From Nitriliruptoraceae bacterium (lineage in GTDB: Bacteria > Actinomycetota > Nitriliruptoria > Nitriliruptorales > Nitriliruptoraceae): a stretch of 64,000 nucleotides of DNA. Position 1 is the first letter of the stretch. Every line of letters begins with the position of its first letter. The translations under genes and the position numbers were made by a program. Shown one piece after another: positions 1 to 64,000 of this stretch. A model generated the notes under the pieces. That model was not told where the DNA came from. It searched no databases and saw only the letters and a program-made list of their open reading frames with translations. The DNA lies in assembly GCA_003558435.1 (NCBI GenBank), contig PWLR01000063.1, forward strand, positions 1-64,000, in the 5' to 3' direction.

Positions 1-825
1 GCCGACGGGCAGGATCTCGGAGACGATCCCCATCGCCGGCAGGATCATGATGTAGACCTCGGGATGCCCGAACAACCAGAACAGGTGCTGGTAGAGGATC
101 GGGTCACCACCGGTGGCGGGCTGGAAGAACTGTGCCCCGAGCACCGTGTCCGCGTGCAGCATGAACAGCGCGACGGCGATGATCGGCAGCGCGAACAGCA
201 GCAGGAAGTTCGTGACCAGCGCCATCCAGATGAAGACCGGCATGCGCATGAAGGTCATACCGGGCGCGCGCATGTTCAGGATGGTGACGATGAAGTTGAC
301 GGCAGCCGCCAACGAACTGACCCCGAGGATGTTCAGGCCGACCGCGTAGAAGGCCATGTTCGACACCGCATCGGTGGACAGCGGGGCGTAGCCCACCCAG
401 CTGCCGTTGGGGGCACCCCCGAGCGCGAAGGAGCTGTAGAGGAAGATGCCACCGAAGAGATAGACCCAGTAGCTGAAGGCGTTCAGGCGCGGGAAGGCGA
501 CGTCGCGCGCGCCGATCATCAGCGGGATCAGATAGTTGAAGAACGCGGCGGACAGCGGCATGACCACGAGGAAGACCATCGTGATGCCGTGCATCGTGAA
601 GGCCTGGTTGTAGATCTCCTCGGTCAGCAGGGACTGCTCGGCCTGCGCCAGTTGCGCCCGGATCAGCCCCGACTCGAACCCGCCGAGCGCGAAGAACACC
701 AGGACCGTGAAGAAGTACATGATCCCGATCTTCTTGTGATCGGTCGTGGTGATCCACGAGGTGAAGCCCGACTGCTTGTTCGGGCGGCCGCTGAAGCCCT
801 GCTTGTCCACCGTGCTGGTCGACAT
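1..825 (-). CDS. ctaD: cytochrome c oxidase subunit I (N-terminal part; cut by window edge)
   Basis: Catalytic heme-copper subunit of the aa3-type terminal oxidase in the plasma membrane; it reduces O2 and pumps protons. The 275 codons present start at ATG 825, with an AAGGAG ribosome site about nine bases upstream, and run off the left edge, so about half of the usual 550 residues is missing. Visible family landmarks are TDHKKIG before the first helix, the heme-ligand region [10 protein letters not shown], and GHPEVY, which carries a CuB histidine. The gene lies 74 bp downstream of ctaC on the same strand, the usual actinobacterial order. Identity is secure; only the C-terminal half cannot be checked. 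Confidence 0.96.
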
Positions 826-899
826 CCTGGCTGCTCCTTGTGGCTGGGGTGGCGCTGCACCCCGACCGTCGTTCCGGGGGCGGATCGGTTCGGGTCAGG

Positions 900-2003
900 T
901 CATTCGAGGGTGAGCAGGTAGGCGACCAGCGCATCCAGCTCATCGTCGTTGAGGTCCAGGTTGGGCATCCCGATGCCGTTGGACTCGTACTGCATCGGCT
1001 TGATGTTGTCGGGGTCCTCGAGCCACGCCCGCAGGTTCTCCTCGGTCATGTCCACGATGGCGCCGGCGAACTCCTCCCGGCTCATCAGGTGGGTGAGGTC
1101 GGGACCGGTGTTGGGCGCCCGGTTGGCGTCGCCCTCCCAGGCCTGGTGGCACGACGCGCAGGCCTGACGGCCGTCACCGAGGTCGGCGTACAGTGCCCGT
1201 CCCTCAGCCGCCAGGGTGCCCTCGTCCGGGATCTCCGCGGGGGCGGTCTGGTCCTCGACCCACTGGTCCCAGTCCGCGTCGTTCAGCGCGACCGCCCGGG
1301 CCCGCATGTTCACATGGGACAACCCGCAGTACTCGGCGCACTGGCCGAGGTAGCGGCCGGGCTCGTCGGCCTGCAGGTTCAACGTCGTGGTCTGACCCGG
1401 GACGAGGTCCTGCTTGCCGGCCAGACGTGGGATCCAGAACGAGTGCAGCACGCCGCGGTCGGGCGAGCGGGCCAGGTCCGTCGCGGTCATCTCGAGGCGG
1501 ACCGGCATGTCGGTCGGGATCACGAGCTCGTTGGCGGTGTAGATGTCGTGATCCGGGTAGTAGAACTCGAACCACCAACGGTGTCCGATGACCTCGACGG
1601 TCATGAACTCCTCGTCGGGCTCGTCCATCGTCTCGAAGATCATCTGCACCGTCGGCACCGCGATGACCGCCAGGATGACCGCAGGGATGACCGTCCAGAA
1701 GATCTCGAGCCGGGTGTTGCCGTGCACCTGCACGGGCAACGAGCCGTCGTCGTCCTTCCTGGTGCGGAACTTCACCACCGAGTAGATGATGAGCCCCTGG
1801 ACGAGCACGAAGACCACCAGGGCGATGATCGCCACGATGGTGATCAGGTCGTGGGGTGCCTGGGCATAGGGCCCGGCCGGGTCGAGGGCGTTCTGCTCCG
1901 CGTCGCCACAGGCGGCGAGCACGAACGCGGAGGCCAGCAGGACACTCGGGACCACTCGCGACCGGCGCCGGGTGGCGGGGCGCGTGGTGGGGTGCTCGCG
2001 CAA
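900..2003 (-). CDS. ctaC: cytochrome c oxidase subunit II with C-terminal cytochrome c domain
   Basis: Accepts electrons from cytochrome c through the binuclear CuA centre and passes them to subunit I. I chose TTG 2003 because GAGGAGA lies seven bases upstream; a longer reading from GTG/ATG-type starts near 2051 has no such site. The 367-residue protein has a lipobox LAAC (Cys32), two transmembrane helices (about 53-77 and 101-123) and a cupredoxin domain with CuA ligands His187, Cys222, Cys226, His230 and Met233. A fused cytochrome c domain follows, with CASCH (Cys282, Cys285, His286) and a likely axial Met near 337-346. The fused heme domain is a known caa3-like arrangement. Upstream of ctaD in one operon. 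Confidence 0.95.
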   Translation of the reverse strand: MREHPTTRPATRRRSRVVPSVLLASAFVLAACGDAEQNALDPAGPYAQAPHDLITIVAIIALVVFVLVQGLIIYSVVKFRTRKDDDGSLPVQVHGNTRLEIFWTVIPAVILAVIAVPTVQMIFETMDEPDEEFMTVEVIGHRWWFEFYYPDHDIYTANELVIPTDMPVRLEMTATDLARSPDRGVLHSFWIPRLAGKQDLVPGQTTTLNLQADEPGRYLGQCAEYCGLSHVNMRARAVALNDADWDQWVEDQTAPAEIPDEGTLAAEGRALYADLGDGRQACASCHQAWEGDANRAPNTGPDLTHLMSREEFAGAIVDMTEENLRAWLEDPDNIKPMQYESNGIGMPNLDLNDDELDALVAYLLTLE

Positions 2004-2010
2004 CGTGGTG

Positions 2011-2017
2011 TCTCCTC
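2011..2017 (-). promoter_or_regulatory. ribosome binding site deciding the TTG start of ctaC
   Basis: On the minus strand GAGGAGA precedes TTG 2003 with a seven-base spacer. It is the best Shine-Dalgarno match in the region and argues for the TTG start over upstream in-frame starts. Confidence 0.65.
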
Positions 2018-2295
2018 GTCGGTCGGATCCTGGTTGGGACCCTGCGGCCATCGGATCGCCGGGTGCGCACCCTACGGTCCAACGTTCACGCCTCCGCCGC
2101 GTGACCGTGCGTCCGGGTGGGACCCACCTCGCGCGGGCGACCGACTCGTGCTCCAGAACCTACATGAACCTCCATGTGGTCCCGGTCGCGATCCGGAGGC
2201 CGACGGACCGAACGTGACGGCACACCTGGTCACGGGATGGTAGCCGTTCGCGCACGTACCGACCCAAACCGACGAGGCGATGAGACCGGGGATGC

Positions 2296-3108
2296 TCAGG
2301 GCTCCCAACGGAACGCACGCGACGCCAGGCCGATCGCCACCAGACCCCACAGCGCGACGGTCACGGTCTCGGCAAGCGCCAGACCACCGCCACCGAGCGC
2401 GACGCGCAGGGCCTCGCCGAGCGCCCCCACGGGCAGCACGGTCCCGATCGCCGCGAGGGAATCGGGCAGCGCATCGGCGTCGAAGGTCACCCCGCTGACC
2501 ACCAGCAACACCAGGAACACCGCGTTGGACAGCGCGAGGGTCGCCTCGGCGCGGAGCGTGCCCGCCATCAGCAGGCCCAACCCGGTGAAGGTCACCGCGC
2601 CGAGCACGACCAAGCCCAGTGCCAGGGGGACACCACCCGCCGGCCGCCATCCGAGGGCCAGGACGGCCAACCCGATCACCAGACCGGTCTGCACGGCCAG
2701 CAGCAGCGCCACCGCCACGCCCTTGGCCACCAGGAAGCCCGTGCGCGACAGCGGGGTCCCACCGAGCCGCTTCAGCACCCCGTACTTGCGCTCGAAGGCG
2801 GTCTGGATCGCGACGGCGACCAGACCCGTGGCGGCGACCGAGATCGCCAGCACCCCCGGGACCAGGAAGTCGACGGGGGCCTGATCCCCCGTCGGGAGCA
2901 CGTCCACCTGGCTGAAGAAGACGAGGAACCCGACCGGGATCCCGAAGGTGACGATCAGGCTCTCACCCGATCGGACGAGCAGACGCAGCTCCATGAGTGC
3001 CTGGGCGATCACGGCACGAGCCCACGGCGTACGCCCGCGGTCGGTGGGCGGCGCGCTCGCCACCGGGGCGCGTGCGCGGGCCGTTCCGTCCACCGGCGTC
3101 GTACTCAT
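2296..3108 (-). CDS. ABC-2 type transporter permease
   Basis: Integral membrane subunit of an ABC exporter, 270 residues, of the ABC-2 (drug/antibiotic or polysaccharide exporter) class. After a polar N-terminus of about 45 residues come six hydrophobic segments; the loop after the first contains VDVLPTGDQAPVDFLVPGVL, typical of ABC-2 permeases. Its ATG sits inside the stop codon of the upstream ATPase gene (ATGA overlap at 3105-3108), so the two are translationally coupled and form one transporter. The substrate cannot be told from sequence; drug or lipid export is usual for this class. Confidence 0.88.
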   Translation of the reverse strand: MSTTPVDGTARARAPVASAPPTDRGRTPWARAVIAQALMELRLLVRSGESLIVTFGIPVGFLVFFSQVDVLPTGDQAPVDFLVPGVLAISVAATGLVAVAIQTAFERKYGVLKRLGGTPLSRTGFLVAKGVAVALLLAVQTGLVIGLAVLALGWRPAGGVPLALGLVVLGAVTFTGLGLLMAGTLRAEATLALSNAVFLVLLVVSGVTFDADALPDSLAAIGTVLPVGALGEALRVALGGGGLALAETVTVALWGLVAIGLASRAFRWEP

Positions 3109-4115
3109 GAGCCCACCTCGAGGTCCTCCTGGACCGCCCGGGAACGTCGCCGGGCACGGCGCTGCGCCACGCGCGGGCCGACCGCGGAGACCTCCCCACC
3201 GTCGTCGGCCGTCAGGCGCAGGAAGACGTCCTCGAGGGTGCGGCGCCCGGAGCGCAGTTCACCGATGCGAACGTCGTGACGCTCCAACCAGAGCGCCAGA
3301 CGAGCCACCGTCGCGGGCTCGTTCGGCGCCTGGAGGGCGTACCAACCGGGCCGGACCGCACGAACGTCGGCTCCCAACTCGGAGCCCAACGCGGCCACGT
3401 CCAGTCCCGGGCGGGCCGAGAACTCGAGTTCGTCGTGCCCCGATCGGGTGAGTTCGTCCGGAGTGCCGAGGGCCACCAACCGACCATGATCGATGATGGC
3501 GACCCGATCGGCGAGATGCTCGGCCTCGTCGAGGAGGTGGGTGGTCAGCACGACGGTCACCCCGCCGGCACGCAACTCACTGACGTGCTGCCAGGTCAGG
3601 CGCCGGGCCGCCGGGTCGAGCCCGGCGGTCGGCTCGTCCAGGAACACCACTTCCGGACGACCGATCACGGCCAAGGCCAGCGACAGCCGCTGCTTCTGGC
3701 CGCCGGACAGGTCGCGGAAGCGGGTCCCACGCGCATCGTTCAAGCCGACACGCTCGAGCAGGGCCTCCGGATCGAGGGGGGCGGCATGGAACGCCGCGAA
3801 CAGCCGTAACACCTCCATCGGCCGCGCCATCGGGTAGACGCCGCCCTCCTGGAGCATGAGTCCGAGCCGGGGGCGCAACGCCGCGGCGTCACGTCGTGGA
3901 TCGAGGCCGAGGACCCGCACCGTGCCCGCATCGGGACTGCGGTACCCCTCGCAACACTCCACGGTCGTGGTCTTCCCGGCACCGTTGGGGCCGAGCAGCG
4001 CCAACGTCTCGCCCGCGCGGACCTCGAGGTCCAACCCGTCGACCGCCGTGACGCCGCCGTAGCGCTTCGACAGCCCACGCACCACGATGGCGGGCTCGGC
4101 GGACGGTTCGGTCAC
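3105..4115 (-). CDS. ABC transporter ATP-binding protein (DrrA-like)
   Basis: Nucleotide-binding subunit that powers the permease encoded immediately downstream. With GTG 4115 as start it has 336 residues: Walker A GPNGAGKT (42-49), signature LSGGQKQR, Walker B VVFLDEPTAGLDP and the H-loop in TTHLLDEAEHLADR. About 100 C-terminal residues follow the ATPase core, as in DrrA/CcmA-type exporters. The frame stays open to 4325, but the extra N-terminal residues are low-complexity and do not resemble the family, so the short form is preferred; the ribosome site is weak for both. ATGA overlap with the permease gene. Confidence 0.88.
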   Translation of the reverse strand: MTEPSAEPAIVVRGLSKRYGGVTAVDGLDLEVRAGETLALLGPNGAGKTTTVECCEGYRSPDAGTVRVLGLDPRRDAAALRPRLGLMLQEGGVYPMARPMEVLRLFAAFHAAPLDPEALLERVGLNDARGTRFRDLSGGQKQRLSLALAVIGRPEVVFLDEPTAGLDPAARRLTWQHVSELRAGGVTVVLTTHLLDEAEHLADRVAIIDHGRLVALGTPDELTRSGHDELEFSARPGLDVAALGSELGADVRAVRPGWYALQAPNEPATVARLALWLERHDVRIGELRSGRRTLEDVFLRLTADDGGEVSAVGPRVAQRRARRRSRAVQEDLEVGS

Positions 4116-4270
4116 CGGGGACTCGAAGCTCGGGAGGCAGGCAGGTGGACGGGCCGGAGGGGACCCACCGGCCCGTCCAACCCCCCGTCCGACCCTGTGG
4201 TGTTCATCCGTCCGGGGACCACACCATCGATGACTGGACAACCATAGGACGACCGAGCTATCGTTCGAGC

Positions 4271-4288
4271 GTGACCTCTCGAGGTCAC
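4271..4288. promoter_or_regulatory. perfect 7-bp stem hairpin (first of two)
   Basis: GTGACCT / AGGTCAC arms (4271-4277 and 4282-4288) flank the four-base loop CTCG. It is a dyad that could be an operator or an RNA hairpin in the prmA leader, about 210 bases upstream of the proposed start. Confidence 0.5.
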
Positions 4289-4323
4289 GCGGCCCCGTGT
4301 GTCCCCCCGTCGCACGGGGCCGC
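4289..4323. promoter_or_regulatory. perfect 11-bp stem hairpin directly abutting the first
   Basis: Arms GCGGCCCCGTG (4289-4299) and CACGGGGCCGC (4313-4323) are perfectly complementary and can extend by a G-U and a G-C pair to a stem of about 13. It starts at the base after the preceding hairpin ends. No T-run follows on either strand, so a simple Rho-independent terminator is not supported. Confidence 0.5.
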
Positions 4324-4494
4324 ACTCTGTCTCCGCACGGGTCGCCCCTCGGGCCATCGCCGAGCGCCGGCGACCGCCACCCCGGTCGCCGGGGCGGACC
4401 ACCGGTCCCTACGATGCCACCTCGACATGCGCCCCCGCGTCGGACCGACCCGACCGGACCCCGTCCCTGGGGGCATCACACCTCGGATCCTTCC

Positions 4495-5397
4495 GTGCCC
4501 GACGGCGAGCCACGCTCCGTGCCGCCGCCCGCCCCTGCCGGCGGGTCGGCGCACCGCCTCGAGGTCGAGGTACGAGCCGACCGCGCAGACGAGGTCGCCG
4601 CAGCCCTGTGGGCACGGGGCGCGACCGGGGTCTGGGAGCAGCCCGGCGCGCTCGTCGCCTGGTTCGCGCCAGCTGCCTCGACGCCCTCCGCAGCCACACT
4701 CGGCGAGGTCCCGGGCGTGCCCGAACTGGCGACGCCGAAGCAGCGGTGGAGCCTGGAGCCCGAGCGCGACTGGCAGGCCGAGTGGAAACGCACGATCCAT
4801 CCGGTCCAGGCAGGGCGGGTGGTCGTCGTGCCGAGTTGGTTGGCCGACGCCCACGAACCGGCGACGGGCGAGCTCACCCTGGTGCTCGACCCCGGACGGG
4901 CGTTCGGCAGCGGACACCACGCCACCACCACCCTGTGCCTGGAACTGCTCGATGCGCTCGAGGTCGGGGGTGGACTGGCGGGTCGGACGGTCGCCGACAT
5001 CGGGTGCGGGACCGGCGTGCTGGCCATCGCCGCGGCCCGGTGGGGCGCGCACGTCACCGCGGTCGACATCGATCCCGACGCGGTCGAGGTCACCCGCGAG
5101 AACGCGGCACGCAACGGCGTCCCGCTCACCACCGGGGTGGGGAGCGCACCGGCGATCGAGGGGCCGGTGGACGTCGTGGTCGCCAACCTCGTCACCGACG
5201 TGGTCATCGACCTGGCCCGGGCCCTGGTCGCCGCGACCGGGACGACGCTGATCGTCAGTGGCATCGCCCGCGAGCGCCGGGACCGCGCCCTGGACGCGTT
5301 GCAGGCCCATGGCGCACGGACCGTCGAGGTGCGCGAACGCGATGGCTGGATCGCCGCACGGCTGGTGGTCGGAGCGGACGACGGAGCGCGAGCATGA
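4495..5397 (+). CDS. prmA: ribosomal protein L11 methyltransferase
   Basis: Trimethylates ribosomal protein L11 using S-adenosylmethionine. From GTG 4495 it is 300 residues, the usual PrmA length: an N-terminal substrate-recognition domain (about 20-105), the family motif DPGRAFGSGHHATT (132-145), SAM-binding DIGCGTG (168-174), the acidic loop AVDIDPDAVE and ANLVTDV in place of the common NIL motif. The frame is open further upstream (ATG 4414, ATG 4297), but those extensions are arginine/proline-rich and unlike the family, so 4495 is preferred without a strong ribosome site. The stop overlaps the next gene by ATGA, making a three-gene operon with 5394-6155 and 6152-7411. Confidence 0.88.
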   Translation: MPDGEPRSVPPPAPAGGSAHRLEVEVRADRADEVAAALWARGATGVWEQPGALVAWFAPAASTPSAATLGEVPGVPELATPKQRWSLEPERDWQAEWKRTIHPVQAGRVVVVPSWLADAHEPATGELTLVLDPGRAFGSGHHATTTLCLELLDALEVGGGLAGRTVADIGCGTGVLAIAAARWGAHVTAVDIDPDAVEVTRENAARNGVPLTTGVGSAPAIEGPVDVVVANLVTDVVIDLARALVAATGTTLIVSGIARERRDRALDALQAHGARTVEVRERDGWIAARLVVGADDGARA

Positions 5398-6155
5398 TCG
5401 AGGTCGGCGTCGCGTACCGCCTGATGGCGATCGGCGTGGCCGTGATCCTGACGACCGCGTGCACGGAACCGGACCTCGCCGAGACCGCGCCGGCGACCAC
5501 CGACAGCGACGACGTGTTGAGCGAGCCCGCCCTCGACCCGGCGCGCGACGCGCTCGTCGAGACGCTGGCGACGCTGACCGAGACGCTCACCGCGATCCAG
5601 GCGGAACTCGAGGTCGCCGCCACCAGCGAGAGCACGTCCGGTTCCCGCGCCGCCGCGAACGCGGCCCTCGGGCTGTTGTTGGACGACCCGGAGATGCGGT
5701 CCCCCGACGAGCCGTCACTGTTCCCTTCCCGCACGACCGAACGCGAGGAGCCTGCAGACCTCGACGACCTGCTCAGCGCGACCTTGACCGCGGCGCGGGA
5801 GGCGGGCGGAGACCTGGGACGAGCGACCGTCGAGGCATTGCGCGAGCCCGTCGCCGGGGATCTGGGGGCCTGGGAACGGGACGCGGAAGGCGTGGTCGCC
5901 TCCGCAGCCGCCGTCGTCGAGGGGGTCCGAGACGTGGATGCGGTCGCCGAAGAGGTCCTGCTCCTGCCCGCCGACGGGTTGCGTGCGCTGGCGTGGACGT
6001 TGCTCGCGACCGAGACCGCCGACGCCGAGGTGACCCGCGAAGCGGCCGCCCGCGCCAGCGCCCACATGTCGGTCGTGCTGATCGGCATCGGGCTGCTGGA
6101 CACCTCGGAGCCCGACGATGATGACGACCCGGCAGAGGACGGGGATGACGCATGA
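5394..6155 (+). CDS. putative lipoprotein of unknown function
   Basis: 253 residues beginning MIEVGVAYRLMAIGVAVI, a short signal peptide ending in a lipobox-like LTTAC (Cys about 23). The mature part is acidic and alanine/glutamate-rich, with long predicted helices (around 40-75 and 120-225) and a C-terminal run of Asp/Glu (SEPDDDDDPAEDGDD). No enzyme motif is visible and I do not recognise a family. Both ends overlap neighbours by four bases (prmA upstream, RNA methyltransferase downstream), so it is translated with two RNA/protein-modifying methyltransferases, but nothing links its sequence to their work. It is probably anchored on the outer face of the membrane. Confidence 0.75.
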   Translation: MIEVGVAYRLMAIGVAVILTTACTEPDLAETAPATTDSDDVLSEPALDPARDALVETLATLTETLTAIQAELEVAATSESTSGSRAAANAALGLLLDDPEMRSPDEPSLFPSRTTEREEPADLDDLLSATLTAAREAGGDLGRATVEALREPVAGDLGAWERDAEGVVASAAAVVEGVRDVDAVAEEVLLLPADGLRALAWTLLATETADAEVTREAAARASAHMSVVLIGIGLLDTSEPDDDDDPAEDGDDA

Positions 6156-7411
6156 GCGGACGGATCCCCCTCCCGCGCGATCCGGTCGAGGCGGTCGTGG
6201 ACGGTTTCACCCACGGCGGTGAGGGCGTCGTGAGGATCGAGGGCAAGGCCGTGTTCGTCGCGGGGACCCTGCCCGGCGAGCGGGTCCGGGTCCGTGTCGT
6301 CGAGGACCGGAAGCGCTGGGCGCGAGCGGAACTGCTCGAGGTGATCGATGCCAGCCCGGACCGTGTCGAGCCCCCCTGTCCCTACGTGCCCGAGTGCGGG
6401 GGGTGCGATCTTCAGCACGCCGCCCCAGCGGCACAGCGGCGGTTGAAGACCCGGGTCGTGATCGAACAGCTCACCCGACTGGGCGGCGTGCAGGACCCGC
6501 CCGTGGTCAGCTGCCGCGAGGTCGGTCCCGCCACCGGTTACCGCAACCGTGCCCAGTTGCACGCCGATCCGGAGGGCCGCCTGGGCTTCCATCGCTCGGG
6601 TACCAACACGGTCGTCCCGATCGACCGGTGTCTCATCCTCAACGAACCGGCCCAACACGTCCGCGACATGGTCGGTGACGGATCGGGGGCCGAGGAACTG
6701 GTGGTGCGCGGCACCGAGCGCACCGGGCGCGCCGCCGCCACGCTGGCGCCCGGCCCGGGACCGTTGCACCTGCCCGACGGCACGTTCGACCTGCTGCTCC
6801 GGCAGCCCAACGGCTCGACGGTCACGATGCGCGGGACCGGCGAGCTGACCGAGGAGGTCGCCGGGCTGACCTATGCGTTCCCCGCCGATGCGTTCTTCCA
6901 GAACAACACCGCGGGTGCGGAAGCGTTGGTCGCCAACGTCCTGGACGCCGTCGGCGACGCTTCCGGTGCGCTCACCTGGGACCTCTACGCCGGGGTCGGA
7001 CTGCTGTCGCTGCCGCTGGTCCGGGCCGGCGCCGAGGTGCTCGCGGTCGAGGGTCACGCCGCGGCGGCCGCGGCGGCCGAACGCAACGCCGAGGCCAACC
7101 GACTGCTCCTGCGCGTCATGGCCGAGCCGGTCGCCACGGTGTTGAAGCGCGCCGTTGCCGGCGATACGACGCTGGATCCTCCAGAGGTCGTCGTGCTGGA
7201 CCCGCCCCGGTCGGGTGCGGGCTCGGAGGTGATCGCCCGCCTGATCGCGCTCGCACCGCCGACGGTCGTCTACGTGGCGTGTGACGTCGCGGCGCTGGCC
7301 CGCGACACCCGGGAGCTCACCGCGGCCGGCTACCGCCTCCGTCGCGCGGTCCCGTTGGACCTGTTCCCGATGACCCACCATGTCGAGGTCGTCGCCACCT
7401 TCACACGCTGA
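6152..7411 (+). CDS. class I SAM-dependent 5-methyluridine RNA methyltransferase (TrmA/RlmD family) with TRAM domain
   Basis: Methylates C5 of a uridine in rRNA or tRNA. The 419 residues show an N-terminal TRAM domain (about 10-65), an Fe-S cluster motif Cys76-x5-Cys82-x2-Cys85 (ECGGCDLQ) with a probable fourth Cys in PIDRCLIL, the family motif FFQNNTAGAEAL, SAM-binding DLYAGVGLLSLPL, DPPRSG, and the catalytic Cys in YVACDVAALARD near the C-terminus. The family is certain; whether the target is 23S rRNA or tRNA cannot be told by eye, so no symbol is given. The start overlaps the upstream lipoprotein stop (ATGA). A perfect 14-bp palindrome overlaps its stop codon. Confidence 0.9.
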   Translation: MSGRIPLPRDPVEAVVDGFTHGGEGVVRIEGKAVFVAGTLPGERVRVRVVEDRKRWARAELLEVIDASPDRVEPPCPYVPECGGCDLQHAAPAAQRRLKTRVVIEQLTRLGGVQDPPVVSCREVGPATGYRNRAQLHADPEGRLGFHRSGTNTVVPIDRCLILNEPAQHVRDMVGDGSGAEELVVRGTERTGRAAATLAPGPGPLHLPDGTFDLLLRQPNGSTVTMRGTGELTEEVAGLTYAFPADAFFQNNTAGAEALVANVLDAVGDASGALTWDLYAGVGLLSLPLVRAGAEVLAVEGHAAAAAAAERNAEANRLLLRVMAEPVATVLKRAVAGDTTLDPPEVVVLDPPRSGAGSEVIARLIALAPPTVVYVACDVAALARDTRELTAAGYRLRRAVPLDLFPMTHHVEVVATFTR

Positions 7412-7419
7412 CGTCAGCG
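7406..7419. promoter_or_regulatory. 14-bp perfect palindrome overlapping a stop codon
   Basis: CGCTGACGTCAGCG includes the TGA stop of the RNA methyltransferase gene. With no loop or T-run it is unlikely to be a classic terminator; it could be a protein site for the following gene at 7486. Function not established. Confidence 0.3.
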
Positions 7420-7485
7420 CAGACGCCCACGCCGACGCCCGTCTCGCCCTAGGACTACGGTGAGCGGGACACGAGGAGCATCGCC

Positions 7486-7986
7486 GTGGAACGCCAACTG
7501 CACTGCTACGCCTACGTCGAAGCCCCCTTCGACCTGGTCGCCCGCCTCCTGGCGGAGGACGCGACGGCCGTACTGCAGGAGGCGACCGACGACGCCGCCG
7601 AGCAGGCCGGAACCCTGTCGAGGACCCTGAGCGTGGAGGTGGGCGGGTTCGAGGTCGGCCGCGACGTGTCGATCGAGGTGGGCGAGTTCGAGCCGCGCGG
7701 CATCACCAACAGCGTGGTCCCGCTGCGGTGGCATGCGGAGAAGGGGCGGCTGCTGTTCCCGGAACTGGCCGCCGACATGGAGGTCGCCGCCCTCGCACTC
7801 GATCCACCGCTGACCCAGCTCACGGTGTCCGGGAGCTACGAACCGCCGCTCGGGGTGTTGGGAGCGGGTGCGGACCGCCTCCTGCTGCACCGCCTCGCCG
7901 AGGCGACCCTGCACCGTTTCACCCACGACGTCGCCGACCGTCTGCGCCGCCTGGTCGACGCCATCCCCGAGGACGAGCGGCTCTGA
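7486..7986 (+). CDS. hypothetical protein, possibly SRPBCC-like
   Basis: 166 residues from GTG 7486, supported by AGGAG seven bases upstream. There is no signal peptide or membrane segment, so it is probably cytosolic. It begins RQLHCYAYVEAPFDLVARLL, which resembles the first strand and helix of START/SRPBCC lipid-binding folds (many start with a short strand, then AP and a helix); alternating strands and a long C-terminal helix (about 125-160) also fit. No conserved motif settles the family, so the fold call is tentative. It stands alone, about 75 bp after the RNA methyltransferase. Confidence 0.7.
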   Translation: MERQLHCYAYVEAPFDLVARLLAEDATAVLQEATDDAAEQAGTLSRTLSVEVGGFEVGRDVSIEVGEFEPRGITNSVVPLRWHAEKGRLLFPELAADMEVAALALDPPLTQLTVSGSYEPPLGVLGAGADRLLLHRLAEATLHRFTHDVADRLRRLVDAIPEDERL

Positions 7987-8010
7987 CGAGCTGAGGGGGT
8001 GGCTTTCGCG

Positions 8011-8056
8011 TGGGGTGTCCGGGCCTGTGGGGTGTCCGGGCCTGTGGGGTGTCCGG
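8011..8056. repeat. 17-bp tandem direct repeat, 2.7 copies
   Basis: TGGGGTGTCCGGGCCTG occurs at 8011-8027 and 8028-8044, followed by a 12-base partial copy at 8045-8056. It lies just downstream of the hypothetical gene at 7486-7986 and is not coding in any supported frame. It looks like replication-slippage sequence. Confidence 0.85.
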
Positions 8057-8227
8057 CTACCGGGCGGTCGACTGGCGAGGTGGGGGGGATGATGGCTCCC
8101 TCGCACCATCACGGACACCGCCCGAACGACGTTCGCCGTGGTCGACTCACTGGCACGTTGGTGGTCATCTGTCGCGACGCCCACCGCAATGTCCACCGCG
8201 ACACCACCTGACGACATGGGATCCACG

Positions 8228-8695
8228 ATGAGTGACGATGCACGCAGCCTCGACGAGATCATGGAGAGCGGCCCGATCACGATGCTGGTCACCGCCGACC
8301 AGAAGGCCCGTCCGATGACCGTGCTCGAGCAGGACGGTTCCCGGCTCTCCTTCCTGACCGATCGCTCGACGGAGTGGATGCAGGAGATGACCGAGAACGA
8401 ACAGGTCGCCATCGTCATCAGCGACCCTGATGACAGCGTCTTCGTGTCCCTGATCGGTACCGCCCGCGTGTCGGATGACAAGGAGACGCTCGACGGGTTG
8501 TGGTCGCCGGCCCTGGAGGCCTGGTTCGACGGGCGGGACGACCCGAACCTCGTCGCCCTGCACGTCGACGTGCACGACGGCGAGTACTGGGACGGACCTG
8601 CTACCGGTGCCGGGCGAGCCTTGCGCGGTCTGGCCGGCATGATCACCGGCGAGGGGCGCAAGACCATGGGCGAGCAGGGCGATGTCGTTCCCTGA
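8228..8695 (+). CDS. pyridoxamine 5'-phosphate oxidase family protein (general stress protein 26-like)
   Basis: 155 residues from ATG 8228 (ATG 8216 and 8138 are in-frame alternatives with no better ribosome site). The split-barrel flavin-binding fold is suggested by the order of elements: LDEIMESGPITMLVTADQKA, RPMTVLEQDGSRLSFLTD, a helix STEWMQEMTENEQVAIVI, then VSLIGTARVSDD and LWSPALEAWFDG, as in stress-response PNPOx-like proteins. Such proteins usually bind FMN or F420 and act as small reductases or cofactor sinks rather than as true PNP oxidase. Monocistronic; a strong terminator lies downstream at 8812-8853. Confidence 0.82.
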   Translation: MSDDARSLDEIMESGPITMLVTADQKARPMTVLEQDGSRLSFLTDRSTEWMQEMTENEQVAIVISDPDDSVFVSLIGTARVSDDKETLDGLWSPALEAWFDGRDDPNLVALHVDVHDGEYWDGPATGAGRALRGLAGMITGEGRKTMGEQGDVVP

Positions 8696-9007
8696 GCCTG
8701 GCACGGCGCCCCTGCCTGGTACCGCGCCTGGGCCGGTCTCCGCCGATGCCCGTTGCTGAGCCTCGGCCGATGGTTGCCCTCGCTCGCCGGACGACAGACG
8801 CCGGACGACAGACGTGCGGAAAGCACCCGTTTCCGGGGGCTTCCGCACGTTTTGCAGACCACCACACCCGGTTGAACCACGGCTCTGCACCGACCCCTCG
8901 GGTACGAGGGTTTCTGCCGGAGAGGTCGCCCACCTGTCGGGGCGGGGCGTGCCGGCGCCGTCGGCCAGCCCGGAACCCGTTTCCGCGCTCGCACCCTGCC
9001 CCGGGCA
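8696..9007. other. 312-bp convergent intergenic region with terminator
   Basis: Lies between the 3' ends of the PNPOx-like gene (plus) and the MATE gene (minus). It holds a 14-bp tandem repeat CCGGACGACAGACG at 8787-8800 and 8801-8814, running into the terminator at 8812-8853. Nothing else recognised. Confidence 0.6.
8812..8853 (+). terminator. Rho-independent terminator
   Basis: Perfect 10-bp arms ACGTGCGGAA (8812-8821) and TTCCGCACGT (8841-8850), with two more pairs possible past a bulge, followed by TTTT at 8850-8853 on the plus strand. It ends the PNPOx-like gene at 8228-8695 and may also stop the convergent MATE transcript. It is the clearest intrinsic terminator in the window. Confidence 0.8.
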
Positions 9008-10324
9008 TCAGTCGTCGGTGACGAGTCCGGCACCGGCGCGGGTCCAGGCCGAGCCCCGGACGCGGACCACCAGGGAGATCAGGCGCAGGAGCATCATGGC
9101 CTGGACGGCGACCCACAGACCCAGCACCCCTCCGCCGGTCGCGGCCACCACCTGACCCCCGACACCGCCGACGATCGCCGCCAGCACCGTCCAGGTGCGG
9201 AGATAGGCGAAGTCCTCGGCCCCCATCAGCACCCCGTCGAGGGCGAACACGGGGCCGTTGATCACGTGGCCGAGTGCGGCGAACCACCAGGCGGTCGCGA
9301 CCACGGCGAGCACGACCGGATCATCGGTGAGCAGTCTCGGCAGCACGGCGCTGCCGGCGATCAGCAGTATCGCCACGAGCGCACCGCCGCCGATGCCCCA
9401 ACGCAACAGGTCCCGACCTATCGCGCGCGCCTCGTCGTCGTCCCCGGCCCCGAGCGCGGTCCCCACCATCGCCTGGCCGGAGATCGCGAACCCGTCCATC
9501 AGGAACGAGATGAGCAGGAACGTCTGGTAGAGCACCTGGTGCGCCGCGGCGGTCCCGGTATCGATGCGGGCGGCCGCCGCGGTGATCGCGAGCAGCCCGG
9601 CCAGCAGCCCGCCGGTGCGCAGGAACAGATCGCGGCTGACCACCACCAGCGCGCCCAGTTCACGGCGACCCGGACGTCGGTGGCCACGTAGCGGCAGCCC
9701 GGTCCGGGCCAGCAGCAGACCGAACGCCACGACCGTGATCGCTTCGGCGGCCACCGTCGCCCATGCGGCGCCCGCGATGCCGAACCCCAGGCCGAACACC
9801 AGTCCGAAGGTCAGCGCCGCGTTCACGAGGTTCGCCAGCACCACGATGCCGAGCGGAGTCCGGGTGTCCGAAACCCCACGGAACGCCCCGTGGCCGACGT
9901 AGCCGAGCAGCAACAGCGGCACGCCCACGGCGCGAACCTGCAGGTAGGTCACGGCCGGGTCGACCAGTTCGTCCACGGCACCGACCGCACGCACCAGCGA
10001 GGGCGCGGCCACGAACAGCGCCACGCCCACGACCACTCCCAAACCGGTCGCGACCTGGACGGCATGACTCACCCGTCGACCCGCCGCGTCACGGTCACCG
10101 GCACCCACCGCCCGCGCGACCGTGGAGGTCGTGCCGAAGACCAGGAAGTTGAAGATCCATGACACCGCGGACAGCAGCGAGACCGCGAGACCGAGCGCAC
10201 CGAGTTCCGCGGCGCCAAGCCGCCCGACCACCGCGGTGTCCACCAGCCCCATCAGGGGGTCGGCCACCAGGGTGACCACCGCCGGGATCGCGAGCGCGAG
10301 GATCCGACGGTGACGCGAGACCAT
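9008..10324 (-). CDS. MATE family efflux transporter (DinF-like)
   Basis: Cation-coupled multidrug or metabolite exporter in the membrane. ATG 10324 is preceded by GAGGAG with a six- to seven-base spacer; the frame extends to 10756, but that region does not resemble the family. The 438 residues form about 12 hydrophobic helices in two homologous halves. Landmarks are PLMGLVDTAVVGRLGAAELG in helix 1-2, the conserved FLVFGTTSTVARAVGAGD segment, and the second-half match FLMDGFAISGQAMVGTALGAGD, typical of the DinF branch. It stands alone, convergent with 8228-8695. The substrate is unknown. Confidence 0.92.
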   Translation of the reverse strand: MVSRHRRILALAIPAVVTLVADPLMGLVDTAVVGRLGAAELGALGLAVSLLSAVSWIFNFLVFGTTSTVARAVGAGDRDAAGRRVSHAVQVATGLGVVVGVALFVAAPSLVRAVGAVDELVDPAVTYLQVRAVGVPLLLLGYVGHGAFRGVSDTRTPLGIVVLANLVNAALTFGLVFGLGFGIAGAAWATVAAEAITVVAFGLLLARTGLPLRGHRRPGRRELGALVVVSRDLFLRTGGLLAGLLAITAAAARIDTGTAAAHQVLYQTFLLISFLMDGFAISGQAMVGTALGAGDDDEARAIGRDLLRWGIGGGALVAILLIAGSAVLPRLLTDDPVVLAVVATAWWFAALGHVINGPVFALDGVLMGAEDFAYLRTWTVLAAIVGGVGGQVVAATGGGVLGLWVAVQAMMLLRLISLVVRVRGSAWTRAGAGLVTDD

Positions 10325-10403
10325 GCCGAGCTCCTCACGTCCGGGTCGTGACGTCCCGGAGCCTATGGCGGAGGCTCTCATCACACGACCGCGGCCCTTG
10401 CGA

Positions 10404-10886
10404 TCAGCTCTGCACGCCGATGGCGGTCTCCGTGGCTCGCAACGAACGGGTGCCCCCGGACGGCAGGAAGCTCGCGAGGATGGGCCGCACCTGCCCCGTA
10501 CACACGACCGTGGCCCGGTTGCCGACGGCCTCGAGCGTGCAGGCGACCGACTCGAATGCCCGGTCCTGCGGCTGAGCGGTCCGCAACTGACCGGCGCGCA
10601 CCGACCCGCGGCTCTCGTCGAGCCGGACGGTGCCATCGGTGCCGTAGAAGGAGGCGAGGTCGACCCCGGAGACGGCATCGTTGGCGATGGCGGCGGAGAG
10701 GTCGGCCAGACGTCGTTGCGCCAGGAAGACGGTGGCCGAGTCGATCGCCACCGCACCCAACCCGAACAGGATCAGCACGCCGACGGGGAACAGCACCAGC
10801 GTGTTCCCCGCCTGGCCCCGTAGGCGCCCCATCGCGCGGAGCAGCGTCGAACGACGGTGGGCAGGGCGTCGCAGGTCAGAATCCAC
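10404..10886 (-). CDS. TadG-like pilus assembly protein (short)
   Basis: 160 residues, last gene of the minor Tad cluster. A basic N-terminus is followed by GQAGNTLVLFPVGVLILFGL, a single transmembrane helix (about 28-48), and by IDSATVFLAQRRLADLSAAI, the typical TadG/TadE pattern in which a membrane-anchored pseudopilin exposes a long extracytoplasmic helix and a small domain. Two Cys (in VACTLE and VVCTGQ) could form a disulfide outside the cell. The start at 10886 overlaps the 3' end of the preceding TadE-like gene by 11 bp. It is much shorter than a full proteobacterial TadG, as is usual in actinobacteria. Confidence 0.78.
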   Translation of the reverse strand: MDSDLRRPAHRRSTLLRAMGRLRGQAGNTLVLFPVGVLILFGLGAVAIDSATVFLAQRRLADLSAAIANDAVSGVDLASFYGTDGTVRLDESRGSVRAGQLRTAQPQDRAFESVACTLEAVGNRATVVCTGQVRPILASFLPSGGTRSLRATETAIGVQS

Positions 10887-11421
10887 AGCGGTTGTCCGTC
10901 GTGCTGTCCAGTCGATCCTCGGCTCGTAGGCCGGATCGGAACGGGTCGATGACCTCCTCGTGCACCGAGGTCACGGTGGTCATCCGGGGGCCCACGAGTC
11001 CCGGCAGGGTGGTCGCCCTGACCTCGACCGTGGCCTCGATGCGGACGGGTGCGCAACGTGTCTGTGACAGTGTTCCCGACGCCGTGAGCGGCCGGATGCT
11101 CACCGCGCCGGGCGCGTAGCCGTGGGCCGCGCCGGCGGCCTGCGCGGCCTCGAGTGCGATCTCACGGAGCTGCAGGTCGCTGAAGGCCGCGCCACCCGGT
11201 GTCTCGACCACGGCTCGGACCGCCTCGCGGGCCGCACCGTTGGTCGCGAACTTCGCATCGATGACCGCCCAGCCGTTGAGCAGGATCAAGGTTCCGAACA
11301 CGAAGACGAGGATGCCGAACGCGAGCGCCTCCAGGCCGGCCACGAACCCACCGTCACGATCGCAGGTGGGGAGCGCACCACGCGCTCGGCTCGCCGTTGG
11401 TCCACCGGCGATGCGGATCAT
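10876..11421 (-). CDS. TadE-like pilus assembly protein
   Basis: 181 residues from ATG 11421, which overlaps the upstream stop as ATGA. After a basic N-terminus comes GGFVAGLEALAFGILVFVFG, a TadE-type transmembrane segment (about 24-45) with the Glu that in TadE proteins lies near the prepilin-like cleavage site, followed by LNGWAVIDAKFATNGAAREA and an extracytoplasmic domain. The frame is open upstream to 11907, but only because of overlap with the neighbouring gene. Likely a minor pseudopilin that helps anchor or initiate the Flp fibre. Confidence 0.8.
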   Translation of the reverse strand: MIRIAGGPTASRARGALPTCDRDGGFVAGLEALAFGILVFVFGTLILLNGWAVIDAKFATNGAAREAVRAVVETPGGAAFSDLQLREIALEAAQAAGAAHGYAPGAVSIRPLTASGTLSQTRCAPVRIEATVEVRATTLPGLVGPRMTTVTSVHEEVIDPFRSGLRAEDRLDSTTDNRCGF

Positions 11422-11960
11422 GGTCCGATCTCGAGTTCGTGACGGAAGCTGGCACCGCGTTCGATCCGGTCGATCAGGCCGGTACCGAAGATGCTCAGTC
11501 CCCGCGCCGGTGACGGCCCGGAGATGATCACCTCGATGCGCCCGTCGGCGGTCGCATCGCATCGGATGTCCACCCCCGGCTGGGCACCCCACGTTCCCAA
11601 CCGGGTGCGAGCGTTGACCACCGACGTGCCACAGTCCCCGCCCAGCCCGCTGGCCCGTCTGGCGGTGTCGAAGGCCACGGCCGAGACCGTCGACGACGCG
11701 TAGAGATGCACCAGGACCTGCGTCGAGAGCAACATGAAGCCGAGGAAGATCGCGACCCCGAAGACCGACGCGATCGACGACGCGCCACACTCCCCGTGGC
11801 ACCGTCCGGGCCGGCTGGGAGATTCGCCGGTGGCCGACGACGCCCCCATGGCCAGGGGTGGTGCCACCGGTCCGGGCAGGACCGGTGGCACCGCTCGCGG
11901 GAGCCACGTCACCCGGTCGTCGACCGGTGCGGCTTCAGTTCCCGATCTCGTTGACCTCAT
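11418..11960 (-). CDS. TadE-like pilus assembly protein
   Basis: About 180 residues; the start is uncertain (ATG 11960 used here; GTG 11912 and ATG 11849 are in frame, and none has a strong ribosome site). The core CGASSIASVFGVAIFLGFML followed by STQVLVHLYASSTVSAVAFD is a TadE-type anchor: one transmembrane helix after a small polar stretch, then an extracytoplasmic helix. The C-terminal part carries two Cys (DCGTS, IRCDA), a likely disulfide. It overlaps the pilin gene end upstream (by 26 bp with this start) and the next TadE gene by four bases, so the minor-pilin cluster is one operon. Confidence 0.72.
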   Translation of the reverse strand: MRSTRSGTEAAPVDDRVTWLPRAVPPVLPGPVAPPLAMGASSATGESPSRPGRCHGECGASSIASVFGVAIFLGFMLLSTQVLVHLYASSTVSAVAFDTARRASGLGGDCGTSVVNARTRLGTWGAQPGVDIRCDATADGRIEVIISGPSPARGLSIFGTGLIDRIERGASFRHELEIGP

Positions 11961-12123
11961 CGGTGATACGCGTCTCCGCGGTCTGGAAGACCCCGTTGAA
12001 CGCCAGCCACATGGCACCGCCGATGATCGCCATGATCAACACGGCGATCGCGGTCGAGATGACCCCTTCACCCGCCTGATCGTGACGGAGCCGCGCGAGG
12101 GTGGTGGGTGCGGGAGGTTGCAT
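11935..12123 (-). CDS. small Flp-like pilin
   Basis: 62 residues from ATG 12123. The sequence HDQAGEGVISTAIAVLIMAI leads into IGGAMWLAFNGVFQ: a short basic leader ending near Gly-Glu, then one uninterrupted hydrophobic helix (about 20-45) and a short polar tail (TAETRITDEVNEIGN). Size, leader and hydrophobic core fit a Flp/Tad major pilin or a pilin-like subunit cleaved by a prepilin peptidase and polymerised into the pilus. No prepilin peptidase gene is in the window. First gene of the minor-pilin cluster; its promoter should lie in 12124-12650. The frame extends to 12549 but the extra part is not protein-like. Confidence 0.75.
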   Translation of the reverse strand: MQPPAPTTLARLRHDQAGEGVISTAIAVLIMAIIGGAMWLAFNGVFQTAETRITDEVNEIGN

Positions 12124-12563
12124 GTCGAGCCCCGTGGTCGTGACCGCCCAACTGGGCGGTCGGATCGTGATCGGCGGAGGCGCCCCGACGCTGCTGGGGC
12201 GGTGTGAGGACGACAGTAGACGTGGTCGTTCGTCCTGCTCCGAATGAGAGGCTAGCAAGTGCACCGAAGATGACTCTCCGGTGTTCGCAGGATGCAATCG
12301 GTGTGCGTCCTGCACGTCGCCCGTCGGTGCGACCGGCCCCGGGTGATCGCGTTGGCGGGGAGTCGGCCGGGTGGCCGGCGCACCTCGGCGGCTGGTGAGG
12401 GCGAGGGGCGAGACGAGAACCGCAGCACGCAGGTCCCCATGCTCGCTGCCGGTGCACACGTCGACGAACCGATGGTCGACCCGTCCCGCACCGCTGCGCT
12501 CGTCGTGGATCCACGGCAGCGCACCCGCGAGCCTCGACCGCCCATGCACGCGATGTCACGATA

Positions 12564-12620
12564 TCGACACACTTCGAGCTCAAGAGATAGTGTGCCAACA
12601 TAGAAACATCGCGCTATACG
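12564..12620 (+). promoter_or_regulatory. candidate hipBA promoter(s)
   Basis: Two sigma-70-like pairs overlap the AT-rich stretch: TCGACA (12564-12569) with an 18-bp spacer to TAGTGT (12588-12593), and GTGCCA (12592-12597) with a 17-bp spacer to TATACG (12615-12620). Each has moderate matches; which one is used cannot be decided by eye. Confidence 0.4.
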
Positions 12621-12625
12621 AGACA

Positions 12626-12647
12626 GATGTAACGATGTTGTCACATC
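12626..12647. promoter_or_regulatory. candidate HipB operator (inverted repeat)
   Basis: Arms GATGTAA (12626-12632) and TCACATC (12641-12647) match as an inverted repeat with one mismatch, ending 15 bp before the GTG start of hipB. A further ACATC arm at 12606-12610 could pair with the left arm. HipB proteins autorepress through dyads close to their start, so this is a fitting operator; binding is inferred. Confidence 0.45.
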
Positions 12648-12649
12648 AT

Positions 12650-12656
12650 GGAGAGG
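12650..12656 (+). promoter_or_regulatory. ribosome binding site deciding the GTG start of hipB
   Basis: GGAGAGG lies six bases before GTG 12663. The upstream in-frame ATG 12648 overlaps this site and has no ribosome site of its own, so GTG is preferred. Confidence 0.65.
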
Positions 12657-12662
12657 TTGCTC

Positions 12663-12893
12663 GTGTCGTACTCCGTGCGCAACGCCGCCGATCTCGGTGC
12701 GGCCATCCAGGACGCGCGACGCGCGGCCGGAATGACCCAGGGCGAGCTCGCCGAACGAGCGGGGGTGTCCCGCCCCTACCTCGCGCACGTCGAACGCGGC
12801 CGAACGTCGAGGCTGCTCGAGCTGCTGCTCGACCTGCTGCGTGTGCTCGACCTCGAACTGGTCGTGCGGCGGCGGCACTCACCTGATGGGTGA
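12663..12893 (+). CDS. hipB: HipB-like XRE-family antitoxin
   Basis: 76 residues from GTG 12663 (81 if ATG 12648 is used). It is almost entirely one helix-turn-helix XRE domain: LGAAIQDARRAAGMTQGELA then ERAGVSRPYLAHVERGR, with the recognition helix in SRPYLAHVE. The C-terminal strand VLDLELVVRRR resembles the HipB dimerisation strand. Expected role: bind and inhibit the HipA kinase encoded directly downstream (8-bp overlap) and repress the shared promoter, possibly through the dyad at 12626-12647. The pair lies on the strand opposite to the Tad pilus genes on both sides. Confidence 0.88.
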   Translation: MSYSVRNAADLGAAIQDARRAAGMTQGELAERAGVSRPYLAHVERGRTSRLLELLLDLLRVLDLELVVRRRHSPDG

Positions 12894-14136
12894 GCGCCCC
12901 GAGCTGCTCCACGTCGAACTGCACGGTGAGGTCGTCGCCCACCTCCGGGAGCACAGACGACGGACACGGGTCGAGCTGACCTACACCGACCTCGCGCGTC
13001 AGCGGTGGGAGGCTCGCCTGCCGGTCGTCTCCTGCTCGTTGCCGGTCCAGCCACGCCCGCAGGACGCCACAGCGTTCCTCAACGGCGTGCTGCCCGAGGG
13101 ACAGGCCCGCTACACGTTGGCCGCCCAGCGCGATCTCCCCGCCTCCGACACCTGGGGGCTGGTGGCGTCGTTCGGCCGCGACATCGCCGGTGCGCTGGTG
13201 ATCTCCGACCCGGACACCGATCCGACGCAGCGCCAACCACATGCCGTGGACTACGCCACGATCGACGAGCTGGCCGCCGCCATCGTCGCGCTGCCGGAGC
13301 AGCCGCTCGGCGCCCACGACGACAGCGAACTGTCGCTGGCCGGGCTGCAGGACAAGCTGCTGCTGGTCGCCACCGACAGCCCGACCGGATGGGGACGACC
13401 CGCCGGCGGGTTGCCGTCGACCCACATCCTCAAGCCTGACCCGCTCAGCCACCCCGGCGTGGTCGTCCGCGAAGCCGAGGCGTTGCAGCTGGCCCGCCGA
13501 GCCGGACTGACCACGATCGACCCGCAGCTGCTCGACATCGAGGGCCGCCCGAGCCTGATCGTCGAGCGTTACGACCGTGCCACCACCGCCGGCGGCACCG
13601 TCCACCGCATCCACCAGGAGGACCTGCTCCAGGCCGTCGGCAGGGATCCGGCCGACCAGCACGGCCGGGTCAAGTACCAAGAGCACGGCGGGCCCGGGTT
13701 CCGCGACGTCGCCGCACTGCTGCTCCAACGGGCGGCCGACCCTGACGCGGAGCTGCACAAGCTCGCCGGAGCGCTTGCGTTCACCGTCCTGATCGGCAAC
13801 TCCGACGCGCACGCGAAGAACCTGTCGCTGCTCCTCGACCCGCCCGGAACGCTGCGGCTCGCCCCGCTTTACGACACCGTCCCGACCATGCTGTTCCCCA
13901 AGCTCAAGGTGCGCTGCGCGATGTGGGTCGGCGGGGTGTACCGCTCCCTCGAGGACGTCACCCGCGAGGCGATGGTGCGCGAGCTCGCCGGCCGGCACGC
14001 CTGGAAGGTGCCGGAGCGTCGCGCCGCCGAACTGATCGACGAGTGGGTGCACACGATCGTGTCCGTCGTCGACGACACCACCCCGACCGGCCGGTACGTA
14101 GGTCACCGCGCAGCCGAGCTCCGAGACCTCCGCTGA
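12886..14136 (+). CDS. hipA: HipA-like serine/threonine kinase toxin
   Basis: 416 residues from ATG 12886, overlapping hipB by eight bases. HipA toxins phosphorylate a translation target (GltX in E. coli) and cause dormancy. Family elements are all present: FLNGVLPEG (65-72), the P-loop region ELSLAGLQDKLLL with Ser150, ATP-binding Lys183 in THILKPD, VERYDR, RIHQEDLLQAVG, the catalytic loop GNSDAHAKN (Asp307, Asn312) and the metal-binding Asp330 in LAPLYD. No key residue is missing, so it should be active. Length and motif spacing match full-length HipA. The target here is unknown. Confidence 0.9.
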   Translation: MGERPELLHVELHGEVVAHLREHRRRTRVELTYTDLARQRWEARLPVVSCSLPVQPRPQDATAFLNGVLPEGQARYTLAAQRDLPASDTWGLVASFGRDIAGALVISDPDTDPTQRQPHAVDYATIDELAAAIVALPEQPLGAHDDSELSLAGLQDKLLLVATDSPTGWGRPAGGLPSTHILKPDPLSHPGVVVREAEALQLARRAGLTTIDPQLLDIEGRPSLIVERYDRATTAGGTVHRIHQEDLLQAVGRDPADQHGRVKYQEHGGPGFRDVAALLLQRAADPDAELHKLAGALAFTVLIGNSDAHAKNLSLLLDPPGTLRLAPLYDTVPTMLFPKLKVRCAMWVGGVYRSLEDVTREAMVRELAGRHAWKVPERRAAELIDEWVHTIVSVVDDTTPTGRYVGHRAAELRDLR

Positions 14137-14476
14137 CGATCCGCGGTTTCCCGTGGCCGTTCACCCAGACGCGGGCCCCGGTGACGACACCGGGCCCGGT
14201 TCCCCTCCACCGGGATCCGGTTCGGGCGCATCCTCGTCGCCGATGATCAGAGGCGCGTGGACCGGCTGCTCGCCGACGACGGGCTCGAGGCGACACCAAC
14301 CACGTCCAGCACCGAGGCCCAGCATCCCGCCGGGCCGGTTGACCGCCCGGCAGTGGCTTCGAGCGCGGCCTGGCGTGGATGGACGACAGGCCCGGTATCG
14401 CCACGCAGGCGGCCAGGGATGGCGGCCCTCCTCCGACACGGTCACACCGGTGGCGACCGGCGACCTCGCGGTCCGA
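14137..14476. other. 340-bp convergent intergenic region after hipA
   Basis: Lies between the 3' ends of hipA (plus) and the tadC-like gene (minus). Near 14173-14200 an imperfect GC hairpin (GGGCCCCGGTG / CACCGGGCCC with one bulge) could help end transcription, but no T-run follows. A 94-codon minus-strand frame at 14161-14445 is open but unsupported. It is the left-hand junction of the interrupted tad locus. Confidence 0.5.
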
Positions 14477-15382
14477 TCATTCGAGGAAGCCGGACAGGGC
14501 TGCGGTGAACGGGATGCCGATGAAGATGACCCCGGGCAGCAACGTCGCGACCGTGACCGGAACCCAGACCTGTTGCGCCCGTTTCTCCATCACCTCGATG
14601 AGCTCACGTTGGACGTCACGCCGGATCCCTCGGGCCTCGACGGCGATCAGCCGACCGAGATCGCTGGCGTCCCGGTTGAGGGCCAGGACCGCAACGAAGC
14701 GATCCACGGCGTCGACGGCGGCCAACTCCGACCACTCGCGCAGCGCCTGCTCCTCCGCGACGCCTTGCCGGATGCGTGAGAGCACGCCACGGAGATCCTG
14801 CGCCATGGCCCCCTGACCGCGGCGCGAGACCCGGTCGAGCGCACCGACCAGCGAGTACCCCGCCCCGAGCAGCATCCCGACCTGCTCGGCGACGACCGGC
14901 AGTTCGAGGTGCAGGGAGCGCTTCCAGCGATCGGAGGCTGAGGTCACCTGCCCTTCGAGCAGCAGGAACGCCAGCAGCATCCCGCCGAGGGTGAGCAGCA
15001 CCGCGAAGGCCGCCGGCGGTCGCGCTGCGATCGACAGCAGCGCGCCGAACCCGAGCCCGGCCAGCGCCCATCCGATCTGGCGCACCCGGAACTCGGTGAC
15101 GTCGAGGTTCGCGTGGACCCGCCGCAGCCGGCGGTCCAGGTCCTCGGACACCCCGAACAACCGTGAGAACTGGGACCCGAGCCCGCGGGCGAGCGGACCG
15201 ACGGCTTCGCGGAAGGATTCGACCGACAGCAGTCCGGTGCGTGGGCGGCGTCCCATCCCGCCCGGCATGTAGGGCCCCAGGCGATCCGCGAGTGGACGCC
15301 GCGAGAACCAGCGCAACTCGGAGAACAACAGGGTGAGCCCGGTCCACAGGCTCAGCCCGGCCAGCAGCACGATCACCGTCAT
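14477..15382 (-). CDS. tadC: Tad pilus assembly membrane protein, TadC-like (T2SSF domain)
   Basis: 301 residues from ATG 15382, whose start overlaps the upstream stop as ATGA. A type II secretion F domain (about 145-270) sits between an N-terminal pair and a C-terminal hydrophobic helix (VPVTVATLLPGVIFIGIPF); the core LPVVAEQVGMLLGAGYSLVG and LREWSELAAVDAVDRFVAVL are recognisable for TadB/TadC platform proteins. Together with the TadB-like protein it forms the inner-membrane platform on which the TadA ATPase acts. It is the last gene of the five-gene operon cpaB-tadZ-tadA-tadB-tadC. Confidence 0.87.
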   Translation of the reverse strand: MTVIVLLAGLSLWTGLTLLFSELRWFSRRPLADRLGPYMPGGMGRRPRTGLLSVESFREAVGPLARGLGSQFSRLFGVSEDLDRRLRRVHANLDVTEFRVRQIGWALAGLGFGALLSIAARPPAAFAVLLTLGGMLLAFLLLEGQVTSASDRWKRSLHLELPVVAEQVGMLLGAGYSLVGALDRVSRRGQGAMAQDLRGVLSRIRQGVAEEQALREWSELAAVDAVDRFVAVLALNRDASDLGRLIAVEARGIRRDVQRELIEVMEKRAQQVWVPVTVATLLPGVIFIGIPFTAALSGFLE

Positions 15383-16293
15383 GACGCCTCGGCCGTGTCG
15401 TCGGTGAAGAAGACCCGTTCCTCTTCCGGCAGCTTGAGCAGCTGACCGGCCCACACCCAACAGCCGGCCATCATCGCGAAGGCCACCAGCACGGCGAGTT
15501 GACCGCCAGGGGTACCGAAGGCCTCGCGACCATCACCGATCCCGACGCCCACGACGGCCATCCCGAACGGCACCACCAGCACGAAGTAGCGCGCGAACCG
15601 GACCCCTGCCTGCTTCGCGCGGGCGTCCTTGCGACCTTGGAGATCGTCGGTCCGATCGTCGATCAGCGCACGCAGGCGCTGGTCCACGTCGGTCCCGCCG
15701 ATCTCGTGGGCGATCAGCAGGGTCTCGCACACCGAGTCGGCGGTGGGGTCCGCCAGTTGGGCCTTGAGCACCACCAGGGTGCGGTCCAGGTCGGTGGATA
15801 TCAGCCACTCCCTCTGAGCGGCGAGGAAGGCTGGCCGCATCTCTTCCGGTCCCTTCAGACCGACACTGAGCAGAGCCTGTGGGATGGAGCGGCCCAAGCT
15901 CACCGCCTGGAGCCGGATCTCCTCGATCATGCGGGGCCAGTTCTCCCGCGCGAGCTCGCGTCTGGCCTTGCGCCGGCCGCGGGCGCTGGTGATGGGCATG
16001 CTCGCCGCCGCGACCCCGAGCGCGAGTCCCGCGAGTGCGCCGTCGTAGATCGCGAGACCGAAGGCGAAGGCGACCGAGAACAACACGAGCTCGACCGCGA
16101 CGAATTCGACGGTACGGACCTTCTCGAGCCCCGACTGCACGAGCAGGTCCTCGAGCGACCCCCGCCGCCGGCGGCGGCCGATACCGGGTGAGACCCCGAT
16201 CCCCCGCCATCCGAAGGCCACGGAGGTGAACGCCAGGAACACCCCGTAGGCCGCCACCAGGGCGAGCAGGAACGCGACGATCCCCTCGCTCAC
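15379..16293 (-). CDS. tadB: Tad pilus assembly membrane protein, TadB-like (T2SSF domain)
   Basis: 304 residues. Hydrophobic segments at about 5-27, 65-100, 240-262 and 270-290 surround a T2SSF domain with ENWPRMIEEIRLQAVSLGRS and IAHEIGGTDVDQRLRALIDD, the typical helical bundle of TadB platform proteins. It is coupled on both sides by four-base overlaps: its start to the tadA stop (16290-16293) and its stop to the tadC start. Expected to work as a heteromeric membrane platform for Flp pilus extension. Confidence is high on family; the B/C naming follows gene order. Confidence 0.87.
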   Translation of the reverse strand: MSEGIVAFLLALVAAYGVFLAFTSVAFGWRGIGVSPGIGRRRRRGSLEDLLVQSGLEKVRTVEFVAVELVLFSVAFAFGLAIYDGALAGLALGVAAASMPITSARGRRKARRELARENWPRMIEEIRLQAVSLGRSIPQALLSVGLKGPEEMRPAFLAAQREWLISTDLDRTLVVLKAQLADPTADSVCETLLIAHEIGGTDVDQRLRALIDDRTDDLQGRKDARAKQAGVRFARYFVLVVPFGMAVVGVGIGDGREAFGTPGGQLAVLVAFAMMAGCWVWAGQLLKLPEEERVFFTDDTAEAS

Positions 16294-17612
16294 GGGCCAC
16301 CTGCCCGACCGGCCAACAGATCCTGACCGGAACCCACGTCGAGCAGTTCACGCAGGTCGTAACCCGCAGCGCTCAGAGCGCGAGCGCACCGGACCGGTAC
16401 GGCGCCGGTCCAGCTCAACGGCCCGTCCGGGGTCGCGCGGTTGAACAGCTCGGTCACGGTGAAGGCGGTTGCCCCCTCCGCGGTCTGCTGCTCCTCGACG
16501 GCGATGACCTCGTTGACCTGCGGCACGTTGTCGACCCGCGAGCAGTGCACGACGATGTCGATCGCCTCCGTGACCAAGGAGTTCAACGCCGACATCGGCA
16601 GCTCGGAGCGCGTGTCCGCCAGTTGGCAGATGAAGCGCAGCCGCGACAACGCCTGGCGCGCCGATCCGGCATGGATCGTGGTGAAGCCCTTGACGCCCGA
16701 GGACAGGGTGAGCAGCAGCGGCAAGGCCTCGCGGTCGCGAACCTCACCAACGATGGCGACGTCGGGGGCCATGCGGAGGAACCCGGAGACCAACCGTCGC
16801 AGGTCGATCTCCGGTCGATCGGGCCGTCCGGCGCGGGTCTGCATCGAGGCGACGTTCGGCAACGGTACGTCGACCTCGAACACCTCCTCCGCGGTGACCA
16901 CGCGCAGGGCCGGGTCGAGTTCGGCGGTACAGCACGAGAGCAAGGTGGTCTTGCCGGCACCGGGGGGGCCGGCGAACACCGTGGAGAGCTTGGCCTTGGA
17001 GGTGGCGCGCAGGAACATCGCGACCTGGGCCGACATCATCCCGCGACCAGCGAGCTCGTCGAGGGACCGGAACGCGACGCCGGTGAACTTGCGCACGTTG
17101 ACGATGGTGTGCGAACCGCGACCGATGTCCCGGTGCACGATGTGCAGTCGCGCGCCGTCGTCGAGTTGCGCGTCCTGAAGGCCTTCCGAGGGGTCGAGCT
17201 TGCGATGCGAGGACGACGCGTCGTCGAGGATCTTGGTGAGGGTGCGCATGACGTGATCGTCGTCGTGGAACGCCTCGTCGTGGTAACCGGACACGCCCTC
17301 GTGCCGCTTGACGAAGATCTGGTCCGGGGCGTTGACCATGATCTCCCACACGTCGTCGTCGGCGAGCAGCGGCTCCATCGGTCCGTAACCGGTGAGGTTG
17401 CGCTCGGCCTTCTCCACCACCATCGCCGGATCCGGCAGGTCGTAGTCGCGGAGTCCGTGCTTGTGATCCATGCTCCAGCGGGCGACCTCGTCCTCCAACA
17501 GCTCGCGCAGCCGGGCCTCGGCGCCGTCACCGTCGATGTCGAGTGCCTCCTCCTTGGCGCGCTTCAGGACCAGTTGTTCGATCTCGACCAGGGGGGAGAC
17601 GAAAGCGCTCAC
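16290..17612 (-). CDS. tadA: Tad pilus assembly ATPase, TadA/CpaF family
   Basis: Hexameric secretion ATPase that powers Flp pilus assembly. GTG 17612 overlaps the upstream stop (GTGA), giving 440 residues; the frame is open to 18377 only as a shadow of the upstream gene. The N-terminal domain (to about 180) includes NLTGYGPMEPLLADDDVWEI and MVNAPDQIFV, hallmarks of CpaF. The core has Walker A GPPGAGKT (215-222), the Asp/His boxes around TAEEVFEVDVPLPNV and MAPDVAIVGEVRDREALPLL (Walker B), and TTIHAGSARQALSRL. All catalytic motifs are intact. Confidence 0.92.
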   Translation of the reverse strand: MSAFVSPLVEIEQLVLKRAKEEALDIDGDGAEARLRELLEDEVARWSMDHKHGLRDYDLPDPAMVVEKAERNLTGYGPMEPLLADDDVWEIMVNAPDQIFVKRHEGVSGYHDEAFHDDDHVMRTLTKILDDASSSHRKLDPSEGLQDAQLDDGARLHIVHRDIGRGSHTIVNVRKFTGVAFRSLDELAGRGMMSAQVAMFLRATSKAKLSTVFAGPPGAGKTTLLSCCTAELDPALRVVTAEEVFEVDVPLPNVASMQTRAGRPDRPEIDLRRLVSGFLRMAPDVAIVGEVRDREALPLLLTLSSGVKGFTTIHAGSARQALSRLRFICQLADTRSELPMSALNSLVTEAIDIVVHCSRVDNVPQVNEVIAVEEQQTAEGATAFTVTELFNRATPDGPLSWTGAVPVRCARALSAAGYDLRELLDVGSGQDLLAGRAGGP

Positions 17613-18955
17613 GGGTTCGGGTGCTCCTGGGTGGTGAAGGCGGACAGACTGCCGGGGACGATCCGCTCCGGATCGCTCGCGCCGGGTCGCTCCGCGGGAC
17701 CGGCGCGGTCGAGGACCGCGGCCACCCCGCGGGCGAGCATCCGCGCCATCGAGCCGGGCAACGCGACGCCGTCGCGCAAGGCGTCGTCGACCGACCGGTC
17801 GGTCACGTACAGCGGCGAGACGAGACCGGCCGCCGCCGTGCCGAGGCTGAACGACACGAGCGCGCTGAGGCCCCGGGTGAGTTCCGCCCGTGCGCGCGGC
17901 CCCCGTGGTGCGTGGTTGATGACCGGCAGCACACGCTCGGCTCGCACGCCGAATCCGACCACCTCGTCGATCGTGCGCACGAGCGCGAACAGGCCCTTCA
18001 TCGACGGTTCGCCCACGACCACGACGAGATCGGCGCGGGCCACGGTGGCCCGCGCGAGCAGGTTGCGCTCCTCGACGTCGGTCGAGCCGGTCTCCGATTC
18101 GCCCTCGAGGTCCGGATCGATGTCGGCGACCACCATGTCGGCGAGCCGCTGCAACGAATCCAGGGTGCTCTCCAGCGCCCGTGCACGGAGCGCGACCCAA
18201 TGCCGGGGGCGCCGCAGACCGAGCAGCAGCCGGTAGCCGCGGGCGGGCACCTCGAAGGTCTGATCGAGCAGGCTCGAGCGCGGTGGGGTGGCGGTGCGAT
18301 GCGCCTCGACGACCTCCTGGATACTCGGGACCACGACCCGCGAGTCGTGCAGCATCGCCTGGTCCGCGGTCCGGCACAGGTCCGCGAGCAGCACCTCGGG
18401 CGACCGGACACCGAGGAGCCGACGAGACGATGACCGGCGCCGTGCGAGTTCGCCATCACCGGCAGCAAGTCCCTGTGCCAAGGCGATGGCCACGGTCGAC
18501 GCGCCGGTGCCACCTGGCCCCGTGACGGCCACGAGGCGGCCGCGAGCTCCCAGGGCACCCGCGTCGATCGGGGTCGCGTCGTAGGTCGCGGAACCGACCG
18601 GCACCGACGTGGCCGCCAGTACCTCCAGAAGCTCGTCACGCGAGAAACGGGTCGCCATGACCGCTGCGACGCCGAGCTCTCGCCAGTCGCGCCGCTCCTG
18701 CTCGTCGATGACCAGCACCGACACCGACATCTCGGCCGCCAGCGCGATCAGGTCACGATCGACGCCGGGCAGCGAACCGTCCACCACCACCGCGGAGAAG
18801 GCCCGGCCGGACCGCAACCTGGCGCGGAGCTCGTCGATGCTGACACACCGGACGAATTCGCACGGCAGCATGGCGGACGTGGCCCATGTGCCGATCGTGC
18901 GGAACCAGTCCGCGCGAGCCTGGGCCAGACCGAGCAGGACGTAGCGCTCCGCCAT
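17609..18955 (-). CDS. TadZ/CpaE-like pilus localisation protein with degenerate P-loop
   Basis: 448 residues. An N-terminal receiver-like domain (about 1-120) is followed by a MinD/ParA-type ATPase fold starting RGRLVAVTGPGGTGAST. The deviant Walker A of this family normally reads KGGxGK[S/T]; here both lysines are replaced (Pro147 and Ala152), so ATP hydrolysis is doubtful. The remaining fold is visible: DMVVADIDPDLEG, LLARATVARADLVVVVGEPS, RVLPVINHAPRGPRARAEL. TadZ proteins place the pilus machine in the cell, and ATPase-poor versions are known. The start shares one base with the cpaB stop (TGATG), and the stop overlaps tadA. Confidence 0.82.
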   Translation of the reverse strand: MAERYVLLGLAQARADWFRTIGTWATSAMLPCEFVRCVSIDELRARLRSGRAFSAVVVDGSLPGVDRDLIALAAEMSVSVLVIDEQERRDWRELGVAAVMATRFSRDELLEVLAATSVPVGSATYDATPIDAGALGARGRLVAVTGPGGTGASTVAIALAQGLAAGDGELARRRSSSRRLLGVRSPEVLLADLCRTADQAMLHDSRVVVPSIQEVVEAHRTATPPRSSLLDQTFEVPARGYRLLLGLRRPRHWVALRARALESTLDSLQRLADMVVADIDPDLEGESETGSTDVEERNLLARATVARADLVVVVGEPSMKGLFALVRTIDEVVGFGVRAERVLPVINHAPRGPRARAELTRGLSALVSFSLGTAAAGLVSPLYVTDRSVDDALRDGVALPGSMARMLARGVAAVLDRAGPAERPGASDPERIVPGSLSAFTTQEHPNP

Positions 18956-19836
18956 CAGCCTGCATCCCGACCGTCGGCAGCATCCGTCGCGCCGGCATCG
19001 TCGGTCGCCTCGTTCGGCGATGGCGGTAGATCGGCGTCTGCCCCCAGACCGGGAGAGCTCGAGGTCGCCGGATCGGGCACAGGGCCCGGCGCGGCGGGAT
19101 CCGCCCGGAACGGTCCCGGCGCGGCATCGCCCTGGTCAGGGGTTGCGGTCGAGCGCGTGACGAAGACCGCGGCCGTGTTGATGGCATGACCCAGTGCCTG
19201 GACCTCGGCGAGCTCCGTGACCGCCACGGTGAGCACGACCTCGGATGCCGTGCCCAGTGGGCCCCCGTCGGGGCCGGTGACCCGCAACAGCGGAACCCCC
19301 CGCACGATGTAGGCCGTGTACGCCGAATCCGAGGAGCCGTAGGTCGCCAGCACATCGACGCGTTCACCGGGTCGGAGGGTTCCGCCGACCGCGGCATTGC
19401 GCGGGAGCGCCAGCGAGAGCGTCTGCGCGGGAGCGACGCCACCATCGTCGACCACCGCGGTGCGCGTCACGAGGTCACCTCGGCTGAGCGGAGCAACCAG
19501 GACCCGACCGATCAGGCCGTCCAACTCCTCGACCGGGATGGCGCGCTCGCGAAGCGGTGAGGCGAGTTCCACCGTCAGGCTGCCGAAGACCTCCCGGAGC
19601 TCCTCACCGTTGGCGAACCGGGTGCCCGGCTCGACGGGTTCCGTGGCGACGAGGTAGCTCGTCGTAGGCTCGGCCGTCGCGTTGAGATAGGCCGCGAAGG
19701 TCGCCACGGCCGCCGCTGTCACCAAGAGGGCGCCGACCACGGCGCGCCCGCCGGGCAGGCTGCGTGCGCGCCGGACCCGACGCCCGGTGCCCTCACCGCC
19801 CCGCGGCCCTCGACCCGCGTCGGGCGTACTCGTCAT
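18955..19836 (-). CDS. cpaB: Flp pilus assembly protein CpaB/RcpC (SAF domain)
   Basis: 293 residues from ATG 19836; the frame extends to 19947 without a family match. After a basic N-terminus, one transmembrane helix (about 35-55) is followed by a SAF domain beginning SYLVATEPVEPGTRFANGEE and containing RGDLVTRTAVV, then a beta-rich region with LSLALPRNAAVGGTLRPGER, VDVLATYG and YIVRGVPLLRV, as in CpaB/RcpC. The last 60 residues are a low-complexity Pro/Ala/Asp tail. First gene of the tad operon; the operon promoter should lie in 19837-19990, with no obvious sigma-70 pair seen. Confidence 0.86.
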   Translation of the reverse strand: MTSTPDAGRGPRGGEGTGRRVRRARSLPGGRAVVGALLVTAAAVATFAAYLNATAEPTTSYLVATEPVEPGTRFANGEELREVFGSLTVELASPLRERAIPVEELDGLIGRVLVAPLSRGDLVTRTAVVDDGGVAPAQTLSLALPRNAAVGGTLRPGERVDVLATYGSSDSAYTAYIVRGVPLLRVTGPDGGPLGTASEVVLTVAVTELAEVQALGHAINTAAVFVTRSTATPDQGDAAPGPFRADPAAPGPVPDPATSSSPGLGADADLPPSPNEATDDAGATDAADGRDAG

Positions 19837-19987
19837 GGTTCCCACGTCGGCCACCCAGCGCCCCCCGGAGATGCCCGCAGCCCCACGCCGCGATCGGTCG
19901 TCCGACCAGAAGCTACCCGGCTGCAGCGGCCTGAGGTACCCCGACATGCATTCACCGCCGCCAGTCGCACGGGATGGAAGGGGGCCG

Positions 19988-20016
19988 TGGACAGTTCTAG
20001 AACCACAAGGTAACCT
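19988..20016 (+). promoter_or_regulatory. promoter of the BldC-like gene with palindrome in the spacer
   Basis: TGGACA (-35, 19988-19993), a 17-bp spacer and TAACCT (-10, 20011-20016) lie 24 bp before ATG 20040. The first ten bases of the spacer are a perfect palindrome, GTTCTAGAAC (19994-20003), placed where a bound repressor would block RNA polymerase. Confidence 0.6.
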
Positions 20017-20039
20017 CGACGCATCCTGGAGGGCATGAG

Positions 20040-20294
20040 ATGAGCCGTGAAGAGATCACCTGGCTGAGCACCCGAGAAGCGGCGCGGCAGCTCGGCATCA
20101 CCACACGCACGCTGTATCGACTCATCGACGGGGGACAGATCCCCGCTTACAAGTTCGGGCGCGTGATCCGCCTGCAGGAGGCGGAGGTCGACACCTTCAT
20201 CCAGTCGGCGCGGATCGAGCCGGGCGCGCTGGAGCACCTCTATGCCGACGCCAACCCCGCCTCCGAGTCCGAACCGGAGCCCGAGGAGCAGTAG
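20040..20294 (+). CDS. BldC-like / excisionase-family helix-turn-helix regulator
   Basis: 84 residues, start supported by GGAGG eight bases upstream. It is one winged MerR/excisionase-type HTH (HTH_17): WLSTREAARQLGITTRTLYR, then LIDGGQIPAYKFGRVIRLQE and AEVDTFIQSARI, the layout of BldC and other small actinobacterial excisionase-like regulators. A short acidic tail (SESEPEPEEQ) follows. It is divergent from the tad operon (204 bp between starts), so it is a plausible regulator of the pilus genes; that is inference from position. A phage or integrase context that would suggest a true excisionase is absent. Confidence 0.85.
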   Translation: MSREEITWLSTREAARQLGITTRTLYRLIDGGQIPAYKFGRVIRLQEAEVDTFIQSARIEPGALEHLYADANPASESEPEPEEQ

Positions 20295-20342
20295 GCCGAA
20301 GCGGTCAGCAGGCCGAAGCGGGCAGTAGGCCGAAGCGGTAGC
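20293..20342. repeat. 17-bp tandem direct repeat, 3 copies
   Basis: Three near-identical units beginning AGGCCGAAGCGG (20293-20309, 20310-20326, 20327-20342) start at the stop codon of the BldC-like gene and fill the gap to the convergent gene at 20378. Confidence 0.85.
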
Positions 20343-20377
20343 TCGGCCCGAGCCGTGATCGATCTCGTCGATCGTCC

Positions 20378-20938
20378 TCATCCCGCCGGCACCACGATCT
20401 CACGGATCGCCCCAACCGGCAGGTAGACGATCGGGCGGCCGTGTCCCGACATCCTGACGGTGACGATGTCCTCCCCGAGCCCGACGATCGTTCCGGACAC
20501 CGGATCGACCGTCTCGCGCAGGCCGAGCACCAGTTCGGGTTCGTCTTCGAGCACCAGGGCCAAGGCCTCGACGAGCGTTCGGTCCTGTGAGCGTTCCCGG
20601 TCCCCCATGGCCACCGGAGCGACGCTGCCCGGTTCCGGCCGCACCGAACGGAGCGTGTCGGCGGCGAGCAGCACGGTCGTGGCGTTCGCCAGGCGCAGCG
20701 CCACGTGATCGATCCCGACCGCCAGCAAGACCCCGCGGTGCACGAGGTCCCCCGCCGTGCGCACCACCACGTGCTCCTCACGCTCCGCGAGGTCGCGCAT
20801 CGTGCCCTGCCAGGTCGCGACCTCGACGGCACGTGCACGTCGGTCGCGTTCGCGCCCCCGCGCCGCGACCGCGTCGCGCAACGTCGCCCCATCCGTGAGT
20901 TCGACGAACGGATCCGGTTCCGGTGGCCGCCAGGTCAT
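20378..20938 (-). CDS. conserved-type hypothetical protein
   Basis: 186 residues, cytosolic: no signal or membrane segment. The N-terminal 60 residues are charged and helical (AARGRERDRRARAVEVATWQ); the rest looks like two small beta-barrel units (EEHVVVRTAGDLVHRGVLLA, VGIDHVALRL, and TIVGLGEDIVTVRMSG with IVYLPVGAIREIVVP). The repeated strand-turn-strand pattern recalls PRC-barrel or Sm-like folds, but I do not recognise a family. The start overlaps the stop of the LysM gene by four bases, so the pair is co-translated next to the Tad pilus locus. Confidence 0.75.
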   Translation of the reverse strand: MTWRPPEPDPFVELTDGATLRDAVAARGRERDRRARAVEVATWQGTMRDLAEREEHVVVRTAGDLVHRGVLLAVGIDHVALRLANATTVLLAADTLRSVRPEPGSVAPVAMGDRERSQDRTLVEALALVLEDEPELVLGLRETVDPVSGTIVGLGEDIVTVRMSGHGRPIVYLPVGAIREIVVPAG

Positions 20939-22014
20939 CTCCCGCTCACGGCGACCGACCCGACCGACCCGGGTGACCCGGGAGAGGGCACCGTCAACAC
21001 CTGGCCCGGGAAGATCAGGTCCGGGTTGTCGTGGTCGACGAGCCGATCCCGATTGGCCTGCACCAACCGTTCCCAGTGGACCGCCGTCTCGACCTCGGTG
21101 GGCCGTCGGCCGAGGCGCTCGGACAGTGAGTGCTCCGCGATGCTCCAGAACGACTCGCCGGCAACGACCAGGTGCTCACCTTCGACGGCGGACGTGGAGC
21201 GTTCTGGCGTACCCGGTTCCCGCGCCGCATCCCCGGGGGCGGCCTCGTCGGGATGGGCATCGTCATCATCCGAGCCCGGCTCCACGGTGGCCCCTGACGC
21301 GTCGGTGGCGTCCCCGTCGGGGTCGGCATCGCCCGCGGCAGCCCGCTCCTTGGCACGGTCGAGGAGTTCCAGTGGAAGCGGTCGACCCTCCCCCTCGACG
21401 TGTTCGAGGGTGATCCGCTCGTCGTCCCCGAGCGCCGCGAGAGCGATGTTCGCGGCCGGTATCGCCGGTCCCACAGCCTCGTCGCCGGCGACCTGGAGGG
21501 TGATCGTCGAGCTGTCGCGTGCCTGGGGATCCGAGGGCGACACCGAAGATGCGACCATCGCGGTGGCGAGCGAGATCCCGAGGGCACCCTGCAGGATCCG
21601 GCGGAGCGCGGGCACGGTGATCGCGTCAGCGATGCGGACGAGGCTGGCCGCACGGAACAGACGCGCCAGGATCCCGATCGAGGTCGCACCGACCAGGTAC
21701 CAACTGAGCCCCAGGACCAGCAACCGCAGGACCGCGAACGTGGCGACCAACGGGTCCCGTCCATCTGCCCAGAGGACCCAGGCCGAGGGATCGAGCGGTG
21801 GCGCCGCCAGGGGCCCGTTGCCGATGGCGTGGAACAGCCAGGTGCCGACGACCAAGGCGCCGACCCAGAGCGCGAGACCCATCCGCGCCGCCCGCCGGGC
21901 ACGACGCTCGCGCCCATCCGCGGACCCGTGGTCATCGCCCGTGGCGGCCGACGCGAGGGCCGTGCCTGCACCGGGGAAGCTCACTTCCGTCCCCTGCGGT
22001 CGTTGCCCGGCCAT
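20935..22014 (-). CDS. membrane protein with C-terminal LysM domain
   Basis: 359 residues from ATG 22014, supported by GGGGAG five to six bases upstream and by the promoter at 22042-22070. A polar N-terminus (to about 45) is followed by two or three transmembrane helices (about 48-66, 90-115, 140-160), a long acidic linker (GDADPDGDATDASGATVEPG onward) and a C-terminal LysM-like domain starting GEHLVVAGESFWSIAEHSLS with ANRDRLVDHDNPDLIFPGQV, typical of LysM proteins that bind peptidoglycan glycans. It probably ties the membrane to the wall. Co-translated with 20378-20938. Confidence 0.82.
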   Translation of the reverse strand: MAGQRPQGTEVSFPGAGTALASAATGDDHGSADGRERRARRAARMGLALWVGALVVGTWLFHAIGNGPLAAPPLDPSAWVLWADGRDPLVATFAVLRLLVLGLSWYLVGATSIGILARLFRAASLVRIADAITVPALRRILQGALGISLATAMVASSVSPSDPQARDSSTITLQVAGDEAVGPAIPAANIALAALGDDERITLEHVEGEGRPLPLELLDRAKERAAAGDADPDGDATDASGATVEPGSDDDDAHPDEAAPGDAAREPGTPERSTSAVEGEHLVVAGESFWSIAEHSLSERLGRRPTEVETAVHWERLVQANRDRLVDHDNPDLIFPGQVLTVPSPGSPGSVGSVAVSGR

Positions 22015-22041
22015 TGTGGCTCCCCGTTGCACTCGATGCAC

Positions 22042-22070
22042 ACCATACCCTTCCAATCCTCTTCGCTCAA
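22042..22070 (-). promoter_or_regulatory. sigma-70-like promoter of the LysM gene
   Basis: On the minus strand TTGAGC (22065-22070) and TATGGT (22042-22047) are separated by exactly 17 bp. The -10 lies 27 bp before ATG 22014. It is the best consensus promoter noticed in the window. Confidence 0.65.
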
Positions 22071-22145
22071 GAGTGGTTCCCACCATCCGGGGACGAGGGG
22101 TGAGTAGTCTCCGGCAGGTATCAGGGAGACGGACGGGGGTGTGCC

Positions 22146-23717
22146 ATGGTCACCGAGGTGCCGGGCTACACCCTGCGGGAACCCCTCGGCGCGGGCTCGA
22201 CGTCGCTGGTCTGGCGGGGCGAGGCGGTCGGGTCGCCAGGTCGTGTCCTGGCCATCAAGGTCGTGCACCACGTCATCGACCGCGCCGCGAGTGCCGCCCT
22301 GCACCACGAACATGAGGTCCTCGGCCGGCTGTCACACCCAAGCATCCTGCCCATCGTCGCCATCGTCGCCACGAGTGACGGCCTCGCCCTCGTCATGCCC
22401 TACGCCTCCCGCGGATCGCTGGCGACGACATTGGCCCACCAGCAGGGAGGGTTGTCCCCAGGTGTGGTCGCACGGATCGGTGCGCGGCTGGCCTCGGCGC
22501 TCGCGGCCATGCACGGGGCCGGCGTCGTGCACGGCGGCATCAAGCCCGCCAACGTGCTGTTCGACCGGGAAGGTCAGCCCCTGCTCGCCGATGCGGGCAT
22601 GGCCCGACTCCGCGGCGACGCGCCCACCGTCGTCGGGGCCGCCGAGCACATCGACGCGGAGCTGGTAGACGGTGGCGAACCCGACGCACGCAGCGACCTG
22701 TACACACTCGGGGCCACGCTCTACGAGGCGTTGGCCGGTGTCCCGCCCGACGCCGGCTCCACCACCGCGCAGGCCGCCGCCGGAAGCGCCCGGTTCGTTC
22801 CTCTGGCCGACCGTGTGGAGGCGCCCCGTTCGCTGACCACGGCCATCGAGGCCGCGCTCTCGCGAGATCTGCCGGATCGGTGGGACGGCGCCCACGGGTT
22901 CGCAGCGGAACTCGAGGAGATCCGGCGTGCGATCGCGGACGCCGACCCTCCGCCCCGTTCCATCCCGACCGATGGATGCGCCGGGGTACTCGGCGCGGTT
23001 CCGAGCGCGACCCGGCCCGCCAGAGCGAACCGCATCCGAAGGCCCGCCGCATCGCCACCACCGAACGTGGCCAAGCCGTCGAAGGCGGCGCGGGGAACGC
23101 TCGCATCCGCCGCCCCCGGCGACGATACCCCCGTCCCACGCCGCGCCCCACGCCGCGTCCCACGCATGCTGCTCGTGGCCGCGGCGATCGTGGTCGTGCC
23201 CACCGGTATCGCGATCACCTCCGTCCTGGGGCACGGCCCCGTCGACACCGTCGACACCGAGACCGATGACACCGCCACCGTCGGCCCCGCCGGTCCGACC
23301 GCCGTCACCGAGCCCCTCACCACCCTTCGTGAGACCGCTCCGTTGTGCGCGGGGCTCCGCGTTCCGGACGACGGACGCGAGATCCTGCTCGCGGACGTCG
23401 AGGGGGCGGGGTGCAGCACGGTGATCGCATGGGATGGCCGACGCATGGAGGTCATCGGTGCCGACGGCTCGGCCGAGCGCTACGACCTCGGCGCCGGACC
23501 CGACGACGTGTTGCGGTTCGGCGACTGGAGTTGTGACGGCCGGGACGCACCTGCGCTGTACCGGCCCGCTGACGGCCGGCTGTTCACCTTCGACGAGATC
23601 GCCGGCCCCGGCGAGGAGACCAGCGTCACCGGCCGCCCGACCGGGGTGGCCGGCGGCAGCCCGACGGTCGTCACCGACGCCGAGGGCTGCGACCGGATGG
23701 AGGTCGCGCCCTCGTGA
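22146..23717 (+). CDS. membrane-anchored serine/threonine protein kinase-like protein, probable pseudokinase
   Basis: 523 residues: kinase-like domain (8-265), Pro/Arg linker, one transmembrane helix (about 341-362) and an extracytoplasmic domain (about 395-523). The kinase part has a glycine loop (LGAGSTS), the ATP-binding Lys38 in LAIK, and the DFG Asp as DAG (149-151). The catalytic HRD is VHGGIKPANVL, so the general-base Asp is Gly131, while Lys133 and Asn136 remain. Catalysis is therefore doubtful and the protein may be an ATP-binding sensor. The outer domain has FGDWSCDGRDAPALYRPADG, resembling the DWxCDG repeats of actinobacterial surface proteins. It overlaps the next gene by GTGA. 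Confidence 0.85.
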   Translation: MVTEVPGYTLREPLGAGSTSLVWRGEAVGSPGRVLAIKVVHHVIDRAASAALHHEHEVLGRLSHPSILPIVAIVATSDGLALVMPYASRGSLATTLAHQQGGLSPGVVARIGARLASALAAMHGAGVVHGGIKPANVLFDREGQPLLADAGMARLRGDAPTVVGAAEHIDAELVDGGEPDARSDLYTLGATLYEALAGVPPDAGSTTAQAAAGSARFVPLADRVEAPRSLTTAIEAALSRDLPDRWDGAHGFAAELEEIRRAIADADPPPRSIPTDGCAGVLGAVPSATRPARANRIRRPAASPPPNVAKPSKAARGTLASAAPGDDTPVPRRAPRRVPRMLLVAAAIVVVPTGIAITSVLGHGPVDTVDTETDDTATVGPAGPTAVTEPLTTLRETAPLCAGLRVPDDGREILLADVEGAGCSTVIAWDGRRMEVIGADGSAERYDLGAGPDDVLRFGDWSCDGRDAPALYRPADGRLFTFDEIAGPGEETSVTGRPTGVAGGSPTVVTDAEGCDRMEVAPS

Positions 23718-24265
23718 TCGACGGCCTACCCGACGGACCGCCACCGGACCGCCCAGGTCCGCTGCGCATCGTGGTGATCGCCGATACCCACCTGCGACGT
23801 TCGTGGCCCAACCGTCGCCTGCCCGAGGCCGCCAGGCGAGTGCTCGCGACCGCCGACGTCATCCTCCACGCCGGCGACATCACCCAGGCCGAGCACCTCG
23901 ACGACCTGGCCCTGCATGCCCCGGTCCACGCCGTCCTCGGCAACAACGACCCGGAACTCCGCGGTGTCCTCCCGGAGACCCTGGAGCTGGACCTCGCGGG
24001 GGTGCGTATCGCCATGATCCACGACAGCGGACCCGCCCGTGGACGCGAGGCTCGCCTGCACGAGCGGTTCCCGGACGCGGACGTGGTCGTGTTCGGCCAC
24101 AGCCACATCCCGTGGAACGCCGCGGGCGAGGCCGGGCAACTGCTGTTCAACCCCGGCTCACCCACCGAACGGCGCCGTCAACCGCACCGGACCATCGGGG
24201 TGCTGGAGCTCGCGGACGGCCGGGTCGTCGCCGCCCACATCGAGGTGGTCGACGACCCGAGGTAG
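23714..24265 (+). CDS. metallophosphoesterase, YfcE/MJ0936-type phosphodiesterase
   Basis: 183 residues from GTG 23714, overlapping the kinase-like gene stop by four bases. All calcineurin-like metal motifs are present in order: IADTH, HAGDI, GNNDPE, MIHDSG and GHSHIPW. These coordinate two metal ions (often Mn2+), and the size fits the small YfcE/MJ0936 branch that cleaves phosphodiester bonds in vitro; the physiological substrate is generally unknown. The protein is cytosolic. Co-translation with a kinase-like receptor is notable, but a joint phosphosignalling role would be inference. Confidence 0.88.
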   Translation: MIDGLPDGPPPDRPGPLRIVVIADTHLRRSWPNRRLPEAARRVLATADVILHAGDITQAEHLDDLALHAPVHAVLGNNDPELRGVLPETLELDLAGVRIAMIHDSGPARGREARLHERFPDADVVVFGHSHIPWNAAGEAGQLLFNPGSPTERRRQPHRTIGVLELADGRVVAAHIEVVDDPR

Positions 24266-24325
24266 CGAACTGGAGCGACCCGAGCGCGGCCGCGGGAAGC
24301 GCACGACGCGAGGACCGCAACCCCC

Positions 24326-26065
24326 TCAGGAGTTGCTGGAAGCCCAGGATCCGGCGCGACGCTCATCGGCCACACCGCTCACCGTCCCGGTCGCACGGTC
24401 GACGACCAGCGCCTGCATACCACCGAAGTACTCGGTGGTGGGCACGGTGTAGGTGATCTCGTAGCCACGGCTCGCGAGTTCGTCCTCCACCCCGTCCGGC
24501 AGTGAGTCCTCGACCTCCAGGTCCCGGACCTCGAGGTGGTAGCGGCCGTTGCTGACCGCCGCCTCGATGTCCTGGCCATTGCTGGCCCAACGCGCGATGA
24601 CCTGGGCGGTGACGAACGGGATACGACGTCCCCCGGCGGAGCCGATGCCCAGCACCCCGTAGTCGTCCTGGGCGAGGATGGTGGGGGTGATGAAGCTGCG
24701 GGGCCGCTTGCCCGGCGCGACCGCGTTGATCGATTCCGGGTCGGGCGAGAAGTTCTTCAGCTGGTCGTTGAGGAAGATCCCGGAGACCGACAACCCGGAG
24801 CCGAAGAAGTTGCTGAGGGTGTTGGTGAGCGAGACCATCGCGCCGTCCTCGTCGACGACGACCACGTGGGTGGTGTCGGTCTCCGTGGTGAAGCGGACCT
24901 CTTCCTCGTCGGGCAACTCGACGAACCCGTCCGGAGGGATCCTGGCGGCCAACTCATCCGTGCGCTGGCGGTCGACGATCTGCTCCAGCGGTACGTCCTC
25001 GATGGTCGGATCGCCCACGTTCATGCGGCGGTCGCGCTGTGAGAGCCGGTAGGCCTGCGCCATGGTGTGCATGCCGTCCGCCGAGTCGAGGTCGAGGTCG
25101 TCGATCCCGCGCTGCTCGGCGATCTGCAGCGTCTGGACGAGCGCCGTGCCGGAGATCGGCGGCGCTCCGGAGATGACGTCGTAACCGGCGAACGAGCCGA
25201 CCGCCGGTTGCACCTCGGCGACCTCGTAGGCTTCCAGGTCCTCGATGTCGAGGCCGCTGACCTCGTCGGCGATGCGCTGACCGAGCTCGCCCCCGTAGAC
25301 CACCTCCGCGCCCTCGGTCTGGATCCTGCGCAGCACCTCGGCGTAGTCGAGCTGGCGCAACGTCTCCCCCGGCTGCACGACCTCACCACCCGGGAACAGC
25401 CCGGGCAGCAGGTGGATCGGCATGCGGAAGGCCGCGTCGCGGGCCCGCTCGTGGAGGTAGGGGTCCACCTCGAAGCCGTCCTCGGCGTAGCGCGCGGCCG
25501 GCTCGATCAGATCCTCCAGCGCGATCGAGCCGTGAGCCCCGTGGATGTACTCCATCCCGGCGGCGAACCCCGGCACACCGATGTTGTTGGCGGGACGTTC
25601 ACCCGACAGCGGGGCCGTCTCCCGGTAGTCGTAGGCGAGTGGCGCTTCGCCCGGTTCCTGCAGCAGCATGGCACCGCCACCGCCGACCCCGGAGCCGAAG
25701 GGCTCGACGACCGACAGGGCGTAGGACACCGCGATGGCGGCGTCGACCGCGTTGCCCCCGGCGGAGAGGACCTCCATGCCGACCTCGACGGCCAGGGGGT
25801 GGCTCGCGCTCACGCCGTACGCACCGAGCGGCTCGACGTCCGGCTCGGCGGCCGTCACCGGATCGCCGTTGCCCGGCGCTTCACGCAGCTCCAACGGGTC
25901 ACGGTCCTCCACCGGCGGTGCGTCGTCGGGTCCGACGGCGACCTCCTGGTCGAGGAACTCGGCACGTTCCTCGGCCAGACGCGGCCGCTCGTAACGGGCC
26001 ACAGCCACCAAGCCGATCACCACGATCACGGCGAGCACGTAGTTGAGCCAGCGATCGGTCATCAT
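24326..26065 (-). CDS. ggt: gamma-glutamyltransferase of the capsule operon (PGA-processing)
   Basis: 579 residues, with a single N-terminal membrane anchor (about 7-22) and the rest outside. A full GGT fold: substrate-binding Arg148 in DYRETAPLSG, FGSGVGGGGAMLL, and the self-cleavage site TDTTHVVVVDEDGAMVSLTN, where Thr398 should become the N-terminal nucleophile of the small subunit. GSAGGRRIPFV near the C-terminus also fits. Its start overlaps the capA stop, making it the fourth gene of a poly-gamma-glutamate operon. It thus occupies the position of CapD/PgsS, which anchor or trim the polymer. Glutathione breakdown is the alternative role. Confidence 0.9.
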   Translation of the reverse strand: MMTDRWLNYVLAVIVVIGLVAVARYERPRLAEERAEFLDQEVAVGPDDAPPVEDRDPLELREAPGNGDPVTAAEPDVEPLGAYGVSASHPLAVEVGMEVLSAGGNAVDAAIAVSYALSVVEPFGSGVGGGGAMLLQEPGEAPLAYDYRETAPLSGERPANNIGVPGFAAGMEYIHGAHGSIALEDLIEPAARYAEDGFEVDPYLHERARDAAFRMPIHLLPGLFPGGEVVQPGETLRQLDYAEVLRRIQTEGAEVVYGGELGQRIADEVSGLDIEDLEAYEVAEVQPAVGSFAGYDVISGAPPISGTALVQTLQIAEQRGIDDLDLDSADGMHTMAQAYRLSQRDRRMNVGDPTIEDVPLEQIVDRQRTDELAARIPPDGFVELPDEEEVRFTTETDTTHVVVVDEDGAMVSLTNTLSNFFGSGLSVSGIFLNDQLKNFSPDPESINAVAPGKRPRSFITPTILAQDDYGVLGIGSAGGRRIPFVTAQVIARWASNGQDIEAAVSNGRYHLEVRDLEVEDSLPDGVEDELASRGYEITYTVPTTEYFGGMQALVVDRATGTVSGVADERRAGSWASSNS

Positions 26066-27351
26066 CGGCTGGCCCCTTCCTCGTCGGCCCAGCCGTCGGC
26101 CAGATCGTCGCCCAGGTCGCCGGCCAGGTCGCCCGGCTCATCGTCGGCCACGGCCTCACCGAACAGGACGTGTCGGTGGTCGATCTCCGCGACCAGGCTC
26201 TGACCCTCGCGCTGGAGGTCGATCCCATCCCCTCCGCGCAACCGTTGGAAGATGCGTTCGCGTCGGTAGGTGCCGAGCGGTCCCGACACCACCCTCGGCG
26301 TGCCCTCCCGGATGTAGGTGGGGACGAACTCCACCCGTGCCATACCGTCCTCGCCCAACTCGTAGCGGGCGATCGCGGTCTCGCGGGTCCGCGACCACCC
26401 CTGGTCGAACACGAAGTTGCCGAGGCTGTGCAGCACGAGGGTGTTGCCGATCATCTCGACGGGCAGCAGCACGTGGGGGTGAGCGCCGACGATGATGTCG
26501 GCGCCCGCGGCGGCCATGTCCTCGGCCATCTCACGCTGTTCTGCCCGGACGCGCAGGTCGTACTCCTCACCCCAGTGCACGTGGGCGATGACCAGGTCCG
26601 CCTCCCGGCGGGCCTCCTGCAACATCGGACCGAACGTATCCACCTCCGCCTGCAGCACCCCACCCTGGAACGCGCGGGCGATGAACCCCTCGACGAACAC
26701 GTCGGTGAACGACAGGGTCGCGACGGTCAGCTCACCGTGTTGTTGGTAGTCGATCTCCACCGCTGATTCGAGGTCGACGCCGGCGCCGGCGTGAGCGAGC
26801 CCGGCGGCGTCGAGCGCCTCGATGGTGTCGCGGATCCCCGGGATACCGTGATCCATCGCGTGGTTGTTCGCGAGGCTGAGGGTCGTGAACCCGGCATCGA
26901 CCAGGGCGTTCAGCGTGCGGGAGTCACTGGCCAGGTGGATCAGTTTGTCGGCCTCGGGCAGGTCGTCCTGGTCCCGGTCGCTGATGACCTGTTCCAGGTT
27001 GGCGCTGACGTAGTCACCGTCCAGCCAGGGCGTGACGTGTTCGAGCAGGGCGTCGTGTCCGCGGCGCTCGATCACCCGCTCGATGTGTCGGCCGAACATC
27101 ACGTCGCCGACCATCGCGGCGGTGAAGATCGTTCCCTCGGTCGGCTGCGGCCCGGCGGCCTGGTCGCTGGCGGCAGCCGGCGCGGCCTCGGGGAGCAATC
27201 CACCGCCCACCACCATGACCAGCAGGGCGGTGGCGACGGCACCGATCGTCGCATCACGGGCGGCGGTCGTCCGTTGCCGTCGCAGCTTGCGTTGGAGTCG
27301 ACCCCGCCGGGTCACGGTCGGAGCTTCGAAGGGCAATTCGGCGTCGGCCAT
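26062..27351 (-). CDS. capA: CapA/PgsA family poly-gamma-glutamate synthesis protein
   Basis: 429 residues with a basic N-terminus and one transmembrane helix (about 36-54); the main domain faces outward. The CapA metallophosphoesterase-like fold is recognisable by VGDVMFGRHI, ANLEQVISD, LANNHAMDHGIPG, IAHVHWGEEYD, VGAHPHVLLPVE and HSLGNFVFDQ. It is required with PgsB and PgsC for polymer export or synthesis in known systems. A roughly 75-residue C-terminal extension is acidic (DDEPGDLAGDLGDDLADGWA). It lies seven bases after pgsC and overlaps ggt by four. Confidence 0.9.
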   Translation of the reverse strand: MADAELPFEAPTVTRRGRLQRKLRRQRTTAARDATIGAVATALLVMVVGGGLLPEAAPAAASDQAAGPQPTEGTIFTAAMVGDVMFGRHIERVIERRGHDALLEHVTPWLDGDYVSANLEQVISDRDQDDLPEADKLIHLASDSRTLNALVDAGFTTLSLANNHAMDHGIPGIRDTIEALDAAGLAHAGAGVDLESAVEIDYQQHGELTVATLSFTDVFVEGFIARAFQGGVLQAEVDTFGPMLQEARREADLVIAHVHWGEEYDLRVRAEQREMAEDMAAAGADIIVGAHPHVLLPVEMIGNTLVLHSLGNFVFDQGWSRTRETAIARYELGEDGMARVEFVPTYIREGTPRVVSGPLGTYRRERIFQRLRGGDGIDLQREGQSLVAEIDHRHVLFGEAVADDEPGDLAGDLGDDLADGWADEEGASR

Positions 27352-27358
27352 GGTCCGC

Positions 27359-27814
27359 TCAGCCGAACGCGAGGCTGACGGCGAAGACCACCAGGAAGGT
27401 GGCTCCCGACAGCAACAGCGTGGAGACCATGGTGTGCGGCACGCCCTGACGGTGGATCGCGTTCGCGATCAGGCCGGGCACGATGACCCCGATCCCACGG
27501 AACTCGTACACCTCGAAGGGCATCGCGGGATACAGCGCATCGAACACGAGCTTCAACATGATGCCGACACTCAGCATCGCGACGAACCGTCGGCGGCCGT
27601 AGAGGATGACGTAGCGGTCGATGCCCCGGTCCACGACCAGGAAGGTCAGGAAGCTGAGCAGGAAGATCGCGGAGAGGAAGACCACCTGGTCGAGGACCAA
27701 TGCGAGGTAACCGGGCACGACCAGGCCTGCAGGGATGACCCCGGTGCGTTCGGCGTAGACGAGGCTCACCACGACGCCGACGACCAGGGAGAGATAGAGC
27801 TCGGTTCCGAACAT
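27359..27814 (-). CDS. pgsC: poly-gamma-glutamate synthesis protein PgsC/CapC
   Basis: 151 residues, almost entirely membrane: about five helices, beginning FGTELYLSLVVGVVVSLVYA and containing GVIPAGLVVPGYLALVLDQ, the conserved N-terminal segment of CapC, and LYGRRRFVAMLSVGIMLKLV. PgsC forms the membrane partner of the PgsB ligase in the polymerising complex. Its start shares a base with the pgsB stop at 27814. Length matches Bacillus CapC/PgsC (about 149 residues). Confidence 0.92.
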   Translation of the reverse strand: MFGTELYLSLVVGVVVSLVYAERTGVIPAGLVVPGYLALVLDQVVFLSAIFLLSFLTFLVVDRGIDRYVILYGRRRFVAMLSVGIMLKLVFDALYPAMPFEVYEFRGIGVIVPGLIANAIHRQGVPHTMVSTLLLSGATFLVVFAVSLAFG

Positions 27815-29040
27815 CAGGCGGCTCCGCGTTCGGTGAGCTGTTCGACCCGCAGATGTTCGAGTTGGGCGATGATCTCCCGACCGCCGCCGTGGAGGTTGCC
27901 GACGCCGAGCACGACCCGGCCGTCGATCCGCCCCTCCAGGGCATCCGCGAGCGCCTGCGGATCCCGGCCCGTGAGGTCGAGCGTCTCCCGGGCGTCGATG
28001 CGTCCGGCCTCGGCGGCGCGGATCACCGCCCGGGTCGAGTGGCCGGTGACGACCAACGTGTCGATGGGCAGCGAGGGCAGCACGTCCTCGGCGAACTGTT
28101 GCGTGCGGGCGATGCGGTCCTCCCGACAGTTCATGATCACCACGAGCCCCTCCGCCGGGTGCCCCCGGTCCAACACGTGCTGCCAGACGCCCAAGGTGGA
28201 CTCCGGATCGTTCGCGGGGAAGGCGTTGACGAACAGCGCCGGATCGTCGGGGTTGCCGATCGGCAGCAGCCGCGTGGCGAAGGGGTCGGCGGGCGCGGCG
28301 CGCATGCCCTCGATCGCCACGTGGTCGGGGATATCGAGATGGCGGGTGACGGCGAGGGCCAGCGCCACGTGCTCGGCGAGCACCAGGTGGTCGAAGGTCT
28401 TCAGCAGTGCGTCGTCCACCCCTGCCGGGTCGCCCACCACCACGGAGGCGCTGCGTTCCCTGGCCACGGTCAGGAAGCGTTCGAGGTGAGGCCCGGGGAC
28501 CAGCACCAGCGTGCCGTCCTCAGGGATGGTCGCGCTGAAGACCTCGGCCACGTCGGCTGCGGTCGGACCCATCTCCTCGAGGTGGTCCTCCAGAGCGTTG
28601 GCGATGACCAGTAGATTCACGTCCAGCATGCGCCGGTGGAAGGTGAGTTGGTATTCGGGGGTCACGGCCATGCATTCGGCGACGACCACGTCGGCGCCCT
28701 CCGTCGCTGCTCGGCGCATCATCTCGCGCTGTTCGCCGATGTTCGGGCCCTCCGGGCGACGGCGGATCTCCTCCTCTTCGAGGTCCCACCCACGGATCAG
28801 TCGCGCCTCGGTCCCGGTGGTCTTACCGAGCGGCCGGTACCCCCCGGCGGCGATCGCTCCGGTGAGCAGCCGGGTGACCGTCGACTTGCCGCGGCTGCCG
28901 TTGACGCTGATCCGAAGGGGCACGGCCTCGACATTGCGTCGATGCCGGAGGTGTTCCACGACCCCCGCCAGCGATAGCGACAGGATGGCGACCACGATCG
29001 CGACAAGGATGATGTCGTCAGAGGTTCCGAGATCGAACAT
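27814..29040 (-). CDS. pgsB: poly-gamma-glutamate synthase PgsB/CapB
   Basis: 408 residues, ATP-dependent amide ligase of the Mur-ligase superfamily that links glutamate through its gamma-carboxyl. One N-terminal transmembrane helix (about 10-26) precedes the P-loop SVNGSRGKSTVTRLL (about 45-59). Further motifs are TGTEARLI, VVAECMAV, ANALEDHLEEMGPT and VIMNCREDR, all expected in CapB. First gene of pgsB-pgsC-capA-ggt; an AAGGA site lies about 12 bases before ATG 29040. No PgsE was seen. Confidence 0.93.
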   Translation of the reverse strand: MFDLGTSDDIILVAIVVAILSLSLAGVVEHLRHRRNVEAVPLRISVNGSRGKSTVTRLLTGAIAAGGYRPLGKTTGTEARLIRGWDLEEEEIRRRPEGPNIGEQREMMRRAATEGADVVVAECMAVTPEYQLTFHRRMLDVNLLVIANALEDHLEEMGPTAADVAEVFSATIPEDGTLVLVPGPHLERFLTVARERSASVVVGDPAGVDDALLKTFDHLVLAEHVALALAVTRHLDIPDHVAIEGMRAAPADPFATRLLPIGNPDDPALFVNAFPANDPESTLGVWQHVLDRGHPAEGLVVIMNCREDRIARTQQFAEDVLPSLPIDTLVVTGHSTRAVIRAAEAGRIDARETLDLTGRDPQALADALEGRIDGRVVLGVGNLHGGGREIIAQLEHLRVEQLTERGAA

Positions 29041-29313
29041 CGCTGGTTACCGCTTCCTTGTCTGGACATGCGTATCGGGTCGCTCGTGTTCGACCGGCCC
29101 GGGGAACCTACGAACGGGCCCCGCCCACCACGAACGATCATCACCCCCGCGAGACCGTAGACCGAACCGTAATGAACCGAGCGGAGTCCGCCGCACGCTC
29201 ACCCGACCGAACGGGCAGGCCGCTCCTTCACGAACCGCCTCGCCTGACCAACATAGTACCGACGCCGGGCCTCCCTCGATCGGCGCAGGCCGCATCCGTC
29301 GATCTCGTCACGC
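29041..29313. promoter_or_regulatory. upstream region of the capsule operon with short direct repeats
   Basis: Read toward pgsB, this 273-bp gap carries repeated boxes: ACGAACG at 29110-29116 and 29130-29136 (20-bp phase) and ACCGTA at 29154-29159 and 29166-29171 (12-bp phase), plus a 6-bp GGCCCG/CGGGCC hairpin at 29096-29120. Capsule operons are usually regulated, so these are candidate activator sites; no clear -10/-35 was found. Confidence 0.35.
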
Positions 29314-30759
29314 CTACCGCTGGTCGCCACCGTCCTCGCGCTCGACCGCGCGCGCCTCTTCCAGCAGCCGCAACCACACCTCGGACACGGACGGGAACGG
29401 TGGCACGGCATGCCAGAGGACCTCGAGCGTGACCTCGCCCACGATCGCGATCGTGGCGGCGTGGAGCATCTCGCCCACGCCGGGGCCGACGAACGACGCG
29501 CCGACGATGACCCGGCGCTCACGATCGATCACCAACTTGGCCGTGCCATCGGTGCCCTTGCCGAGGAGCGCACCACCGGCGCTGTGGCCCACGTTGTAGG
29601 TCACCGCGAGGACGTCGACACCGGCCTCACGCGCCTCTGCCTCGGTGGCGCCGACCGCCGCGACCTGGGGGTCGGTGTAGACCACCCGCGGCACAGCGCG
29701 CTCATCCGCCCAGGCCGGGTCGACCTCGATGCCGGCGAGCGCGTCGCCGACCAGCCGCGCCTGGTACTTGCCCTGGTGGGTGAGCAGGGCGCGACCGTTG
29801 GCGTCACCGACCACGTAGAGCCAGTCGTGACCCGGGACCCGCAGGTGGTCGTCGACGGCGACGAACCCGCCTCGCGCCGGCTCGACCCCGACGGAGGCGA
29901 GCCCGAGGTCCGCGGTCGATGCCGTCCGACCCACGGCTACGAGCAGTTCGTCGCCGACCAGTTCGCGGCCGTCGCCCAAAGTGAGGGTGACCGGCCCGTC
30001 GGTGCCGTCCCGACGCACCTTCTCGGCCCTCGCACCGACCTCGATGCGGATGCCGTCGGCCTCCAACGCCGCCCGCAGTTCCTGGCCGACGTGTGGGTCC
30101 TCGTTCCCGAGCAGTCCATCAAGTGCCTCGACGATGGTCACCTCGGAGGCGCCCAGCCGCGCGATGGCCTGGGCCATCTCGACCCCGATGACGCCACCGC
30201 CGAGCACCAGCAGGCGATCCGGGACCTGCTCGATCGAGACGGCCTCGCGGTTGCCCCACGTGATGGTCTCCGCCAGCCCCGGGATCGGCGGCTCGCTGGC
30301 CTTGGTCCCGACCCCGATGACCACGCCACGGGTCGCGTTCAGGGTGGTCACCGATCCGTCGGCACCGGTCACCTCGACGCGCTTGTCACCGGCGATGCGT
30401 CCGTGTCCGCGCACCAGGGTGACGCCCGCGCCCTCCAACCAGTCGACCTGACCCTGATCGTCGAGGTTGGAAGTGAAGGTGTCCCGGTTGGCGAAGACCT
30501 TCTGGACGTCGACCTCGCCGGTGATGGCCGCGGCCGCGGCCGGTACACGTCTGGCGGCCTCCAGGGCCTCGGTCGGACGCAGCAACGCCTTCGAGGGCAT
30601 GCAGCCCCAGTAGGAACACTCGCCGCCGACGAGTTCCGACTCCACGATCGCCGCCGTCAGCCCGTTCTTGACGGCGTAGTCAGCGGCGTTCTCACCGGCG
30701 GGGCCGGCGCCGATGACCACGACGTCGAACGTCGATCCGGAGGTGCTGGGTTGGGACAT
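29314..30759 (-). CDS. FAD-dependent NAD(P) disulfide oxidoreductase (Lpd/mercuric reductase-like)
   Basis: 481 residues from ATG 30759, supported by AGGAG seven bases upstream; the open frame to 31164 lacks family similarity. FAD-binding VVVIGAGPAGENAADYA, the redox-active disulfide GGECSYWGCMPSKALLRP, the NAD(P) motif LLVLGGGVIGVEMAQAIARL, the second FAD motif YVVGDANG and a C-terminal dimerisation domain with VGEVTLEVLWHAVPPFPSVS are all present. The CSYWGC variant of the Cys-x4-Cys site (usually CVNVGC in Lpd) suggests a substrate other than lipoamide, such as a low-molecular-weight disulfide. It is divergent from egtD. Confidence 0.88.
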   Translation of the reverse strand: MSQPSTSGSTFDVVVIGAGPAGENAADYAVKNGLTAAIVESELVGGECSYWGCMPSKALLRPTEALEAARRVPAAAAAITGEVDVQKVFANRDTFTSNLDDQGQVDWLEGAGVTLVRGHGRIAGDKRVEVTGADGSVTTLNATRGVVIGVGTKASEPPIPGLAETITWGNREAVSIEQVPDRLLVLGGGVIGVEMAQAIARLGASEVTIVEALDGLLGNEDPHVGQELRAALEADGIRIEVGARAEKVRRDGTDGPVTLTLGDGRELVGDELLVAVGRTASTADLGLASVGVEPARGGFVAVDDHLRVPGHDWLYVVGDANGRALLTHQGKYQARLVGDALAGIEVDPAWADERAVPRVVYTDPQVAAVGATEAEAREAGVDVLAVTYNVGHSAGGALLGKGTDGTAKLVIDRERRVIVGASFVGPGVGEMLHAATIAIVGEVTLEVLWHAVPPFPSVSEVWLRLLEEARAVEREDGGDQR

Positions 30760-31048
30760 GTCGTCACTCCTGGTGTTCGCATGGGGATGCTCGCAGAGGA
30801 CAACTCCCGACCGCCGGGAAGCCTTCCCTTCTGCCGCCCGGACATCGTCCCGGACCCAGAGCCGGTCCCGCGGGTGGTGCGAGGGCTGGCCGCCGGGGGT
30901 GGCCCCCCGTAGTCTGGCGCCGCAACGGGCGGCCCCACCACGAGGTGGGTCTACGCCTCGGGTCCCTCCCTCCCCCGTCGATACGGGCCAACCCCTCGGC
31001 CGCGAGCCCTCGGTTCGCCGAGTGTCCGACGCGACCGCAAGGAGAACC

Positions 31049-32041
31049 GTGGACGACACAACGACACTCGCGAAGGTCACCTCGACGGAACTGACCGCTC
31101 CTCGCGAGACCCGGGAGCAACTCGCCGACGACCTCGTCGCGGCCCTGGACGAGGGACGGAGCATGCCACCGATGCATCTCTACGACGCCCACGGTTCGGC
31201 GCTGTTCGAGCGGATCACGCAGGTCGCCGAGTACTACCTGACCGGGGCCGAGGCGGAGATCCTCGCCCGCGAAGCCGATGCGATCGTGGCGGCCGTGCGA
31301 CCGCACGAGATCGTCGAGTTGGGCTCCGGTTCATCGATCAAGACCGGTGCGTTGCTCACCGCGATGCAGCAGGCCGGCACCGGACAGCGCTACGCCGCGT
31401 TGGACGTCTCCACCGCGGCTCTCGACGAAGCCGCCGAACGTCTGGCGCGCGAACATCCCCAACTGTGGATCGACAACTACACCGGGGACTTCCACACCGA
31501 CCTGAAACACGTACCGCGATCCGGCACCCGGCTGTTGCTGTTCCTCGGCTCGACGCTCGGCAACATGCGACCCACGGAACGACGAAGCCTGTTGAGAGCC
31601 GCCGCCGAGACCCTCCGTCCCGGCGATGCGTTCCTGATCGGACTGGACCTGGTCAAGGACCTGGACGTGCTGCTGCCCGCCTACGACGATGCGGAAGGGG
31701 TCGCCGCAGCGTTCGGGCTCAACCTGCTGCGGGTCATCGACCGCGAACTGGACGCCGACATCCCGCTGGAGGCGTTCCGCTACGAAGCGGTGTGGGATCC
31801 CGGCGAGGAGTGCGTGGAGATGCGCCTGGTCGCCATCCGCGACGTCACCGCCACGGTGGGGGCGCTCGACCGGACCATCACCTTCGCGGCCGGCGACCAC
31901 CTCGTGACCGAGCACTCCTACAAGTTCCGACCCGAACGTTTCGCCACCGAACTGGCCTCGCTCGGCCTGGCCATCGAGACCGTACACACCGACAGCAACG
32001 AACTGTTCGCCGCAGTACTCGTGCGACCCGACGCCGACTGA
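31049..32041 (+). CDS. egtD: L-histidine N(alpha)-methyltransferase (ergothioneine biosynthesis)
   Basis: 330 residues from GTG 31049, with AAGGAG four to five bases upstream. EgtD trimethylates histidine to hercynine, the first committed step to ergothioneine. Family features: LYDAHGSALFERITQVAEYY, LTGAEAEIL, the SAM site IVELGSGSSIKTGALL (about 88-103), LDVSTAALDEAAE, LLLFLGSTLGNM and the C-terminal HSYKF substrate motif (EHSYKFRPERFA). Length matches the mycobacterial enzyme. EgtA, EgtB, EgtC and EgtE are not next to it, so the pathway genes are dispersed or the downstream steps are done elsewhere. Divergent from a flavin disulfide reductase. Confidence 0.93.
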   Translation: MDDTTTLAKVTSTELTAPRETREQLADDLVAALDEGRSMPPMHLYDAHGSALFERITQVAEYYLTGAEAEILAREADAIVAAVRPHEIVELGSGSSIKTGALLTAMQQAGTGQRYAALDVSTAALDEAAERLAREHPQLWIDNYTGDFHTDLKHVPRSGTRLLLFLGSTLGNMRPTERRSLLRAAAETLRPGDAFLIGLDLVKDLDVLLPAYDDAEGVAAAFGLNLLRVIDRELDADIPLEAFRYEAVWDPGEECVEMRLVAIRDVTATVGALDRTITFAAGDHLVTEHSYKFRPERFATELASLGLAIETVHTDSNELFAAVLVRPDAD

Positions 32042-32090
32042 CGAGCCGACCTCGCGGCCGGCTGCCCACGAGCCCGCCACCACCCGGCCC

Positions 32091-32153
32091 CGCTGCCCAC
32101 CCGGACCCGGCCCCCGCTGCCCACCCGGACCTGGCCCCCGCTGCCCACCCGAC
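32091..32153. repeat. 24-bp tandem direct repeat, 2.6 copies
   Basis: Units beginning CGCTGCCCACCCGGAC start at 32091, 32115 and 32139, with a degenerate earlier copy near 32060. It fills the gap between egtD and the HAD gene. The period is a multiple of three, but it is not in the reading frame of either flanking gene. Confidence 0.85.
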
Positions 32154-32168
32154 CGAACCGGAGCCCGG

Positions 32169-32840
32169 ATGCCGACCGTGGAGGCGGTGCTGTTCGACGT
32201 CAACGAGACGCTGCTCGGGCTGGAGCCGGTCGCGGAGGCGTTCGCGGCCGTGGGTCTCGACCCACGGCGGCTCGACGCCTGGTTCCGCGCCGTGCTGGTG
32301 GACGGCATCGCGGCCAGCGCCGCCGGCACGTTCGCGAACTTCCCCGACATCGCCAGGCACATGGCCACCGCGGAACTGGCCGCGGCCGGTCTCCCGACCG
32401 ACGCGGGCTCGCAAGACCGGATCCTGGAGACCTTCGCCACCCTCGAGGTGCACCGCGACGTCCGGCCCGCTCTGGAGCGGCTGCATGCCGCCGGTGTCGC
32501 CGCGGTCACGCTGACCAACGGCACCGCCGGCATCATCCGAGGCGCCCTGGAGCGCGCCGGCCTGGACGAACTGGTGGCCGAAACCTGGGATGTCACCGAG
32601 GTCGGCCGGTGGAAACCGGCCCCCGAACCCTACCTCTGGGCGGCGGAGCGCCTGGCACTGGCTCCGGGACGTCTCGCACTGGTGGCGGTCCACCCGTGGG
32701 ATGTGCACGGCGCGCAGGCCGCGGGTCTGCAGGGTGTCTGGATCGACCGCCACGGCACCGGCCGCTACCCGGCCCACCTGCACCCGCCGACCGTCACGGC
32801 ACCGGACCTCGTTGCAGCCATGGGTTCCCTGATCGGTTGA
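32169..32840 (+). CDS. HAD-superfamily hydrolase (haloacid dehalogenase type II-like)
   Basis: 223 residues. All four HAD motifs are present: the nucleophile loop VLFDVNETLL (Asp9 with Asn-Glu as in type II 2-haloacid dehalogenases), LTNGT, the Lys in GRWKPAPEPYLWAAERL, and the acidic loop LVAVHPWDVHGAQAAG. An alpha-helical cap lies between motifs I and II. The class usually acts on 2-haloacids or phosphorylated metabolites; the substrate is not evident. It follows egtD by 127 bp of repeat-rich sequence, so joint transcription is possible. Confidence 0.88.
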   Translation: MPTVEAVLFDVNETLLGLEPVAEAFAAVGLDPRRLDAWFRAVLVDGIAASAAGTFANFPDIARHMATAELAAAGLPTDAGSQDRILETFATLEVHRDVRPALERLHAAGVAAVTLTNGTAGIIRGALERAGLDELVAETWDVTEVGRWKPAPEPYLWAAERLALAPGRLALVAVHPWDVHGAQAAGLQGVWIDRHGTGRYPAHLHPPTVTAPDLVAAMGSLIG

Positions 32841-32872
32841 CCCGGAACGCCCGGCGCCGCGTCCAATCCGGT

Positions 32873-32896
32873 GGGGCGCGGGGCGCGGGGCGCGGG
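32873..32896 (+). other. G-quadruplex-type repeat
   Basis: Four G-tracts (4, 4, 4 and 3 Gs) separated each time by CGC, a 7-bp GGGGCGC tandem repeat. It satisfies the standard G4 rule on the plus strand, in the gap between the HAD gene and the VanW gene. Confidence 0.6.
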
Positions 32897-32969
32897 CAGG
32901 ATCGCCGGCTCACCAGCGAATCTGCCCACGCAACCCGGCGGGCGGGTGAGCGGACCGTCGCGGTCGCAC

Positions 32970-33005
32970 GGTGGTGGCCATTCCGCCCTTCGGTGGTGGC
33001 CGTTC
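32970..33005 (+). promoter_or_regulatory. 14-bp direct repeats phased by 22 bp upstream of the VanW gene
   Basis: GGTGGTGGCCATTC (32970-32983) and GGTGGTGGCCGTTC (32992-33005) are spaced two helical turns apart, an arrangement used by response-regulator activators. A TAGCCT -10-like hexamer at 33032-33037 lies only nine bases before ATG 33047, so the message may be leaderless. Confidence 0.4.
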
Positions 33006-33046
33006 GGCCAACGGTCGGCTCGGGCCGTCTTTAGCCTCCCCGACGT

Positions 33047-35260
33047 ATGGATCTACGCCGCAGGCTCCGGGGTCCGGCGGCGACACGAGGGATCATCGCC
33101 GTCGGTGCCGTCCTGCTGGCCCACGGTCTGGCCGCCGGCTCCCTGGTGTTCCTCCAGACGTCCAACTCCGAGGTGGTGCTCCCCGGGACGGTCGTCGCGG
33201 GCGTCGCGGTCGGCGGGTTGGAACGTGCGCCGCTGCATGCCGAGGTCGACCGTCGCGCCGAAGAGCTCCTGAACGAAGAGGTCCGCGTCTCCGTCACGCC
33301 CGGGACCGAGACCGACGCCGCTCCCTCGGCCCGGGATGGCAGCTCAGCGGTGGTCGGAGCCGCCCAGCTCGCCCGGGCTGACGAACTCACCGAGTCCGAC
33401 GAACTCACCGTGATCACCGATCGACGGGCGATCGGGATGACCGTCGACGCCGCAGCAGCGGCCGACGACGCGTGGTCGCTCGGCCGCCGCGGTCTGTGGC
33501 GGGCGCTCCTCGATCAGCTCCGCGCCCGAACGGGCACGCCGCGCGAGGTGGCTCTGCCACGCGATCTGGATCCGGACCGCACCGAACGGTGGGCGACGTC
33601 CACCGCCGCCGTGCTGTCGCACGAAGCGCAGCCAGCCGAGGTCGAACTGATCGCGGTGTCGTCACCCGACGACACCCGGATCGAGGTCACCCCGGCCAGA
33701 TCCGGTGCCCGGGTTCCCGCTGAGCAGCTGCGCTCGGAGGCGGAAGCCGGCTACGCGGTTCCCGGACCCCTGGAGATCCACACCTCGAGGCAGGTGGTGG
33801 CCGCCCCGACCACGGACACCGACCTGGACGCCGCCGTGGACGCCGCGGAGTTGGCGCGATCCGGCGCGGTCACGTTGCGCAACCCGTCACCCGGCGCGGA
33901 CGTGGAGCTCTCACCCACCGACCTGGCGGCGATCCTGACCGTGGGCTTCGCGCCCGACGCACCCGAGGGCGAGCGGCTGCCCTTGACCGCCGATCCCGAG
34001 GCGTTGCTGGATCAGCTCGGCGACGCACTGGAGGCCATCTCCATCGACGCCGAGGAGGCGCGGATCGAACTCCAGGACGGCACGCTCGAGGTCGTCGGCG
34101 GCTCCCTCGGCTTCGTGATGGATCTGCAGTCGACCGCCGATCTGGCCCGCACCACCAGCCAACGAACCTCTGCCCGTGAGGCCCCGCTCCCGGGCACCGT
34201 GCTGACGCCCGATGCCACCCGCGGCGAGCTGCGATGGGCCCTGATGGCCTCGGGGCTGGACGTCACGGCCGGCATCGTGCTGGAGAACGACACGGAGGGC
34301 GACGACCTCGAGCTCTCACCGGACCAACTCACCGAGCTGCTCGAGGTCACCTTCGACCCCGACGCCCCCGTCGACGAGGCGCTCACGGTCGCCGCCGATG
34401 GCGACCGTCTACTCGAGCTGCTCGACGAGGACGTTCTGGCTGCCATCGTGGCCGCCCCGATCGAACCCCGCTTCCAGGTGGCGGACGGCGAGGTGTCGAT
34501 CACTGAGGGAGTTCCGGGCACATCGCTCGATGCCGAGTTGGCTGCCAGGCGTCTGGCCGAGCTCGCGACCGACCCCGCACCGCGGGCCGGGACCCTGCCG
34601 TTGCGTCCGGAGAACCCTGAACTGACCCTCGAGGAAGCGCAGGAGCTGGGTATCGAGGAGGAGGTTTCGAGCTTCACCACCTCGATGGTCGCGGGACAGG
34701 CACGCAACCGCAACATCCGTCAGGCCGCGGACTACCTCGACGGGTCGCTGGTCCTGCCGGGCGAACGCCTGTCGCTGAACCAGGCGATCGGACGCCGCAC
34801 CACCGCCCGAGGGTTCGGGGAGGGCGGGTTCATCCGGGACGGGGAGATCGTGGAGGTCGTCGGGGGTGGTGTGAGCCAGATGGCGACCACCTTCATGAAC
34901 GCCGCCTGGTTCGCCGGTGTCGAACTGGTCGAGTTCCAACCCCACTCGCTGTACTTCGCGCAGTACCCGGTCGGCCGCGAATCGACCATGTCGGGCAACA
35001 CCCTCGACGTCGTGTTCGAGAACGACTCGCCCTACGGCATCCTCGTCACCACCGACCACAGCGACACCCACGTCACGGTGAGTTTCTGGAGCACCGAGTG
35101 GGCCGAGGTCGACACCTGGACCGGCCAGCCGACCAACCGGGTGCCGGGTCAGCTGCGGGACGGGTTCGACGTCAACTTCGGTCGGACCATCACCTATCCG
35201 GACGGCACCAGTACCGACGAGAGCTACTTCCACCGCTACCGCCCGGAGAACGCGCCGTAG
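33047..35260 (+). CDS. VanW family exported protein with long repeated N-terminal region
   Basis: 737 residues. A basic start and a signal anchor (about 12-38) are followed by about 500 residues containing repeated beta-rich units with the pattern LSPxxLxxLLxVxFxPDAPxxEx (for example ELSPTDLAAILTVGFAPDAP and ELSPDQLTELLEVTFDPDAP), resembling the peptidoglycan-binding repeats (PG_binding_4) usual in front of VanW. The VanW domain spans about 545-690: SSFTTSMVAGQARNRNIRQA, LPGERLSLNQAIGRRT, EVVGGGVSQMATTFMNAAW and SPYGILVTT. Function is poorly known; wall-associated. No vancomycin-resistance gene is nearby. Confidence 0.9.
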   Translation: MDLRRRLRGPAATRGIIAVGAVLLAHGLAAGSLVFLQTSNSEVVLPGTVVAGVAVGGLERAPLHAEVDRRAEELLNEEVRVSVTPGTETDAAPSARDGSSAVVGAAQLARADELTESDELTVITDRRAIGMTVDAAAAADDAWSLGRRGLWRALLDQLRARTGTPREVALPRDLDPDRTERWATSTAAVLSHEAQPAEVELIAVSSPDDTRIEVTPARSGARVPAEQLRSEAEAGYAVPGPLEIHTSRQVVAAPTTDTDLDAAVDAAELARSGAVTLRNPSPGADVELSPTDLAAILTVGFAPDAPEGERLPLTADPEALLDQLGDALEAISIDAEEARIELQDGTLEVVGGSLGFVMDLQSTADLARTTSQRTSAREAPLPGTVLTPDATRGELRWALMASGLDVTAGIVLENDTEGDDLELSPDQLTELLEVTFDPDAPVDEALTVAADGDRLLELLDEDVLAAIVAAPIEPRFQVADGEVSITEGVPGTSLDAELAARRLAELATDPAPRAGTLPLRPENPELTLEEAQELGIEEEVSSFTTSMVAGQARNRNIRQAADYLDGSLVLPGERLSLNQAIGRRTTARGFGEGGFIRDGEIVEVVGGGVSQMATTFMNAAWFAGVELVEFQPHSLYFAQYPVGRESTMSGNTLDVVFENDSPYGILVTTDHSDTHVTVSFWSTEWAEVDTWTGQPTNRVPGQLRDGFDVNFGRTITYPDGTSTDESYFHRYRPENAP

Positions 35261-35299
35261 CGCTGTGGTTCAGCCCGGCCCCGACGAGCCCGGACGCCG

Positions 35300-37249
35300 C
35301 TACGAGGGGTCCGACCCGGAAGCGGCGTCCGCCGCGGGAACGGCGGCGGACCCGTCGTCGTGGTCTTCCAGCGGCTTGCCGAGCACACGTAGGCCGATCA
35401 GCGCCGCCGCGATGGCCAACGGGAACGCCGCCCACCACGGCACACCGAACCCGACGGGCAGCAGGCCCAGCACGATGGCCACCGCCCCGACGAACAGCGC
35501 GTACGGCAGCTGTGTGCGCACGTGGTCGATGACGTCGCACTGTGACGCCAACGACGAGATCACCGTCGTGTCGGAGATCGGCGAGCAGTGGTCACCCCAG
35601 ACCGCTCCGGCCAGGATCGTCGACACGCTGGCGAACAGGATCGGGTGGCCGGCCGGGTCGGCCAACCCGTTCGCCTCGAGCACCGTCCACGCCAACGGGA
35701 TCGCCAACGGGGTCAGGATGCCCATCGTCCCCCAGCTGGTCCCGGTCGCGAACGCGACGGCAGCGGCGATCACGAACAGGATGGTGGGCAACAACGCCAC
35801 CGGGAGCGCGTCCCCGAGGGTCGACGCCAGGTACTCGCCGGTACCGAGGTCGTCACTCACCCCGGCCAGCGCCCACGCGAGCGTCAGGATGATGAGCACG
35901 TACAACACCGACTTGATGCCGATGAACCAGGCGTCGACCGTCTCGCTCAGCGTCAGGATGCGCTGCCCGAGGCTGAGCCCCGCCGCGACCAGCACCGACA
36001 GCAGCGATCCCCACAGCAGCGCCGCGAACGCGTCCCCGTCCCCCACCACCTCGACGACCGTGTCGCCCTCCCCGGTCACGAACAGACCGACGGCCGTCAC
36101 CCCGATCAGGGTCAGGATGGGCAGGACCGCGTTCACCAGCCGGCGGGGTGCCTGCTCCGGGGGGATCAGGTCGTCTTCCAACTGGTCACTGCCCCCGAGG
36201 TTCGATCCCTCGCGGAGCGCCACGCCGCTGTCACGAGAACGCTGCTCGGCGGTGCGCATGGGACCGAAGTCGCGACCCGACGCGGCCACCGCGAACACGA
36301 AGATGACCGCGATGACCGGGTAGAAGGCGTAGGCGAGCGAACGCAGGAACACCGAATAGCCCGACAGTTCCAGGCCGATGCCCTCGACCGCGGTGGAGAT
36401 CAGCCCGACCTGGAAGCCGATCCAGGTGGTCACCAACGCGATCGTGGCCATCGGGGCGGCCGTCGAATCGACGATGTAGGCGAGCTTCTCGCGCGAGAGC
36501 GCCAGGCGATCGGTGATCGGCCGCATCGTGTTGCCCACGACCAGCGTGTTCGCGTAGTCGTCGAAGAAGATCGCGACCCCCAATCCACCGGTGGCGAGCT
36601 GCCCCCGTCGCGGCGTGGACGCCCAGCCGATGACCTTTTCGACGATGCCGTCGGTGCCCCCGTTGCGACGGATGATGCCGACCATGCCACCGATCATCAG
36701 GGTGAACACGATGATGGCCACGTGATCGGGGTTGCTGAGCGCATCGACGACGTAGACCCCGATCAGGTCCAGGAGCGCGGTGATGATGCCGCCGAAGGTC
36801 ATCCCGTTCAACAACCAGGCGCCGACCCAGACCCCGGCGACCAGCGACGGGATGATCTGGCGGGTCAGCAGGGCCAGACCGATCGCCAGCAGCGGGGGCA
36901 GGACCGCGAGCCAGCCGGGCGTGACGGCTACCGCGGCCTCGAGCTCCTCCGCCTCCTCGGGCTCGGCGTCCGCTGCCTCGGCCCCGTCATCGTCTGTCTG
37001 CGCCGTGTCCTCGTCAGCGTCCTGAGCGACGACGACCTCGCCGGTGTCCTGGGCGACGACGACCTCGCCGGTGTCCTGGGCGACGACGACCTCGCCGGCG
37101 GCGGCCGTGGTCGCGAGCGGGACCATCACGAGAGCGCACAGACCCAACAACGTGGCGATCGCCAGGCGCCGGAACGACCGTGTCCGCTCAGCGTGCCCGA
37201 CCGGGACCTCGACCGGCGTTCCCGACGCTCCCCGTATCCGCCGCACCAT
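35300..37249 (-). CDS. NhaC-family Na+/H+ antiporter with exported acidic N-terminal extension
   Basis: 649 residues from ATG 37249, with GAGGAG eight bases upstream. The N-terminus looks like a signal peptide (about 27-51, ending TTAAA), followed by three repeats of GEVVVAQDT (52-78) and an acidic stretch (79-105); about 12 transmembrane helices then form an NhaC-type transporter. Landmarks: IPSLVAGVWVGAWLLNG, IIVFTLMIGGMVGIIRRNGG, GVAIFFDDYANTLVVGNTMR, FATGTSWGTMGILTPLAIPL and AGAVWGDHCSPISDTTVISS. The family exchanges Na+ (or malate with H+/Na+) and helps pH and sodium balance. The secreted-type extension is unusual. A perfect palindrome lies upstream at 37286-37299. Confidence 0.88.
   Translation of the reverse strand: MVRRIRGASGTPVEVPVGHAERTRSFRRLAIATLLGLCALVMVPLATTAAAGEVVVAQDTGEVVVAQDTGEVVVAQDADEDTAQTDDDGAEAADAEPEEAEELEAAVAVTPGWLAVLPPLLAIGLALLTRQIIPSLVAGVWVGAWLLNGMTFGGIITALLDLIGVYVVDALSNPDHVAIIVFTLMIGGMVGIIRRNGGTDGIVEKVIGWASTPRRGQLATGGLGVAIFFDDYANTLVVGNTMRPITDRLALSREKLAYIVDSTAAPMATIALVTTWIGFQVGLISTAVEGIGLELSGYSVFLRSLAYAFYPVIAVIFVFAVAASGRDFGPMRTAEQRSRDSGVALREGSNLGGSDQLEDDLIPPEQAPRRLVNAVLPILTLIGVTAVGLFVTGEGDTVVEVVGDGDAFAALLWGSLLSVLVAAGLSLGQRILTLSETVDAWFIGIKSVLYVLIILTLAWALAGVSDDLGTGEYLASTLGDALPVALLPTILFVIAAAVAFATGTSWGTMGILTPLAIPLAWTVLEANGLADPAGHPILFASVSTILAGAVWGDHCSPISDTTVISSLASQCDVIDHVRTQLPYALFVGAVAIVLGLLPVGFGVPWWAAFPLAIAAALIGLRVLGKPLEDHDDGSAAVPAADAASGSDPS
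37016..37096 (-). repeat. 27-bp in-frame tandem repeat (9-residue units x3)
   Basis: Encodes GEVVVAQDT, GEVVVAQDT and GEVVVAQDA at residues 52-78 of the NhaC-like protein. The DNA units are nearly identical, so the expansion is recent. Confidence 0.9.
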
Positions 37250-37285
37250 GATGCGCTCCTCGCCACCCGACCGAGATGCGAGTCT

Positions 37286-37299
37286 GCACACATGTGTGC
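37286..37299. promoter_or_regulatory. 14-bp perfect palindrome upstream of the antiporter gene
   Basis: GCACACATGTGTGC lies 37 bp before ATG 37249, within the expected promoter region, and is a likely operator for a homodimeric regulator. No regulator gene is adjacent. Confidence 0.5.
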
Positions 37300-37421
37300 G
37301 GCTTCCGGGGTAGCGGTGGCCGGTGGCCGCACTCCCGGCCGGTCAAGGCGCCCGTAGAGTGAAGGCCGCCCCGGCGTGCGGGTCCGCCGCGGCGTGCGTA
37401 CGAGCGGGGCGCCTGCCGGGC

Positions 37422-38234
37422 TCAATCCGCGGCGTAGATCTCGACCGCCACGAAGCCGGTGTTGCCCCCGGTGGTATCGACGGCCTCGAACCGGAACGAC
37501 TGGCCGTTGGTCGCGGCCTCCACGGTGCGCAGACCATCGGGATCGCCCTCGAACGGCCCGAGCACCTCGTCGTCGACGATCACCTGATAGCGCTCGATGA
37601 TCGAGCTGCCGTCCCCCATGGATCGGGAGCGCACGCCGAATCCGACCACCTCGGTGACCTCCGGAAGCTCGATGGTGATCGCGGCGTCGTCACCGTCGTC
37701 GTCGCTGGACCACTCCGTGGCCGGGTCACCGTCGATCGCGTTCGCTGCTCCGAACGCGTCCGAGAACTCGGAACTGACCTCCGTCACCGTGCCGTGCACT
37801 GCGACGTCCGTGCCGGGGGTGGCCACCTCGGTGGCCTCCGGGGTGGTGAACGTGAGTACCTCGGAGCGGTAGAGGTTCCCGGCGGCGTCGGAACCCTGCA
37901 TCACGTACTGGTAGTCGGTCTCCGGCTCCAGGCCGAGCAGCACCGGGTTGTGCTCGATCATCGTCGCACCGGTCATGTCGTCGTCCGTGGCGACCATCCC
38001 GAAGTCGTCGTCCTCGCCGTAGATCGCCGCGCAGGCCAGCGGGATGGTGGTGGTGAGGCTCACGGTGGCCGAGGTACCCGACGGGTCGGCGCTCACCACG
38101 ATGGACGAATCGAGCACCTCCTCCAGCGGACGCACCTCGACGTCGACCGCGTCGGCGGAGCCGGTATCCGAGCCGACGCCGGTACAGCCGGCGAGCACGA
38201 GCACCAGCGCGAGCAGTGTGGCGCGAACGACCAT
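37422..38234 (-). CDS. lipoprotein with discoidin (F5/8 type C)-like domain
   Basis: 270 residues from ATG 38234, with AGGAG six bases upstream. Signal peptide with lipobox LVLAGC (Cys17). The middle part (about 35-120) resembles a fibronectin type III-like fold, with LGLEPETDYQYVMQGSDAAG and LTFTTPEA. The C-terminal part (about 135-270) resembles an F5/8 type C (discoidin) domain: FSDAFGAANAIDGDPATEWS followed by AAITIELPEVTEVVGFGVRS and FRFEAVDTTGGNTGFVAVEI. Such domains bind glycans or surfaces. It is placed downstream of the ABC pair on the same strand, 77 bp away. Confidence 0.85.
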   Translation of the reverse strand: MVVRATLLALVLVLAGCTGVGSDTGSADAVDVEVRPLEEVLDSSIVVSADPSGTSATVSLTTTIPLACAAIYGEDDDFGMVATDDDMTGATMIEHNPVLLGLEPETDYQYVMQGSDAAGNLYRSEVLTFTTPEATEVATPGTDVAVHGTVTEVSSEFSDAFGAANAIDGDPATEWSSDDDGDDAAITIELPEVTEVVGFGVRSRSMGDGSSIIERYQVIVDDEVLGPFEGDPDGLRTVEAATNGQSFRFEAVDTTGGNTGFVAVEIYAAD

Positions 38235-38311
38235 CGAGGTCTCCTGTGAACTGCGTGTGATGAGGGGCGCGGGTCGCTCGGGGGGTTCGGCACCGACCGC
38301 CCGGCGCCCCG

Positions 38312-40849
38312 TCAGTCGGACTGCAACGCGCGCAGGACGTCCATACGTGCCGCACGCCGCGCCGGTATCACCCCCGCGACCAGACCGGCCAGTACGGCGA
38401 CCACGACGCCGATGCCGAGCTGGAGCCACGGCAGGGCGAACGTGTCGATGTTGAAGGCCTCGACACTGGTGAACGCCGCACCGAACGGGATGCCGAGCGC
38501 CAGGCCGAGGGCGGCACCGAGCAGGGCCACCGTGACCGCCTCCTTGCGGACCATGCTGCGGACCTGGGAACGGGTCATCCCGACGGCCCGCAGCAGCCCG
38601 ATCTCCCGCGTGCGCTCGACGACGCTCAGCGCCAGGGTGTTGACGATGCCGAGCAGGGCCACCAACACGCTGAGCGCCAGCAGGGCCACGACCACACCCA
38701 ACAGTTGGTCCAGCTGCGCACCGATCGCCTCAGCCAGACCGGCCTGATCGAAGACCCCCACCTGTGGGAAGTCCGCCAGGGCGGTCTCCACTGCCGTGAT
38801 GCCGGCCTCCGCACCGACCCCGTCGGCGAACTGGACGTAGAGGTTGAAGACGGTCGCCTCGCCGCCGTTGGCAGCGAAGGTGTCGAGGTCGAGGAACCAG
38901 GAGGTGTCGAGGCCGCTGCCATCGATCACGGCACGGACGGTCACGTCCACCTCGCCGTCGGGCAAGCCGACCGTGACCGTGTCCCCCGCCGACAAGCCGC
39001 GGGCGTCGGCCGTGCTCTCGGCGACGATCATGCCCCCCTCGGTGAAGCCGGCGACCTCGCCGTCGACCGCTTCGAAGTCGAACACCGCCAGCACGTCTTC
39101 GGGGGCCATCACCGCGACGGTCGGGTTCCCGTCCCCGATGGGCAGTTGGGTGGCACGGACCGGGGCGGCGACCTCCACCTCCGTCAACGCGTCCAGCTCG
39201 TCGGTGACCTGCTGGGGCACCCCACCGACGGTGCCGGCCTGCACGAAGGCATCGACCACGAAGCTGCGTTCGATCGCGCCATCGATCGTCGCCTGCAGCG
39301 ACGCGGAGAAGATCGACACGAACGCCACCAGCGCGAGACCGATCATCAACGCCGATGCGGTCGCGGCGGTTCGCCGGGGGTTGCGCATCGCGTTGGCGCG
39401 CGCGAGCTCCCCACTCATCCCGGCCCGGGCGGCCGGCCAGCCGAGCACGGACGTGACCGGTCGGGCGATCAACGATGCCAGGGCCGCGACCCCGAGGAAG
39501 ATCGCGACCGCCCCCGCGCCGAGCGAGGCGGCCCCCGCACCACCGAACAAGGTGGCGCCCATCCCGACCGAGCCGGCGACGAGGAGCACCACACCCGCCA
39601 CCGTCCGCAGGATGCCCCGGCCCGCCGGAGCTGCCACCGCGACCTCGGTGAGCGCCGCAACGGGAGGGACCTGCACGGCCCGACGGGCCGGTACCAGGGA
39701 GGCCAGCACCGTGATGACGGCGCCCAGCGCCACCGAGACGATGATGGTGCGCGGGAGGATCACGAGCGAGTCGCCCGGGAGCTCGATGCCGATGACCCCC
39801 AGCAGCGCCTGGAGCGCGAACGCCACCACCAGCCCGAACGCCGCACCCAGCGCGCCACCGACGACGCCGACCACGGCGGCTTCGCCGAGCACGGCGGACA
39901 GCAGCTGCGCACGCCCGGCACCGACGGCGCGCAGCAGGGCGAGCTCCTTCAGGCGACCGGCCAGCACGATGGTGAAGGTGTTGAAGATCAGGAAGCCGCC
40001 GACCAGCAGGGCGATGACGGCGAACACCAACAGCACGGTGGAGAAGATCTCGATGAACGGCGCGATCGCCGCCTGGTCCTCGTCGGCGATCTCCTCGGCG
40101 GTCAGTACCTCGACGTCGTCGCCGAGCGCCGTGGTGAGGGTGTCCACCAGATCGTCGGGGTCGGTCCCGGTGGCAGCCGCGGCGTAGATCGAGGTGTAAC
40201 GCCCGTCCGTTCCGAGCCGGTCGGCTGCCGTAGCGGCATCGAGCAGCACGATCGATGCACCCGCGAGGTTGTCGAGTTCACCGACGCCGAAGGTGCCGAC
40301 GATCTCGGCCCGTTCGACGGGTCCGTCGAACACGACCCCGACCTCGTCGCCGATCGACCAGTCCTCGGAGCCGGCCGTGCCGGCGTCGATCGCGATCTCC
40401 CCCGCGACCTGCGGCCACCGACCGGCGCGAAGCTCCGCCGGGTCCAGTTCGTCGTTGTCGAACACGTTGTAGGCCAGGGTGGGCGGACCGAACTGGCCGA
40501 TCGGCTCGCCGTCGTCACCGATCAGGACGGCCATGCCTTCGATCTCGCCCTCGGCCACCCGCACCGCATCGAGGGCGCGGACGTCCATGACCAGTTCGGG
40601 GTCGAGGGTCTGCGGCGGCCCACCGTCAGCGAACCCGCCGTCCTCCGCGGAGGCCCCGGAGCCGGCCGGACGGACCACGGCGTCGGTCTCGCCGACGATC
40701 GAGGTGAACAGATCCTCGAATCCCTGCTCGAGGGTGTCGCCGAAGGTCAACGCCCCGGCGACAAAACCCGTGCCGAGCACCACGGCGAGCCCCGTCAGCA
40801 GGAACCGGGCCCTGTTCGCCAACAGGCCCTTCCACGTCAGCGTCCACAT
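38312..40849 (-). CDS. ABC transporter permease, MacB/FtsX family
   Basis: 845 residues with the large-permease architecture: an N-terminal helix (LLANRARFLLTGLAVVLGTG), a long periplasm-side domain, three helices near 260-400, a second copy (helix at about 425-450, then a domain with GVPQQVTDELDALTEVEVAA) and a final FtsX module LLALSVLVALLGIVNTLALS, VVERTREIGLLRAVGMTRSQ. Two FtsX domains in one chain is common in actinobacteria. It pairs with the ATPase gene seven bases upstream. These transporters act by mechanotransmission on lipoproteins, peptides or wall enzymes rather than classic import; the substrate here is unknown. Confidence 0.9.
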   Translation of the reverse strand: MWTLTWKGLLANRARFLLTGLAVVLGTGFVAGALTFGDTLEQGFEDLFTSIVGETDAVVRPAGSGASAEDGGFADGGPPQTLDPELVMDVRALDAVRVAEGEIEGMAVLIGDDGEPIGQFGPPTLAYNVFDNDELDPAELRAGRWPQVAGEIAIDAGTAGSEDWSIGDEVGVVFDGPVERAEIVGTFGVGELDNLAGASIVLLDAATAADRLGTDGRYTSIYAAAATGTDPDDLVDTLTTALGDDVEVLTAEEIADEDQAAIAPFIEIFSTVLLVFAVIALLVGGFLIFNTFTIVLAGRLKELALLRAVGAGRAQLLSAVLGEAAVVGVVGGALGAAFGLVVAFALQALLGVIGIELPGDSLVILPRTIIVSVALGAVITVLASLVPARRAVQVPPVAALTEVAVAAPAGRGILRTVAGVVLLVAGSVGMGATLFGGAGAASLGAGAVAIFLGVAALASLIARPVTSVLGWPAARAGMSGELARANAMRNPRRTAATASALMIGLALVAFVSIFSASLQATIDGAIERSFVVDAFVQAGTVGGVPQQVTDELDALTEVEVAAPVRATQLPIGDGNPTVAVMAPEDVLAVFDFEAVDGEVAGFTEGGMIVAESTADARGLSAGDTVTVGLPDGEVDVTVRAVIDGSGLDTSWFLDLDTFAANGGEATVFNLYVQFADGVGAEAGITAVETALADFPQVGVFDQAGLAEAIGAQLDQLLGVVVALLALSVLVALLGIVNTLALSVVERTREIGLLRAVGMTRSQVRSMVRKEAVTVALLGAALGLALGIPFGAAFTSVEAFNIDTFALPWLQLGIGVVVAVLAGLVAGVIPARRAARMDVLRALQSD

Positions 40850-40856
40850 GGCGGCC

Positions 40857-41657
40857 TCAGCCCTCCAGGTCGCGGATGCGTTCCAGCACCCGGTCGACGG
40901 TGGGCGCGCTGACGTCGTCCACCACCCTGCCGTCGGCCAGGAACCACACCCGGTCCGCGGCCGCGGCGGCCGCGGGATCGTGGGTGACCATCACGATGGT
41001 CTGACCGAACTCGTCGACGCTCCGACGCAGCAGGGCGAGCAGTTCGGTGCCGCTCGCGCGGTCGAGGTTGCCGGTGGGTTCGTCGCCGAACACGATGTCC
41101 GGACGTGTCACCAAGGCGCGCGCGACGGCGACACGTTGTTGTTGACCGCCGGACAGTTCGGGCGGGCGATGAGCGAGCCGATCCCGCAACCCGAGCTGAT
41201 CGATGATGCGGTCGAACCACTCCGCATCCGGTGCCCGGCGGCCGAGCTTCAGCGGCAGCAGGATGTTCTCCTGCGCGGTCAGGGTCGGGACCAGGTTGAA
41301 CGCCTGGAAGACGAACCCCACCCGGTCACGGCGCAGGACCGTCAGCGCCTTGTCCTTCAGCAGGTCGAGGTCCGTACCGCCGATGCGCACCGTGCCGCTC
41401 GTTGGCCGGTCCAGACCGGCCAGGCAGTGCAGCAGGGTCGACTTGCCCGAGCCGCTCGGCCCCATGACCGCGACGAAGCTGCCGCGCGGCACCTGCAGGC
41501 TGATCCCATCGACGGCGCGCACGACCGCATCACCGTCGCCGTAGGTCCGCACGAGGTCGACCGTCTCCGCCGCCGGTCGATCGATCGCTCGGGCGGGCTC
41601 CGCGTGATCGCCCCTGGGATCGGGACGCGTGGGCTCGGGCGTGGGGTCGCTCGACAT
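40857..41657 (-). CDS. ABC transporter ATP-binding protein, LolD/MacB family
   Basis: 266 residues from ATG 41657 (ribosome site weak; the open frame to 41816 is not protein-like). Walker A MGPSGSGKSTLLHCLAG, VGFVFQAFNLVPTLTAQENI (Q-loop), signature ELSGGQQQRVAVARALV, Walker B DIVFGDEPTGNLD and VTHDPAAAA complete an intact ATPase of the LolD/MacB type. The first 35 residues are a low-complexity, proline-rich leader. It drives the FtsX-type permease directly downstream. Confidence 0.92.
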   Translation of the reverse strand: MSSDPTPEPTRPDPRGDHAEPARAIDRPAAETVDLVRTYGDGDAVVRAVDGISLQVPRGSFVAVMGPSGSGKSTLLHCLAGLDRPTSGTVRIGGTDLDLLKDKALTVLRRDRVGFVFQAFNLVPTLTAQENILLPLKLGRRAPDAEWFDRIIDQLGLRDRLAHRPPELSGGQQQRVAVARALVTRPDIVFGDEPTGNLDRASGTELLALLRRSVDEFGQTIVMVTHDPAAAAAADRVWFLADGRVVDDVSAPTVDRVLERIRDLEG

Positions 41658-41897
41658 GATGGGTCCTGAGGCAGGATCGGAGGGAAGCGGGGAGACGGCG
41701 AGACGGCGTGGCCTCGAGCCTGACATGCCCGTGTTCCCGATGCCATCGTCGCACCAACGGGCTTCGTCCTCCACCCGGGGGCGAACATCCCGCCCTGACC
41801 CGCCTCGCGGGGGCACGGAACCAGCCGCCGTTCGGCGGTCGGGCCGGCAGGACCGGGGAGATCCCGTGCCGCGACGGTCATACCGTGAGACGATCGC

Positions 41898-43445
41898 TCA
41901 TTCGATGGTGCGACCCTCGCGGGCGTCTGCGAGCCGTTCGTCCTCGATCTCGGCGGGGCTCAGGTCGAACGCGATCTGGGCGAGCTGTTCGCGTTCGCCG
42001 GGGACCGGGATCGGGTATTCCCCGCTGAAACACGCCGTACAGAGCCTGCTGCGGGTCTGGGGCGTGGTCTCGATCAACCCGTCGAGGGTGATGTAGTGCA
42101 GCGAATCGGCGTCGACGAAGTCGCGGATCTCGTCGATGGTCAGGTCCGCGCCGACCAGCTCGGCGCGGGTGGCCATGTCGATGCCGTAGTAGCACGGGTT
42201 CTTGATCGGTGGCGAGGTGATCCGCAGGTGCACCTCGGCGGCCCCAGCCGAGCGCAGCATCGCCACGAGTTGGCGCGAGGTGTTGCCCCGCACGATCGAG
42301 TCATCGACCACGACCAACCGTCGCCCTTCGACGATCTCCCGGACCGGCGAGAGCTTCAGCCGGATGCCCAGCTGACGGAGCGTCTGGGTCGGCTGGATGA
42401 AGGTGCGGCCCACGTACCGGTTCTTCACCAGCCCGTCGGCGAAGGGCAGGTTGCTCTCCGCCGCATATCCGGCGGCGGCATCGCGGCCGGCCTCCGGGAC
42501 CGGGATGACGATGTCGGCCTCGACCGGCGCCTCGCGCGCCAGTACCCGGCCCATCTCGCGGCGGGCGTACAGCACGCTGCGTCCGTCCTGGCGGTGATCG
42601 GGGCGGGCCAGGTAGACCCATTCGAACAGGCAGTAGGTCGGCGACGCTGGCGCGAAGCGCTGGCTGTGCAGACCACGTTCGTCGATCGTGACGACCTCGC
42701 CGGGCTCGACGTCACGCACGTAGACCGCACCGACGATGTCGAGCGCCGCGGTTTCCGAGGCGACCGCCCACCCGCCGTTGGCCAAGCGCCCGATCTGCAG
42801 CGGGCGCACCCCATTGGGGTCCCGGAAGGCGTGCAGGCGCTGTTCGTCCATGACCACGACCGAATAGGCCCCGCGCAACAACGGCGCGGTGCGCACGATC
42901 GCTTCCTCGAGGCTGACATCGACGTGGCGGGCCAGCATCGAGGCCATCAGTTCCGAATCGTTGCACCCTTCCGCACTCACCCCCTCGATCCCCTGGTCAC
43001 GGGCCAACTCGACGGTGTTGACCAGGTTGCCGTTGTGGCCGAGCGCCAGGCCGCCCCCGGTCGGGGTCTCGCGGTACTGCGGTTGCGCGTTGACCCATGA
43101 CGAGGCGCCCGTGGTCGAGTACCGGCAATGCCCGATCGCGAGGTGACCCTCGAGCGCTGCCAACCCGGTGTCGTTGAACACCTGGTTGACCAGCCCCATG
43201 TCCTTGTGGACCGTGATACGACGGCCATCGGAGGCGGCGATACCCGCCGATTCCTGCCCGCGGTGCTGCAACGCGTACAGCGCGAAGTAGGTGAGGGTGG
43301 CGACCTCCTCGCCGGGCGCGAATATCCCGAAGACCCCGCACTCGTGCTTCGGCCCCTCGGCGTATGAGGCGAGGTCGAGGTCGGCGAGGTCGGCGCCGTC
43401 ACCGGGTGCCGCGGCAGGTCGAGGCGAGGAGGTGGTACTTGACAC
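41898..43445 (-). CDS. purF: amidophosphoribosyltransferase
   Basis: First enzyme of de novo purine synthesis: glutamine + PRPP to phosphoribosylamine. 515 residues from GTG 43445. A short leader ends before the catalytic Cys in CGVFGIFAPG, so it is probably processed as in the Bacillus-type enzyme. The glutaminase domain shows LQHRGQESAGIA, HCRYSTTG and LGHNGNLVN; the transferase domain has VVVDDSIVRGNTSRQLV (PRPP loop). Cys residues in NPCYYGID and SRLCTACFSGEYPI match the Fe-S cluster ligands of that class. It is separated from purL by the carbonic anhydrase gene on the other strand. Confidence 0.96.
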   Translation of the reverse strand: MSSTTSSPRPAAAPGDGADLADLDLASYAEGPKHECGVFGIFAPGEEVATLTYFALYALQHRGQESAGIAASDGRRITVHKDMGLVNQVFNDTGLAALEGHLAIGHCRYSTTGASSWVNAQPQYRETPTGGGLALGHNGNLVNTVELARDQGIEGVSAEGCNDSELMASMLARHVDVSLEEAIVRTAPLLRGAYSVVVMDEQRLHAFRDPNGVRPLQIGRLANGGWAVASETAALDIVGAVYVRDVEPGEVVTIDERGLHSQRFAPASPTYCLFEWVYLARPDHRQDGRSVLYARREMGRVLAREAPVEADIVIPVPEAGRDAAAGYAAESNLPFADGLVKNRYVGRTFIQPTQTLRQLGIRLKLSPVREIVEGRRLVVVDDSIVRGNTSRQLVAMLRSAGAAEVHLRITSPPIKNPCYYGIDMATRAELVGADLTIDEIRDFVDADSLHYITLDGLIETTPQTRSRLCTACFSGEYPIPVPGEREQLAQIAFDLSPAEIEDERLADAREGRTIE

Positions 43446-43565
43446 GTGGAACCTCGCAGCGGGTGCCGGCGGCGGGAGGGCGGAGGTTCGGACAGCGTAC
43501 CGCCGCAGGATCTGGCGCTATCGTGACCACGTCCGGATGCCTGAACCGTCGAGGGGGCCAAGATC

Positions 43566-44105
43566 ATGGTCGAACCGTTCGAGGCCCTGCTCGAAGGCAA
43601 CCGCGCCTACCTCGACAGCGGAGCCCACCGCTCGCTCTCCGTCCGTCCGTCGCGCGCTCTGGCGATCGTGACGTGCATGGACAGCCGCTTGGACGTGTTC
43701 GCAAGCCTCGGCCTGGAACTCGGCGAGGCCCACATCGTCCGCACCGCCGGGGCACGGATCACCCAGGACGTGCTGCGATCGCTGACCCTGTCCACGCATG
43801 CGCTCGGGACGCGATCGGTGGCGGTCATCGCCCACACCGACTGCGGCCTGAAGGACCCGGACGGCACCCTGGTGGACCGACTCACCACCGCGATCGGCCG
43901 GCCTCCCATCGAGCGGACCTGGCACGCGTTCGTCGACCCGGAGGCGATCGTGCGCGAGGATTGTGCCCTGCTCGGCCGCTGGCAGGACCGACCCGACGGG
44001 TTGACGATCGCGGGTTATCTCCTCGACGTCACCGACGGCCGGCTCACCGAGGTCGTCGCCCCTCGAACGGTCCCCGACGCACCGCGCCCGGACGCACCTC
44101 GCTGA
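43566..44105 (+). CDS. beta-class carbonic anhydrase-like protein
   Basis: 179 residues from ATG 43566, with a GAGGGG site upstream. Zn ligands and the Asp-Arg pair of beta-carbonic anhydrases are present: VTCMDSRLDVF (Cys, Asp, Arg) and IAHTDCGLKD (His, Cys), with TAGARITQDVLRSL between them. The length is short, as in the compact Mycobacterium Rv1284-type enzymes. It would interconvert CO2 and bicarbonate in the cytosol, supplying bicarbonate to carboxylases such as that of the purine pathway. It lies on the plus strand between purL and purF, transcribed against both. Confidence 0.87.
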   Translation: MVEPFEALLEGNRAYLDSGAHRSLSVRPSRALAIVTCMDSRLDVFASLGLELGEAHIVRTAGARITQDVLRSLTLSTHALGTRSVAVIAHTDCGLKDPDGTLVDRLTTAIGRPPIERTWHAFVDPEAIVREDCALLGRWQDRPDGLTIAGYLLDVTDGRLTEVVAPRTVPDAPRPDAPR

Positions 44106-44144
44106 CATCCGGACGCATCTCGCTCCGCCCCACGCTCAGCCGGA

Positions 44145-46451
44145 TCAGCCGTCGAGCGTGGCGGCCAGGCCGCCCAGTAGCGCGGTCTCGACCTCCTCGA
44201 GCGGGAGATCGATCACGTCGCGGATGATCAGACGTTCCCCGCCCACGGTGCCGATGTCGGTGAGGGCCACACCTGCATCGGCGCACAGTTGGGCGAGCTC
44301 GCGCACGTGTTCGGAGGCCACCGTCACGACCACCCGGCCCGGAGATTCGCTGCACAGCAGCTGGGCGGGGCTCAGCCCGGTGTCGATCGCGACCTCCACC
44401 CCGATGGCTCCGGCGGCACACGACTCCGCGAGGGTGGCCAGCAGACCTCCTCCCGAGACGTCATGTGCGGAGCTCACGTAGCCCTCCCGCGCGGCGAGCT
44501 GCAGGACCTCCCCGATCACGGCCTCGAGTTCCAGGTCCGTCGGCGCCAGCACCCCACCGAGCGGCAGGCCGAGGTACCGCTGCAGGTCACTGCCGGCCAG
44601 GCCCTCCTTCGTCGGTGCGCCCAGCAGGAACACGAGATCGTTCTCGTTCTCGTAGGCGGCACCGATGGCGTCCCCGGCATCCTCCAGCACGCCGAGGATG
44701 CCGATCACGGGGGTCGGGTGGATGGCGGCGCCCTTGGTCTCGTTGTACAGCGAGACGTTGCCGCCGGTCACGGGCACGCCCAGCGCCGCGCATGCCTCGG
44801 CCATCGCCGCGATCGAGGTGGCCAGCTGCCACATGATCTCCGGACGCTCCGGGTTGCCGAAGTTGAGGCAATTGGTCGTCCCGAGTGGTCTGGCGCCGAC
44901 ACAGACCACGTTGCGGTAGGCCTCGGCGACGATCCGCTTCGTGCCCTCCGCCGGGTCGAGCTCGCAGTACCGGCCGTTGCCGTCGGTCGCGCATGCCACC
45001 GCGCGGCGGCTGCCCGGCAACCGAACCACCCCGGCGTCACCCATGCCCGGCCCGAGCACCGTGCCGGCCTGCACGTGCTGGTCGTACTGCTCGTAGACCC
45101 AGCGTTTGGAGGCCACGTTCGGCGAGGCGAGGAACGCCAGGGCGAACGCGTCGAGGTCGCCGCCGGCCAGCTGGTCGGTCGCGACCGATTCCGCGTCGAT
45201 CGCGGCGTAGTCGTCCAGCGACGACGGCCGCTGCTGCGCGCGGTCGTAGGTCGGGCCCTCGTCGGCGAGCGATCGGGCGGGCAGGTCGGCGACCACCTCG
45301 CCGCGCCGGCGCAGCACCAGCGCATCACCCTCGACGACCTCCCCGATCACCGAGGCCGGGACGCCCCATCGCTCGGCGATGGCGAGCACCTCGGTGACCT
45401 CGTCCGGGTCGACCAGGGCCAGCATCCGCTCCTGGGACTCCGAGCACAGGATCTCCCACGACTCCATCGACGGCTCGCGCAGATGCACCGCATCGAGGTC
45501 GACGTCCATCCCCATCGATGCGGCCGAGGCCAGCTCCGAGGTCGAGCACGCGATGCCGGCCGCGCCCATGTCCTGGATGCCGGAGATCAGGTCGCGTTCG
45601 TAGAGTTCCAGGCAGCACTCGATCAGCAACTTCTCCGCGAACGGGTCGCCGACCTGCACGTTGGGCCGCTTGGCCTCCAGCCCCTCGTCGAACTCCTGGC
45701 TGGCCAGCACCGACGCGCCCCCGATCCCGTCGCGCCCCGTGGCGGAACCGAGCAGGACCGCCAGATGCCCGGGGGCTTCCGCGCGGGCGAGCTGCAGACG
45801 ATCACGTTGCATGACCCCGATGGCGAGCACGTTGACCAGCGGGTTGCCGGCGTAGGTGTCGTCGAACACGGTCTCGCCGCCGATGTTGGCGACCCCGACG
45901 CAGTTGCCGTAGAAGCCGACGCCACGCACCACGCCGTCGATCAGACGGCGCTGGAGCGGGTCGGGTTCATGGTGACGACCGGCGCCGTCGGTCCACCCGC
46001 CGGGGTCGCCGAAGCGCAGCGGGTCCATGACCGCGATCGGGCGGGCCCCCATCGTGAAGATGTCGCGCAGGATGCCGCCGACGCCGGTCATGGCGCCCTG
46101 GACGGGCTCGACGAAGCTCGGATGGTTGTGCGACTCGATCTTGAAGGCGACCGCGAGTCCGTCGCCGACGTCGACGACCCCGGCGTTCTCCCCCGGCCCC
46201 GCGACGATCCACGGCGCGGATGCGGCGAGTTGGCGGAGGTGGATCTTCGACGACTTGTACGAGCAGTGTTCCGACCACATGACCGAGTACATGCCCAGTT
46301 CGGCGACCGTCGGGGTGCGGTGCAGGGTCCCGACGATCCGGTCGTACTCGTCACCGCGCAGTCCGAGTTCGTGTCCGAGTTCCCGGGCGCGCTCCGGGGT
46401 CAGCGTCTCGTCGGGTGGGAAGGTGACGTCGGAGCGGATCTGATCGGTCAC
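44145..46451 (-). CDS. purL: phosphoribosylformylglycinamidine synthase, large subunit
   Basis: Fourth step of purine synthesis; converts FGAR to FGAM with PurQ and PurS. 768 residues from GTG 46451; the open frame beyond is a low-complexity artefact. Two halves each with an AIR-synthase fold: MWSEHCSYKSSKIHLRQ, KIESHNHPSFVEPVQGAMTG, NIGGETVFDD in the first and TNCLNFGNPERPEIMWQL, SAHDVSGGGLLATLAE in the second. Length fits the small PurL type that needs separate PurQ and PurS, both found upstream on the same strand. Eleven-bp repeats lie directly upstream at 46468-46522. Confidence 0.96.
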   Translation of the reverse strand: MTDQIRSDVTFPPDETLTPERARELGHELGLRGDEYDRIVGTLHRTPTVAELGMYSVMWSEHCSYKSSKIHLRQLAASAPWIVAGPGENAGVVDVGDGLAVAFKIESHNHPSFVEPVQGAMTGVGGILRDIFTMGARPIAVMDPLRFGDPGGWTDGAGRHHEPDPLQRRLIDGVVRGVGFYGNCVGVANIGGETVFDDTYAGNPLVNVLAIGVMQRDRLQLARAEAPGHLAVLLGSATGRDGIGGASVLASQEFDEGLEAKRPNVQVGDPFAEKLLIECCLELYERDLISGIQDMGAAGIACSTSELASAASMGMDVDLDAVHLREPSMESWEILCSESQERMLALVDPDEVTEVLAIAERWGVPASVIGEVVEGDALVLRRRGEVVADLPARSLADEGPTYDRAQQRPSSLDDYAAIDAESVATDQLAGGDLDAFALAFLASPNVASKRWVYEQYDQHVQAGTVLGPGMGDAGVVRLPGSRRAVACATDGNGRYCELDPAEGTKRIVAEAYRNVVCVGARPLGTTNCLNFGNPERPEIMWQLATSIAAMAEACAALGVPVTGGNVSLYNETKGAAIHPTPVIGILGVLEDAGDAIGAAYENENDLVFLLGAPTKEGLAGSDLQRYLGLPLGGVLAPTDLELEAVIGEVLQLAAREGYVSSAHDVSGGGLLATLAESCAAGAIGVEVAIDTGLSPAQLLCSESPGRVVVTVASEHVRELAQLCADAGVALTDIGTVGGERLIIRDVIDLPLEEVETALLGGLAATLDG

Positions 46452-46467
46452 GTCGGAGCCTAGGGGT

Positions 46468-46522
46468 GGTCCGGGGGCGGTCCGGGGGTGGTCCGGAAGT
46501 GGTTCGGGGTTGCTCCGGGATT
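46468..46522. repeat. five 11-bp phased direct repeats upstream of purL
   Basis: Imperfect units with consensus GGTCCGGGGGT start at 46468, 46479, 46490, 46501 and 46512. The first ends 17-28 bp before the purL start. A period close to one DNA turn suggests either a protein-binding array or slippage. Confidence 0.75.
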
Positions 46523-46653
46523 CCGGAACGTGCTCCGCGAACGCCCCACATCCTACTTGGAGCCACTCCGGGTCCGGGCTCCGGTCGCCTGCGTCTGGCC
46601 GGGCTCCTCCCCGGCGAGCGCTGTCGCCCGCGCGATGGGCTCCTCCGCACCGT

Positions 46654-46688
46654 GGGCGGGGCGGGGGCGGGGGCGGGGCGGGGGCGGG
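46654..46688 (+). other. strong G-quadruplex-type tract
   Basis: Seven runs of three to five Gs (46654-56, 58-61, 63-67, 69-73, 75-78, 80-84, 86-88) separated by single Cs. Single-base loops make this an exceptionally good G4 candidate on the plus strand, about 75 bp before the small membrane protein gene. Confidence 0.7.
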
Positions 46689-46764
46689 CCGGGCCGGCCG
46701 CGACGCGGGCGGCTGGGTACCCTCCCCCGGGTCGCCGGCAGCACCCGACGAGACGGAGCCCGAC

Positions 46765-46968
46765 GTGGACGCCCTCAACACCCTGCGCGCCGTGCTCGTG
46801 GGTTTCACCGCCATCGCCGCGCTCATGCTCGGCTTCCGCGGCGAGTGGTTCCCGGCCGGCGTGCTCGGCGCGGGCATCCTCGCCCACATGGCGCTGTTCG
46901 CCTACCTGCGGGCTCAACGCCTACGAGAGGCCGAACAGGATCCGCTGCGCGCGTTGCTCGGCAACTGA
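46765..46968 (+). CDS. small membrane protein (67 residues), unknown
   Basis: Starts at GTG 46765 with GGAG six to seven bases upstream. Two transmembrane helices (about 8-24 and 30-47: TLRAVLVGFTAIAALMLGF and AGVLGAGILAHMALFAYLR) are followed by a basic, then acidic tail ending PLRALLGN. Codon use has the strong GC3 bias of real genes in this window, which supports it despite its size. It sits on the plus strand between purQ and purL, genes that normally adjoin. No family recognised. Confidence 0.6.
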   Translation: MDALNTLRAVLVGFTAIAALMLGFRGEWFPAGVLGAGILAHMALFAYLRAQRLREAEQDPLRALLGN

Positions 46969-46993
46969 CCCGCGAGCGCGAGGTCGATACGCG

Positions 46994-47677
46994 TCAGGCC
47001 GGCGAGGTGGCGGGCGTGCCCTGCATGACGCTCTGGAAGAAGCCACGACCGTCGATACCGCCGATGAGCGTCTCGTCGACCGCATGCTCCGGGTGCGGCA
47101 TCAGCCCCACCACATTGCGGGCGGCGTTGGTCACCCCGGCGATGTCCCGGAGCGAGCCGTTGGGGTTGCACCCCGCCGCGTAGCGAGCGACGACCCGGTC
47201 CTCGGCCTCCAACGCATCGAGCGTGTCGGCGTCGGCCACGTACCGGCCCTCGCCGTGTTTCGCCGGGATGATCGCCACCTGGCCGGGTGAGAACGCCCGC
47301 GTCCATGCGGTGTCCGCGGTCTCGATCGTGAGTGCGACATCGCGACACACGAACCGGAGTCCTTCGTTGCGCGTCAGCGCGCCGGGCAACAGGCCCGCCT
47401 CGCACAGGACCTGGAACCCGTTGCAGATACCGAGCACGGGGCCCCCCTCGGCCACGAACGCGGTCACCGCGCTCATCACCGGGGCCCGGTGAGCGACAGC
47501 GCCGCACCGCAGGTAGTCGCCGTAGCTGAAGCCCCCGGGCAGGACCACGGCATCCACACCCTTGAGGTCCGCGTCGGCGTACCACAAGGCGACCGCATCG
47601 CCGCCGCAGCTACGTACGGCCTGCTGGGCGTCCCGGTCGTCGAGCGAACCGGGGAAGGTCACGACACCGATCCGCAC
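46994..47677 (-). CDS. purQ: phosphoribosylformylglycinamidine synthase, glutaminase subunit
   Basis: 227 residues; a class I glutamine amidotransferase that supplies ammonia to PurL. The nucleophile is the Cys in [15 protein letters not shown], with the His-Glu pair in [12 protein letters not shown] near the C-terminus and the N-terminal [16 protein letters not shown] and [17 protein letters not shown] typical of PurQ. It lies 26 bp from the convergent small membrane gene and 120 bp after the 268-residue membrane protein. Confidence 0.96.
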
Positions 47678-47797
47678 ACAGCCTCCTCGAGCGCGAGGTT
47701 TCGAACTCTCGCGGTCAGGCGAGGATATCGGTCCCGCCGAGGTGGCCGATGCCCGGCTCCGGGGTGCGCCCGGCTCTGGAGTGACGCCGCCGGTCGT

Positions 47798-48604
47798 TCA
47801 CCCGCCCGCCCGGTCGTCGCGGAATCCGACCTCCACCAGCGCGCCGATCGGATCCTCCTCGGCGAGGAGTTCCTCGACGTCGAGGCAGCCACGAGGGGGC
47901 TCGCCCGGGAACTCGAGACGGCGGCAGGCCTCGTGCTGGGAGCGGGCGGCCTCCAGCTCGGTCGTGGCTCCGATCGGCTCGCCCGGCCAGAGTGGATCCG
48001 TGATCAGCTCGAGTTGGTGGATCACCGCGGGCGTGCCGGTCACCGCATCCTCGAACTGGAACTTCGCGTTGAGTTCGAGGATCAGGCGCTCGTCCACGAA
48101 CCGGGTGGACGATTCGACCCCGGACAGCTCGAACGTCGCGATCCGCATGAGTCCGTCCGCGGCGATCCACTCCACCAGGCCGTCGCGTGCCCGTGGGAAG
48201 TCCCCCGTCGCGATCAGCTGGCAGGCGCCGGCCATGGCGACGCGGGCAGCCGCCTGGGAACCGGCGTCGCCGACCAGACGGATCCCCTGGGCACAGTCGG
48301 GGCCGGGGGACGCGTCCTGGGTGTCGGCGAGCATCGCCTCGCCACGTTCGATGGTCACCTCGGCGCCGCCAGCAGGCCGCCGCTCGGCAGCCGACAGTTG
48401 TTCACGGTCGATGGACGCCAGCGCCCACACGGTTACGGCGAGGGCCACCACTCCCAGCGCGATCAGCGCCAGGACGAACCACCGCTGCAGCACCGGTTCG
48501 CCGGTGGGCAGGGTCGGTAGCCCGTCGTCCTGCATCGGCGGCAGGGACGAGCGTGGGTCGGCGCGGGGCGCCGTCGATCCGTTCGTGGAGCGTCGATCGG
48601 GCAC
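47798..48604 (-). CDS. hypothetical single-pass membrane protein between purS and purQ
   Basis: 268 residues from GTG 48604, supported by GGAGAG five to six bases upstream; the frame continues into purS but only as a shadow. A cytosolic N-terminus (1-40), one transmembrane helix (42-62, FVLALIALGVVALAVTVWAL) and an extracytoplasmic domain with four Cys (in PDCAQG, GACQLI, HEACRR and RGCLDV) that could pair. The domain starts with a helical region AAARVAMAGACQLIATGDFP and ends acidic. No family recognised. It lies 35 bp after purS on the same strand, so it is probably co-transcribed with purine genes, without an evident link in function. Confidence 0.72.
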   Translation of the reverse strand: MPDRRSTNGSTAPRADPRSSLPPMQDDGLPTLPTGEPVLQRWFVLALIALGVVALAVTVWALASIDREQLSAAERRPAGGAEVTIERGEAMLADTQDASPGPDCAQGIRLVGDAGSQAAARVAMAGACQLIATGDFPRARDGLVEWIAADGLMRIATFELSGVESSTRFVDERLILELNAKFQFEDAVTGTPAVIHQLELITDPLWPGEPIGATTELEAARSQHEACRRLEFPGEPPRGCLDVEELLAEEDPIGALVEVGFRDDRAGG

Positions 48605-48639
48605 GGGCTCTCCGGGTGCCGGCTTGCCGGGTGTCGTGG

Positions 48640-48903
48640 TCAGACGTCCGCGCGTTCGTCGTCGCCGATGATCCGCCAGACGTAGGATTCGATGACCGGG
48701 TTGGTCAGGAACCCGGAGCACATGGCCGTGACCTGAGCCTCCAGGTCCTCGCCCTGGGCGTCCACCTCCATCTCGAGGTGCTTGCCGACGCGCACGCCGT
48801 GCACCCCATCGTGACCGAGGCCCGGTAGCGCGTCCTCGACCGCCCGGCCTTCGGGGTCCAGGATCTCGCGTTTGAGCAGCACATCGATGGCGATGCGGGG
48901 CAT
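48640..48903 (-). CDS. purS: phosphoribosylformylglycinamidine synthase subunit PurS
   Basis: 87 residues from ATG 48903. PurS is the small dimeric subunit that bridges PurL and PurQ. The whole sequence fits: IDVLLKREILDPEGRAVEDA, LPGLGHDGVHGVRVGKHLEM, and MCSGFLTNPVIESYVWRI. First purine gene of the cluster. Confidence 0.94.
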   Translation of the reverse strand: MPRIAIDVLLKREILDPEGRAVEDALPGLGHDGVHGVRVGKHLEMEVDAQGEDLEAQVTAMCSGFLTNPVIESYVWRIIGDDERADV

Positions 48904-49122
48904 GCAGGCTCCGAACGAGGGGCATGATCGCGGGATGTCAGCGAGTACCGGAAGGGTAGCTGAGCCACGGTTGCGTCCACGGCTCACCACCCGTGCGTGC
49001 GCCGCCAGGGGCTGCTCCACGTCCCGACGATGGACGTGCAGGCACCACCTGCGCGCAGGACGGCACGCACCCGCCCGGAGGCGAGCACGACGTCGTGGAC
49101 CGGCCGGGGGATCGGGCGGCGC

Positions 49123-50217
49123 TCAGGCGACCGGCGCCGCCAACCACTCGATCGCCTCGCGCAGCGAGGCGACCGGCACCACGGTGGTGCCGGGGAGCGG
49201 GACCTCGTCGAGCAGTGCCGCCTGGGACCGTGGCACCAGCAACACGTCGGCACCGGACCGGTTCGCCGCACGGGCCTTCGCGGGTAGACCACCGATCCGG
49301 ATCACGGTCCCGTCACCGAGGATCCCACCGGTGCCGGCGATGTGGCGTCCCTGCGCCAGGTCGTGGCCGGACCCGTGGGCGTAGGCCATCAGCGCCACCA
49401 TCAACCCGTGGGAACTGCCGAGCGAGAGGTTGCGGGCCGCGTCGCCGGGGATCAGGCGCGCGGCCGCGAACGTGATCCCGGCGCTGAGCGTGTCGGGCGC
49501 GGTGGGACTGACGATCACCTGCTCGTAGGGAAGCCCGGGTCCCGGTGCGGAGAAGCGTTGACCACCACGGAACCTGAACGTCAGCCCCGGCTCGAGCGCA
49601 GCTCCGGCCTCGTTGGATCCGCCGGCCGCCCCGGTGTCCTGTACCCAACCATCGGAGACCTCGTCCCACGTCTGCCGGTCGGTCAAGGGCGCGTCGTTGA
49701 TCGCGTCCAACAACCCCGCCTGGGGGTAGCCCTCCAACAGCGGCTCCCGAACCTCGACCAACACACCGAGCGGCAACTCGCGTCCGGCGTGACGGAGACC
49801 GACCGCGACCGCCGCCGGTTCGCTCAACGTCGGTCGCCGGGTGACAGGACCCGATCGCAGGTCGGTCGCGCCGGAGTCCACACCCAGCAGACGATCGCGA
49901 AGCAGCTCGCCGACCAGGGGCGGCCGCCCGACGGCCAACCAACTCCACCGACCCGGTGGATCGATCACCTCGCCGTCGATCTCCAGGCGACCGTCGAGCC
50001 GCCACACCGTGCCCGGGGGATCCTCGGAGATCAGGTGCAGCCACGGGACCGGCAGCAGGAGCACCACGAGGACCGCGATGACCAGGACACGCTGTCGAGG
50101 GACCGGCGTCGATCCCCCTCGCCGGCGACCAGGCGCAACGAGCGCGTGGCGGGCGCGACGGATGCGCGTCGAACTGGCGTGGATGGTGGGTCCCTCGCTT
50201 CCGGTGACGTCCGCCAC
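49123..50217 (-). CDS. membrane-anchored Lon-like (S16) serine protease domain protein
   Basis: 364 residues with a basic N-terminus, one transmembrane helix (about 44-62) and an extracytoplasmic region. A PDZ-like segment (about 150-230) may be present (LEGYPQAGLLDAINDAPLTD). The C-terminal domain is S16: LGSSHGLMVALMAYAHG carries the predicted catalytic Ser269 and IGGLPAKARAANRSGADVLL the Lys314, a spacing like that of Lon and YlbL proteins. There is no ATPase domain. Actinobacterial relatives (YlbL/SdrC-like) work on secreted proteins. The start is GTG 50217, without a clear ribosome site. Confidence 0.82.
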   Translation of the reverse strand: MADVTGSEGPTIHASSTRIRRARHALVAPGRRRGGSTPVPRQRVLVIAVLVVLLLPVPWLHLISEDPPGTVWRLDGRLEIDGEVIDPPGRWSWLAVGRPPLVGELLRDRLLGVDSGATDLRSGPVTRRPTLSEPAAVAVGLRHAGRELPLGVLVEVREPLLEGYPQAGLLDAINDAPLTDRQTWDEVSDGWVQDTGAAGGSNEAGAALEPGLTFRFRGGQRFSAPGPGLPYEQVIVSPTAPDTLSAGITFAAARLIPGDAARNLSLGSSHGLMVALMAYAHGSGHDLAQGRHIAGTGGILGDGTVIRIGGLPAKARAANRSGADVLLVPRSQAALLDEVPLPGTTVVPVASLREAIEWLAAPVA

Positions 50218-50377
50218 CGGATGCGGTTCACCCAGCGACAGCTCTCACCGTAGGGGAGCGCCGCGGGCGACGCGAGGTAGGGGAGGGGGGTATCCGCACT
50301 CCCCCGCGGTCCTCGCGCCGGCGGCCGACCACGCACTCAGCCGTCAGCCGGCCCGGTCCCCTCGCCCGTTCGCCGAC

Positions 50378-51499
50378 TCAGCTCGATGCGTCAGCGAGGG
50401 CGGTACGCACACCGTCGAGAAGCTCGCTCCATGATGCCTCGAACTTGTCCACACCCTCGTCCTCGAGCTTGCGGACCACGGCGTCGTACTCCACCCCCAC
50501 CCCGGCCAGCGCGCTCATGACCCCGCGCGCATCCTCATAGGTCTCGCGCACGGTGTCGCCACGGATCACCCCGTGGTCGGCGACCGCATCGAGCGTGGCC
50601 TCCGGCATGGTGTTGACCGTGTCCGGTGCCGCGAGCTCGACCACGTAGCGGGTGTCGTCGTACTCGGGGTTCTTCACCCCGGTCGAGGCCCACAGCGGGC
50701 GCTGCACGTTGGCACCGGCGGCGGCCAGCGCCTGCCACCGGTCGCTTGCCAGGACCTCCTCGTAGGCCTCGTAGGCCAGCCGCGCGTTGGCGATGGCGGC
50801 CTGCCCCATCAGTGCGGTCGCCTCGTCGGTGCCGAGCTGCTCGAGTCGCGCGTCGATCTCCGCATCGACCCGACTGACGAAGAACGAGGCCACCGACGCG
50901 ATCTTGGTCAGGTCGTGGCCGGCGTCCCTGGCCTGCTCGATCCCGGCGACATAGGCGTCCAGCACGGCGCGGTAGCGATCGAGGGAGAAGATGAGCGTGA
51001 CGTTGACGCTGATGCCCTCGGCCAGGCAGCGGGTGATCGCCGGCAGACCCGGTTCGGTGGCCGGGATCTTGATGAACAGGTTCGGGCGGTCCACCAGCCA
51101 CCACAGGGCTCGGGCCTCGGCGACCGTGCGGTCGGCATCACGGGCCAGGCGCGGATCGACCTCGATCGACACCCGTCCGTCGATGCCGCCGGTGGCCTCC
51201 GCGACCTCGCGGAGCGTGTCGCAGCCCCAACGCACATCGAAGGTGGTAAGCGCCCGGACGGCTTCCTCGAGGTCGACACCGCGCAGTGCCAGGTCGCGGG
51301 TCTGGGATGCGTAGGCCGCGCCGTCCAGCAGCGCCTTCTGGAAGATCGTCGGGTTGGTGGTGACCCCGACGACGTGCCGCTCGGCGATCAGCTTCGCGAG
51401 GTTGCCCGACGACAGACGTTCGCGGGAGAGATCGTCCAACCAGATGGAGACCCCCACCGAGGAGAGGGCGGCGAGCGGTTCGGCCGAGGCTGTGGACAT
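50378..51499 (-). CDS. tal: transaldolase
   Basis: 373 residues from ATG 51499, with AGGAG seven bases upstream. Pentose-phosphate pathway enzyme that moves a dihydroxyacetone unit between sugar phosphates. [33 protein letters not shown], the Schiff-base Lys in [37 protein letters not shown], and [20 protein letters not shown] are all characteristic of the long actinobacterial/cyanobacterial transaldolase type. It stands alone here, without transketolase or zwf. Confidence 0.96.
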
Positions 51500-51816
51500 G
51501 GTGGGGCTCCTCACGGGATGAATGCGTATGCCAAGCGTAGGACCGAGGCCCGGGCGCTCACGCGTTCGCTCGATCGCGGACGACGTCGGCGGGCGCGAAG
51601 ATCGTGGGCGAGGTGATCGCTCGACGCGAGCCTACGAGCGCGGCCCGGCGACGGGAGGCGCGATCTCGTCGGTGCACTCGGCTGCGCCGTCCGAGACGAG
51701 CGTCGGTACCTTGCCGACCAGGCCCTGCCCACCAGGGTCCTCGCGTCGCCGCCGCGCTCTCACGATCACGACGCCGAAGACGCCGAAGACGCAGGCCCGA
51801 AGACAAAGGCCCGAAG
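51500..51816. other. 317-bp divergent intergenic region between tal and a membrane gene
   Basis: Mostly GC-rich without recognised sites. Its right end is built of short repeats: ACGCCGAAG twice (51771-51788), then ACGCAGGCCCGAAG and ACAAAGGCCCGAAG (51789-51816), the last of which supplies the AAAGG ribosome site for ATG 51817. An open frame from 51604 continues into that gene but its first 70 residues are arginine-rich and unsupported. Confidence 0.5.
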
Positions 51817-52197
51817 ATGACGACCGGCAGCACCGCCGCGCAGACCCCGGCCCGGTCGACGGCCGACCGCATCGCGCGCCAGCTGCTGCTGATCGAGGAC
51901 GCGGCCCCTCGATCGCTCGTCTCTCTACGGGGATCACTGGTCCTGACCGCAGTCCGTTGTGTCCTGACCTACGCACTCATCCCGGTTCTGGCACCGCTCA
52001 TCGGCTGGATGGGTGCGCTTGCGACCCCGGCCTCGCTGGTGCTGTCCCTGGCCGCGATCGCGCTGTCGATCAACAGTCTTCGGCGGGTCTGGATGGCCGA
52101 CTACGCGCACCGCTGGCCCTACACCGCGTTCATCGCGCTCGTCGTGAGCCTGCTGACCGTGGTGGTCGTCAACGACGTCCGAACCCTGCTCGGCTGA
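51817..52197 (+). CDS. small three-helix membrane protein, unknown
   Basis: 126 residues from ATG 51817, with AAAGG seven bases upstream. A polar N-terminus of about 38 residues (STADRIARQLLLIEDAA) precedes three transmembrane helices at about 42-62, 68-87 and 101-119, with a short charged tail. A Cys (LTAVRCVLT) sits in the first helix. I do not recognise a family. It is divergent from tal and convergent with the B12-binding gene. Confidence 0.7.
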   Translation: MTTGSTAAQTPARSTADRIARQLLLIEDAAPRSLVSLRGSLVLTAVRCVLTYALIPVLAPLIGWMGALATPASLVLSLAAIALSINSLRRVWMADYAHRWPYTAFIALVVSLLTVVVVNDVRTLLG

Positions 52198-52281
52198 GCC
52201 CGACCACCAGCCGCGCCCAGAGCCAACGTGTCCGGGACCCGGTGGGGCGACGGCTGCTGACCCGCGAGCGTTCGCCGGCCC

Positions 52282-53322
52282 TCACCAGGCCGCTTCTGCA
52301 TCCACGTCGTCGTCGGTGAGGGTCGCAGCCTCGAGCGTGCGATGGCCGGCTTCGAGCAGATCGGTGGTCCGTGGCAGTTCGCGTATCACCCCGAGCAGGG
52401 CTTCGAGCCCCACGGCCGCCACGCCGGTGGGTACGCCGTGACCGCGCAGTACCTCCGGGAGCCAGGTGATGAAGTCCTGGAAGATCCGTTCGTCCCCGAC
52501 CTGCAGACTCACTGCGGCGAAGCGCAGGATGTGATCGAGATCCTCACGCATCCGGGCCCGTTGGTACTCGTCGTACGAGCGCATCGTCGGGAACCTCTGC
52601 AGCAGACGTCGTTCCGCGGCGATGATCAGCTCGGGCAGTTGCAACTCGAGCATCAACTCCTCGTCGTCGGTGCGCAAGCGCTCCGCCCGCCCGACGGGAC
52701 GATCCATCGCCCGCTCGAACAGCGCCGGCGCGTCGGTCGCCGAACCGGCCCAGCCACTGAGTCCGAGCGCCTCCGCACGGTGCGGGTCAGGTCCGAACGC
52801 GTGCCCCCCGCCGAGGATGGGGAGGTTCAGATCGTCGAGGGCATCGGCGACCCGAGCCACGCCGGGTAGCGCCAGCGGCAATGTGCAACTGATCGCCACC
52901 AGGTCGGCTTTGATACCGCCGAGCGTCCTGCGCAGATGCCGAGGCGGGGTCGACCCGCCGAGGAAGGTGACCTGCCAGCCGGAAGCCCGCCACAGCAGGG
53001 CGGCCATCCGCGCCGGTGTGACGTGCCACTCGCCCTCCGCGCTGAGCAGCACGATCGTCCCGCGCCGTCCCCGAGGGACGCGGACGGCGAGCAGACCCAA
53101 CAGATCGTCGATGATCGCGGTGGCCGCGTGCTCCTGCGCGATCGACCACTCGCCGCATTGCCAGCGTTCACCGACCAGGCGCTGCGCGGGCGCCAGGCCC
53201 TCGGTGACGACACGCTCGATCGACTGGCCCCCGTCGACCGCATCGCGCACGAGATGGGTCGCGCTGTAGGGGTCGAGCGCTTCGAGACATCCGTAGAGGT
53301 CCTCGGCGAGGTCTGGGTTCAT
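52282..53322 (-). CDS. cobalamin-binding protein with CarH-like light-sensing core motif, no DNA-binding domain
   Basis: 346 residues from ATG 53322. A four-helix cap (about 1-75) contains Trp54-x9-Glu64-His65 (WQCGEWSIAQEH), the W-x9-EH signature of CarH-type photoreceptors. A Rossmann B12 domain follows with His100 in SAEGEWHVTPARMAALL, 35 residues after the EH pair, the same spacing as His142 to His177 in Thermus CarH. The residue next to the Trp is Gln55, not the His that forms the light-state bis-His link in CarH. The C-terminal 130 residues are helical (DLDHILRFAAVSLQVGDERI). There is no MerR domain. Confidence 0.8.
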   Translation of the reverse strand: MNPDLAEDLYGCLEALDPYSATHLVRDAVDGGQSIERVVTEGLAPAQRLVGERWQCGEWSIAQEHAATAIIDDLLGLLAVRVPRGRRGTIVLLSAEGEWHVTPARMAALLWRASGWQVTFLGGSTPPRHLRRTLGGIKADLVAISCTLPLALPGVARVADALDDLNLPILGGGHAFGPDPHRAEALGLSGWAGSATDAPALFERAMDRPVGRAERLRTDDEELMLELQLPELIIAAERRLLQRFPTMRSYDEYQRARMREDLDHILRFAAVSLQVGDERIFQDFITWLPEVLRGHGVPTGVAAVGLEALLGVIRELPRTTDLLEAGHRTLEAATLTDDDVDAEAAW

Positions 53323-53690
53323 GCAGCTGTCCTGGAGCCGGCGCCAACAGAAGTCCCGCGCGGTCGGGCCACGCCCGACCTCGCGCCTCCGCCCGGACGG
53401 TCGGCCGACATCCTGCGGACCCACCAACTAACCGATGACGGCACCGCGCGGTAGGTCCGAACGGCCGTCCGACCCCCGCGCGCTCCCCCAGGATCGCGTC
53501 GTCCGCCCCGCGGCGAGGGCGACGTACCGCAGCGGTGGAACGCCCCGCGGTGGTGGGTCGCCTCCAGCGAACCGCAACCCCGCCGGAGCCGGGGGCGGCT
53601 GCACACCGGCGACAGCCCCGACCTCCTCGCGCCCACCGAGCAACACCCCCGCATGCGGGGGCGGACGCACCGAGCCGGCGCGTGCTGCGA
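53323..53690. other. 368-bp intergenic region upstream of the B12 gene
   Basis: Between the start of the B12-binding gene and the 3' end of the DUF389 gene, both minus strand. No cobalamin-riboswitch-like layout was recognised. The only structure seen is the perfect palindrome at 53646-53661. Confidence 0.5.
53646..53661. terminator. GC palindrome 30 bp after the DUF389 gene, possible terminator
   Basis: CCCCCGCATGCGGGGG is a perfect 16-bp palindrome just downstream of the DUF389 stop codon (minus strand). There is no T-run, so it would act as a stem-only terminator at best. Confidence 0.3.
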
Positions 53691-54620
53691 TCAGCGAACG
53701 GTATGGCGCTGATCGGCACGGGTCTTGAACAGGAAGACCCCGGCGATCGTGCCCAGGACCAGCACCACCTCGACCGCGAACCGTGCCAGCGCCTGGCCGG
53801 CCAGGCCGACCTCGCCCGCGACGAGCGCCATGGGCACCAGTGCCGCGGTCGGCACCAACGCGAGCGCCACCATGACGCCGGCGGTGAGCACGGTGCGGTT
53901 GATGGCCATCAGCAGCCCACCGGCCACCCCGGCGACCGCACCCACCACGACGCCGGTCCAGGTGATCGTGCTCCAGTAGACGACCAGATCCTCGGAGAGC
54001 AGGTAGGTCGCCTCCCCACCGCCGTCCAGCGCCGAGGTCCCGAGCAGCGCGCTGAGCAGCGCCGCGACCGTGGCGCCGGCCAGCAGCGCTCCGTATCCGC
54101 GGAGCACGTCGATGGCGCCACCCCGCCACGTCCGCGAGCCGTTGACGAGCCCGAGCATGAACCGCGCGAACGGCTGGAACCCCGGGGCGATGACCATCGC
54201 CCCGATCACCACGTGGATGGCACCGGAGACGATGCCGGCGCCGGCGACCACCCCGGCGATGAACATCACGACGACCTTGTCGGCGGTCATCGTGCTCTCC
54301 TGGCCCATGGTCAGCTCCAGCTCCTCCCAGCTGGTCGCTCCCTGCTCGCGCGTCAGGCTGGTGAACGATTCGGAGACCACGCTCAGCGGCACGGAGGTCG
54401 TCATCGTCACGCCGTCCCTGGTCCCCAGGCCGTACTTGTCGGCGATGCGCATTACCTCGCTGAGCCGGTTGTTGGCCACCTCCACGGCAACCAGGTCCCC
54501 GGGGGGCAGCACCGAGACCGCTTCGTGCAGCTGGATCGACAGCGGCTCGATGTGGCGCAGTTCGGTGACCAGGCTGGCGGTCCGGTGGGACGGCACGGTC
54601 AGTTGGATCGAGCGCGGCAC
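53691..54620 (-). CDS. DUF389 domain membrane protein
   Basis: 309 residues from GTG 54620, with AAGGA nine bases upstream; the longer frame to 55265 overlaps the next gene and is not supported. An N-terminal ferredoxin-like domain (about 1-100, RSIQLTVPSHRTASLVTELR) is followed by about six transmembrane helices. DUF389 features include VSGAIHVVIGAMVIAPGFQP and FARFMLGLVNG. The function is unknown; relatives are described as uncharacterised hydrophobic domain proteins and sometimes as transporters. Monocistronic. Confidence 0.85.
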   Translation of the reverse strand: MPRSIQLTVPSHRTASLVTELRHIEPLSIQLHEAVSVLPPGDLVAVEVANNRLSEVMRIADKYGLGTRDGVTMTTSVPLSVVSESFTSLTREQGATSWEELELTMGQESTMTADKVVVMFIAGVVAGAGIVSGAIHVVIGAMVIAPGFQPFARFMLGLVNGSRTWRGGAIDVLRGYGALLAGATVAALLSALLGTSALDGGGEATYLLSEDLVVYWSTITWTGVVVGAVAGVAGGLLMAINRTVLTAGVMVALALVPTAALVPMALVAGEVGLAGQALARFAVEVVLVLGTIAGVFLFKTRADQRHTVR

Positions 54621-54723
54621 GGTCGGGGTCCTTGGTTCGTGGGAGCGGGGAACGCTAACCGGGGCCGAGACACGCCACGGCGGCCGAACGGGCGGCCGAA
54701 CGGGCGAGACGATCGTGCGAGGC

Positions 54724-54866
54724 CCGCGGCGGAGCTCACGGTCAACGGCACGACCCGCGAGGTCGAGGTACCCCTCGAGGTCGTCACCGCCGACGGCGCC
54801 CCGGTCGTGCTCTCGGTCTCGGACACCACGATGGTGGAGATCCCGGTGCTGATGTCGCGCGAGTGA
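54724..54866 (+). pseudogene. 3' fragment of a YceI-like gene
   Basis: An open stretch ending at TGA 54866 encodes AAELTVNGTTREVEVPLEVV and then TADGAPVVLSVSDTTMVEIP. Its codons have the strong GC3 bias of real genes, and the order (LTVNGTTREVEVPLEV) resembles the middle-to-end of YceI-family lipid-binding proteins. There is no start, ribosome site or upstream half; sequence before about 54715 is unrelated. It is therefore read as a decayed or truncated gene remnant in the gap between DUF389 and the dehydrogenase. Confidence 0.4.
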
Positions 54867-54883
54867 TCGTCGAGCGGGATCGA

Positions 54884-56035
54884 TCAGCGCGGATCGTAGG
54901 GCTCGTGGGGGTAGACGGTTCCGCGTTGCTGGAAGGCCAGGATCTCCGGGTTCTGGATGACGCCGTCGCGGATCTCGATGGCGCGCCGGATCGTCTCGTC
55001 GGTCTCCCAGGCATCCGGTCCGCCGAGAACGGTCGCCAGGTACGGCAGGAGCGCCTCGCTGATCTCCCACGTGGCCGCGTCCCACAACAGCGACGGGCTG
55101 TGGTCGACGGCGTAGTAGTGGATGCCGTCGACCACCTCGAACATGGGATCGTCGAAGGCCGTCGGCTGGGCCCAGTCGAAGCCCATGCCCTCGTCGCACG
55201 AGACGTCGACGAAGAGGCTGCCGGGCGAGAAGGCACCCAGATCCTGCCGCCGTACGAACATCCATGGCGACCCCGTGTCCTGCAGGACGCAGTTGACGAC
55301 GATGTCGTGCTCGGCCAGGAACGTCACCAGCGGTACCGCCATCCCCTCGACGATGGCGTCACTACCCGCCGGGTCCTCGGCATCGTGCTCGAGCCGGACC
55401 ATGCGCGCCGAGTGGATCGGGGAGGCCACAGCGCTGACCTCCCGCACGGTGAGCACGTCGACATCGTGGATCCCCAAGGCGTTGAGCGCCGTGACCGCAC
55501 CGCGCGCCGTCGCCCCGAACCCGATGACCACGGCGCGTCGGGAACGTCCGTAGTGTCCGGTCGATCCGGTCAGCTGTAGCGCGTGCAGCACCGAGCTGTA
55601 GCCCGCGATCTCGTTGTTCTTGTGGAACACGTGCAGGCTGAACGCGCCATGGCCGTCCCAGTGGTTCATCGCCTCGAACGCGATCAGGGTGAGTCGACGA
55701 TCGATGGCTGCCTGCGTCATCGGTTCGTCCTGCACCGCGTGTGGCCACCCCCACACCACCTGGCCCTCGCGGAACTCGGCCAACTCGTGTGCCAGTGGTT
55801 TGGGGACGAGCAACACGTCGCTGTTCGCGATCAGCTCCGACCGATCGAGCATCGAGCCGACGTGGTCGGCCAGGTCGTCGTCGCTGACACCGAAACGTTC
55901 CCCGTACCCCGTTTCGAGCGACATCCGCGCGAGCAGATCCGGATCGATCCGTTCGAGGTGGCGCGGATGGATCGCCAGGCGGCGCTCGTTCTCCTTCGCC
56001 GAGTGCGCGAGTACGCCCAACCGGAGCGGTTCCAT
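54884..56035 (-). CDS. alanine dehydrogenase / PNT family NAD(P)-dependent dehydrogenase
   Basis: 383 residues from ATG 56035. The N-terminal catalytic domain has AHSAKENERRLAIHPRHLE and LLVPKPLAHE; the NAD-binding Rossmann motif is VVIGFGATARGAVTALNALG, followed by DVDVLTVREVSAVAS. These place it in the alanine dehydrogenase/transhydrogenase superfamily. The opening and the YYAVDHSPSLLWDAATWEIS region look closer to N5-(carboxyethyl)ornithine synthase and related opine-type enzymes than to true Ald, so the substrate is left open. It is divergent from the nucleoside transporter, with a shared operator-like dyad at 56098-56120. Confidence 0.82.
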   Translation of the reverse strand: MEPLRLGVLAHSAKENERRLAIHPRHLERIDPDLLARMSLETGYGERFGVSDDDLADHVGSMLDRSELIANSDVLLVPKPLAHELAEFREGQVVWGWPHAVQDEPMTQAAIDRRLTLIAFEAMNHWDGHGAFSLHVFHKNNEIAGYSSVLHALQLTGSTGHYGRSRRAVVIGFGATARGAVTALNALGIHDVDVLTVREVSAVASPIHSARMVRLEHDAEDPAGSDAIVEGMAVPLVTFLAEHDIVVNCVLQDTGSPWMFVRRQDLGAFSPGSLFVDVSCDEGMGFDWAQPTAFDDPMFEVVDGIHYYAVDHSPSLLWDAATWEISEALLPYLATVLGGPDAWETDETIRRAIEIRDGVIQNPEILAFQQRGTVYPHEPYDPR

Positions 56036-56097
56036 GGTGACCCTGACGGTCGGCGGCTCCCTCGCCGGGTGGCGGGCGGATCGAGGTGGAACCTAGT

Positions 56098-56120
56098 CGG
56101 ACACCTCATGACGGTGTCCG
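56098..56120. promoter_or_regulatory. 23-bp perfect dyad midway between divergent genes
   Basis: CGGACACC (56098-56105) and GGTGTCCG (56113-56120) are perfect inverted arms with a 7-bp spacer, 63 bp from each flanking start codon. Size and position are typical of a repressor operator shared by the dehydrogenase (minus) and the transporter operon (plus). No regulator gene is adjacent. Confidence 0.6.
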
Positions 56121-56183
56121 CGCGGTCGATGCCCGGCCGCTGATGGTCTCTAGCGTCGATGCACGGACATCGAGGACTCGACC

Positions 56184-57317
56184 ATGACCGGGAGCCCCAT
56201 GGACCTCTTCCGTCGGACGTTCGCCATCATCGCTGCCGGCGCCCTGGTGCTGACCGCCTGCGGCGAGGCTCCCGAGGACGATCCGGTCGCCACACCGGAC
56301 GACGACGCACCCGACGACCCGGATGCCGACCCGGACGCCGAGGAACCGGACGAACCGGACGAACCGGTGGACTTCACCGGCTGCCTCGTCACCGACCAGG
56401 GCGGGGTCGACGACCGGTCGTTCAACGAGACCGCGTTCGCCGGTCTGGAGCAGGCCGAGGAGGAGTTCGGTATCGACACCCAGGTGCTGGAGTCGCAGTC
56501 GGAAGCGGACTTCGAGCCCAACATCCAGTCGTTCATCGATCAGGACTGCGACATCATCATCACCGTCGGGTTCCTGCTGGCGGAGGCGACCGAGAGCGCG
56601 GCCCAGGCCAACCCGGACCAGTTGTTCGCAATCGTCGACGAGACCTTCGAGGACGACTACGACAACCTGCGTGAACTGACCTTCGCGACCGACGAGGCCG
56701 CGTTCCTCGCCGGCTACGTCGCCGCCGGGACCACCGACACCGGCACGGTCGGCACCTACGGCGGCATCAACATCCCCACGGTGTCGATCTTCATGGACGG
56801 CTACCTCGCCGGCGTGGAGTACTACAACCAGGAGAACGACGCGGAGGTGTCCGTCGCGGGTTGGGACGGATCCGACGGGTTGTTCACCGGGAACTTCGAA
56901 TCGCAGGACGACGGCCGCAACGTGACCGACTCGCTGTTGCAGACGGGCGCGGACATCGTCATGCCGGTCGCCGGACCGGTCGGCCTCGGGACCGCGACCG
57001 CGTTGGAGGACTTCGGGTCGGGCCTGATGATCTGGGTGGACACCGACGGCTACGAGTCGGTCCCGCAGTTCCAGGAGTTGATGCTCACCTCGGTGCTCAA
57101 GCAGATGGACGTCGCCGTGTACGAGTCCGTGCGGCTCGCGGTCGAGGACCAGTGGGAGGGTGGCCCCTACGTCGGGACGCTCGAGAACGACGGCGTCGGG
57201 ATCGCGCCGTTCCACGAAAACGAGGATGCGGTGCCGCAGGAGGTGCGCGACGCCCTCGACGAACTGGAACAGGGCGTCATCGACGGGGAGATCTCCGTGG
57301 ACCCGGCCGACTACTGA
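56184..57317 (+). CDS. BMP-family nucleoside-binding lipoprotein of ABC importer
   Basis: 377 residues (ATG 56184; ATG 56199 is also possible). Signal peptide with lipobox LTAC (Cys at about 26), an acidic linker (DDDAPDDPDADPDAEEPDEP), then the BMP/PnrA fold: CLVTDQGGVDDRSFNETAFA, EADFEPNIQSFIDQDCDIII, ATDEAAFLAGYVAAG, YGGINIPTVSIFMDGYLAGV and WVDTDGYESVP. It captures a ligand outside, most often a purine nucleoside, and delivers it to the two permeases encoded downstream. First gene of a four-gene operon. Confidence 0.92.
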   Translation: MTGSPMDLFRRTFAIIAAGALVLTACGEAPEDDPVATPDDDAPDDPDADPDAEEPDEPDEPVDFTGCLVTDQGGVDDRSFNETAFAGLEQAEEEFGIDTQVLESQSEADFEPNIQSFIDQDCDIIITVGFLLAEATESAAQANPDQLFAIVDETFEDDYDNLRELTFATDEAAFLAGYVAAGTTDTGTVGTYGGINIPTVSIFMDGYLAGVEYYNQENDAEVSVAGWDGSDGLFTGNFESQDDGRNVTDSLLQTGADIVMPVAGPVGLGTATALEDFGSGLMIWVDTDGYESVPQFQELMLTSVLKQMDVAVYESVRLAVEDQWEGGPYVGTLENDGVGIAPFHENEDAVPQEVRDALDELEQGVIDGEISVDPADY

Positions 57318-57339
57318 GCGATCGCCCCGGGGGCACCGC

Positions 57340-58868
<1,529 letters not shown>

Positions 58869-58872
<4 letters not shown>

Positions 58873-60224
58873 GCGGATCGCCACCACCCGACGAGGCGCC
58901 ACAGGGTGGCACCGACCCAGCCACCCCCGATGCGGCCACCCACGCGGATCAGGCCCCGGAGCGCGACGGGAGCTCGACCGCGACCCTGACCGAGGACGAG
59001 CGTGCCGCCGAGATCGCGGCGGCCGACGAGCGCGCGCGAGACCAGGGCACGATCGGCCTCGAGGCCGGGTTCGCCGAACGGTTCGTCGCGGCGGTGACCG
59101 GCACGAGCGTGTTGGTCACCCTGCTCGCGTTCGTGGCGGCGTTCGTCGTCGGGGGCATCGTGATCGCCCTGTCCGACGGAGCGACCCAGCAGGCGCTCGG
59201 TTACTTCACCGCCCGACCGTCCGACACCTTCGTCGCCGCGTGGGAGGTCGTGAGCGCCGCCTACGTCGCACTGATCACCGGCTCCCTCGGCGGACGATCG
59301 CAGATCTCCGAGACGTTGGTGTCCGCAACGCCGCTGATCCTGACCGGTCTGGCCGTCGCCGTACCGTTACGGGCCGGGTTGTTCAACATCGGGGGGGAGG
59401 GACAGGTCATCGCCGGCGGCATGGTCGCCGGCTTGATCGGGTTCTCGTTCCCCGGCCTGCCGCTGGTCATCCATCTGCCGTTCGCACTGCTCGGCGGGCT
59501 GCTGGCCGGCGCGCTCTACGGCTGGGTGCCGGGCGTGTTGAAGCAACGGACCGGGGCGCACGAGGTCATCACGACCATCATGCTCAACAACATCGGGGTG
59601 CTCACCAGCGCCTACCTGCTGTCGACGCTGCTGTTCCGTGTCCCGGAGCGGACCGATCCGATCTCCCGTCCCGTCGCGGAGTCGGCGACGCTGCCGCGTT
59701 TCGTGCCCGAACTGCGCGTCAACGTCGGCATCGTGATCGCCCTGCTGTTGGGGGTGCTGATCTTCTGGCTCGTGGAACGCTCGGCCCAGGGCTTCGAGCT
59801 CAACGCGGTCGGGCTCAACCCGCATGCGGCGACCACCTCCGGCATGGACCCGGGCCGCACGGTGATGCGCGCGATGACGGTCGGAGGCGCGCTGGCAGGC
59901 ACGGCGGGCGCGAGCGTGATCCTCGGGGTCCAGGGCCGGATCACCACGGGGTTCTCCGCCGGGCTCGGCTTCGACGGCATCACGGTCGCGCTGCTCGGAC
60001 GCGGCCGCATCGGCGGGACGGTGGCTGCGGGACTGCTGTTCGGCGCCCTGAAGTCCGGCGGCCGCTCGATGCAGGCGCAGACGGGCACCTCCCTCGACCT
60101 GGTGCTGGTCATCCAGGCGCTCATCATCATCTTCGTGGCCGCTCCCGGCCTGGTGCGCGCGATCTTCCGGGTGCGAGCCGAGGAACTCACCACCGCCCAG
60201 GTCGCGAAAGGCTGGGGTTCATGA
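58869..60224 (+). CDS. nucleoside ABC transporter permease (YufP-like)
   Basis: 451 residues from ATG 58869. The first 65 residues are hydrophilic (PPPDEAPQGGTDPATPDAAT and an acidic helix), unusual but common in this phylum. Then about ten helices of the branched-chain/BMP permease type: LVSATPLILTGLAVAVPLRA, GLFNIGGEGQVIAGGMVAGL, GAHEVITTIMLNNIGV and FELNAVGLNPHAATTSGMDP. It pairs with the second permease encoded by the overlapping downstream gene. Confidence 0.9.
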
Positions 60225-61483
60225 GCGCCGTCGCCACAACGACCTCGGCCGCCGCGAAGACCCGACGCAGCCGCCGGTTCGGCGCCTTCTCCCTTCTGCT
60301 CGTGGCGGTCATGGGTGGGGCGTTCACCACCACCGCACGGGGCGACACCGCGACGTTCGTGCTCAACGACGCCCGCGGCCAACTGTTCGACCTCCCCGCG
60401 CTCGTGTTGCCCGTGGTGCCCACGGTGATCGTGCTCACGATCGCGGTCGCGGCCATCGCCGCCCGTCAGCTCACGACCGGGTTCGGCGACCGGGCGGTGG
60501 TGATGGTGGGGGTCGCATCGGGGTTGTTCGTGCTCGCGTTCCTGACCTGGGCGGCAGCCGGCGACGCGCTGTCGGTGATCGGGTTGCTGCGCGGCACCGT
60601 GCGGGCATCGACGCCCATCGCGTTCGGGGCGCTGTGCGGGGTGCTGTGCGAACGTGCCGGTGTGATCAACATCGCGATCGAGGGCCAGTTCCTGGCGGCC
60701 GCGTTCGCGGCCGCGGTGTTCGCCTCGATGGCGGGAAGCCCGTGGGTGGGTCTGCTGGGAGGCATCGGCGCCGGGGCGCTGGTGGCCTGGATGTTGGCCG
60801 GCCTGTCGATCAAGTTCAAGGCCGATCAGATCGTGGTCGGCGTGGTCCTGATCGTGTTCGCCACCGGGGTGACCTCGTTCCTGACGACCCAGATCCTGTC
60901 CGGCAACCCCCAGCTCAACACCCCGTCGCGGTTCCCGACGCTCGAGATCCCCCTGCTGGCGGAGATCCCCATCGTCGGCCCGATCCTGTTCCGTCAGACG
61001 ATCCTGGGCTTCGGGATGTTCGTCGCGGTGGCGTGGCTGCACTACGCGCTGTTCGAGACCAAGTGGGGACTGCGGCTCCGGTCGGTCGGCGAGCATCCGA
61101 AGGCGGCCGACACCGTCGGGATCCGGGTGCTCGCCACCCGCTACCGCGCGGTACTGCTCGGTGGGGTCGTTGCCGGGATCGGCGGATCCTGGTGGACGCT
61201 GGATGCCGTCGGCCAGTTCTCGCGGGAGATGACCGGAGGGCGCGGGTTCATCGCCCTGGCCGCGATGCTGGTCGGCCGCTACAGCCCGGTCGGTGCGTTC
61301 GGGGCGGCCCTGCTGTTCGGCTTCGCGGATGCACTCGCCACCTCGCTGCAGCTGCTCGGCGTCCCGATCCCGTCGACGTTGCTGCTGACCGCGCCGTTCG
61401 TGGTCACCATCATCGTCGTGGCGGGACTCGTCGGCCGGCTACGACCGCCGGCCGCCAACGGCCAGCCCTACGTCAAGGGCTGA
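60221..61483 (+). CDS. nucleoside ABC transporter permease (YufQ-like)
   Basis: 420 residues from ATG 60221 (ATGA overlap). About ten membrane helices with the second-permease landmarks TPIAFGALCGVLCERAGVIN followed by IAIEGQFLAAAFAAAVFASM, FKADQIVVGVVLIVFATGV, WGLRLRSVGEHPKAADTVGI and GRGFIALAAMLVGRYSPVGA. Last gene of the importer; the sequence after it (61484-61548) has a GACACCGGTGTC palindrome at 61511-61522 in the convergent gap with the SulP gene. Confidence 0.9.
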   Translation: MSAVATTTSAAAKTRRSRRFGAFSLLLVAVMGGAFTTTARGDTATFVLNDARGQLFDLPALVLPVVPTVIVLTIAVAAIAARQLTTGFGDRAVVMVGVASGLFVLAFLTWAAAGDALSVIGLLRGTVRASTPIAFGALCGVLCERAGVINIAIEGQFLAAAFAAAVFASMAGSPWVGLLGGIGAGALVAWMLAGLSIKFKADQIVVGVVLIVFATGVTSFLTTQILSGNPQLNTPSRFPTLEIPLLAEIPIVGPILFRQTILGFGMFVAVAWLHYALFETKWGLRLRSVGEHPKAADTVGIRVLATRYRAVLLGGVVAGIGGSWWTLDAVGQFSREMTGGRGFIALAAMLVGRYSPVGAFGAALLFGFADALATSLQLLGVPIPSTLLLTAPFVVTIIVVAGLVGRLRPPAANGQPYVKG

Positions 61484-61548
61484 CCGGCGCGCCGGGGATC
61501 GACCGAGGCTGACACCGGTGTCGGCGCCTCCGGCGGCGAACGGCCCGA

Positions 61549-63039
61549 TCAGTGCCCCCCGACCAGCTGACCCGAGAGCCGCTCGTGCAGCTCCGCGCTG
61601 TGCGTGGTCAACCCCACGATGCGCGCCTCGATGCCACGCGCCGCGAACCGGGCGACGACCGCGTCCAGGGTGGCGACCGCGGAGCTGTCCCACACGTTGG
61701 CCTCGGTCAGGTCGATGACGACCTGACGGACCCCGTCCTGCAGATCGAACTGGTGGACGAGCTCGTTGGTCGAGGCGAAGAACAACTCGCCGGTGACCAC
61801 GTAGCTGCGCACGGTGCCGGTGCGGTCGAGCACGCTCTCCATCGACGCCAGCACGGCGGCGCGCCGGGCGAACACGATCATGGCCACCAGGACCCCGGCC
61901 AGGACCCCGTAGGCGAGGTTGTGGGTGTAGACCACGACGGCGACCGTGACCACCATCACCAGGGTCTCGGTCTTGGGCGTGCGCTTGAGGGTGTTGAGCT
62001 TCAGGCTCGACCAGTCGAAGGTCGCGACCGCGACCACGATCATGACCGCGACCAGCGCCGCCATCGGGATCATGGCGACGAAGTCGCCGAGCACCAGGAT
62101 CAGCACGAGGAGCGAGACCCCGGCGCTCAAGGTCGACAGCCGGGTGCGAGCACCGGCGCGCACGTTGATCATCGATTGGCCGATCATCGCGCAGCCCGCC
62201 ATACCGCCGAGGAACCCGGTGGCGACGTTGGCGATGCCCTGGCCCCGCACCTCGCGGGACTTGTCGGACGAGGAATCGGTCGTGTCGTCCACGAGCTGGG
62301 CGGTGAGCAGCGACTCGAGCAGGCCGACGAACGCCAGGGCGAGCGCGTAGGGCGCCACGATGCTCAGCGTCTCCAAGGTCAGCGGCACGAGGGGGACGCC
62401 CAGCACCGGCAAGCTCGAGGGCAGCTCACCCATCCCACCCACGGTCGGCACACGAACGTCGAACACCACCGCCACCGTGGTGAGCGCGACGATCGCGACC
62501 AGGGGCGCGGGGATCGCCTTGGTGAGACGCGGGAGGCCGTACATCACGGCCAGGCCGCCGGCGACCATCGCCCAGACCATCCAGCTCTCGCCGATGACGT
62601 AGGGCATCTGGGCGAGGAAGATCAGGATCGCGAGGGCGTTGACGAACCCGGTCATCACGGTGCGGGGCACGAACCGCATGAGCTTGGCGACCCCGAGCCA
62701 GCCGAACAGCACCTGGATGACCCCGGTGACCACGGTGGCGGCGAACAGGTACTCCACCCCGTGCTCCCGGACCAGCGGCACCATCAGCAACGCCATCGCC
62801 CCGGTGGCCCCGGAGATCATCGCCGGGCGTCCCCCGGCGAACGCGATGATGATCGCGATGCAGAACGCGGCGTAGAGGCCGACCTGCGGATCGACGCCCG
62901 CGATGATCGAGAACGCGACCGCTTCGGGGATCAGTGCGAGCGCGACCACCAGGCCGGCCAGCATCTCGGTCCTGGGGTTGGTCCACCATTCCTCACGCAG
63001 GCGGGCCATGCGCCCGCCCCGGGTCGTGGCCGTGGACAT
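61549..63039 (-). CDS. SulP family anion transporter with STAS domain
   Basis: 496 residues from ATG 63039; the longer open frame is not family-like. About 11-12 transmembrane helices: [56 protein letters not shown] and [25 protein letters not shown] domain (about 405-490) follows, with [15 protein letters not shown] and [20 protein letters not shown]. The family carries sulfate, bicarbonate or other anions; the substrate cannot be assigned by eye. The region upstream (63040-63339) holds a GCGCGC-GGGA-GCGCGC hairpin at 63125-63140. Confidence 0.9.
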
Positions 63040-63339
63040 AGGTCGGACGGGGCGCGGGAACGATGGCACAGGTGGACTCGAGGGGAGGTGTGGCCGCGTG
63101 CGCGACGAGCGACCGGCGACGGTCGCGCGCGGGAGCGCGCAGCGGCGGTGTGGGAGAAGAGTGCTCGACCGAGGGTCCCCAGAGCGGAGGCCAGCAGGAC
63201 CACGTACCGAGCGAGACCGCCGCACGTTACTGGTTCGTTGCGAGCAACGCGAAACGCGCCATGGTCCGGACGTTGGGTCCACGGCCGCCGAGAAGCAGAC
63301 CGCCCGTGCCGTCGACGACCGGGCCAGGACGCGACCGGG
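63040..63339. other. 300-bp intergenic region between P450 and SulP genes
   Basis: Contains the hairpin GCGCGC/GCGCGC (63125-63140) and a small CGTTG/CAACG hairpin (63236-63249), both downstream of the P450 stop. No gene supported; the SulP promoter must be here. Confidence 0.5.
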
Positions 63340-64000
63340 TCAGGAACCGGCGCGTCGCTCCGGACGCAACCACAGGCCACCCCGGGGACGCAGGGTGATC
63401 AGCGGTTCGAGCTCGAGCGGTCGATCCGGGACCGGATGCATCCGCCACCGGGCGACGACGATCGCCAGCACCAACACGGCTTCGGTCCAGGCGAAGCTCT
63501 CTCCGAGGCACCGCCGCACCCCGGCCCCGAAGGGGAAGTAGGCCCACCGAGGTCGCTGGTGATCGACCCCGTCGGTCCACCGATCCGGGTCGCACCGCGA
63601 GGGGGCGGGCCACCACCGCGGATCCCGATGCACCACCCACGGCGGACAGATCACGACGTCCCCCGCCTCGATGCGCTGACCGCCGAGGCGGTGACCCTCG
63701 ATCGCCTGGCGACTCATCGCCCAGGACGGCGGGTACAGACGCAGCGCCTCGGCGATCACGCCGCGGCAGACCTCCAACCGCGGCAGGTCGGCAGCGCCCG
63801 CCTCCCGGCCGCCGAGGACCGTCGCCACCTCGGCGTGCACGCGCGCATCGAGCTCCGGATCCCGGGCGAGCAGGTGCAGCGCGAAGGCCAGCGCGTTGGC
63901 GGTCGTCTCGTGGCCCGCGAGGAGCAGCGTGAGCGCCTGCTCGCGCAGTTCCGCGTCCGGCAGGCGATCGGCGTCCTCGGCCAACGCCAGGGCGGACAAC
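63340..64000 (-). CDS. cytochrome P450 (C-terminal half; N-terminus beyond window edge)
   Basis: About 220 residues of the C-terminal half. The I-helix oxygen-binding motif [12 protein letters not shown], the K-helix EALRLYPP (Glu-x-x-Arg), and the heme loop [15 protein letters not shown] with the axial Cys are all present, and the spacing fits a class I bacterial P450. The ERxx region [20 protein letters not shown] and an arginine-rich end complete it. Substrate and redox partner are not visible, since the rest lies outside the window. Confidence 0.93.

Follow-up and report, generated by a model that had tools for sequence, protein, structure and literature searches.

A predicted standalone photocobilin from Nitriliruptoraceae and candidate partners for its light signal

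A 64,000-nt stretch of DNA from a Nitriliruptoraceae bacterium (contig PWLR01000063.1), here called the window, encodes a protein that is, as judged from its sequence and its predicted structure, a standalone photocobilin, a new member of an already published family. Photocobilins are bacterial light sensors that use vitamin B12 together with a bile-pigment chromophore (PMC10979010). The explanation that as a whole we hold with moderate confidence is that this standalone photocobilin controls c-di-GMP in response to light, acting in trans through a GGDEF protein that carries a domain of about 95 amino acids, named PCOP here (alignment A2). For the window protein itself the binding of adenosylcobalamin (AdoCbl) and bilin, the photochemistry, the dimer–monomer switch, and the identity of the partner are features that we infer by analogy.

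Domains and chromophore pockets of the window protein

A phmmer search against the PDB gave 8J2W/8J2X as the best matches of the window protein (E 1.3e-52 over residues 7-332), with E values of 2.1e-44 for 8J2Y and 4e-8 for CarH. The three former entries are structures of the photocobilins SasPcob and AbPcob (PMC10979010). The AlphaFold model of the window protein, which was built with 28 relatives, had a pLDDT of 92.8 and a pTM of 0.89, and its five top matches in Foldseek were five photocobilin chains with TM values of 0.85-0.91 (0.87-0.91 for 8J2W). Both the phmmer and the Foldseek alignments extended through the C-terminal globin domain, which in photocobilins is a phycobilisome-like globin of five helices. 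Residues W54, E64, H65, H100, H129, D261, and W287 correspond to Trp61, Glu71, His72, His108, His137, Asp270, and Trp296 of SasPcob, where the numbers used in PMC10979010 are those of the deposited chain plus 6 and this offset was applied in the mapping, and every photocobilin pocket residue that was compared is intact. The match to SasPcob in sequence, fold, and pocket makes the window protein a member of a known family. It also falls within the photoglobins, which were reportedly described by Schneider et al. 2022 (cited in PMC11796333 and PMC10151467) as a family of globin-B12 fusions. The gene and its encoded features are the following:

52282..53322, minus strand: standalone photocobilin gene, 346 aa plus stop, ATG start at 53322
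53089..53307, minus strand: four-helix bundle (B12-binding_2), residues 6-78, Pfam PF02607, E 3.7e-14
53161-53163 and 53128-53133, minus strand: codons of W54 and of E64-H65, adenosine pocket in the four-helix bundle
52729..53058, minus strand: Rossmann-type B12-binding domain, residues 89-198, Pfam PF02310, E 1.7e-12
53023-53025, minus strand: H100, mapped by alignment to SasPcob His108, the lower cobalt ligand
52936-52938, minus strand: H129, mapped by alignment to SasPcob His137, a biliverdin contact of the other monomer
52288..52665, minus strand: bilin-binding domain of the photoglobin (phycobilisome-like) type at the C terminus, approximately residues 220-345, from Pfam, phmmer, and Foldseek
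52540-52542, minus strand: D261, corresponding to SasPcob Asp270
52462-52464, minus strand: W287, corresponding to SasPcob Trp296

In the AlphaFold model the bundle is made up of helices 3-14, 18-30, 35-55, and 61-79. The earlier note on this DNA had recognized a CarH-like B12 pocket, and W54, Q55, E64, H65, and H100 were all found where it placed them in the 346-aa ORF, with the W-x9-EH spacing and a distance of 35 residues between H65 and H100. The two Pfam matches, the match to the NCBIfam CarH model (E 5e-17), and the invariance of G51, W54, E64, H65, and H100 in a 73-row alignment, which takes in SasPcob and AbPcob, argue that this likeness is not due to chance. The E98-W-H100 sequence corresponds to the E/DxH lower ligand motif of photocobilins. 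The lack of a DNA-binding domain was borne out as well, as Pfam gave no match to such a domain in the protein and the B12 domain begins already at residue 6. On the other hand, the C-terminal helical domain, which had been left unexplained, has instead a phycobilisome/photoglobin bilin-binding fold according to Pfam, phmmer, AlphaFold, and Foldseek; the structure prediction that the note had proposed thus identified this domain as the photocobilin globin, and a new fold was rejected on the phmmer and Foldseek matches. The Phycobilisome Pfam match (residues 230-309, E 1.9e-4) scored 21.9 bits, just under the cut-off of 22.2. There is no Cys after residue 146 and so none in the globin domain, as is also the case in the published photocobilins. 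D261 is kept in 68 and W287 in 72 of the 73 alignment rows, which suggests that the bilin site is under selection. A reversed domain order, with a globin-like match before the B12 domain, was observed in two other sequences (G030:C85:1060-2163 and G008:C201:21262-22020).

The window protein shares with CarH of Thermus thermophilus (PDB 5C8D) the AdoCbl domain, W-x9-EH, and the lower His, but it has neither the MerR domain nor a His at position 55, and it contains an additional bilin-binding globin. Its identity as a CarH repressor was rejected because of the missing MerR domain and His132, and because its score with the NCBIfam CarH model NF052513 was 62.1 bits against a cut-off of 400. SasPcob of Saccharothrix syringae (8J2W in the dark, 8J2X in the light; PMC10979010), which is about 38% identical to the window protein, resembles it in domain order, length, standalone form, the Gln after Trp, the fold, and every compared residue of the adenosine and biliverdin pockets. 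AbDPcob of an Acidimicrobiaceae bacterium (PDB 8J2Y) shares the photocobilin core, with 36% of the residues identical in the structure alignment, but it carries a light-controlled diguanylate cyclase (DGC) in the same chain, and it has His in place of the biliverdin-binding Asp and Tyr at position 55, where the standalone window protein has D261 and Q55. The earlier note was correct that Gln occupies the CarH His132 site, but a reading of this as an unusual loss was rejected, since SasPcob carries the identical residue; most Micromonospora copies have Ala there. The light state of SasPcob is aquo/hydroxo-cobalamin and not bis-His (PMC10979010). A His is found at this alignment position in six relatives from the class (L062, L063, L067, L068, L074, and L077), and the light state of these photocobilins, in contrast to that of SasPcob, might be bis-His.

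Whereas most members of its clade overlap a partner gene, the photocobilin of the window does not. Its flanks contain:

53323..53690, minus strand: 368-bp gap between the photocobilin gene and the upstream DUF389 gene
53691-54620, minus strand: DUF389 gene, upstream of the photocobilin
51817..52197, plus strand: small convergent ORF downstream of the photocobilin, 126 aa, with hydrophobic stretches

An alternative start, TTG at 53427, lies upstream of the ATG and is less likely because conservation begins near residue 6. The 126-aa ORF had no Pfam match and is probably unrelated to the photocobilin, and Rfam gave no match to RNA elements near the photocobilin gene in the window. Positions 49123-50217 of the window (minus strand) encode a protein with a C-terminal match to a Lon-type proteolytic domain (Lon_C, E 3.8e-5).

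Neighbors of related photocobilins and the PCOP domain

The search of 66 genomes gave 27 full-length photocobilin loci in the class of the window bacterium, and a PCOP-bearing gene adjoins 15 of them. PCOP is fused to intact or degenerate GGDEF, to MerR, or to histidine kinase; it follows the MerR domain in one case (L104 9129-9689) and forms the C-terminal end of a PAS-histidine kinase in another (L105 9920-11518). That it can precede GGDEF and also follow MerR or a kinase marks it as a separate unit. Several photocobilin/PCOP gene pairs have a four-base overlap, with gene calls at these loci made by a simple script and starts that are approximate. PCOP had no accepted Pfam match, as DUF6415 was found under the cut-off (E 0.0062) in only 2 of 13 members and was rejected, and it had no relative by sequence in the PDB. 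Foldseek of a PCOP-GGDEF model returned GGDEF matches only, because GGDEF dominates this model. PCOP was not found in the SpoIIE partners of Micromonospora, where the best score was 3 bits.

The occurrence of PCOP followed that of photocobilins, with PCOP in 16 of the 66 genomes, a full-length photocobilin in 20, and both in 14 (Fisher p = 4.8e-8, uncorrected for relatedness). In genomes at least 80% complete the counts of PCOP versus photocobilin were 7/1/5/36 (p = 6.6e-5, also uncorrected for relatedness). In the two genomes that have PCOP without a photocobilin (G005 and G031), the PCOP gene and the linked ABM part, related to HmoB/MhuD, reach the contig end, where a photocobilin gene beside PCOP would be cut off. 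The PCOP linkage of photocobilin neighbors looks new, although the photoglobin paper of Schneider et al. 2022 may already have described it.

Since no partner adjoins the window gene, its link to c-di-GMP comes through its relatives. In the tree the window protein grouped with a paralog from its own genome and with L069 (98/88), and then with L062-L065 (99/97), all four of which adjoin PCOP-GGDEF genes. Within this latter clade PCOP-GGDEF neighbors are present for 5 of the 6 members other than the window protein. The paralog (C252), which is 41% identical to the window protein, overlaps with its start the PCOP-GGDEF gene L099 8939-9838. The same genome contains two PCOP-GGDEF genes without an adjoining photocobilin, which are C141 (L148 6743-7624, motif GGDEF, beginning at a contig end) and C222 (L149 6246-7301, motif GSDEF). 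The search for partners, which the earlier note had also proposed, thus found none beside the window gene itself, but it did find PCOP genes beside the photocobilins of relatives and in the window's own genome. A lone photocobilin and lone PCOP-GGDEF proteins in one genome fit a trans-acting pair, although they do not prove it. A PduO-type adenosyltransferase gene is also present in this genome.

Proposed mechanism and chromophore supply

Photocobilins form an AdoCbl-bound dimer in the dark, and light induces Co-C cleavage, the exit of the adenosyl group, and dissociation of the dimer, while the bilin makes the protein responsive to red light as well (PMC10979010). The C-terminal domain of SasPcob binds biliverdin as the second chromophore, and in vitro SasPcob acted on a separate DGC, whose activity it altered (trans-activation). 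The function of standalone photocobilins was described as less clear (PMC10979010). In the window protein, AdoCbl would in the dark be held between the helical bundle, with W54 and E64-H65, and the Rossmann domain, with H100 ligating the cobalt, while a noncovalent bilin would sit in the C-terminal globin, held by D261 and W287 and touching the corrin. By analogy to SasPcob, green light, or red light via the bilin, would cleave the Co-C bond and release the adenosyl group. As position 55 is not a His, the cobalt would then take up water or hydroxide, and the dimer, arranged head to tail, would fall apart. The surface freed in this way could change the activity of a separate protein, most likely the PCOP-domain DGC encoded by the unpaired C141 or C222, so that light would set c-di-GMP, and the PCOP domain in neighboring enzymes may be the route for the light signal. 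The earlier suggestion that the protein senses light or cobalamin and passes the signal on through protein contacts agrees with standalone photocobilins and with the trans effect of SasPcob on a DGC, but it missed the family and the second chromophore.

Against the full mechanism stand the Phycobilisome score just under the cut-off and the findings that neither a canonical heme oxygenase (PF01126) nor a phytochrome PHY domain was detected in the window's own genome, which is 92.66% complete; the same search did find PF01126 in control genomes. Hence, native bilin loading is a proposal. This leaves a minor but appreciable chance that in its native host the protein is a B12-only sensor, in which the globin residues are kept although bilin seldom occupies the site, as a heme oxygenase that makes biliverdin is lacking. 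Such a sensor would be consistent with the presence of PF01126 in only one (G033) of the 18 genomes with a photocobilin among the first 61 relatives and in only 5 of 16 such genomes outside the class, and with the observation that AbPcob works despite poor biliverdin binding (PMC10979010). However, the conservation of D261 and W287 argues against it, and so do HmoB/MhuD-related ABM genes, which adjoin 9 of the 27 class photocobilins and are sometimes fused to PCOP-GGDEF:

L110 9260-9613, L105 8493-8828, L107 7504-7845, L101 15092-15412, L122 5621-6715, and L152 19-1179: HmoB/MhuD-like ABM proteins, beside photocobilins or fused to PCOP-GGDEF

The Asn/Trp/His triad matters in the IsdG family. 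Most of the linked ABM proteins keep the heme-ligand His, and in the alignment the L110 protein keeps only this His, with the Asn and Trp of HmoB replaced by Ser and Tyr, which makes it doubtful that the adjoining proteins are standard IsdG-type heme oxygenases; they are possible makers or binders of bilin with altered catalytic residues. The window's own genome encodes an unlinked MhuD-like ABM protein with the full triad. Together with the HmoB-like neighbors, this protein makes another source of bilin possible.

Alternative outputs and implications

A slightly smaller chance is left for a photocobilin with an output other than c-di-GMP, such as SpoIIE/STAS partner switching as in Micromonospora and Saccharothrix, ANTAR, or some other protein. 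In Micromonosporaceae, Pseudonocardiaceae, and Streptomyces the photocobilin adjoins, and mostly overlaps, a SpoIIE phosphatase gene, and in the two loci checked STAS genes follow downstream:

L001 4223-5980, L011, L035, L044, L047, L049, and L053: SpoIIE gene followed by photocobilin, in Micromonospora and other actinomycetes
L001 7131-7478 and L044 6984-7334: STAS genes downstream of the SpoIIE/photocobilin loci

STAS/SpoIIE proteins were proposed as partners of SasPcob (PMC10979010), and the photocobilins that adjoin SpoIIE are likely a light input to partner switching. Downstream of the Dactylosporangium photocobilin, L035 7028-8071 encodes a MerR HTH protein that also matches DNA polymerase III beta-clamp domains. 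The SpoIIE/STAS neighbors in the SasPcob clade indicate that the output differs between lineages. The nearest sister of the window protein outside its own genome, L069, points to such variation also within its small clade, as it is a photocobilin fused to GAF and ANTAR, an RNA-binding antiterminator domain (L069/L109 997-2778, G004:C136), and possibly a light-controlled RNA regulator. However, SasPcob groups in the tree with the SpoIIE-linked copies, while the window protein belongs to the group linked to PCOP-GGDEF. A degenerate or nonphotosensory B12 carrier, serving as a cobalamin level sensor or a methyl carrier, is very improbable, because its weak similarity to the corrinoid proteins of methyltransferases is outweighed by the intact pocket residues, and those proteins have neither the W-x9-EH pocket nor the globin.

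Returning to the reading in which PCOP proteins receive the light signal in trans, we tentatively propose, at somewhat less than even chances, that PCOP is a portable docking or coupling domain for trans outputs, including DGCs, MerR proteins, and kinases, through which the window photocobilin would act on unlinked PCOP-GGDEF proteins, and that HmoB-like ABM proteins supply or handle bilin where a canonical heme oxygenase is absent. The frequent absence of this enzyme and the HmoB-like neighbors raise the question of which bilin photocobilins really use. The window protein extends the photocobilin family of photoreceptors to another lineage, and the presence of PCOP in neighboring signaling proteins provides concrete partner candidates for standalone photocobilins, and a pair of photocobilin and PCOP could serve as a split optogenetic tool of two parts for red and green light.
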